A stretch of DNA of 33,069 bases from a virus, in IMG/VR virus record IMGVR_UViG_3300044732_001809, positions 1-33,069 of that record; one strand, written 5' to 3'. Below the pieces are notes generated by a model. It was not told the DNA's origin and did no database searches. It saw only the letters and a program-made list of their open reading frames with translations. Shown here piece by piece: positions 1 through 33,069 of the stretch. Within the stretch, counting starts at the first letter, position 1. The number at the start of each line of letters is the position of its first letter. Made by a program: the position numbers and the translations under genes.

Positions 1-1473
1 TTCAGCGGAGAGTTCTATTACAAATATCCATCTAAGGCAATTATTGAAGGAGATGGTGATGGTGTTGGACAATTAGGACAAACAATTGATGGTATAAACT
101 ACGCAAGTAGAATAGCACAAAAGATTGCACAAAACATACTATTCGTAACGGCATCAGTAGAGGCATCAGCATCATTTGATTTGTTAAGAAAGAACAAAGC
201 ATTTATAGCAGAAGAAACTATCGCTTATGTATCTTCTTCTTGGAGTGGTGTATATTATAACGAAGCAACTTGTAAGAGAGATGTTGGATATCTAATAGAT
301 GCGGCAGCAACGGATGTATTATATGGTGGACAAGAAAGAAGTGTGATAGCAGGACAGTATTATTACTTATATCCTTCTAACGCAATCAATAAAGGTGTAC
401 CATCTACGCAAAATCAATCAGACCCTACACTTACTGGTATCAGATATGCTGGAAGATTATCTAAAAAGGTAATAACTAATCCAACATACTTAGTACCATC
501 TACATCTTTATTAACAACGGCAAAATTATTGACAGATAATAAAGAATTAATACAAAAAGAAACTATAACATTCTTATCTTCATCTTGGAGTGGATTGAAG
601 TATAATGAAGTAAGTTGTAGTAGAGATTTAGGATTTATTATAGATGCTATCAGAACTGATTTGGTTTATGGTGGTAATGAAAGAAGTATTGAGGCAGGTT
701 CATACTATTACAAATTCCCATCAGTAGCAATTGTAGACAGTTATAGTGATAATAATGGACAAAAGAAGCAAACGATAGATGGTATTAACTTCGCAAGAGG
801 AATATCTGAAAAAATTGTAGCAAATACTCTATTAACTTACTTAGCACCAGCAACTAAGAGAAGACAAGCGGCTGAAAGATTGAAAGCTGGTAAAAATGAA
901 TTAAAACAAAGAGCAATTGGATATACAAATGGAGCATTTCCATATTTAACATATAATGAGGCTAGTTGTTCACGTGATACTGGATTTATTGTAGATGCGT
1001 GTGTAACTGATTTATTATATGGTGGAAATGAAAGAGGAATCAGAGCAGCATCTTCATACTACGATGGTCAGTATGGAAGTGCGATAGCTGTGACTAGAGA
1101 CCAGTTATTAGAAACATTGGAAACAAATCGTTATCTAAGAACTAAAGCAGAGTTTATAGCAGCTGGTGCACCATTAGAAACATTTGGTTCTCTAATTGTA
1201 GCAACTGGTATTGACTATTCTTATAATGGTAGTGGTGTAACATTCAAAGCACTTCCTCCAAATCAGGGTGGTAGTGGTGTTGCTAACCCATTATTTGAAA
1301 TTACGGAATTGGGTGGTGGTAGAATCTTCTTCACATCCGGTAACGAAACTGGTGACTTTAGAATTGGAACGGGATTGAGTATTAATCAGGCAACTGGTAC
1401 TCTTGTGGGTAGAACATTTAGTAAATCTCTATTCTCATTAGTAACTCCGTTCTCATTGGCACTACAAATATAA
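1..1473 (+). CDS. Repeat-containing virion structural protein, 5'-truncated by window
   Basis: The frame is open from base 1 to the TAA at 1471-1473, so the true start lies upstream. A TTG at 181 is an internal codon, not a convincing start. The visible 490 residues hold a ~115-residue unit repeated about three times plus a partial first copy. Each complete unit contains YNE-x2-(C)-x-RD-x-G-(F/Y)-(I/L)-(I/V)-DA, then (T)D-x2-YGG-x-ER, a Tyr-rich patch and a helical tail (DGIN-(Y/F)-A-x3-(S/A)). Units start near bases 214, 559 and 910. The C-terminus changes to a glycine-rich beta part (GGGRIFFTSGNETGDFRIGTG) and ends with QATGTLVGRTF. Both the C-RD-G-I-DA repeat and this ending resemble structural proteins of T4-like marine phages as I remember them. 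It is probably a fibre- or baseplate-associated virion protein; the exact role is unknown. Confidence 0.75.
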   Translation, partial: FSGEFYYKYPSKAIIEGDGDGVGQLGQTIDGINYASRIAQKIAQNILFVTASVEASASFDLLRKNKAFIAEETIAYVSSSWSGVYYNEATCKRDVGYLIDAAATDVLYGGQERSVIAGQYYYLYPSNAINKGVPSTQNQSDPTLTGIRYAGRLSKKVITNPTYLVPSTSLLTTAKLLTDNKELIQKETITFLSSSWSGLKYNEVSCSRDLGFIIDAIRTDLVYGGNERSIEAGSYYYKFPSVAIVDSYSDNNGQKKQTIDGINFARGISEKIVANTLLTYLAPATKRRQAAERLKAGKNELKQRAIGYTNGAFPYLTYNEASCSRDTGFIVDACVTDLLYGGNERGIRAASSYYDGQYGSAIAVTRDQLLETLETNRYLRTKAEFIAAGAPLETFGSLIVATGIDYSYNGSGVTFKALPPNQGGSGVANPLFEITELGGGRIFFTSGNETGDFRIGTGLSINQATGTLVGRTFSKSLFSLVTPFSLALQI

Positions 1474-1497
1474 AAAGAAATTAAAAAATAAAAAGAA

Positions 1498-2442
1498 ATG
1501 GCAGAAGTTTTTGTACCGTTAAATCGATTCCAGTCAGTAGTAACAGGACTGACTGGTGAGCAAGATGAAATATATGCAACTCCAGTTGGGGTATCATCGA
1601 TTGTGTTATCATGTCAAATTACAAATAATAGTTTGGTAACACAGCCTGTAACTATTTTTGTAACATCAAACAAAGAAATACCTGTTCCTGAATTTGGTAA
1701 TTTATATAGTGGTAGTAATTTTATTAGTTCCTCTGCCGGTCCTTTTGCTGTTAATGGTATTGAAACTTTGGGTAGATTTAGTGGTAGTTTTGCTAGTGCA
1801 TCTTTATTACTTAATTCAAATAGACAATTTTTAAGAAAAGAAATCGCAGCATACACAAATAATCAAAATAGTTTATCAGAAACTCCATTCGTTTTTATAT
1901 CAGATTATTTTGAGCAAAATACTTTAGATGATGTGGATGCAATAAAGTATGATATAGCTAATAATACAACTATTAGAACAAATAAAGCAGCAAAAGCTTA
2001 TTTTGATAAGAATGGTGTATCTGCAATTGATTCAACTGAATATTCTGCATCTATATTTGCTTTAGATTATCTAAAAGTATTATCAAATCAAATTATAAAA
2101 AATGAATCGGTAACAGGTTCAGCGTTTTCACCATTACTATTCCAAAATGCAGTTACGCAATCTGTGTTAGATGGATTTGTAAATGGTACAACCGCAGGTA
2201 TATCAGCATCTATATATGTAGTAAATTCTTTAGTAGATGTTATCAAAGCTACAATTGAATCTCCTGTATTTGTTGAGCAAGAAGCTGTAAGATTGGTTAC
2301 AAATGTGACTATACCACCAGCAGACTCACTTTCACCGGTGGTTTCTGGTAAATTAGTATTAGAAGAAACTTATGGATTTATTGTTTCTGGTTCAACTGAA
2401 TTGACTGTGGTTCTTTCATTGTTAGAAAGTGCAAATGAATAA
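1498..2442 (+). CDS. Virion structural protein, small beta domain split by a helical insert
   Basis: A 314-aa protein that starts 24 bases after the previous stop, behind an A-rich leader with no Shine-Dalgarno. Residues about 20-60 (IYATPVGVSSIVLSCQITN...) and 281-312 (VVSGKLVLEETYGFIVSGS...) look like the two halves of the small beta domain encoded whole at 15247-15579. Between them, residues about 101-202 resemble the ~115-residue repeat of the upstream gene: LLLNSNRQFLRKEIAAYTN aligns with LLTDNKELIQKETITFLSS, and DAIKYDI...IRTNKAAKAYF with DAIRTDL...RSIEAGSYYY. The conserved Cys-Arg-Asp of the repeat is missing here. Proteins with this beta domain occur in T4-like marine phages as virion structural proteins. 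The arrangement with the upstream gene suggests the two products interact or share a partner. The function is inferred only. Confidence 0.75.
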   Translation: MAEVFVPLNRFQSVVTGLTGEQDEIYATPVGVSSIVLSCQITNNSLVTQPVTIFVTSNKEIPVPEFGNLYSGSNFISSSAGPFAVNGIETLGRFSGSFASASLLLNSNRQFLRKEIAAYTNNQNSLSETPFVFISDYFEQNTLDDVDAIKYDIANNTTIRTNKAAKAYFDKNGVSAIDSTEYSASIFALDYLKVLSNQIIKNESVTGSAFSPLLFQNAVTQSVLDGFVNGTTAGISASIYVVNSLVDVIKATIESPVFVEQEAVRLVTNVTIPPADSLSPVVSGKLVLEETYGFIVSGSTELTVVLSLLESANE

Positions 2443-2460
2443 CAATAATATCATTGATTG

Positions 2461-2493
2461 ATATTTATAAGGGATTCTTTATATTTATAACAA
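2461..2493 (+). promoter_or_regulatory. Putative late promoter, doubled TATTTATA element
   Basis: ATATTTATAA occurs at 2461-2470 and again at 2481-2490, the second copy 19 bases before the ATG at 2510 and running into TATAACAA (2486-2493). The same core lies before six other gene starts in this window. A weak AT hairpin (AATATCA 2447-2453, TGATATT 2459-2465) overlaps the first copy and could be a poor terminator for the upstream gene. Promoter function is inferred. Confidence 0.5.
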
Positions 2494-2509
2494 AGCTGGA
2501 ATGTAACGC

Positions 2510-5500
2510 ATGGCAATAAGTAATCTATTAACGGGTAGGGTAAGGGTTGTAAGCCCGAAAAATGTAACATCTGATAGGTATCAATTCTTGGATTTATCTC
2601 AAGCAGAGCCGAATTTAGGTGTTCCTAACTTTTCTGCTTCATTATTAACAAATCCTGCTATCGTAGTTTCGGATGACCAAGGTAATAGAGGATTTGTAAG
2701 AAGTTTAGATTTAGAAAGAGTAAGTGGACAATTTACAGGTTCATTTACAGGTAGCGCCGATTCTTTAAGTGGTAGCTTCTCTGGCTCTTTTAGTGGTTCA
2801 TTTATAGGTGATGGCTCTCAATTAGTTAATTTACCAAATGCAACATTTATAGCAAGTGGTTCAGCCACAGCATCTTTTGTCGAAGGTAATTTATTAATTA
2901 ATACAAACGCTAGAGTTAAAGGTGACCTTTATGTGGATGATACAATTTATGCGGAAAGTATAATAGTATCATACATTTCATCATCTGTAATATATTCTTC
3001 TGGCTCAAATGTATTTGGCGATGAAGCAACCGATATTCAACAATTTACTGGTTCGGTTGAAATTAAAGATTATTTAAGATTTAATGAAGCAACTGGTTCT
3101 TCAATATCCGCATCATTTACTGGTTCATTCTTTGGGGATGGTTCAAATTTATTTAATTTACCACAAGCTACAAAATTAGCTAGTGGTAGTGTAACTGCAT
3201 CTGTATCACCTGATGATGGATTGAAAGTTGAATCTTGGGAAAGTGGTTCTCAATATACAGGTTCTATTTTTGTAAGTGGTAGTAGAGGTATTGAACTAAC
3301 ATCTGGTTCATCTTTCTCTGGTAGTGGAGCTAGATTATTTGATATACCTCGTTCTGCTTTAACTCCTGATGCACTCTTATCAACATTTATTGTAAGTGGT
3401 AGCGTAACAGCTTCGGTTAGTCCTGTATATGGATTTAGAGTTGAATCTGCATTAAGTGGTTCTGAATTTACTGGTTCAATTGATATAAGTGGTAGTGTAT
3501 CTGCTTCTTTATTTATTGGAGATGGTAGTAGATTATTTAATTTACCAGCGTTATCCGCAACATTAATAGTTAGTGGTAGTGTAACTGCATCCGTAGCACC
3601 AAATAAAGGATTTTTAGTAACTTCGGTTGAATTTGGTTCACAATTTACTGGTTCTATTTTTGTAAGTGGCGCTAGAGGTATTGAATTGACATCTGGTTCT
3701 TCATTTAGTGGTAGTGGTGCTAGATTATTTGATATACCAAGAACAGCACTTACGCCTGATGCATTAATATCAAATTTAATTGCTTCTGGTTCGGTAACCG
3801 CATCGGTTAGTGATGTATATGGATTTGTAGTTAAATCACCAGCAAGCGGTTCGCAAATAACAGGTAGTGTACGAATAAGTGGAAGTGCATATGTGGAAAG
3901 TGGTTCTATCTTTGTTGGAGACGGTAGTGGATTACGAAACATACCATTCTCAGCACTTTCGGAAGAAGTAGTAGCAGCAACTAAAATAACAAGTGGAAGT
4001 GTAACTGCTTCTGTTAGTCCTGCATTTGGATTCAAAGTAGAATCTATTGCTAGTGGTTCTCAATTTAGTGGTTCTCTATTCGTAAGTGGTGGAAACGTTC
4101 AATTACAATCGGGTTCATTCTTTAGTGGAAGTGGTAGGGGTTTATTTGATATTCCATTTTCGGCATTTTCAGGTGATGTTGATAGAATCGCTAGTGGTAG
4201 TGTAACAGCATCGGTTTCACCTGACTTTGGATTTGTAGTAGTATCTCTTAGTGGTTCTATTTTTAGTGGTAGTGTATTTTTAAGTAGTGGTAGTTTGTTT
4301 AGTGGTAGTGGTAGGGGATTATTTGATATTCCAAAATCAGCAATTTCTGATTTAGATTTATCATTAATTTTCTCTGGTTCTGCAACGGCATCTATAAATC
4401 CTGTTCATGGTTTTGTAGTTAATACACCAACAACAATTAGTGGTAGTTTAATTGTATCATCATCTAATTACGCAATACCATCATCATCAATAGATACTAC
4501 TTATTTTGTAACAAATAATTCATTCTCATCGTATGGATTTACAGGAGCTCAAATAGGTTCAAACATACAAGTAACATTAGTTAAAGGTATAACATATAGA
4601 TTTATTGTAAATGCAAGTGGACATCCGTTTTGGATTAAAACTGCACCAACAACAGGTACCGGTGACCAATATAATGATGGTGTAACTAATAATGGTACTG
4701 ATAATGGTATTATTACTTTTGAAGTAACGGAAACAACACCATCTAATCTTTATTATGTTTGTCAAAACCATTCTGTTATGAATGGTACTATAAGTGTATC
4801 AGATGCTCTTTATAGAAAAGCTGAAATTAAATTTATAGGTGATACTCAATTGACAGGAAGTTTGAAGATTTCTTCAACTGTAACGGCATCAATGTTTAGT
4901 GGTAGTGGTAGAGGTTTATTTGATATTCCTAGAAACGCATTATCGGAAGAAGTATTTCGTTTAGCTAGTGGTTCGGTAACAGCATCAGTTAGTCCTCAAC
5001 ATGGTTTTAGAGTTGAAGCTAAAGTAGAAGGTTCTCAATTTACTGGAAGTATTAAAGTATCTGGTTCATTGACAGCTGAAAGAATTTTTTCACCTGAATT
5101 TACTGGTTCGTTTGAAGGTGATGGTAGTAAATTAAAAAATGTACCATCTGTAGAAAGTAATAGAATCGTAAGTGGTAGCGTAAGCGCTTCAGTTAGTCCT
5201 GATTTTGGATTTGTTGTAATATCAACGGAAAAGGGAAGTACTATAAGTGGAAGTGTTGTTGTAAGTGGAAGTGTATTTGCATATGGTAATATAGAATTAC
5301 GAAGTGGTTCTGCTTTCTCTGGTTCTGGTGAAAGATTATTTAATATACCAAGAACGGCATTAACGCCTGACGCTTTATTATCAGTTGAAATTAAATCTGG
5401 TTCTGTAACAGCATCAGTATCTCCAACTTTTGGATTTGATGTAAAATCTATTGCTAGTGGTTCTAGATTTAGTGGAAGTTTATTTATAAGTGGAGGTGGT

Positions 5501-8500
5501 GTTTATTTACAATCTGGTTCATCTTATTCTGGTAGTGGTAGATTATTATTTGATATACCAGCAGCTGCAATTTCTGATTTAGATACATCAAAAATATTTA
5601 GTGGGTCTGTAACGGCATCGGCAACTCCTAATTTTGGATTTGTTGTAACATCTGTTGCTAGTGGTTCTATATTTAGTGGAAGCTTGGTAGTAAGTGGTAG
5701 TTCTAGATTTAGATTAGGTGTATCCGCATCGGTATTTAGTGGTAGTGGTGCGGGATTGACAGATATTCCATTCTCAGCACTTTCACAAGAACTATTTAGA
5801 ATTTCATCTGGTTCGGTAACTGCATCGGCATTGCCGGACAGAGGATTTATTGTAGAATCTATTGCTAGTGGTTCTACATTTAGTGGTTCTTTATTTGTAA
5901 GTGGTGGATATGGTGGTGTAATCCAAGCTATGACAGGGTCATGGTTTAGTGGTAGTGGTAGAGGTTTATTTGATATACCAAGAAACGCATTAACAGAAGA
6001 TGCATTATTATCAGTAGAAATAAAATCAGGATCTGTAACAGCTTCTGTTTCTCCTAATTTTGGATTCAGAGTAAAATCACCTGATAGTGGTTCTGAATTT
6101 ACTGGTTCGGTTGATATTAGTGGTAGCTTGAATGTTACTCAAAAATCTCAATTTACTGGGTCTATAAATGTTAGTGGTAGTATCGTAGTAGCTAGTGGTT
6201 CTCATTTTGTTGGGGATGGTAGATATCTATCTAATATTACAATAGCTAATTTAGCAATTGATTCAACAAAAATATTTAGTGGAAGTGCAACTGCATCTAT
6301 TTCACCTGTTGAAGGATTTGATGTAAATGTTCATTCTAGATTTGATGGTAGTTTTATTGTATCATCTTCTGGAAGACCTACTCCTGATTATTTAATTAAT
6401 AGAAATATTACTGTAACAAATGATGGTAGTAATTCTTATATAATAGAAAACGGTCTTATTAGTGGTTCAAATCCAACTCTAACATTAGTTAGGGGATTGG
6501 AATATACTATTGATGTAGATGCTGCTGGGCATCCATTTTGGATTAAATACATACAATCTACTGGTACATCTAATTCGTATAGTAGTAGTATTACAAATAA
6601 TGGAACTGATAATGGTATTATTGTATTTACTCCACCATCTGGTTCACCTAATACACTTTATTATAACTGTCAATTACATTCATCAATGGCGGGAGCTATT
6701 AATCTTGTAGATTATATAGAAACGCCGGCCGAAATAACATTGATTGGAAATACTAAAATAGAAGGTAATCTAACTGCTTCAATGTATAGTGGTAGTGGTA
6801 AGGGATTATTTGATATACCTATTTCTGCATTATCTCAAGAAGTATTCCGTATTGCAAGTGGTAGTGTAACTGCATCGGTAAGTCCTGTATTTGGATTTAG
6901 AGTTGAAGCATTTGAAAGTGGTTCTGATTTTAGTGGAAGTATTAGAATTGATTCATCATCATTTATTTATTCAGAGGGTACATATTTAAGAAACATTCCT
7001 CGTTCAGCATTAACTGAAGATGCATTAATATCAACTGAAATTAAATCTGGTTCGGTAACTGCATCAGTAGCACCTGATTATGGATTTAGAGTAATTACTC
7101 CATTCACATCTTCGATTGATGAAAACGGATTATTTACTACTCAAATTGCTTCTAGATTTACTGGTTCAATTGATATAAGTGGTAGTTTATTTGTAAACGA
7201 TAATAGTGGTGCATTATATATAGGTTCATCATCATTCTTATATGCAGAAGGTACTTATTTAAGAAATATACCTCGCTCGGCATTAACCGAAGATGCATTA
7301 ATTAGTACTGAAATCAAATCAGGTTCAGTAACTGCATCGGTAACACCTGATGAAGGATTTAGAGTAATAACGCCATTCACTGGTTCACAAATTGGTTCAC
7401 AATTAACTGGTTCGGTATCTGTAAGTGGTTCACTTATTGCAGATGATGTAACTGCTAGAGGATTCTTCTTTGGAGATGGTAGATTTATTACCAATGTACA
7501 AGCGGCAGCAGCACCATTGATAGCAAGTGGTTCGGCAACGGCATCGGTAGCAAGTGGAGAATCATTTGTAGTAATAACCGCAAAAACGGGTTCACAAATT
7601 GGTTCTGAATTTACTGGTTCGGTTAGTGTTAGTGGGTCTGTATCAGCATTTGATATAACTTCAACTGGATTCTTTATTGGAGATGGTAGATTTATTACCA
7701 ACGTTCAAGCATCAGCAGCTCCATTAATCGCAAGTGGTTCAGCAACCGCATCCGTAGCAAGTGGAGATACATTCATAGTAACAACTGGAGCAACTGGTTC
7801 TAAGATTGGCTCACAATTAACTGGTTCTGTATCGGTAAGTGGTTCATTAATAGCTGATGATTTAACAGCAAGAAGATTTATATTTGGTGATGGTAGATTT
7901 ATTACTAACGTACAAGCATCAGCAGCGCCTTTAATAGCAAGTGGTTCTGCAACTGCATCGGTAGCAAGTGGTGAAATATTCCAAGTAATCACAGAAGCAT
8001 CATCTGGTTCATACAAATCTCAATTCACATCATCCGTAGCAATTAGTGGTTCAATTACAGCATCTCTTTATTTTGGTGATGGTGGTGGTTTATTTAATAT
8101 CCCACCTGATGCAATTGAAGGACTTGAATTAGCAAAAATTAACTCTGGTTCTGGATTTGCTATTGTTGATCCTGAAAAATTATTAGTAAACGTACCAATA
8201 ACAGCCGCACTTTATATAGGTGATGGGGGTGGATTATTCAATATCCCTGCAAATGCATTACAAGACCTTAAATTAGATAGAATCATATCTGGTTCAGTTC
8301 AAGCGGTGATATCACCTGATAGAGGTTTGGAAATTGGAACTAAAACATTCGTATCTGGTAACTTAAGTGTTAGTGGTGGATTGTTTGTAACTGGTGGAAA
8401 TGTTGTAGTATCATCTGGTTCTTCATTTGTTGGAGACGGTAGTGGTATTACAAATATTAACATTGCTAACTTATCATTTGAAACATTCATATTAAAGAGT

Positions 8501-11500
8501 GGTTCTTATACTGCATCAATTTCTCCTGACAAAGGATTTGTAGTTAATACATCAGCAAGTATTTGGGGTAATGTTTATGTTGGTAATAATTTAACTGCAA
8601 CTGATGTAACTGCTTCACATAGAGTATTCGCTCCATTAGTTAGTGGTTCTTTATTAGGTACTTATAATTTCCAAGGAGTTGGACCTACTGCATCTGCGGA
8701 ATATGATATTCTAAGATTTGATGAAAATAGAGGATATTTTGTACCTCAACCCGAAACAACATTAACCGAAACTGTATCATTTAGTAATGTAAGTGATTTA
8801 ACAATTGTACACAACTTAGGAATTTTATACCCTATGGTTCAGGTGTACGCAACTGGTTCTGAAGACCAAATCCTACCTGGTACTGTTAAATCAATTGACG
8901 AGAATACAATACAAATTAAATTTGCTGGATTAACATCTGGACATGCTGTAATTGGAAGTGGTGGTTCATTAATCAATGGTACAATAACCGGAGATAGAGT
9001 ATTCGGAACTGTATTATCAGCATCATACGCTGTAACTGCGGAGTTTGCAAAAACTGTAGCTGGATTTGATTCGGCATCATTAGCATCTCTATCAGCATCA
9101 TTAAGTGATACTGCACAATATATAAGAAATAATCAAACATCATCGATGAGTGTATTTGGTGCTGTAAGTTCTTCTTACGCATTAACTGCATCTTATATTG
9201 AAAACTTAAGTGGATTAAACTTAACGGATTATGTAAGAAATGATAGAACATCTTCAATGACGGTGTTAAGTTCATCTTTTGCAACAACCGCATCTTACGC
9301 ATTATTTGCACAAAACGCATCAAATGTAGATACATCTAACTTTGTTCAGAATTCACAAACTGCATCAATGTTGGTTGGTACTGCTTCATTAGCATTTACA
9401 GCATCATACGCTCTTTACGCTCTAAATGCGGAAGGAGTAAATACAGCATCATTCTTACAAGTAAACAAAGATTCTACAATAAACGCAAACTTAACTATTA
9501 GTGGAAGTTTGGGAGTTAGTGGTAGTATTACTGGTGCAACTAATTTATTTTTAACAAATTTACCAACAGGTTCATCTGATGATGTAGTTATTTGGAATAG
9601 TGTAACAAAACGATTAGAAAGAAGAAACGTAGCAGCTGCGGTTGGTTCATCTGGTACAGGTGGTACATCTGGTAAAGATGGAAGCGCAGGTTCTGCTGGT
9701 TCTTCTGGTTCATCTGGAAGTTCAGGTTCTTCTGGTTCATCTGGAAGTTCAGGTTCATCTGGAAGTAGTGGAAGTAGTGGAAGTAGTGGAGCGGATGGTT
9801 CATCTGGAAGTTCGGGTTCATCTGGTTCATCTGGAAGTTCGGGTTCATCTGGAAGTAGTGGCTCAAGTGGTTCGTCTGGAACTAGCGGTAGTAGTGGAAG
9901 TAGTGGGTCTTCTGGTTCTTCTGGAAGTAGTGGAAGTAGTGGAAGCTCAGGAACCACTGGTTCTGAAGGAACGTCTGGAAGTAGTGGAAGTAGTGGAACG
10001 TCTGGGTCATCTGGTTCTTCTGGAAGTAGTGGAACGTCTGGGTCTTCTGGTTCATCGGGAAGTTCTGGTTCATCAGGAACGTCTGGCACATCAGGAACAT
10101 CAGGAACGTCTGGCACATCGGGAACCTCTGGAAGTAGTGGTTCTTCGGGAAGTAGTGGTACAACTGGTTCTCCTGGTACAAGCGGTAGTGGTGGAACGTC
10201 TGGTTCATCTGGAAGTAGTGGCACAAGCGGAAGTGGTGGAACTTCAGGAACTTCTGGTTCGTCTGGTTCATCGGGAACTTCTGGCACAAGTGGAAGTGGT
10301 GGTTCATCAGGTAGTGGAGGTACATCTGGTTCGTCTGGAACTAGTGCATCTTCTGGTAGTGGTGGTTCATCCGGTTCATCGGGAACTTCTGGCACATCAG
10401 GTACATCAGCTACATCGGGAACTTCTGGTACGTCTGGTTCTGGTGGTACAGCTGGTACATCAGCAACTTCTGGTTCTGGTGGTTCGGCAGGTACTTCAGG
10501 TTCATCTGGTTCTTCGGGAACTTCTGGCACAAGCGGTAGTGGTGGAACATCTGGTAGCGGAGGTACATCGGGAACGTCTGGTTCGGATGGTATAAGTGGT
10601 ACGTCAGGAACTTCTGGCTCTTCTGGAAGTAGTGGTACATCTGGTTCGTCTGGAAGTAGTGGTACAAGCGGCACATCGGGAAGTAGTGGAAGTAGTGGAA
10701 GTAGTGGTTCATCTGGTAGCTCAGGTTCTTCTGGAAGTAGTGGTACTGCTGGTACGGGAGGTTCATCGGGAACTTCTGGCTCGAGTGGTTCATCTGGAAG
10801 TAGTGGAACTTCAGCAACATCTGGAACATCGGGAACTTCTGGTTCATCTGGAAGTTCGGGTTCATCTGGAAGTTCTGGTTCATCTGGAACTACGGGCTCT
10901 GATGGAACATCTGGTTCTTCGGGAACAAATGGTTCTTCGGGAAGTAGTGGAAGTAGTGGTAGTGGAGGTTCATCGGGTTCATCTGGTAGCTCAGGTTCAT
11001 CTGGTAGCTCAGGTTCTTCTGGTAGCTCAGGTTCTTCTGGAACTGGTGGTTCATCGGGAACGTCTGGAGAAAACGGAACATCTGGAACTGATGGTTCTTC
11101 TGGCTCGGCTGGTTCTTCTGGAAGTAGTGGAAGTAGTGGTACGACTGGCTCATATGGTACAAGTGGTAGTAGTGGAGTTGATGGCACATCTGGTATAGAT
11201 GGTACATCGGGAACTGATGGCTCAACTGGTAGTGCAGGTACATCAGGATCATCTGGTAGCAGTGGTACAACGGGTTCATATGGTACGAGCGGAAGTAGTG
11301 GAAATGATGGAACGTCTGGTATAGATGGTACAAGCGGTTCAAGCGGCTCAAGTGGAAGTAGTGGTACAAGCGGTAGTAGTGGAAGTGGTGGTTCATCTGG
11401 AAGTAGTGGTTCAAGCGGCACAAGCGGTTTGGATGGTACATATTTTGGTTCTTCGGGAAGTAGTGGAACATCTGGTTCGTCTGGTACGAATGGAAGTGCT

Positions 11501-13492
11501 GGTTCATCGGGAAGCTCTGGTTCATCTGGAAGCTCTGGTTTGGATGGTACATATTTTGGAAGTAGTGGTACAAGTGGTGAAAGTGGAACATCAGGAACTT
11601 CTGGAACTAGCGGCTCTGCTGGTACATCTGGAGTTGATGGAACATCTGGTACATCGGCAGTAGATGGTACATCTGGTACGTCTGGTAAAGATGGAACGTT
11701 CAATGGTAGTAGTGGTACTTCAGGAGAAAGTGGTACATCTGGTTCATCTGGTGAAAGTGGAACAAACGGAAGTGATGGTTCATCTGGAAGCTCAGGCACA
11801 TCTGGTTCTTCTGGTTTAGATGGAACGTTCTTCGGAAGTAGTGGTACATCAGGAGAAAGTGGCACATCAGGAACATCTGGCACATCAGGAAGTAGTGGAA
11901 CATCGGGTACATCTGGTTCTTCTGGTATAGATGGTACGTTCTTTGGTTCACATGGAACATCGGGTACAACGGGAACTTCTGGAAGTAGTGGAGAAAGTGG
12001 TACAAATGGTAGTGGTGGCTCATCTGGAAGTAGTGGAGAGAGTGGTTCTTCTGGTTCAAGCGGTAAAGATGGTACTTTATTCGGAAGTAGTGGTTCGTCT
12101 GGTTCGTCTGGTTCAAGCGGAAGTGGTGGAACTTCGGGAAGTAGTGGAGTTGATGGTACATCTGGTTCATCTGGGGAAAGTGGAACTTCAGGTTCATCTG
12201 GACAAGATGGTACATTCTTTGGTAGTAATGGTACATCGGGAGAAAGTGGAACATCAGGTTCTTCTGGACAGAGTGGTTCAAATGGTACAACAGGAACATC
12301 TGGTACATCAGGTTCTTCTGGATTTGATGGTACATTCTTTGGAAGTAGTGGTACTTCAGGAGAAAGTGGAAGCTCTGGTTCGTCTGGTATAACCGGTTCA
12401 AATGGTACATCAGGTGAAAGTGGAACATCTGGTTCTTCTGGATTTGATGGAACATTCTTTGGTTCATCTGGTACATCCGGTTCTTCTGGCTCATCAGGTA
12501 CATCAGGAGAAAGTGGTACTTCGGGTATAAGTGGTACAGCTGGTTCATCTGGAAGCTCTGGTTTGGATGGTACTTTATTTGGTAGTAGTGGTACTTCGGG
12601 AGAAAGTGGAACATCGGGTTCTTCTGGACAAAGTGGTACTTCGGGTATAAGTGGTTCGGCTGGAACATCAGGTTCTTCTGGATTTGATGGTACATTTTTC
12701 GGAAGTAGTGGAACAACTGGTACATCGGGTACATCTGGAGTAAGCGGCACATCGGGTATAAGTGGTACTACCGGTACATCGGGTTCTTCTGGATTTGATG
12801 GTACATTCTTTGGTAGTAGTGGTACATCTGGAACATCTGGTGTATCCGCATCAAATGGTACGTCTGGAACATCTGGATTGGGAACATCTGGAACATCTGG
12901 ATTTGATGGAACTTACTTTGGTAGTAGTGGTACAAGCGGCGCATCTGGAACATCTGGAACGTCTGGAGCAGGTACATCGGGTATAAGTGGTAGTAGCGGT
13001 ATAAGCGGTACAAGCGGTACAAGCGGTTTCTTAGATTTGGTTGGTACAACGGATAATGGTTTAATAACTTGGGATAATGGTAATATAAAAGGACAAGTTG
13101 AGAGTAATATTACATTCAATGGAAGTTTATTATCAATAACAGGTGGAATTGAATCAACTTATGCTGGGGCTACTGCGTTTAGAGAAACTTATTCGGATTT
13201 AGGAACTGGTGGAAGTACAGCAATAGATTTATCAACAGCAAATAACTTTAGAAGACAATTTAACGCAGGAGCAACTATAACATTTACATCAGCACCATCC
13301 GGCAGAGCATTTGGATTTACAGTAACAACTGTAAATGCTGGGGCTTATGTAATAGATTGGCCAGCTATTGTAAATTGGGTAGGTGGCTCTCAACCATTAT
13401 TAACATCATCTGGTACGGATGTATTAACATTCTTTACTTTTGATGGTGGAACATCTTATTACGGATTTTTGGTTGGAAAAGATATGAGTTAA
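2510..13492 (+). CDS. Giant tail fibre protein (3660 aa) with beta repeats and Gly-Ser/Thr stalk
   Basis: Residues 1-100 are a non-repetitive start, possibly the virion attachment end. Residues ~105-2020 carry about 24 copies of a beta repeat with core SGSVTASVSPxxGFxV, followed by FSGSxxVSG and FSGSGRGLFDIPRSAL. Two cupredoxin-like inserts sit at ~663-765 and ~1299-1402. Residues ~2055-2155 contain the HNLG-x2-YP-x-VQVY motif seen in many phage fibres, then four SSSYA-x-TASYA-type repeats. Residues 2379-3506 are Gly-X-Y triplets of Ser/Thr. The last ~154 residues (GTTDNGLITWDNGN ... ILTFF-type ending ... GFLVGKDMS) match the ending of many phage fibre proteins, probably a trimer-forming tip. 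The following genes (LRR protein, fibre chaperone) fit a fibre cassette. It probably binds the host surface. At 3660 aa it is far longer than T4 gp34 (~1290 aa). Confidence 0.85.
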   Translation: MAISNLLTGRVRVVSPKNVTSDRYQFLDLSQAEPNLGVPNFSASLLTNPAIVVSDDQGNRGFVRSLDLERVSGQFTGSFTGSADSLSGSFSGSFSGSFIGDGSQLVNLPNATFIASGSATASFVEGNLLINTNARVKGDLYVDDTIYAESIIVSYISSSVIYSSGSNVFGDEATDIQQFTGSVEIKDYLRFNEATGSSISASFTGSFFGDGSNLFNLPQATKLASGSVTASVSPDDGLKVESWESGSQYTGSIFVSGSRGIELTSGSSFSGSGARLFDIPRSALTPDALLSTFIVSGSVTASVSPVYGFRVESALSGSEFTGSIDISGSVSASLFIGDGSRLFNLPALSATLIVSGSVTASVAPNKGFLVTSVEFGSQFTGSIFVSGARGIELTSGSSFSGSGARLFDIPRTALTPDALISNLIASGSVTASVSDVYGFVVKSPASGSQITGSVRISGSAYVESGSIFVGDGSGLRNIPFSALSEEVVAATKITSGSVTASVSPAFGFKVESIASGSQFSGSLFVSGGNVQLQSGSFFSGSGRGLFDIPFSAFSGDVDRIASGSVTASVSPDFGFVVVSLSGSIFSGSVFLSSGSLFSGSGRGLFDIPKSAISDLDLSLIFSGSATASINPVHGFVVNTPTTISGSLIVSSSNYAIPSSSIDTTYFVTNNSFSSYGFTGAQIGSNIQVTLVKGITYRFIVNASGHPFWIKTAPTTGTGDQYNDGVTNNGTDNGIITFEVTETTPSNLYYVCQNHSVMNGTISVSDALYRKAEIKFIGDTQLTGSLKISSTVTASMFSGSGRGLFDIPRNALSEEVFRLASGSVTASVSPQHGFRVEAKVEGSQFTGSIKVSGSLTAERIFSPEFTGSFEGDGSKLKNVPSVESNRIVSGSVSASVSPDFGFVVISTEKGSTISGSVVVSGSVFAYGNIELRSGSAFSGSGERLFNIPRTALTPDALLSVEIKSGSVTASVSPTFGFDVKSIASGSRFSGSLFISGGGVYLQSGSSYSGSGRLLFDIPAAAISDLDTSKIFSGSVTASATPNFGFVVTSVASGSIFSGSLVVSGSSRFRLGVSASVFSGSGAGLTDIPFSALSQELFRISSGSVTASALPDRGFIVESIASGSTFSGSLFVSGGYGGVIQAMTGSWFSGSGRGLFDIPRNALTEDALLSVEIKSGSVTASVSPNFGFRVKSPDSGSEFTGSVDISGSLNVTQKSQFTGSINVSGSIVVASGSHFVGDGRYLSNITIANLAIDSTKIFSGSATASISPVEGFDVNVHSRFDGSFIVSSSGRPTPDYLINRNITVTNDGSNSYIIENGLISGSNPTLTLVRGLEYTIDVDAAGHPFWIKYIQSTGTSNSYSSSITNNGTDNGIIVFTPPSGSPNTLYYNCQLHSSMAGAINLVDYIETPAEITLIGNTKIEGNLTASMYSGSGKGLFDIPISALSQEVFRIASGSVTASVSPVFGFRVEAFESGSDFSGSIRIDSSSFIYSEGTYLRNIPRSALTEDALISTEIKSGSVTASVAPDYGFRVITPFTSSIDENGLFTTQIASRFTGSIDISGSLFVNDNSGALYIGSSSFLYAEGTYLRNIPRSALTEDALISTEIKSGSVTASVTPDEGFRVITPFTGSQIGSQLTGSVSVSGSLIADDVTARGFFFGDGRFITNVQAAAAPLIASGSATASVASGESFVVITAKTGSQIGSEFTGSVSVSGSVSAFDITSTGFFIGDGRFITNVQASAAPLIASGSATASVASGDTFIVTTGATGSKIGSQLTGSVSVSGSLIADDLTARRFIFGDGRFITNVQASAAPLIASGSATASVASGEIFQVITEASSGSYKSQFTSSVAISGSITASLYFGDGGGLFNIPPDAIEGLELAKINSGSGFAIVDPEKLLVNVPITAALYIGDGGGLFNIPANALQDLKLDRIISGSVQAVISPDRGLEIGTKTFVSGNLSVSGGLFVTGGNVVVSSGSSFVGDGSGITNINIANLSFETFILKSGSYTASISPDKGFVVNTSASIWGNVYVGNNLTATDVTASHRVFAPLVSGSLLGTYNFQGVGPTASAEYDILRFDENRGYFVPQPETTLTETVSFSNVSDLTIVHNLGILYPMVQVYATGSEDQILPGTVKSIDENTIQIKFAGLTSGHAVIGSGGSLINGTITGDRVFGTVLSASYAVTAEFAKTVAGFDSASLASLSASLSDTAQYIRNNQTSSMSVFGAVSSSYALTASYIENLSGLNLTDYVRNDRTSSMTVLSSSFATTASYALFAQNASNVDTSNFVQNSQTASMLVGTASLAFTASYALYALNAEGVNTASFLQVNKDSTINANLTISGSLGVSGSITGATNLFLTNLPTGSSDDVVIWNSVTKRLERRNVAAAVGSSGTGGTSGKDGSAGSAGSSGSSGSSGSSGSSGSSGSSGSSGSSGSSGADGSSGSSGSSGSSGSSGSSGSSGSSGSSGTSGSSGSSGSSGSSGSSGSSGSSGTTGSEGTSGSSGSSGTSGSSGSSGSSGTSGSSGSSGSSGSSGTSGTSGTSGTSGTSGTSGSSGSSGSSGTTGSPGTSGSGGTSGSSGSSGTSGSGGTSGTSGSSGSSGTSGTSGSGGSSGSGGTSGSSGTSASSGSGGSSGSSGTSGTSGTSATSGTSGTSGSGGTAGTSATSGSGGSAGTSGSSGSSGTSGTSGSGGTSGSGGTSGTSGSDGISGTSGTSGSSGSSGTSGSSGSSGTSGTSGSSGSSGSSGSSGSSGSSGSSGTAGTGGSSGTSGSSGSSGSSGTSATSGTSGTSGSSGSSGSSGSSGSSGTTGSDGTSGSSGTNGSSGSSGSSGSGGSSGSSGSSGSSGSSGSSGSSGSSGTGGSSGTSGENGTSGTDGSSGSAGSSGSSGSSGTTGSYGTSGSSGVDGTSGIDGTSGTDGSTGSAGTSGSSGSSGTTGSYGTSGSSGNDGTSGIDGTSGSSGSSGSSGTSGSSGSGGSSGSSGSSGTSGLDGTYFGSSGSSGTSGSSGTNGSAGSSGSSGSSGSSGLDGTYFGSSGTSGESGTSGTSGTSGSAGTSGVDGTSGTSAVDGTSGTSGKDGTFNGSSGTSGESGTSGSSGESGTNGSDGSSGSSGTSGSSGLDGTFFGSSGTSGESGTSGTSGTSGSSGTSGTSGSSGIDGTFFGSHGTSGTTGTSGSSGESGTNGSGGSSGSSGESGSSGSSGKDGTLFGSSGSSGSSGSSGSGGTSGSSGVDGTSGSSGESGTSGSSGQDGTFFGSNGTSGESGTSGSSGQSGSNGTTGTSGTSGSSGFDGTFFGSSGTSGESGSSGSSGITGSNGTSGESGTSGSSGFDGTFFGSSGTSGSSGSSGTSGESGTSGISGTAGSSGSSGLDGTLFGSSGTSGESGTSGSSGQSGTSGISGSAGTSGSSGFDGTFFGSSGTTGTSGTSGVSGTSGISGTTGTSGSSGFDGTFFGSSGTSGTSGVSASNGTSGTSGLGTSGTSGFDGTYFGSSGTSGASGTSGTSGAGTSGISGSSGISGTSGTSGFLDLVGTTDNGLITWDNGNIKGQVESNITFNGSLLSITGGIESTYAGATAFRETYSDLGTGGSTAIDLSTANNFRRQFNAGATITFTSAPSGRAFGFTVTTVNAGAYVIDWPAIVNWVGGSQPLLTSSGTDVLTFFTFDGGTSYYGFLVGKDMS
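4496..4806 (+). other. Cupredoxin-like domain 1 inside giant fibre
   Basis: Residues about 663-765 of the fibre interrupt the beta repeats with a different domain: a strand-rich start, then ASGHPFWIKT, a GVTNNGTDNG turn and YYVCQNHSVMNG. His (GHPF), Cys, His and Met (CQNHSVM) fall in the order of type-1 copper ligands. The Cys-x2-His-x2-Met loop is shorter than the plastocyanin Cys-x2-His-x4-Met loop. The fold assignment and metal binding are inferred; it could equally be a copper-free cupredoxin relative used as a spacer. Confidence 0.55.
6404..6715 (+). other. Cupredoxin-like domain 2 inside giant fibre
   Basis: A second copy at residues about 1299-1402 with the same landmarks: AAGHPFWIKY, SITNNGTDNG and YYNCQLHSSMAG. 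The His...Cys-x2-His-x2-Met residues are all kept although the rest of the domain has diverged from copy 1, which argues that these positions are under selection. Confidence 0.55.
6945..7380 (+). repeat. Recent tandem duplication, 273-base period
   Basis: Two copies of a segment containing EGTYLRNIPRSALTEDALIS begin at equivalent points 273 bases (91 codons) apart (GAG at 6974, GAA at 7247). They continue nearly identical in protein through SGSVTASV and FRVITPFT. DNA similarity is also high, so this looks like a recent in-frame duplication within the shaft. Confidence 0.8.
7384..8050 (+). repeat. Tandem repeat, exact 207-base (69-codon) period, three copies
   Basis: The segment GDGRFITNVQA(A/S)AAPLIASG begins at 7472, 7679 and 7886, spacing exactly 207 bases each time. 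Each copy continues with SATASVASG. The first two copies then run through the GSQIGS/GSKIGS-type and LTGSVSVSGS segments; the third diverges after about 100 bases. A partial unit precedes the first copy. The exact period and the high DNA similarity indicate recent in-frame expansion of the fibre shaft. Confidence 0.85.
9644..13027 (+). repeat. Gly-Ser-Ser / Gly-Thr-Ser triplet stalk (1128 codons)
   Basis: A collagen-like Gly-X-Y stretch in which X and Y are almost always Ser or Thr, with scattered Asp, Glu, Lys, Asn and Ala. I see a single proline. From 11429 to about 12921 it is broken 13 times by a (F/L/I/K/Q)DGT-x-(F/N)-G segment that inserts one extra residue between glycines. Codons are mixed (GGA/GGT, AGT/TCA/TCT/TCG), so the DNA is far less regular than the protein. 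Long open frames on other strands here are by-products of this repeat. Confidence 0.9.
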
Positions 13493-13503
13493 TATTTAAT
13501 GTT

Positions 13504-14406
13504 ATGAGTATAGCTAGAAAATTAATACCAAGTGGAGAAGAACAATATCCATTCAAAATTAAAGTAGTAACAACTACTGCAAACACTGTATTTACTGTAC
13601 CTTTGGTGAACTATGGGGGATTACCTCCTTCATTGAATATTCAATGGGGAGATGGGAGTGCAAATTCTCCATTAATTACATCATCTACGGACTTAAATAG
13701 AATACATACTTATGTAAGTCCCGGAACTTATATAATTACTATAAGTGGTTTTATGCCAGGATTTCAAGTAAGTAATAATTCGGCAATAAGAAATCTTATT
13801 ACTGAAATAGTTCAATTTGGAAAAGTTGGATTAAGAATTTTGAACTTTTATGGATGTGTTAATATAACATCAATACCATCAAATGCATCATTAAGTGCAG
13901 TTGGTGGATATAGTGGATTAGATGAAATGGTTTCTTTTGCTTCTTTTATGAGAGGTACTAGAATTTCTACTATACCATCGGATATGTTTGATTATTCACC
14001 AAATGTTACAACTTTTATAGATGCTTTTTCATCTGTAACTACATTAACAAATGTACCATCGGGATTATTTGATAATAACCCAAATGTAAATACATTTGCA
14101 TCGTGTTTTCTTGCATGTACGGCACTAACATCCGTACCATCAACTTTATTTGACCAAAATGTAAATGTAACAAACTTTTCTGGTACATTTCGTAACTGTA
14201 GGTCATTGACAAATGTTTTAACGTTTCAATACAATACACAGGTTACTATTTTTAATAGTGTTTATAATATGAGTTCTACTGCTAATGCTTTAGTAGGAAA
14301 CGCACCGGAATTGTGGAATAGAACTCCAACACCATCTGGAACTGATGCATTTAACAATTGTACTGGATTATCAAATTTTGCATCAATACCTCTAAATTGG
14401 AAATAA
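13504..14406 (+). CDS. PKD-like plus DUF285/BspA-type leucine-rich-repeat protein
   Basis: 300 aa. Residues ~28-82 resemble a PKD/immunoglobulin-like domain: a WGDGS turn at 48-52, then HTYVSPGTYIITISG at 68-82. Residues ~112-290 contain DUF285/BspA-type leucine-rich repeats; three units start IPSDMFD (157), VPSGLFD (184) and VPSTLFD (211), an exact 27-residue period, with phases such as F-x2-CTALTS and F-x-NCRSLTN. There is no signal peptide or membrane segment, as expected for a virion protein. It starts 11 bases after the stop of the giant fibre and is followed 3 bases later by a fibre assembly chaperone gene, so it is probably a receptor-binding tip or a fibre accessory. These domains are known from bacterial and mycoplasma surface proteins; binding specificity cannot be told. 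Confidence 0.75.
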   Translation: MSIARKLIPSGEEQYPFKIKVVTTTANTVFTVPLVNYGGLPPSLNIQWGDGSANSPLITSSTDLNRIHTYVSPGTYIITISGFMPGFQVSNNSAIRNLITEIVQFGKVGLRILNFYGCVNITSIPSNASLSAVGGYSGLDEMVSFASFMRGTRISTIPSDMFDYSPNVTTFIDAFSSVTTLTNVPSGLFDNNPNVNTFASCFLACTALTSVPSTLFDQNVNVTNFSGTFRNCRSLTNVLTFQYNTQVTIFNSVYNMSSTANALVGNAPELWNRTPTPSGTDAFNNCTGLSNFASIPLNWK

Positions 14407-14409
14407 ATT

Positions 14410-14853
14410 ATGTATTTAAGAATTATAAATGAAAATATAGTATATCCATACTCTCTACAAAAATTGAGAAATGATAACCGAAATGTAACTTTTCCATCGG
14501 ATATTACAGATAGTATGATGGTACAATTTGATATGTACCATGTACAATCAACACCAAAACCAAATGATTACACAAAAAATATATCGGAGGGAACTCCTAT
14601 ATTAGTTGATGGTGTTTATTATCAAAATTGGGAAATTGTAAATGCAACCGAATCTGAAATTAATTTTAGAATTGAAGATAAGTGGAACGAAATCAGAGAT
14701 ATACGAAATACTTTATTACAAGAATGTGATTGGACACAATTATCAGATATTTCAACAGAAATAAAAGAATTGTGGCAAACATATAGGCAACAGCTTAGAG
14801 ATATTACTTCACAAACTAATGCATTTGATATAAGTTGGCCTACGAAACCTTAA
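14410..14853 (+). CDS. Tail fibre assembly chaperone-like protein
   Basis: 147 aa. The C-terminal half (residues ~91-147) has the pattern of the phage tail assembly chaperone family (PF16778-like): W-x2-IRDIRN-x-LLQECDWTQL, a middle W-x2-YRQQLRDIT, and the ending ISWPTKP. Proteins of this type usually sit directly behind tail fibre genes and help the fibre fold or assemble without remaining in it. Here it closes the first fibre cassette, starting 3 bases after the LRR protein stop. The N-terminal ~85 residues (VDGVYYQNWEIVNATE) match the usual variable, partner-specific part. The family call is from memory of the motif; the client fibre, either the 3660-aa or the LRR protein, is inferred. Confidence 0.75.
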   Translation: MYLRIINENIVYPYSLQKLRNDNRNVTFPSDITDSMMVQFDMYHVQSTPKPNDYTKNISEGTPILVDGVYYQNWEIVNATESEINFRIEDKWNEIRDIRNTLLQECDWTQLSDISTEIKELWQTYRQQLRDITSQTNAFDISWPTKP

Positions 14854-14866
14854 AAGAGGGATAGGT

Positions 14867-14886
14867 TATATTTATATCTATAACAA
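14867..14886 (+). promoter_or_regulatory. Putative late promoter (TATATTTATA ... TATAACAA)
   Basis: TATATTTATA at 14867-14876 is followed by TATAACAA at 14879-14886. It lies in the 51-base gap between the chaperone stop and the ATG at 14905 and shares the element found before six other genes. It would start a second unit covering 14905 to about 25013. Inferred from recurrence. Confidence 0.5.
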
Positions 14887-14904
14887 AAAAAGAATCGGAT
14901 ATAA

Positions 14905-15231
14905 ATGATAATACACAGTCCCATATTTTCGGGTTCAATTACACAAGCATCATCAGCATATGCGGATTTGAGTGGTTCATTTACTGGTTCACTCACTGGT
15001 TCATTCAAAGGTACAATTGATGTACAACAAGCTGCTTTTGATTATTTAATAGTAAGAGAAAAATTATCAGTTGGTAATAGTTTGGACGATGTTCATTCTA
15101 TGACAGGTTCTATTGCATTGACTGGGTCTGTTATTATGACTGGTTCAATGAATTTATCAGATGGTGGTTATTTAGTAGATGGAGTAAACGTATTAGATTC
15201 AGCTATCGCATTTGCAATAGCATTGGGATAA
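14905..15231 (+). CDS. Small virion protein with SGSFTGSLTGSF repeats
   Basis: 108 aa. The first third contains LSGSFTGSLTGSFKGT, the same short beta motif found near the start of the giant fibre at 2510. The middle (VREKLSVGNSLDDVHSMTGS) and the three-fold SGS/TGS strands (TGSIALTGSVIMTGSMNLSD) suggest a short beta-helical or trimeric segment. No signal peptide; the hydrophobic C-terminus (DSAIAFAIALG) is too short for a clear membrane segment. It is the first gene behind a putative promoter and precedes another small structural gene and the second giant fibre. It may be a fibre adaptor or a small structural component. I do not recognise a named family. Confidence 0.65.
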   Translation: MIIHSPIFSGSITQASSAYADLSGSFTGSLTGSFKGTIDVQQAAFDYLIVREKLSVGNSLDDVHSMTGSIALTGSVIMTGSMNLSDGGYLVDGVNVLDSAIAFAIALG

Positions 15232-15246
15232 AAAATAAAATTAAAA

Positions 15247-15579
15247 ATGGCAAACGCATTCAAAAATAGTATAACAGGTTCGATTGGAACAACAGGAGCT
15301 AAAGTTTATCAAGCACCTGCAGCAACATCAACAACGGTAATCGGAGTTGGTGTAGCTAATACACAAAATCAAAATATATCAGTTAGTGTTATGGTAAGAG
15401 ATACATCAGCTGATAAAACTGTATATGTTGTAAAGGATTCGTTAATAATGCCAGGAAGTTCTAATGTATTGGTTGGTGGTGAACAAAAGTTAGTTTTGGA
15501 AACAGGAGATTTTCTTTCAGTAACTTCATCATTGGCTAATTCGGCAGATGTAATTGTTTCGGTTTTGGAAATATCATAA
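15247..15579 (+). CDS. Small beta-domain virion structural protein
   Basis: 110 aa, starting 15 bases after the previous stop behind an A-rich leader. A strand-rich protein: VYQAPAATSTTVIGVGVAN, then VMVRDTSADKTVYVVKD, then GGEQKLVLETGDFLSVTSS and a final strand VIVSVLEIS. This arrangement is typical of small virion proteins of T4-like marine phages (loop SL-x-MPG-x-S, then KLVLE-x-GD). The same two half-domains flank a helical insertion in the protein at 1498-2442, so this is the uninterrupted paralogue. It may form a trimeric or ring component next to the fibre attachment site; no specific function is proven. Confidence 0.7.
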   Translation: MANAFKNSITGSIGTTGAKVYQAPAATSTTVIGVGVANTQNQNISVSVMVRDTSADKTVYVVKDSLIMPGSSNVLVGGEQKLVLETGDFLSVTSSLANSADVIVSVLEIS

Positions 15580-15590
15580 AGTTGTAATGA

Positions 15591-18500
15591 ATGGAGTATT
15601 TAGGTAGCACCCCTAATGGATTAAATCAACTAAGCCAAAGCTTAGTTTCGTTATTTGTAAGTGGAAGCAGAATTGCTAACTTCACATCGGAATCGGTGAA
15701 TGTTGTTGGTAATTTTTCTGCATCTGGAATCCAAACAAATTTAATTGGTAGTTCATCAAACTCACCAATCGTAATAAAAGGAAATACTCAATTTACTGGT
15801 TCAGTAAATATAGCATCGTTTGTATCTGCCTCTTTGTTTCAAGGAGATGGTAGTGGATTATTTAATATTCAAGCATCATCAATTGGTGATTTGGATAGAT
15901 TAAAATCGGGTTCAGCAACAGCAATTATTTCTCCAAACAAAGGATTATTAATTAACACAGGTGTTAGTGTAGATAAATTTTTAATTGTAAGTGGGAGTGG
16001 TATTTTCAAAGGAGATATTAGTGTAGCTGGTAAAATAACAGCTACTGAAATACATACAACATATATTTCATCATCGGTAATATATTCATCTGGTTCAAAT
16101 AAATTTGGTGATGCACAAAATGATAAGCAAGAAATAACTGGTAGTTTATCAGTTAGTGGTTCTATATTCGTAACAGGAGATACAATACCAACCGATAATA
16201 CAACAAACGAAGTATTAGTTCTTAATACAACAACAGGAAGAATTAGTAGAAAGTTTGCAGCAGCAACATCCGGTACATCTGGTACTTCAGGAACATCTGG
16301 TTCTTCTGGGTCATCAGGAACATCTGGCACATCGGGAACGTCTGGTAGTGGTGGTAGTTCGGGAACGTCTGGGTCTTCTGGTTCATCGGGAACTTCTGGG
16401 TCTTCTGGTACTTCAGGAACTTCTGGGTCTTCTGGAAGTAGTGGTTCATCTGGCACATCAGGAACTTCAGGTACACGTGGTACATCCGGGTCTTCTGGAA
16501 GTAGTGGTACTTCAGGAACTTCTGGGTCTTCTGGTACATCGGGAACTTCTGGTTCATCTGGGTCATCGGGAACTTCTGGTTCGTCTGGTTCAAGTGGCAC
16601 TAGCGGTACTAGTGGTAAAGATGGAAGTAGTGGAACAAGCGGCTCATCTGGAAGTAGTGGAAGTAGCGGTTCATCGGGAACTTCTGGTTCGTCTGGAACA
16701 AGCGGACTTACTGGAAGTAGTGGTTCGTCTGGTACAACAGGAACATCTGGAAGTAGTGGTAAGGATGGTTCATCTGGCAGTAGTGGTTCATCGGGTTCTT
16801 CGGGAACATCAGGCTCATCTGGTTCATCGGGAACATCTGGTGTAACTGGAGCAGGTGGTTCTGCTGGGTCTTCTGGTTCTTCTGGAACTAGTGGGTCATC
16901 GGGTATATCTGGTAGTAGTGGTTCATCAGGTTCGTCAGGAACATCAGGCTCATCTGGTAGTAGCGGTATAACTGGTGCTGGTGGTGGTTCTGGTTCTTCT
17001 GGTAGTAGTGGTTCTTCTGGTTCATCAGGAACGTCTGGTTCGTCTGGGTCATCGGGAACTTCTGGTTCATCCGGAACATCTGGAAGTAGTGGTAGTAGTG
17101 GTATAGCTGGTGTACAAGGTACATCAGGAACTTCTGGGTCTTCTGGAACAAGAGGAACTTCTGGGTCTTCGGGAACTTCTGGAAGTAGTGGTAGTAGTGG
17201 AGAGAGTGGAACATCCGGTTCTTCTGGAACTTCTGGAAGTAGTGGTAAAGATGGCGCAGTTGGTACAAATGGAACTTCTGGCACATCGGGAAGTTCTGGT
17301 ACAAGAGGTACATCGGGTTCATCTGGGTCTTCTGGAACATCTGGTAGCAGTGGTATTGCAGGTAAAGATGGTACAAGTGGTTCATCCGGAACGTCTGGAA
17401 GTAGTGGTAAGGATGGATTAGCTGGCACATCTGGTAGCAGTGGTACATCCGGCTTAAGTGGTTCTGCTGGAACTTCTGGAAGTAGTGGAAGTAGTGGAAG
17501 TAGTGGTACAAGTGGCTCATCGGGCACATCTGGTACGTCAGGAACAAGAGGAACTTCTGGGTCTTCGGGAACTTCTGGTTCTTCTGGAACTTCGGGAACT
17601 TCTGGAGTTAGTGGTTCGGCTGGTACAAGTGGAAGTAGTGGTTCAAGCGGCACATCTGGAAGTAGTGGTTCAAGCGGCTCATCTGGAAGTAGTGGTACTT
17701 CGGGAACTACTGGCACATCTGGTACATCGGGAACAAGAGGAACTTCTGGGTCTTCAGGTTCGTCTGGCACATCTGGAAGTAGTGGTACTTCGGGAAGTTC
17801 AGGTTCATCTGGCACATCTGGAAGTAGTGGTACATCGGGAAGCTCAGGTTCTTCTGGCAGTAGTGGTACTTCTGGTACATCGGGCTCATCTGGAACGGCT
17901 GGTTCATCTGGATTGTTATCATTAACTGGTACAACTGATAATGGTGTAATCACATTAAACGGAAGTGCACCAAACGCAACCGTTGAAGCAAATTTAAGAT
18001 TCGATGGTAGTACATTGACAGTAACTGGTAACGCTACAATTAGTGGTGACCTTACTGTAAGTGGTACTACAACATATATTAATACAACAACTCTTAACGT
18101 AGGTGATAATATCATCACATTAAATGCTGATATTGGAGCATCAACCACACCAACTGAAAATGCTGGTATAGAAGTTAAGAGAGGTAATGCAGCAACTAAA
18201 GCATTTTATTGGGAAGAAGCAAACGATAGATGGTATGCTGAAGATGGTTTGTATGTAGCTGGTAACGTAGTTCTTAGTGGTACAATAGATACTGGAATTG
18301 GAGCAACTGAAGTTTATTTGATGAATCAGAATGTTCGTACATCTGATAGTGTAACATTTGCAAATATAACTGGACCTTTAACCGGTACTGCTACAAGAGC
18401 AAATCATCTAAATACAACTAGAGATACTCCTGATAACTCATTACAATATTGGCAAGCTTCTGGTCTTGGTATTACTGAAGCCCCAAGTGGTGATTGGCAT

Positions 18501-21500
18501 AATACTATAAGAATGTCTCATGGCTCACCACTTACTTATTATAGTAATACATTAGCAATTCGTATGACTGGTAGTGGGCTTGGGGATATATACACTCAAA
18601 CTATTGCAAATGGTGTTAGACAGGGTTGGAAAAAACATTGGAATGATGGTAATGATGGAGCTGGTTCTGGATTAGATGCGGATTTATGGGATGGTTACCA
18701 ATTCTCAGATTACTTAAATCAGGCAGTTAGAACAACCGATTCAGTAACATTTTCTACAGTCAGAGGTACTAATTTTAGAGCATCAAACGCTTATTATTTA
18801 GGTGAAAATAATTTTTATTTTAATTTAACAAATGGTGGTTGGTATTCTAACGTAAGGGTTGCATCCGAAGTGGATATGAGAGCACCTATATTCTACGATT
18901 CGGATAATACAGCATTTTTTATAAATGGAGCTAGTAATTCAAACTTAAATACATTACAGGCATATTCGTATCAAGGTAACTCTAACGTAGCAGGTACTGG
19001 AAACGCATCATATCACCCATCTGGTATCTATTCAACTGGCACTAACTGGTTGTATGGTACAATGTATTTGAATGCAAACTCAATCAATGATGCCGGTGAT
19101 ATTAGATTATATAATTCATCCTATCATTTTAGAGCAAGATACACAGCTGGTTCTGATATATATCATGCTTCACTTAACTGGTATGGTTTGCAATTAGGTA
19201 ATAATGGAGCAAACTATATTGTAGCCGGTAGAACAAACCCAAATGGTTGGTTGGATATCTATGTAAATAATACATCTGACTTTACATCTATTAATGGACA
19301 GCATGCAGCAAGATTTGATTCCAATAGAATTGTGTATATCTACAATCAGCTTAGAACTCCATTTATTTATGATTTAGATAATACTGCATATTATTTAGAC
19401 CCAGCATCTACAACTTTTATTAATGATTTAGAATTAGCTGGTACATTTGAAATGGGCTCGTTTGGTATCCGAAACTTTACATTAGGATTTAATAATGCTT
19501 CAAATCAAAAAGCAAACTTAGAATTTGATCCGGGATTTTGGGGTTGGTTAGAAGTTGAAGCAACTTGTGATTACAACTACGCTAATAGACCTGGTAGAGT
19601 TGCAAAAAGATATTATTTAGGTCTAAACCCTGGCAATGCTCAATATGCAAACGAAAGTAGAATTGTGGATGTTGGTGGACCTACTAGATATGGTATTGCA
19701 TTTGGCGATGTTGTTTGGACAGGTAGTAGATATAGAATTGTAATAGCAAATAGAGATAACGCAGCAAATACTTATTATATTAAAGTAACGGTTTTTACAG
19801 CTGGAACGGGAGGAAGAAACTTAGTTACAAACACAATGACATTGAGTAGTGTGTACACATCAGATGGTACTTCGTATCCTGATTCTTACATTTACTTTAA
19901 TGATAATATTGGATTTGGTACATCACAACCTGGATATGGTGTTCACATAAATAGAAACCAAAATCAGGTAGCTGGATTCCAATCACCAAACGCAAATACT
20001 TGGATAGATATAATATCTACTACACGAAATTGGTCATTGGGTTCAACATCAGGTGCAACTTTTGCTGTATATGATAGAGGTTCTAATGTAACTAGAATGG
20101 AAGTTGATACTGGAAGCAATTTATATGCATATGGTTCAATGCGTTCACCTATATTTTATGACCAAGATAATACTGGATATTATACAAATCCTGCTGGATA
20201 TTCTAACTTAAACGAAGGTAACTTTGCTGGTAGAGTATGGTATAGCAACTATTTGGTAAGCCGTAATAGTGGTGGTTTGATGGGTGATTACAACGTTACT
20301 GGTACAGCATCTAAAGTAATTTGGACTATCGGTGAATCTTGGCCTATTGGTAATATGTACGGATTGGGTTATGAGTATGGTAGTGGATATGACCATCACC
20401 TTGCATTAAGAAACAATGGTACAACTTATTCTCGTATAGGTTTTGCTGGTGGGGCATTCATTGGTGGTACTGTATCTATTGGAGGTGCTATGTACGCTCC
20501 AATTTACTATGATTCAAATGATGCTGGATATTATGGTGATTTTGCATCAACATCTCGTACAAACTATATTGTTGGTAATAGAATTAAATTAGTAAACAAC
20601 GTAAACAATGAACCTCGTTGGGATTTCTCAGCATATGTAGTTGAAGCACAGCATTGGTATGGTAACAACTCATCTATGACAATGTACATGGGTGAAGGTA
20701 ACGCCGTACAAACATATAATTTACGTTCTGACATTTACTATGATAGAGATAATACTGGATATTATATAAATGCGGCATCTCGTTCTAGATTAGGAAGATT
20801 ACTTATTGATAGTGCTGAAAACGGATGGAGTTTGATGGTTGGTCCTGAAACATTATCTACGAATGGTGCAACTTCAATATATCCTGATGATAGTAGATAT
20901 GGTTTAGTAGTTAATGGACCATATTATCCACATTTGTATATAAACACATATTCACATAACTCAAATACAACACATGGCGGTGTATTTAGTATGACGGGTT
21001 CAATACCTGGTGGATTTAGAAGATTTGGTATTGGTGTTGCAAACTGGAATCCAAATGAAATGAGTTTTGGTTGGTTTGATAATAACTATAATCCTCACTA
21101 TGGAGTAGGTATCAACTGGTCATACCCCGCATCGGTTTGGTTTGATATATCGCATAACTGGTATGTACGAAATTCAGTTTACGCTTATACTTTCTATGAT
21201 AGAGATAATACAGGATATTATGTAAATCCAGCATCTGGTACTAATTTACTAACCCTAACTATAAACGATTGGTATTACATCAATGGTGCGTTAGGTATGT
21301 ATTGGAATTCATATGGTAGAGGATATGTAATAGCTGAACAGCAAGGTAATCCGTATGGACATATAACAACTTATGGTGGTGGTAGAAACGGGTGGAGTGG
21401 ATATGGTGTAAGTAGTAGATATACTTTAATGAGTACCACAGGTGATAACTTTGGTTTACATGATTCGGCTAGAGGTTGGATTTGGTATATGACTGGGGCT

Positions 21501-24152
21501 GAATTGAATCTATATTATGCTGGAGCAGATAGAATGTCAATGAGGTCGCATGGTGTTTATGCACATGCCGATGTTAGAGCATCTATATATTATGACCACG
21601 ATACTGGATACTATTTTGATGGTAATAGTTATACAAACTGGAACTGGGTAACTGAAAGAAGTAAAGATAGAATAGGTATGACCTATTTCTATAATAATCC
21701 TCGTTCTAATATAACATCAGATACTAGATATTGGATAGGTTCAATGGGATGGGGAACTACCGATTTTAATGATGTGTTTGGTTGGGGTAGTGGTTTCTTT
21801 GATACATGGAGTTCTCCGGGCAATTCACCTGGTGATACTTCTCATTGGGTTGGTATTCAAGCAGCACACTTTAATGGTGGATATAATGGATATCGTTATG
21901 GATGGCAGATGGCTGGTGGTGTTACCGATTCATTGTGGTGGAGACATAGTTGGGCAGCATTTGGTGGTTGGTTTAAGATAGCGATGTATGGTAATAACCA
22001 CGAAGCTAATAGAGATTTCTACGCAGGATTCTATTATGATTCTGGTGATACTTCTTATTATATCAATCCTCAATCAACTTCTCAATTCTATCGTCTTGAA
22101 GTAAACGAATACCTATACGCTAGAAATGGTTGTGGTAGAATTTATCTTCCTGGTAACTTACATATAGATTCATTCTGTGGTAATTCAATTTATTTGAACT
22201 ACTATTCTAACCAATGGATTAGACACTTCTATCACAACGAACATAATGGATATGATATCTATGGCGTTGGTAGAATTGATAGTACTATTTTTTATGATAG
22301 AAATAATACTGGATATTATGTTGACCCAAATGGTTCTTCACAATTTGCTGCAGTATTTGCAAACGATTGGTTCAGACCTCAAGGATGTTGTGGACTTTAT
22401 TTCCAATCATATGGTAGAGGTATTTGGTCTCCTGAATGTGAGGGTAATCCATATGGACATGTAACAACTTATGGTGGTGGTAGAAACGGCTGGTATGGAT
22501 GGGGGGCTGGTTCTAGATACACTTTGATGAGTACGTTGGGTGATAACTTTGGTTTGCATGATTCGGCTAGAGGTTGGATATGGTATATGAGTGGAGCAGT
22601 TCTTAACTTATACTATGCTGGTTCTGATAGAATGTCAATGCAACCTTATGGTGTGTATGTAAACAACGATATTCGTTCTCCAATTTTCTATGACCATGAC
22701 ACTGGATATTATGTTGATGGAAATACTTGGTCTAGATTATGGGGTCTTGGTACATTCTATCTTAGAAATAACTATGATGTGAGTGTAGACCATCCGTTTG
22801 GCATATCATTCAGTACTGATGTTGGATGTGGACCGGCATATGCATTTTATAGAGAGTGTGGTGGCTGGGGTTATCCATATCCGGATGTAAGAATTGCATT
22901 CCATACTGGTATTAAGTTTGGAGCTAACGCAGGATATGAAGGTATGCGATTCTATGATGATTATGGATTCGGTACTATTAGATGGCAATTTAATGGTGGT
23001 AGTGGATATTCATATCAACATACTTGGAATCAACTTACGGGATATCACGGACATTATAGTGGACTTAATAGTGCACACATTTATCCAAATAACGCATCAT
23101 ATGGTTCTTGGAGAATCGATGGTACTAGAAATGGATGGGCTGGTATAGAATTTAACGCAAACGGAGCTGGTAATGTGAGTTTAATGATGAACTCATCTGC
23201 AACCGGAATGCATAATAACTCATATGGTTGGCATTTCTTAAGAGGTGAAGGTACTGGATATATATTCAAAGATTATTGGGGTGGTGGTTCACAGGCTACT
23301 ATTCTTGATTCATCTAATCAGGGTAATGCTTGGGCGCTTAACCAAAACGTTGCAACATACACCGAACCTAGATTTAGGTCAAACTATTTCTACCACGGCA
23401 GTACATCAAGATATACTGGTGTTAGTTTATATGGTGGTTATACAATGGGTGTATGGGAAGCTCGTTCTGATTTTGAAGGATTAAGTGGTGGTGAATCTGG
23501 TGGTATTGGTATCAACGGAGACTTTATGCAGTTCTGGGCAACCGGTGATTTATTCCAATCATTTATGTTTTCTGATGAAGATGGTGGACAGGGTACATAT
23601 ATTGCATATTTGGGTTCTAATGGTGTATTTTATAATTCTGATAGAAGAATAAAGTATTCTATAAGAGAAAAGGTAAGTGAAAACTATGAATACATAGATA
23701 GATTCATGCAATTAAAGCCCGTATCATTCGCTTATAAGTTTGAACTTAAAGATACGGATACTCCTAAGCAAAGAGCTAGAAAAATATCAAAGATGCTGAC
23801 AGTACATCAGGGCTTGATAGCTCAGGATGTAATGGAAGTATTCCCGGATGCAATTCATCGTGGTAGTGATACAAGACCAATGCAGTTTGAATTATCGGAA
23901 TCAACCGAACCTACTTTACAAACTGTTGGTATTGATGGAATTAGCGAAGTTGAGCAAGTAAAGCAAAAGTATATAGACAAACATGCAGCAATGGATGTTC
24001 CTGATACATTATCTCTTAACTGGAACGTAATCAATACTTATCAAATATTAGCATTACAGGATTTCAAAAAAATGTATGATGCGAAATGTGAAGAAATTGA
24101 AGAATTGAAATCGGAGTTAGCATTAATAAAACAACATTTAGGACTTAGTTAA
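15591..24152 (+). CDS. Giant tail fibre/spike (2853 aa) with C-terminal S74 chaperone
   Basis: Residues 1-226 are an N-terminal part with a short beta repeat (FQGDGSGLFNI, SGSATAIISPNKG) and ISSSVIYSSGSNKFGD, shared with the first fibre. Residues 227-774 are Gly-Ser/Thr triplets. A neck follows (TGTTDNGVITLNG, GDLTVSGTTTYINTTTLNVG). Residues ~960-2640 are a Tyr/Asn/Gly-rich shaft with about ten (I/F)-x-YD-x-DNTGYY-x-(N/D)P-type motifs. The last 171 residues are an S74 intramolecular chaperone as in endosialidase-type spikes: NSDRRIK (Ser 2683, the expected self-cleavage serine, base 23637), GLIAQDVMEVFPDAI, and a final helix likely to be a coiled coil. In this family the chaperone helps trimerise the fibre and then cuts itself off. 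No polysaccharide-degrading domain was recognised, so an adhesive rather than enzymatic role is more likely. Confidence 0.85.
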   Translation: MEYLGSTPNGLNQLSQSLVSLFVSGSRIANFTSESVNVVGNFSASGIQTNLIGSSSNSPIVIKGNTQFTGSVNIASFVSASLFQGDGSGLFNIQASSIGDLDRLKSGSATAIISPNKGLLINTGVSVDKFLIVSGSGIFKGDISVAGKITATEIHTTYISSSVIYSSGSNKFGDAQNDKQEITGSLSVSGSIFVTGDTIPTDNTTNEVLVLNTTTGRISRKFAAATSGTSGTSGTSGSSGSSGTSGTSGTSGSGGSSGTSGSSGSSGTSGSSGTSGTSGSSGSSGSSGTSGTSGTRGTSGSSGSSGTSGTSGSSGTSGTSGSSGSSGTSGSSGSSGTSGTSGKDGSSGTSGSSGSSGSSGSSGTSGSSGTSGLTGSSGSSGTTGTSGSSGKDGSSGSSGSSGSSGTSGSSGSSGTSGVTGAGGSAGSSGSSGTSGSSGISGSSGSSGSSGTSGSSGSSGITGAGGGSGSSGSSGSSGSSGTSGSSGSSGTSGSSGTSGSSGSSGIAGVQGTSGTSGSSGTRGTSGSSGTSGSSGSSGESGTSGSSGTSGSSGKDGAVGTNGTSGTSGSSGTRGTSGSSGSSGTSGSSGIAGKDGTSGSSGTSGSSGKDGLAGTSGSSGTSGLSGSAGTSGSSGSSGSSGTSGSSGTSGTSGTRGTSGSSGTSGSSGTSGTSGVSGSAGTSGSSGSSGTSGSSGSSGSSGSSGTSGTTGTSGTSGTRGTSGSSGSSGTSGSSGTSGSSGSSGTSGSSGTSGSSGSSGSSGTSGTSGSSGTAGSSGLLSLTGTTDNGVITLNGSAPNATVEANLRFDGSTLTVTGNATISGDLTVSGTTTYINTTTLNVGDNIITLNADIGASTTPTENAGIEVKRGNAATKAFYWEEANDRWYAEDGLYVAGNVVLSGTIDTGIGATEVYLMNQNVRTSDSVTFANITGPLTGTATRANHLNTTRDTPDNSLQYWQASGLGITEAPSGDWHNTIRMSHGSPLTYYSNTLAIRMTGSGLGDIYTQTIANGVRQGWKKHWNDGNDGAGSGLDADLWDGYQFSDYLNQAVRTTDSVTFSTVRGTNFRASNAYYLGENNFYFNLTNGGWYSNVRVASEVDMRAPIFYDSDNTAFFINGASNSNLNTLQAYSYQGNSNVAGTGNASYHPSGIYSTGTNWLYGTMYLNANSINDAGDIRLYNSSYHFRARYTAGSDIYHASLNWYGLQLGNNGANYIVAGRTNPNGWLDIYVNNTSDFTSINGQHAARFDSNRIVYIYNQLRTPFIYDLDNTAYYLDPASTTFINDLELAGTFEMGSFGIRNFTLGFNNASNQKANLEFDPGFWGWLEVEATCDYNYANRPGRVAKRYYLGLNPGNAQYANESRIVDVGGPTRYGIAFGDVVWTGSRYRIVIANRDNAANTYYIKVTVFTAGTGGRNLVTNTMTLSSVYTSDGTSYPDSYIYFNDNIGFGTSQPGYGVHINRNQNQVAGFQSPNANTWIDIISTTRNWSLGSTSGATFAVYDRGSNVTRMEVDTGSNLYAYGSMRSPIFYDQDNTGYYTNPAGYSNLNEGNFAGRVWYSNYLVSRNSGGLMGDYNVTGTASKVIWTIGESWPIGNMYGLGYEYGSGYDHHLALRNNGTTYSRIGFAGGAFIGGTVSIGGAMYAPIYYDSNDAGYYGDFASTSRTNYIVGNRIKLVNNVNNEPRWDFSAYVVEAQHWYGNNSSMTMYMGEGNAVQTYNLRSDIYYDRDNTGYYINAASRSRLGRLLIDSAENGWSLMVGPETLSTNGATSIYPDDSRYGLVVNGPYYPHLYINTYSHNSNTTHGGVFSMTGSIPGGFRRFGIGVANWNPNEMSFGWFDNNYNPHYGVGINWSYPASVWFDISHNWYVRNSVYAYTFYDRDNTGYYVNPASGTNLLTLTINDWYYINGALGMYWNSYGRGYVIAEQQGNPYGHITTYGGGRNGWSGYGVSSRYTLMSTTGDNFGLHDSARGWIWYMTGAELNLYYAGADRMSMRSHGVYAHADVRASIYYDHDTGYYFDGNSYTNWNWVTERSKDRIGMTYFYNNPRSNITSDTRYWIGSMGWGTTDFNDVFGWGSGFFDTWSSPGNSPGDTSHWVGIQAAHFNGGYNGYRYGWQMAGGVTDSLWWRHSWAAFGGWFKIAMYGNNHEANRDFYAGFYYDSGDTSYYINPQSTSQFYRLEVNEYLYARNGCGRIYLPGNLHIDSFCGNSIYLNYYSNQWIRHFYHNEHNGYDIYGVGRIDSTIFYDRNNTGYYVDPNGSSQFAAVFANDWFRPQGCCGLYFQSYGRGIWSPECEGNPYGHVTTYGGGRNGWYGWGAGSRYTLMSTLGDNFGLHDSARGWIWYMSGAVLNLYYAGSDRMSMQPYGVYVNNDIRSPIFYDHDTGYYVDGNTWSRLWGLGTFYLRNNYDVSVDHPFGISFSTDVGCGPAYAFYRECGGWGYPYPDVRIAFHTGIKFGANAGYEGMRFYDDYGFGTIRWQFNGGSGYSYQHTWNQLTGYHGHYSGLNSAHIYPNNASYGSWRIDGTRNGWAGIEFNANGAGNVSLMMNSSATGMHNNSYGWHFLRGEGTGYIFKDYWGGGSQATILDSSNQGNAWALNQNVATYTEPRFRSNYFYHGSTSRYTGVSLYGGYTMGVWEARSDFEGLSGGESGGIGINGDFMQFWATGDLFQSFMFSDEDGGQGTYIAYLGSNGVFYNSDRRIKYSIREKVSENYEYIDRFMQLKPVSFAYKFELKDTDTPKQRARKISKMLTVHQGLIAQDVMEVFPDAIHRGSDTRPMQFELSESTEPTLQTVGIDGISEVEQVKQKYIDKHAAMDVPDTLSLNWNVINTYQILALQDFKKMYDAKCEEIEELKSELALIKQHLGLS
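16269..17912 (+). repeat. Gly-Ser/Thr triplet stalk of second fibre (548 codons)
   Basis: Gly-X-Y triplets with X and Y mostly Ser or Thr and occasional Lys-Asp, Ala, Val or Arg. I see no proline. Unlike the stalk of the first fibre it lacks the DGT-x-F-G interruptions. It is flanked by the same kinds of segments as the first stalk: an N-(S/T)-x-T-(K/G)-R lead-in before it and (L/T)GTTDNG-(L/V)-IT after it. Confidence 0.9.
18887..22725 (+). repeat. FYDxDNTGYY motif repeats in second fibre shaft
   Basis: I count ten versions of the motif, from PIFYDSDNTAFFINGAS (18887) to FYDHDTGYYVDGNT (near 22686-22725). Spacing is irregular, since segments of different length lie between motifs. Some copies have lost a residue (HDTGYY). 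Such repeats are common in fibres of T4-like environmental phages. Confidence 0.75.
21264..21632 (+). repeat. Internal duplicated module, copy 1
   Basis: About 123 codons beginning NDWYYING and containing GNPYGHITTYGGGRNGW, GDNFGLHDSARGWIWYM and LNLYYAGADRMSM. A second copy lies exactly 1098 bases downstream at the same reading frame, with strong similarity in both protein and DNA. Confidence 0.85.
22362..22730 (+). repeat. Internal duplicated module, copy 2
   Basis: Begins NDWFRPQGCCG and contains GNPYGHVTTYGGGRNGW, GDNFGLHDSARGWIWYM and LNLYYAGSDRMSM. It differs from copy 1 mainly in the first ~25 residues, where it carries extra cysteines. Confidence 0.85.
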
Positions 24153-24163
24153 AAATAAAGATT

Positions 24164-24589
24164 ATGGCATTACAAAAAAATTATGTTATTGGTGATACTG
24201 GTATTGAAATACCTGAAGCATATCATATTATATACAATGTATATACGGAACGAAGATTGAATAATTTTATTCAACCAAAATTACCATCTGCGATGTCACC
24301 AATGCCTGATATATTTTGGAAAGCAGGTCACATAGGTAGAATTGCGGTATTTGTATATGCTAGTAAAGAAGATAGAGATAATGGGTTGAGACCGATTGGG
24401 GCAATTGTTAAATATCCATCAGATGCAGCAGATAGAATAAGTGGTGCTATTGACCAAAATTTGTATTCATCAACACCACCCTTTCAATTAGAATTTTTTA
24501 TAGATGATACAAGCTCTGATTCAATTTTAACTCAAGCTTATAATTATTTGAAAACAATTCCGTATTTTAGCGGTTCACTAGAAATTTAA
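24164..24589 (+). CDS. Small phage structural-region protein, tandem paralogue A
   Basis: 141 aa, starting 12 bases after the giant fibre stop. It begins MALQKNYVIGDTGIEI, then AYHIIYNVY, and has a central FWKAGHIGRIAVFVYASKE followed by a D-x-R-DNGLRPIGAI segment and the ending ILTQAYNYLKTIPYFSGSLEI. The next gene has the same plan. Proteins with the G-x2-(G/C)RI-x-(V)-x-VY-x-SKE-x-RD pattern occur near tail genes of many phages with no assigned role. No signal peptide or membrane segment. A virion or tail-tip role is suggested only by position. Confidence 0.7.
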   Translation: MALQKNYVIGDTGIEIPEAYHIIYNVYTERRLNNFIQPKLPSAMSPMPDIFWKAGHIGRIAVFVYASKEDRDNGLRPIGAIVKYPSDAADRISGAIDQNLYSSTPPFQLEFFIDDTSSDSILTQAYNYLKTIPYFSGSLEI

Positions 24590-24593
24590 TAAA

Positions 24594-25013
24594 ATGGCAT
24601 TACAAAGAAATTACAATATACCAAATACTTCATTAATTGTTAGTGGGGCATATCATATAATAAGTGATATAGCTGTTCAGAAAAGAAATACCGATGATAT
24701 GGGGCCTGTTTCGGGAAGTAGTGAATTTAATCCCGGATTAGATAGAGCAGCCGATCCTGTATATTGGAAAAGTGGATATACTTGCAGAATTAAAGTTGAT
24801 GTATATGTATCCAAAGAAGCTAGAGATACTGCAAAAAAACCAATAGCTACGTTGGGAGGTAGTGATATTAAGTTAGAAGCGCATTTAGCAACCGAAGGTA
24901 TGGATGAAAAGATAGTATTCTATTCAGATACGGATAATAGTGATAATTTATTAACACAAGCATATCTTCATCTTAAAAGCACAGACTATTATAGTAATTC
25001 AATTGATATTTAA
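24594..25013 (+). CDS. Small phage structural-region protein, tandem paralogue B
   Basis: 139 aa, 4 bases after paralogue A and therefore likely translationally linked to it. It shares MALQ-(K/R)-NY, the AYHII strand, YWKSGYTCRIKVDVYVSKEA, KPIA and the C-terminal LLTQAYLHLKS-x-DYYSNSIDI with the upstream gene, so the pair arose by tandem duplication and has diverged considerably. The middle loop is different (DMGPVSGSSEFNPGLDRAAD). It may form a hetero-oligomer with paralogue A; function unknown. Confidence 0.7.
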   Translation: MALQRNYNIPNTSLIVSGAYHIISDIAVQKRNTDDMGPVSGSSEFNPGLDRAADPVYWKSGYTCRIKVDVYVSKEARDTAKKPIATLGGSDIKLEAHLATEGMDEKIVFYSDTDNSDNLLTQAYLHLKSTDYYSNSIDI

Positions 25014-25043
25014 TAGTGATGGAAATTATTTTTGAAAAACAAC

Positions 25044-25063
25044 ATATTTATAACATATAAACA
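25044..25063 (+). promoter_or_regulatory. Putative late promoter (ATATTTATAACATATAAACA)
   Basis: TATTTATA at 25045-25052 followed by TATAAACA at 25056-25063, forming an inverted repeat TTTATA-ACA-TATAAA. The ATG of the next gene is at 25072. The second half differs from the T4 late box TATAAATA at one position. Confidence 0.5.
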
Positions 25064-25071
25064 AGCAAATT

Positions 25072-25482
25072 ATGGGATACACTTATAACTGGGAATTAAC
25101 TGGTTTGAAAAAATCTAATACTGATTATCTAACCGATGTTATTATTGGTACACAATGGAAAGTAACTGCAACTGACGAAGAAGGAAATGTTGGTAGTTTT
25201 ACTGGAGCTACACCTTTCAAAGCAACTGATGTTGATGTTGATAACTTTGTAGAATATGAAGCACTTACTGAAACTGAAGTATTGACTTGGGTTAAAAACC
25301 ATGTTAGTGGTTCTAATCCATCTACAAACTATTGGTCTCATATTATGGAAAGAATCGGAAAACAAATCGATGAAACAAAATACAATATTATGTCTGTTAA
25401 TGCAGAATTGTTTCCTTGGTCTACTGGTTCTATCTCTGGTTCAGTTACACCTGACCCAAATATGGCGCCTCCAACGATTTAA
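25072..25482 (+). CDS. Conserved phage protein of unknown function (DUF7936-like)
   Basis: 136 aa, beginning MGYTYNWELTGLKK, with a central strand QWKVTATDEEGNVGSFTGAT and a helical part LTETEVLTWVKNHVSG, then MERIGKQIDE. This layout, with a W near the start, a W-x-(V/K)-TATDE-G segment and a terminal IQ-K-ID helix, matches small conserved proteins encoded near tail genes in T4-like phages (I recall DUF7936; moderate certainty). The C-terminal tail (SGSISGSVTPDPNMAPPTI) is low-complexity. It has its own putative promoter and is followed by a hairpin terminator, so it appears to be a single-gene unit just upstream of the sheath gene. Role unknown. Confidence 0.65.
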   Translation: MGYTYNWELTGLKKSNTDYLTDVIIGTQWKVTATDEEGNVGSFTGATPFKATDVDVDNFVEYEALTETEVLTWVKNHVSGSNPSTNYWSHIMERIGKQIDETKYNIMSVNAELFPWSTGSISGSVTPDPNMAPPTI

Positions 25483-25505
25483 TAGTATAAAAAATACTTT
25501 ATTTG

Positions 25506-25552
25506 AAATATCCAAAGCATATTAGTACTTAATTTATGTTTTGGATATTTTC
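25506..25552 (+). terminator. Hairpin terminator between small gene and sheath gene
   Basis: AAATATCCAAA (25506-25516) pairs with TTTGGATATTT (25540-25550); four further inner pairs and one G-T wobble extend the stem. The loop is about 13 bases. A short T stretch follows. It is AT-rich but long, and it separates the small gene from the sheath promoter. Confidence 0.55.
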
Positions 25553-25554
25553 AT

Positions 25555-25564
25555 TATATTTATA
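25555..25564 (+). promoter_or_regulatory. Putative late promoter before tail sheath gene
   Basis: TATATTTATA directly follows the terminator hairpin. The ATG at 25616 is 51 bases further on, giving the longest leader of the set. The TATAA half seen in other copies is replaced by TATGTG here. Confidence 0.5.
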
Positions 25565-25615
25565 TGTGTACTTTTACATTAAAAATTACAATAACAACCA
25601 AATTGCAGAAATAAA

Positions 25616-27931
25616 ATGGCAGAAAGAATTGTATCACCTGGCGTATTCACAAGAGAAAACGATTTATCGTTCCTACCTCAAGGGGTTGGCGAAATCGGAG
25701 CCGCATTCATAGGACCTTTGAAAGAAGGACCTTCATTCGTACCTACTATCGTAAGAACACAAGCTGAATTCGAAGAAAAATTCGGAAAAGTTGATGGAAC
25801 ATATTATACGGAGTATGCAGTACAAAATTATTTAAGAGAAGCTGGACAAGCTACCATCGTAAGAGTTGGTGGTATTGGTGGCTATACTCAAACAAACGGT
25901 ATCGCTATCGTTGCATCCGGTTCTATTAATGGTAGAAAAATAGTAGGAACACTATATTCAACATCTAATGGAGATGCTGCAGTTGGATTTGTAGGACCAA
26001 CATTGGTATCAAGTCTAACAACATCTGGTTCATTTACTATAAGTGGTATAACTGGTTCTGGTACTAATGGTAATGTATCGGCATCGATTTTACCATCTGC
26101 TACAAATGATATAGCTGATGTGTTTGGAGAATCCGCATTCGGAGCTAAAAAAGCTTATAGCTATATGTTCTTTGAAAATATGGCGGCTACTTATACTGGT
26201 TCTGTTTATAACGCAACAATAGTAGAAGGTATTTCATTACCACCACAAATTTACGGAAATGCAGCACAAGCTGAAACTCCAATGGTTGATTCTCAATTGA
26301 TTTCTGGTGAAAGATATGACCTTTTCAAATTTGTAACAATCGGTGATGGTACTGCATATAACACTAAATTCAAAGTTGCTATCTCTAATGTTAAAGCAGC
26401 TGGTGAAGATGGTGCAACTGACTATTCTACATTTACTGTAACTATCAGACGATTTGATGATACTGATAAGAGAAAAGTTGTATTAGAAACATTTGCTAAT
26501 GTAAACTTAGACCCATCATCAACTAACTACATTGGTAGAAGAATTGGTGATAGATATTATACAACTGATGATAGTGGTAAAATTACTGAATTTGGTGATT
26601 GGGCAAACCAATCAAAATATGTAAGAGTTGAAGTAGCAGCAGCTGGTTCATACCCAATATCAGCAGCACCATTTGGACATGAGGCTTATACAAATCCAAT
26701 AAAAACAAACAATACAAACGAAGATTCATATGTACCTCCTGTTGTTTACTCAACAGCTGGAGCTAGTAACACAGCATCATCTCCAATTTATTATAGTGGA
26801 TTTGATTTTGAAACAGCTGGTGTATCGGATGATAACAAAATGTATTTGAAACCAATTCCTGCTGGTGCACTTAACGGAGCTAACGTAGCATTTGCATTTG
26901 ATTCACAATTATCATATGTAATGACTGGTTCTAATTCTACGGATATGGCTAAGAGACAATTTATCTTAGGATTCCAATATGGATTTGATGGTAACGCACC
27001 TACTGTTAAAATTAACTTAGGAACTGATATGACTCAAGCAAACTCACAAGGTTTGAACTTAGCAACTTCAATATCAAATGGTACTTTAGGATATACAAAA
27101 GCAATCAACGCTATTTCTAACGCTGATGAGTATGATATCAATATGGTTGTAACACCAGGTATTATTAGAGAATTACACCCTGCAGTTACTACAAAGGTAA
27201 TTGATATGGTTGAAGATAGACAAGATTGTTTCTACATAGCAGACTTTAATAGAGTGGGTGCATCAATTGCAGAAGCTACTGCACAATCAAATTCAGTAGA
27301 TTCAAACTATGTAGCAACTTATTATCCTTGGGTTAAAACTTTGGATACTAATACTAACAAAATTCTTTCAGTTCCACCATCAGTATTGATGCCGGCTGTA
27401 TTCGCTGCAAACGATAGATTAGCAGCAGAATGGTTCGCACCTGCTGGTTTGAATAGAGGTGGTATCACTGGAGCAATTAGTGTTCTAAATAGATTAACAC
27501 ATGCTGAAAGAGATACTCTTTATGAGAACAAAGTAAACCCAATCGCTTCATTCCCTGGACAAGGTATTGTAGCATTCGGACAGAAGACATTGCAAGATAA
27601 GGCATCCGCTTTAGATAGAATCAATGTTAGAAGATTACTTATCGTTCTTAAGAAGTTTATCGCTTCAACATCTCGTTACTTAGTGTTCGAACAAAACACA
27701 GCAACTACTAGAGCTAGATTCTTAAACACTGTGAACCCTTACTTAGAGGCAGTTCAACAAAGACAAGGTTTATACGCATTCAAAGTGGTGATGGATGAAT
27801 CCAACAACACACCGGATGTAATTGATAGAAACATATTAGCAGGACAGATTTTCTTACAACCGGCAAAGACAGCGGAATTTATCGTAATAGATTTCAACAT
27901 CTTACCAACTGGAGCAAGTTTCTCAGCATAA
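25616..27931 (+). CDS. Tail sheath protein (gp18-like)
   Basis: 771 aa. The N-terminus has the sheath signature SPGVFTRENDLS, followed by GEIGAAFIGPLKEGP, FEEKFGKVDGTYYTEYAVQNY and the ATIVRVGG strand. The C-terminal domain carries NRGGITGA, FPGQGIVAFGQKTL, then ALDRINVRRLLIVLKKFI (residues ~665-682), a segment conserved in contractile sheaths, and FIVIDFNILPTGASFSA at the end. The sheath polymer surrounds the tail tube and contracts to drive the tube into the host. T4 gp18 has 659 residues; the extra length here lies in the central, outward-facing part (residues ~100-450), which is usually variable. The start is supported by the conserved MAERIVSPGVF context. The tube gene follows directly, as in T4. 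Confidence 0.95.
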   Translation: MAERIVSPGVFTRENDLSFLPQGVGEIGAAFIGPLKEGPSFVPTIVRTQAEFEEKFGKVDGTYYTEYAVQNYLREAGQATIVRVGGIGGYTQTNGIAIVASGSINGRKIVGTLYSTSNGDAAVGFVGPTLVSSLTTSGSFTISGITGSGTNGNVSASILPSATNDIADVFGESAFGAKKAYSYMFFENMAATYTGSVYNATIVEGISLPPQIYGNAAQAETPMVDSQLISGERYDLFKFVTIGDGTAYNTKFKVAISNVKAAGEDGATDYSTFTVTIRRFDDTDKRKVVLETFANVNLDPSSTNYIGRRIGDRYYTTDDSGKITEFGDWANQSKYVRVEVAAAGSYPISAAPFGHEAYTNPIKTNNTNEDSYVPPVVYSTAGASNTASSPIYYSGFDFETAGVSDDNKMYLKPIPAGALNGANVAFAFDSQLSYVMTGSNSTDMAKRQFILGFQYGFDGNAPTVKINLGTDMTQANSQGLNLATSISNGTLGYTKAINAISNADEYDINMVVTPGIIRELHPAVTTKVIDMVEDRQDCFYIADFNRVGASIAEATAQSNSVDSNYVATYYPWVKTLDTNTNKILSVPPSVLMPAVFAANDRLAAEWFAPAGLNRGGITGAISVLNRLTHAERDTLYENKVNPIASFPGQGIVAFGQKTLQDKASALDRINVRRLLIVLKKFIASTSRYLVFEQNTATTRARFLNTVNPYLEAVQQRQGLYAFKVVMDESNNTPDVIDRNILAGQIFLQPAKTAEFIVIDFNILPTGASFSA

Positions 27932-27951
27932 TATGGAAAAGCAAAAAGTAG

Positions 27952-27970
27952 ATATTTATTAATATAAAAA
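27952..27970 (+). promoter_or_regulatory. Putative late promoter before tail tube gene
   Basis: ATATTTATT at 27952-27960 followed by TATAAAAA at 27963-27970, 12 bases before the ATG at 27983. One base differs from the TATTTATA core. A separate tube promoter would allow more tube than sheath messenger. Confidence 0.45.
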
Positions 27971-27982
27971 AGCAACAATAAA

Positions 27983-28471
27983 ATGGCAGAAATATTAGAG
28001 TTTGACAAGATGTTCTATACGAACTTCGAACCTAAGATGAAGAACCGCTATGTAATGGAAATTGACGGTATTCAATCTTACTTAGTTAAAGCGGCAGCAA
28101 GACCTTCAATTCAATTTGAAGTAATAACTTTAGACCACATCAACGTAAAAAGAAAGTTGAAAGGTAAAGGTGAATGGCAAGATATAACAATTACATTGTT
28201 TGACCCAATTGTACCATCTGGTGCACAATCGGTGATGGAATGGGTTCGTTTATCACATGAATCTATTACTGGTAGAGATGGCTACGCTGATTTCTATAAG
28301 AAAGATATCGATTTCTATATGTTAGGTCCTGTTGGTGATAAGATTGAGCAGTGGAAATTAAAAGGTGCATTCATCTCACAAGCAAATTTTGGTGATGTTG
28401 CATTTGATTCTAACGAACCTGCAACAATCGAATTGACATTGGCTTACGATTACGCAATTCTTGAATTCTAA
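27983..28471 (+). CDS. Tail tube protein (gp19-like)
   Basis: 162 aa, almost the length of T4 gp19 (163 aa). Landmarks of the tube family are the start FDKMFYTNFEPKMKNRYVME, then YLVKAAARPSI, the beta hairpin KRKLKGKGEWQDITITLFDP, the helix SVMEWVRLSHE, and the ending LTLAYDYAILEF. It polymerises into stacked hexameric rings around the tape measure and forms the DNA channel inside the sheath. It follows the sheath gene with its own putative promoter and is followed by a strong terminator. Confidence 0.95.
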   Translation: MAEILEFDKMFYTNFEPKMKNRYVMEIDGIQSYLVKAAARPSIQFEVITLDHINVKRKLKGKGEWQDITITLFDPIVPSGAQSVMEWVRLSHESITGRDGYADFYKKDIDFYMLGPVGDKIEQWKLKGAFISQANFGDVAFDSNEPATIELTLAYDYAILEF

Positions 28472-28492
28472 TATTCAATTAAAATAAAAAAT

Positions 28493-28526
28493 AAAAGGGA
28501 TACTCAAAAGGTATCCCTTTTTTATT
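28493..28526 (+). terminator. Intrinsic terminator after tail tube gene
   Basis: AAAAGGGATAC (28493-28503) pairs perfectly with GTATCCCTTTT (28511-28521) across a 7-base loop, and the right arm runs into a T stretch. This is the clearest intrinsic terminator in the window and ends transcription of the abundant sheath/tube genes. Confidence 0.85.
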
Positions 28527-28546
28527 TCAATTTTTTGAAATCTATG

Positions 28547-28559
28547 TATTTATATATAC
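28547..28559 (+). promoter_or_regulatory. Putative late promoter before gp26-like gene
   Basis: TATTTATA at 28547-28554 continuing as TATACA, shortly after the terminator and 26 bases before the ATG at 28581. Same recurrent core as the other leaders. Confidence 0.5.
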
Positions 28560-28580
28560 AAACTTAAAAATATTAATGTT

Positions 28581-29405
28581 ATGGCAGAAATTGCAAATAC
28601 GGAACACATAGAAACTCCAAAAGTATCTAATGTACCACCACCAAGACAATTCGATTTTCCAACGGAAACAATTGAATTACCTTCACAAGGATTAGTTTAT
28701 CCAGAAGGACACCCATTAAGAAAGGGTACTATTCAACTAAAATATATGACAGCTAAAGAGGAAGATATCCTAGCATCACAAAATCTTATTAAAAAAGGTA
28801 TTGTTTTGGATAGATTATTTGAATCAGTTGTTGTTGAACCGGGATTGAATATTGATGATGTATATATCGGTGATAAAAATGCTATTTTATTAGCAACTCG
28901 TATTTTAGGATATGGAGCTGATTATGAGGTAGAAGTAAATGACCCATTTAGTGGAGAAAGACAGCAAGTGGTAATTGATTTATCGGCAATAAAAACAAAA
29001 GATTTGGATTTCGATAAACTAAATTCTAATAATTTATACGAATTCACATTACCTTCAAATGGAAAAGTAATTCAATTCAGATTATTAACACATAAAGATG
29101 AAGTTGAAATTACAAAAGAAGTTCAGGCATTAGAAAGATTGAATAAAAATTCATCTTTGGCATCGGATGTAACTACTCGTTTTAGATATATGATTATATC
29201 TGTCGATGGTAATTCAGATAGAGGATTTGTTAATAGATGGATTCAAAATTCATTTTTAGCAAAAGATACAAAATCTTTTAGAGCATATATAAAAGAAATT
29301 TCACCAGATATGGATATGAGATATGTATTTGTATCTGATATTACAGGCGAATCGGAGGCGCTAGATATCCCATTCGGGATTAACTTTTTTTACCCTTCCA
29401 ACTGA
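28581..29405 (+). CDS. gp26-family baseplate hub / tail assembly protein
   Basis: 274 aa. Residues 31-47 (IELPSQGLVYPEGHPLR), 55-64 (YMTAKEEDIL) and the following KKGIVLDRLFESVV are the signature of the T4_baseplate family (PF12322, T4 gp26). In T4, gp26 assists hub assembly and is not a major final component. In many phages a member of this family sits upstream of the tape measure gene where tail assembly chaperones are usually found, as here. The C-terminus (DIPFGINFFYPSN) is typical of the family. A second frame overlaps its last 40 bases and continues into the next short gene, with a run of seven T at 29385-29391. That raises the possibility of a frameshifted longer product, as in other tail assembly chaperones. 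Confidence 0.85.
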   Translation: MAEIANTEHIETPKVSNVPPPRQFDFPTETIELPSQGLVYPEGHPLRKGTIQLKYMTAKEEDILASQNLIKKGIVLDRLFESVVVEPGLNIDDVYIGDKNAILLATRILGYGADYEVEVNDPFSGERQQVVIDLSAIKTKDLDFDKLNSNNLYEFTLPSNGKVIQFRLLTHKDEVEITKEVQALERLNKNSSLASDVTTRFRYMIISVDGNSDRGFVNRWIQNSFLAKDTKSFRAYIKEISPDMDMRYVFVSDITGESEALDIPFGINFFYPSN

Positions 29406-29439
29406 TTATAGAATTCAACTACATACCCAAATTTGGGAA
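29365..29439 (+). other. Overlapping out-of-frame extension with T-run, possible frameshift site
   Basis: The frame of the next short gene stays open back to 29365, overlapping the gp26-like gene by about 40 bases. The seven T at 29385-29391 would allow a shift (+1 or -2) from AAC-TTT-TTT into ACC-CTT-CCA. The pre-ATG residues (LPTDYRIQLHTQIWE) read like real protein continuous with the downstream helix. There is no ATG, GTG or TTG in this upstream stretch. Frameshifting is inferred. Confidence 0.4.
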
Positions 29440-29604
29440 ATGGTTCAATTTAGTAATGGGTTTACTTGGTATGAAGTTTATTCGATGCCACTTTATCTTA
29501 GAAGATTCTACTTCCAAAAGTTAGTAGACCTTAAGAAAAAAGAAGCTGAGGAGAATAAAAAAATACAATCTAAGATGAAATCACCAAGAGTGAGGATGCG
29601 TTAA
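29440..29604 (+). CDS. Short tail-assembly ORF following gp26 (54 aa from ATG)
   Basis: From the ATG at 29440 it encodes 54 aa: a hydrophobic/aromatic part (FTWYEVYSMPLYLRRFYFQK) then a charged lysine/glutamate helix and a basic tail ending VRMR. Small ORFs with (V/I)-Y-x-MP-x-(Y/H)LR-x-F directly behind gp26-family genes are common in T4-like phages, as I recall them. It is out of frame with gp26 and may be made either from this ATG or as a C-terminal extension by frameshifting. The position between the gp26-like gene and the tape measure gene suggests a tail assembly chaperone that coats the tape measure protein. Its 3' end, including the stop codon, lies inside the terminator hairpin. Confidence 0.65.
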   Translation: MVQFSNGFTWYEVYSMPLYLRRFYFQKLVDLKKKEAEENKKIQSKMKSPRVRMR

Positions 29605-29618
29605 TCCTCACTTTTTTA
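29586..29618 (+). terminator. Intrinsic terminator overlapping end of short ORF
   Basis: GTGAGGAT (29590-29597) pairs with ATCCTCAC (29604-29611) over a 6-base loop, with A-T pairs extending outward into the TTTTTT run (29612-29617). It ends the gp26-like unit just before a putative promoter. Confidence 0.8.
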
Positions 29619-29624
29619 TTATCC

Positions 29625-29645
29625 AATATTTATACAATATAAAGA
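29625..29645 (+). promoter_or_regulatory. Putative late promoter before tape measure operon
   Basis: TATTTATA at 29627-29634, then TATAAAGA at 29638-29645, forming the inverted repeat TTTATA-CAA-TATAAA. The ATG follows at 29654. It lies just after the terminator, as expected for a unit boundary. Confidence 0.5.
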
Positions 29646-29653
29646 AACGAACT

Positions 29654-29869
29654 ATGTCAACGCATAAAAAACCAATAAAAGAAAACTTATTTGATTCTGC
29701 TAAGAAATTTACAGATGCATTTTTCGATGGGTTGAAATCAAATACAATTAATCATGCATTAGAAAAAGCTAAAAAGAATAAAAGTATGCCGGTTCCTGTT
29801 GTACAAAAAATGAAAGAATTGGATAAAGCTGCAAAAGAACTTGAGCAAATGCTTAAGGATTACGAATAA
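29654..29869 (+). CDS. Small charged helical protein upstream of tape measure
   Basis: 71 aa, 21% lysine by eye. NLFDSAKKFTDAFFDGLKS and HALEKAKKNKS are amphipathic, and the C-terminal half (VVQKMKELDKAAKELEQMLKDYE) reads as a coiled coil. No membrane segment or known motif. It is the first gene behind a promoter element and is followed 17 bases later by the tape measure gene, so it may be a tape measure chaperone or a tail-tip component. I do not recognise the family; function is unassigned. Confidence 0.65.
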   Translation: MSTHKKPIKENLFDSAKKFTDAFFDGLKSNTINHALEKAKKNKSMPVPVVQKMKELDKAAKELEQMLKDYE

Positions 29870-29886
29870 TTTAATTTAGATAGTTA

Positions 29887-32800
29887 ATGGCCGCGCAACC
29901 TGATGTAAAAGAATTACTACGAATAGCAAAAGAGCATAAAGCTGTATTGGATGACATGCTAGCGAATAAAACTGCGCAAGAAAGAGTTGATATAAAATCA
30001 ACGCAACCATATAAGGATAAAGTAAAATTATTAAGAGAAGCAAATACAGCAGTTCAGGAATTAAGAACAAAACAAAGAGATTACTTAGATACTTTAATTA
30101 AGCAAGAAGGTAGTGCAAAAAAATTAACTGGAATTTACACATCAATAGGAGCTCTTGAGCAAAAAAGATTACAAATTCAAGGAAGAGCTCTTGGAATGGA
30201 TAAAAATAAGGCCGCTGTATTTAATAAAATCGCAGACCTTAATCAAACTTTAGCAGGATTATCGGCAGAAGATGCAATACAACAAGCTGATATCAAAAGA
30301 CAATTAGATGATGAGTTTGAAAAATTAGAAGGTGTTAGGGGAATTCATTCTCATGTACGTAAATCACTATTAGAACAACGAAAAATTGCTGAAAGTTTAG
30401 CAGGATTAACGGATAAACAACGAACTTTTTTAGAAAAGCAATTAAAAGTATATGATACGATGAAAGATACCATAGGTATGGTATTGGAAACCGCATCAAT
30501 GCTAGTAAAAACACCATTTGGAATCATTGGTTCAGCTATAATGGGAGCTGGGTATGCTGCAGAAGCATTGGGTAAGACTGTTAGGGCAATGGGTGGCTAT
30601 ATGGGAGGTGTTACTTTCTCAACCACCGCATTAGGTTTAGTATTCAAAGATGCACAAGCAACAGCTGAAGGATTAAACGCAGAGTTGGGTGGTATGAAGG
30701 ATGTAACGTTCCAAACGCAACTCAATACTAATTTGATGGCTACTAATATGGGTATTAGTGGTCAGGAAGCAGCAGCATTAACTGGAAACTTCGCAAGATT
30801 AAATGGTAACTCTACATCTATTGCAGCTGATATGGCAGCTAGTACAAAAGCATTAGCAAAACAAAAAGGTGTAATGCCAGCAGCCGTAATGAGAGATGTA
30901 GCTAAATCATCAAAAGCATTTGCGGAATATGGTAAAGATGGTGGTAAGAATATAGCAGAAGCGGCTGTAGCAGCCGCTCAGTTGGGTGTTAATATGGATT
31001 CTTTAACTAAAGTTACTGACCATTTATTAGATTTTGAATCATCCATAACCGATGAATTGGAATTGGGTGCAATGCTTGGTAGGAATATAAATCTTAACAA
31101 AGCTAGGCAATTAGCATATGATGGTAAGATTGGTGCATCCGTAAAAGAAGCCCTTACTCAAATGGGTGGAGTTGATGCATATAATAAAATGGATATCTTC
31201 CAAAAACGCCAAGCAGCTAAAGCATTGGGATTATCTGTTGAAGAACTTGATAAAATGTCCCAAAATTTGGACAAGCTTAATGATGATGGTGAAATGCAAC
31301 TCACTACATTTGAAGCTATGTCTGAATCATTAACTGCATTTGCATCGGGTCCATTAGGTAGTGTATTAAAAGGATTGGGAGGTGCCATTATTGCAGCTGG
31401 ACAACTTAATATGGGATTAGGTTCTCTTGGATTTTCTATAAAAGGTATGGTAGGTGGTACATTTCAAGTACTTAAGAATTTGATTGGAATGTTAATGCCA
31501 ACAAAATTACTTGCAGCTAGTAAAGCATTTGGTAATTGGTTGGGTGATTCTAAATTAGGAAAAGGAATTGGTGCGCTTAAAGATAAATTATTCAAAGGTG
31601 TTGGTGAATCAAAAGGACCTGATTTGGAAAATGTATCCAAAACAACTGAAGCATCTGATAAAATGTCAGAAGGTAAAGGAGTTGGTGAAAAACTAAAAGA
31701 CCTTGCAGCCGGATTGAAAGAAATGGGAACTGCTAAAGTTTTATTTGGTGCACTTAATTTAATACCAACGGGTTTAGGATTTTTAGGAATGTTACCTGGT
31801 TTACCAACTCTATTCTTTTTATCTAAAATGGATATTAGTAAAGTTGGTGAAGGGTTGGGAAGTCTTGCCGAAGGTTTGACAGAAATGGCAAGTGGTAAAG
31901 TATTTCTTGGAGCGTTATCATTAGTAGTAACGGGAGCTGCATTTGCATTAATGACAGTTGGTGCTATTGGTTTGGCTGCTGTTGCTTTATTGGGTATCCC
32001 TGCTGGTGCTGGATTGGCTGGTATTGCGGGTGGTTTGAAAGCTATGGGTAATGCGGGATTCAAAGGTATTTTAATATTTGGATTATTAGCAGGAGTTATT
32101 GCATTAAGTGCATTGGCATTTCAACAATTTGCCGGAGTAGATTGGGCATCCGTTTTATATGGTGGAATTGCATTAGCTGGGTTCGCTATATTGGCAGCTG
32201 TGCTTGGGCAGTTTGCTTCACAAATTATAGTTGGTTCATTGGCAATAGCAATATTAGGAGTAGCATTGATACCATTTACCTATGCTATGAGTTTATTAGC
32301 AGGGTTAAGTATGGAATCAGTTGCAGCAGCTGCATTGGGATTGGTATTATTTGCTGGAGCTGTATTTGCATTGGGAGCAATAATGTTTAGTGGTGTTGGT
32401 GCATTAGTATTTGGTGCTGGTATATTAGCATTGATTGCATTAGGTGGAGCATTGGTAGTATTAGGTACAGGTATTAATGTATTGGCTAGTGGTATGGGTG
32501 CGTTGGGTAATGTAATTGGACCGATAGCAGAAAGTATATCTATGATTATGACATCATTAGGTGGTATACTTGGAATGATAGGACCTATTGCACTTTTATC
32601 AACAGCATTATTTGGATTGGGAGCATCTATGATATTTTTAGGTACAGCTGGATTAATTGCTTTACCTGGAATTGCTGCATTAGCATCTATTAAAGAAATA
32701 ACAGTTGGATTAGCTAGTATTCTTGGTATTGGTGGTGGGGCTGAAGGTGAATCGAAAGATGCTAAAATGGATGAATTGATTTCCGAAATAAAAGGATTAA

Positions 32801-32913
32801 GAGATGACTTGAAAGCAGGTAAGATAGCAGTTCATATGGATGGTGTTAAAGTTACTTCAAGTGTATCAAGAGTTGTAGACAAATTATCAGGTAACTCATA
32901 TAAACATAGTTAA
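29887..32913 (+). CDS. Tape measure protein
   Basis: 1008 aa. Residues 1-195 are charged helix, likely coiled coil. Residues ~198-245 form a first hydrophobic, Gly/Ala-rich stretch (GIIGSAIMGAGYAAEALG). Residues ~245-470 are an Ala-rich helical domain (SGQEAAALTGNFARLNGNS, LGAMLGRNINLNKARQLAYD) seen in tape measure proteins of T4-like environmental phages. Residues ~634-943 hold many hydrophobic helices, typical of the part inserted into the host membrane. The last 60 residues are soluble (ELISEIKGLRDDLKAGKIAV, MDGVKVTSSVSRVVDK). The protein sets the tail length, sits inside the tube and helps DNA cross the host envelope. No lysozyme or peptidase motif was seen. It uses an ATG 17 bases after the previous stop, and the next gene overlaps its stop codon by one base. 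Confidence 0.9.
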   Translation: MAAQPDVKELLRIAKEHKAVLDDMLANKTAQERVDIKSTQPYKDKVKLLREANTAVQELRTKQRDYLDTLIKQEGSAKKLTGIYTSIGALEQKRLQIQGRALGMDKNKAAVFNKIADLNQTLAGLSAEDAIQQADIKRQLDDEFEKLEGVRGIHSHVRKSLLEQRKIAESLAGLTDKQRTFLEKQLKVYDTMKDTIGMVLETASMLVKTPFGIIGSAIMGAGYAAEALGKTVRAMGGYMGGVTFSTTALGLVFKDAQATAEGLNAELGGMKDVTFQTQLNTNLMATNMGISGQEAAALTGNFARLNGNSTSIAADMAASTKALAKQKGVMPAAVMRDVAKSSKAFAEYGKDGGKNIAEAAVAAAQLGVNMDSLTKVTDHLLDFESSITDELELGAMLGRNINLNKARQLAYDGKIGASVKEALTQMGGVDAYNKMDIFQKRQAAKALGLSVEELDKMSQNLDKLNDDGEMQLTTFEAMSESLTAFASGPLGSVLKGLGGAIIAAGQLNMGLGSLGFSIKGMVGGTFQVLKNLIGMLMPTKLLAASKAFGNWLGDSKLGKGIGALKDKLFKGVGESKGPDLENVSKTTEASDKMSEGKGVGEKLKDLAAGLKEMGTAKVLFGALNLIPTGLGFLGMLPGLPTLFFLSKMDISKVGEGLGSLAEGLTEMASGKVFLGALSLVVTGAAFALMTVGAIGLAAVALLGIPAGAGLAGIAGGLKAMGNAGFKGILIFGLLAGVIALSALAFQQFAGVDWASVLYGGIALAGFAILAAVLGQFASQIIVGSLAIAILGVALIPFTYAMSLLAGLSMESVAAAALGLVLFAGAVFALGAIMFSGVGALVFGAGILALIALGGALVVLGTGINVLASGMGALGNVIGPIAESISMIMTSLGGILGMIGPIALLSTALFGLGASMIFLGTAGLIALPGIAALASIKEITVGLASILGIGGGAEGESKDAKMDELISEIKGLRDDLKAGKIAVHMDGVKVTSSVSRVVDKLSGNSYKHS

Positions 32914-33069
32914 TGGGAAAGTCATTAAAAGAATTATTTCAAACTAAAGTTTTAGAAAGCGGACAAACTGCAGCTAAGCAATACGATATTCGTAATAGTA
33001 AAGATATTCCTATTACTCCTGGTAATAGTTTGTTGGGATTACCATTCAATGGAGCAAATGTATTAAGAA
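32913..33069 (+). CDS. Conserved phage tail-region protein, 3'-truncated by window
   Basis: The ATG at 32913 overlaps the tape measure stop (TAATG), so the two genes are translationally coupled. The 52 visible residues begin MGKSLKELFQTKVLESGQ and contain TAAKQYDIRNSKDIPITPGN, which I recall from the start of unassigned proteins encoded behind tape measure genes in T4-like environmental phages. No function is assigned. By position it probably belongs to the baseplate hub or tail-end genes. The frame is open to the window end. Confidence 0.65.
   Translation, partial: MGKSLKELFQTKVLESGQTAAKQYDIRNSKDIPITPGNSLLGLPFNGANVLR

Follow-up and report, generated by a model that had tools for sequence, protein, structure and literature searches.

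The fibre cassette around D

The window, by which we mean the whole stretch of DNA that was analysed (33,069 nucleotides), is an entire IMG/VR record, a 33-kb viral contig. Profile searches found matches to a tail sheath, a gp19-like tube and T4_baseplate, which place it among the T4-like contractile-tail phages. A 300-aa gene of this contig, hereafter D, lies in a fibre cassette with the following features:

2510..13492, + strand: giant fibre, 3,660 aa, with a collagen-like GSS stalk near aa 2399-3499
13178..13489, + strand: C-terminal domain of the giant fibre, a conserved beta-sandwich and candidate dock for a tip protein
13504..14406, + strand: D, ATG start, 300-aa PKD-LRR protein, putative fibre-tip adhesin
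13504..13539, + strand: N-terminal tail of D, aa 1-12 (MSIARKLIPSGE), low-confidence in the model, candidate docking tag
13552..13773, + strand: PKD-like beta-sandwich domain of D, aa 17-90
13840..14403, + strand: BspA-type LRR solenoid of D with a conserved C-terminal cap, aa 113-300
13972..14214, + strand: three in-register 27-residue repeat units of D, aa 157-237
14410..14853, + strand: gene E, fibre-assembly chaperone by profile match, Phage_tail_APC (PF16778), 147 aa
15591-24152: second giant fibre, H, 2,853 aa, with a GSS stalk

Only 12 nt separate the end of the giant fibre from the start of D, and gene E begins 4 nt 3' of D. As gene E matches PF16778 with 53.1 bits (E-value 2.8e-14), above the gathering score of 26.6 bits, the placement of D between a giant fibre and a fibre chaperone, proposed in an earlier note on this DNA, is borne out. 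The second giant fibre ends in a Peptidase_S74 intramolecular chaperone domain (E-value 3.4e-10). No other gene of the cassette varies as much, both in length (full-length copies have 2135-2957 aa) and in similarity.

The C-terminal domain of the giant fibre is predicted to be a beta-sandwich (pLDDT 86). A PDB sequence search with this domain returned no relative; by structure, the best row was the capsid spike of phage Pa223 (Z 8.2, rmsd 2.8, 92 aligned), and the N-terminal region of CBA120 TSP4 was also found (Z 6.7, rmsd 3.4, 91 aligned). These likenesses are too weak to carry a family name, and none was given.

Three other features of the cassette were observed. The giant fibre contains two copies (4619-4780 and 6527-6688) of a GHPFWIK...YY(V/N)CQ(N/L)HS(V/S)M motif pair that, judged by its residues, resembles a type-1 copper (cupredoxin) site; the first copy had no match in Pfam or among PDB sequences. 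The 110-aa gene at 15247-15579 resembles a "virion structural protein" of Roseobacter, Rhizobium, cyano- and pelagiphages and is conserved across very different phages. Moreover, long antisense ORFs run opposite the GSS/GTS repeats at 9415-12750 (-) (1,111 aa) and 15869-18148 (-) (759 aa), and are probably composition artefacts of the collagen-like stretches.

D combines a PKD-like domain with an LRR solenoid

The repeat units IPSDMFD, VPSGLFD and VPSTLFD of D start at aa 157, 184 and 211, a spacing of exactly 27, whereas the sequences of the units differ from one another. Over aa 115-300 we counted 33 identities at lag 27, while shuffled sequences reached a maximum of 29 (all lags 10-59, 5,000 shuffles), so that the 27-residue periodicity suspected beforehand is confirmed. 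Ahead of the repeats, the WGDGS...HTYVSPGTYIITI stretch occupies aa 48-81 and presents the PKD signature WGDG...H.Y...G.Y. In 24 aligned relatives W48, G49, D50, H68, T69 and Y76 are invariant and G74 and T75 nearly so, which substantiates the domain described at this place. In the N-terminal tail of the same relatives I3 never changes, R5 and L7 are conserved in at least 90%, and the rest is variable.

AlphaFold, run on D with the 24 relatives, gave a model with pLDDT 92 and pTM 0.88. It consists of a low-confidence tail (aa 1-11), the strands of a beta-sandwich between aa 17 and 88, which carries the PKD signature, and a repeat solenoid reaching to aa 300. In structure comparison the top PDB rows were LRR proteins, namely designed LRRs, lamprey VLRs and SALM/LRRTM adhesion molecules, at Z about 16, with about 200 residues superposed at rmsd 3.1-3.5 A. 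By sequence, phmmer matched D to an LRRTM-type chain (E-value 1.2e-9) and a profile search matched LRR chains (E-value 5e-12). With 26-27-residue repeats forming a solenoid of LRR-like structure, D has the fold of the BspA-type LRRs.

Pfam searches were less favorable to the names given in the earlier note. LRR_5 (PF13306) reached 16.4 bits on D (E-value 0.0087), below its gathering score of 27.7 bits. The PKD families (PF00801/PF18911) did not match D itself but matched 13 of the 24 relatives (best E-value 5e-4), and the DUF285 profile (PF03382) did not match D and hit two of the 24 at E-values of 0.07 or worse. Membership of D in DUF285 was therefore rejected, and for LRR_5 and PKD the scores lie below cut-off. 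In other words, "PKD plus BspA-type LRR" correctly describes the predicted fold, supported by the model, the LRR chains and the PKD matches of the relatives, and the named Pfam family does not hold. D is also matched by phrog_9915 (E-value 5e-25, aa 115-255), as are all 24 aligned relatives; this 1,813-position family of unknown function is common to D in the LRR part only.

D is a conserved gene under purifying selection

A scan of IMG/VR with D yielded 79 loci, with relatives of 291-313 aa by ORF and 49-100% identity (one of the 79 copies is cut by a contig end). A giant fibre precedes D in all loci with flanking sequence, and the order on the 3' side is the chaperone, the 108-aa and 110-aa genes and then H; in two loci the chaperone was missed by the ORF listing at the size used. 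Mean pairwise divergence was 0.30 for D, 0.37 for both the chaperone and the fibre C-terminus, while the two small genes had 0.24 and 0.25. The median dN/dS of D was 0.27, its LRR part had the same value, and its N-terminal tail had 0.63. Purifying selection together with near-constant length shows that D is a real gene. Moreover, the divergence and dN/dS values characterize it as a conserved component and not a fast-evolving one, and rule out a hypervariable host-range gene. Conserved, non-diversifying evolution of this kind is unusual for a host-range determinant.

The slot between fibre and chaperone is exchangeable

In an IMG/VR survey anchored on the chaperone, D was directly upstream in 71 of 80 loci, another protein took this place in eight, and one locus starts at the chaperone. 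The eight other occupants were a LamG lectin (PF13385, E-value 1.5e-8), a Gly-rich protein and propeller-like proteins. Two extra scans with distant chaperones enlarged the survey to 240 loci, 132 of which have the slot protein behind a fibre that shares the C-terminal domain of the giant fibre (68 D and 64 other proteins). Pfam assigned slot proteins to DUF7483 (E-value 1.8e-97) and a beta-propeller family (PF10282, E-value 9.8e-29); another is LamG_3 (E-value 7e-98), from a locus without upstream fibre sequence. The same cassette occurs in two isolates, Roseobacter phage CRP-13 (gp46-gp45-gp44) and Limnohabitans phage DC31, where the fibre C-terminal profile matched with E-values of 4e-20 and 9e-18. 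In Synechococcus phage S-SKS1 (L196:1868-4762), two LamG-like proteins lie directly before the APC chaperone.

The LamG, beta-propeller and DUF7483 proteins of S-SKS1, DC31 and CRP-13 therefore share with D the place directly before the APC chaperone, and those of CRP-13 and DC31 also the place behind the same fibre domain, but their folds are unrelated to that of D. The slot behind one family of fibre C-terminal domains is exchangeable. Considering that unrelated proteins occupy it elsewhere, D looks like one choice among plug-in host-attachment heads.

Both LamG-like proteins of S-SKS1 end identically, in NFDALKGRYGL, and the LamG slot protein of an unrelated contig (L189) ends in NFNQYKDRYGL.

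The slot proteins were also compared at their N-termini. The pattern [KR].[LI][LIAV]...small residue was present in 29 of 44 distinct slot N-termini versus 50 of 737 other ORFs, a contrast whose P value is descriptive only, as the regular expression was devised with the sequences already in view. We tentatively propose, at somewhat less than even odds, a widespread exchangeable-tip system in which the fibre C-terminal beta-sandwich and the APC-family chaperone would accept unrelated adhesin heads (PKD-LRR, LamG lectin, beta-propeller, DUF7483 or Gly-rich) via an N-terminal tag. Examples of the hypothetical tag, and hence of the hypothetical docking, would be MSIARKLIPSG, MATKKKLLQAAAG and MSVRDILQAAAG.

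LRR modules in other tails, origin and host

BspA-type LRR solenoids with a C-terminal ending similar to that of D are present in a Phapecoctavirus "tail protein", in a Reipivirus tail protein I fusion and in Bacillus phage G gp353. In these phages the module is fused to a larger protein, while in D it is a stand-alone gene; both in the Phapecoctavirus protein and in the tail protein I that a P2-like Klebsiella phage encodes, the solenoid is C-terminal. The "putative tail protein" gp93 of Synechococcus phage S-CBWM1 is PKD-like plus LRR and covers 91% of D at 26% identity, a likeness noted at the protein level; its repeat type (SLTSFPALPDTS) differs from that of D. The claim that such a protein is rarely described for T4-like phages is right only in part: the annotations of many phages already include BspA/LRR proteins, some as "tail protein", and the main new evidence here is the slot exchange. 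A search of the available literature on PKD/LRR proteins in phage tails gave no match. Purified particles of the giant alga virus AaV contain two DUF285 proteins (PMC7507832).

A pattern scan of a genome collection for D relatives gave a single match, a prophage. In a Bacteroidetes prophage, a tail-fibre-like gene whose product has an Mtd_N-like N-terminus is immediately followed by the gene of a PKD+LRR protein of 371 aa, the ending of which resembles that of D. Two Bacteroidota tail-like elements (L111 and L112) have the same chaperone family followed by repeated cassettes, each made up of a 152-aa stem and a second protein, either PKD-DUF285 (DUF285 E-value 1e-142) or LRR_5, and these tandem cassettes look like a tail-adhesin array. 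Their modules (PKD-DUF285, LRR_5 and others; L111:7336-14083, L112:5535-13264) share the N-terminus MG(A/S)L(L/I)QNT(I/V)FG.

The D profile matched 24 of 395 Bacteroidota genomes, some of the matches being surface proteins and others lying in tail-like elements. Bacteroidota BspA/DUF285 surface proteins have the same succession of PKD-like domain, linker and LRR repeats, and one of them, with a lipoprotein-type leader (G362, L113), has the C-terminal CF..CTGL..Y...P..W cap in common with D. On the contrary, D has no export signal, belongs to a phage tail operon and is not matched by PF03382. In a tree of the PKD region (115 columns), 9 of 18 inner branches are open and the deep forks are weak, and the tree gives no direction of transfer. 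An origin of D from a host, as suggested in the earlier note, is possible.

Regarding the host, no Shine-Dalgarno-like leader was found in 15 genes of the window (GC 36.7%), which points to a host group with little use of this signal, such as Bacteroidota. psbA was absent in 10 relatives, mostly fragments. The nearest tail sheath relatives infect Microcystis and Flavobacterium, and a search reaching about 10-20 kb from the sheath gene found no D homologue in either Microcystis phage Mel-JY01 or Flavobacterium phage immuto.

D as a putative fibre-tip adhesin

We consider it rather probable that D is a virion fibre-tip adhesin, functioning like T-even gp38 with an unrelated fold. D would cap the distal end of the upstream giant collagen-like fibre and touch the host surface, docking on the beta-sandwich domain in which the fibre ends, possibly through its short N-terminal tail. 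The PKD domain would act as a spacer and the LRR solenoid would be the binding surface shown to the host, the receptor probably being a conserved glycan or surface protein, and the gene E chaperone may aid folding or assembly of the distal part of the fibre. Fold, synteny, slot exchange and purifying selection make this the most likely reading, and it is from them that we infer virion presence, docking and receptor binding.

The precedent for a small fibre-tip binding protein is gp38 (PMC12892980). In T-even phages and S16, as in PP01, gp38 is like D a separate small gene directly 3' of the long fibre gene, and the receptor-binding place proposed for gp38 on the fibre tip is the one we propose for D. 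The fold of gp38, however, is a lattice of poly-glycine-II helices with loops, which the predicted PKD plus LRR architecture of D lacks; no homology between the two was found, and in the D cassette a separate APC chaperone follows. D probably functions like gp38; it is no member of the gp38 family. Among chaperones, Pam3 gp25 is likewise encoded 3' of the fibre (PMC9608196), and gp26 of Alteromonas phage V22 binds cells only if co-expressed with gp27 (PMC7289586).

What argues against a tip adhesin is the evolution of D: diversifying selection left no sign, divergence is lower than in the chaperone or the fibre C-terminus, and length hardly varies. Together with the strict synteny, this could describe a conserved piece of the fibre or baseplate with a structural or hinge role and no receptor contact, leaving recognition to H, which is the more variable and carries the Peptidase_S74 end. 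We regard this as unlikely, considering that lectins and propellers fill the same slot in related cassettes, which is unexpected for a structural joint, and that both the LRR and the PKD fold serve for binding or as spacers; H may nonetheless hold the main host-range function. The receptor-binding candidate of the earlier note thus persists as a likely fibre-tip adhesin on the strength of slot exchange, with conserved rather than diversifying evolution speaking against it.

Ig/PKD-type adhesins in gut phages, like T4 Hoc, have been proposed to act as accessory adhesins. D could similarly be an accessory virion adhesin for targets other than the infection receptor (environmental glycans, particles or another cell), in keeping with its conserved evolution and with the adherence mediated by PKD-containing phage proteins (PMC13370021); its position in a fibre-chaperone cassette, and not among capsid genes, makes this improbable. 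Finally, that D acts outside the virion, exposed on the infected cell or set free from it like bacterial BspA surface lipoproteins, is suggested by the Bacteroidota protein with a lipoprotein-type leader, the nearest of the cellular relatives that share its C-terminal cap, but is very improbable for a protein that starts with MSIARKLIPS, without visible signal peptide or lipobox, and is encoded inside the tail gene block.

For most environmental phages the receptor-binding protein is not known. If the gene between a fibre ending in this beta-sandwich domain and an APC chaperone is always the tip adhesin, hundreds of uncultured viruses would reveal their attachment head directly by sequence, and lectin, propeller or LRR heads would all be borne by one docking site.
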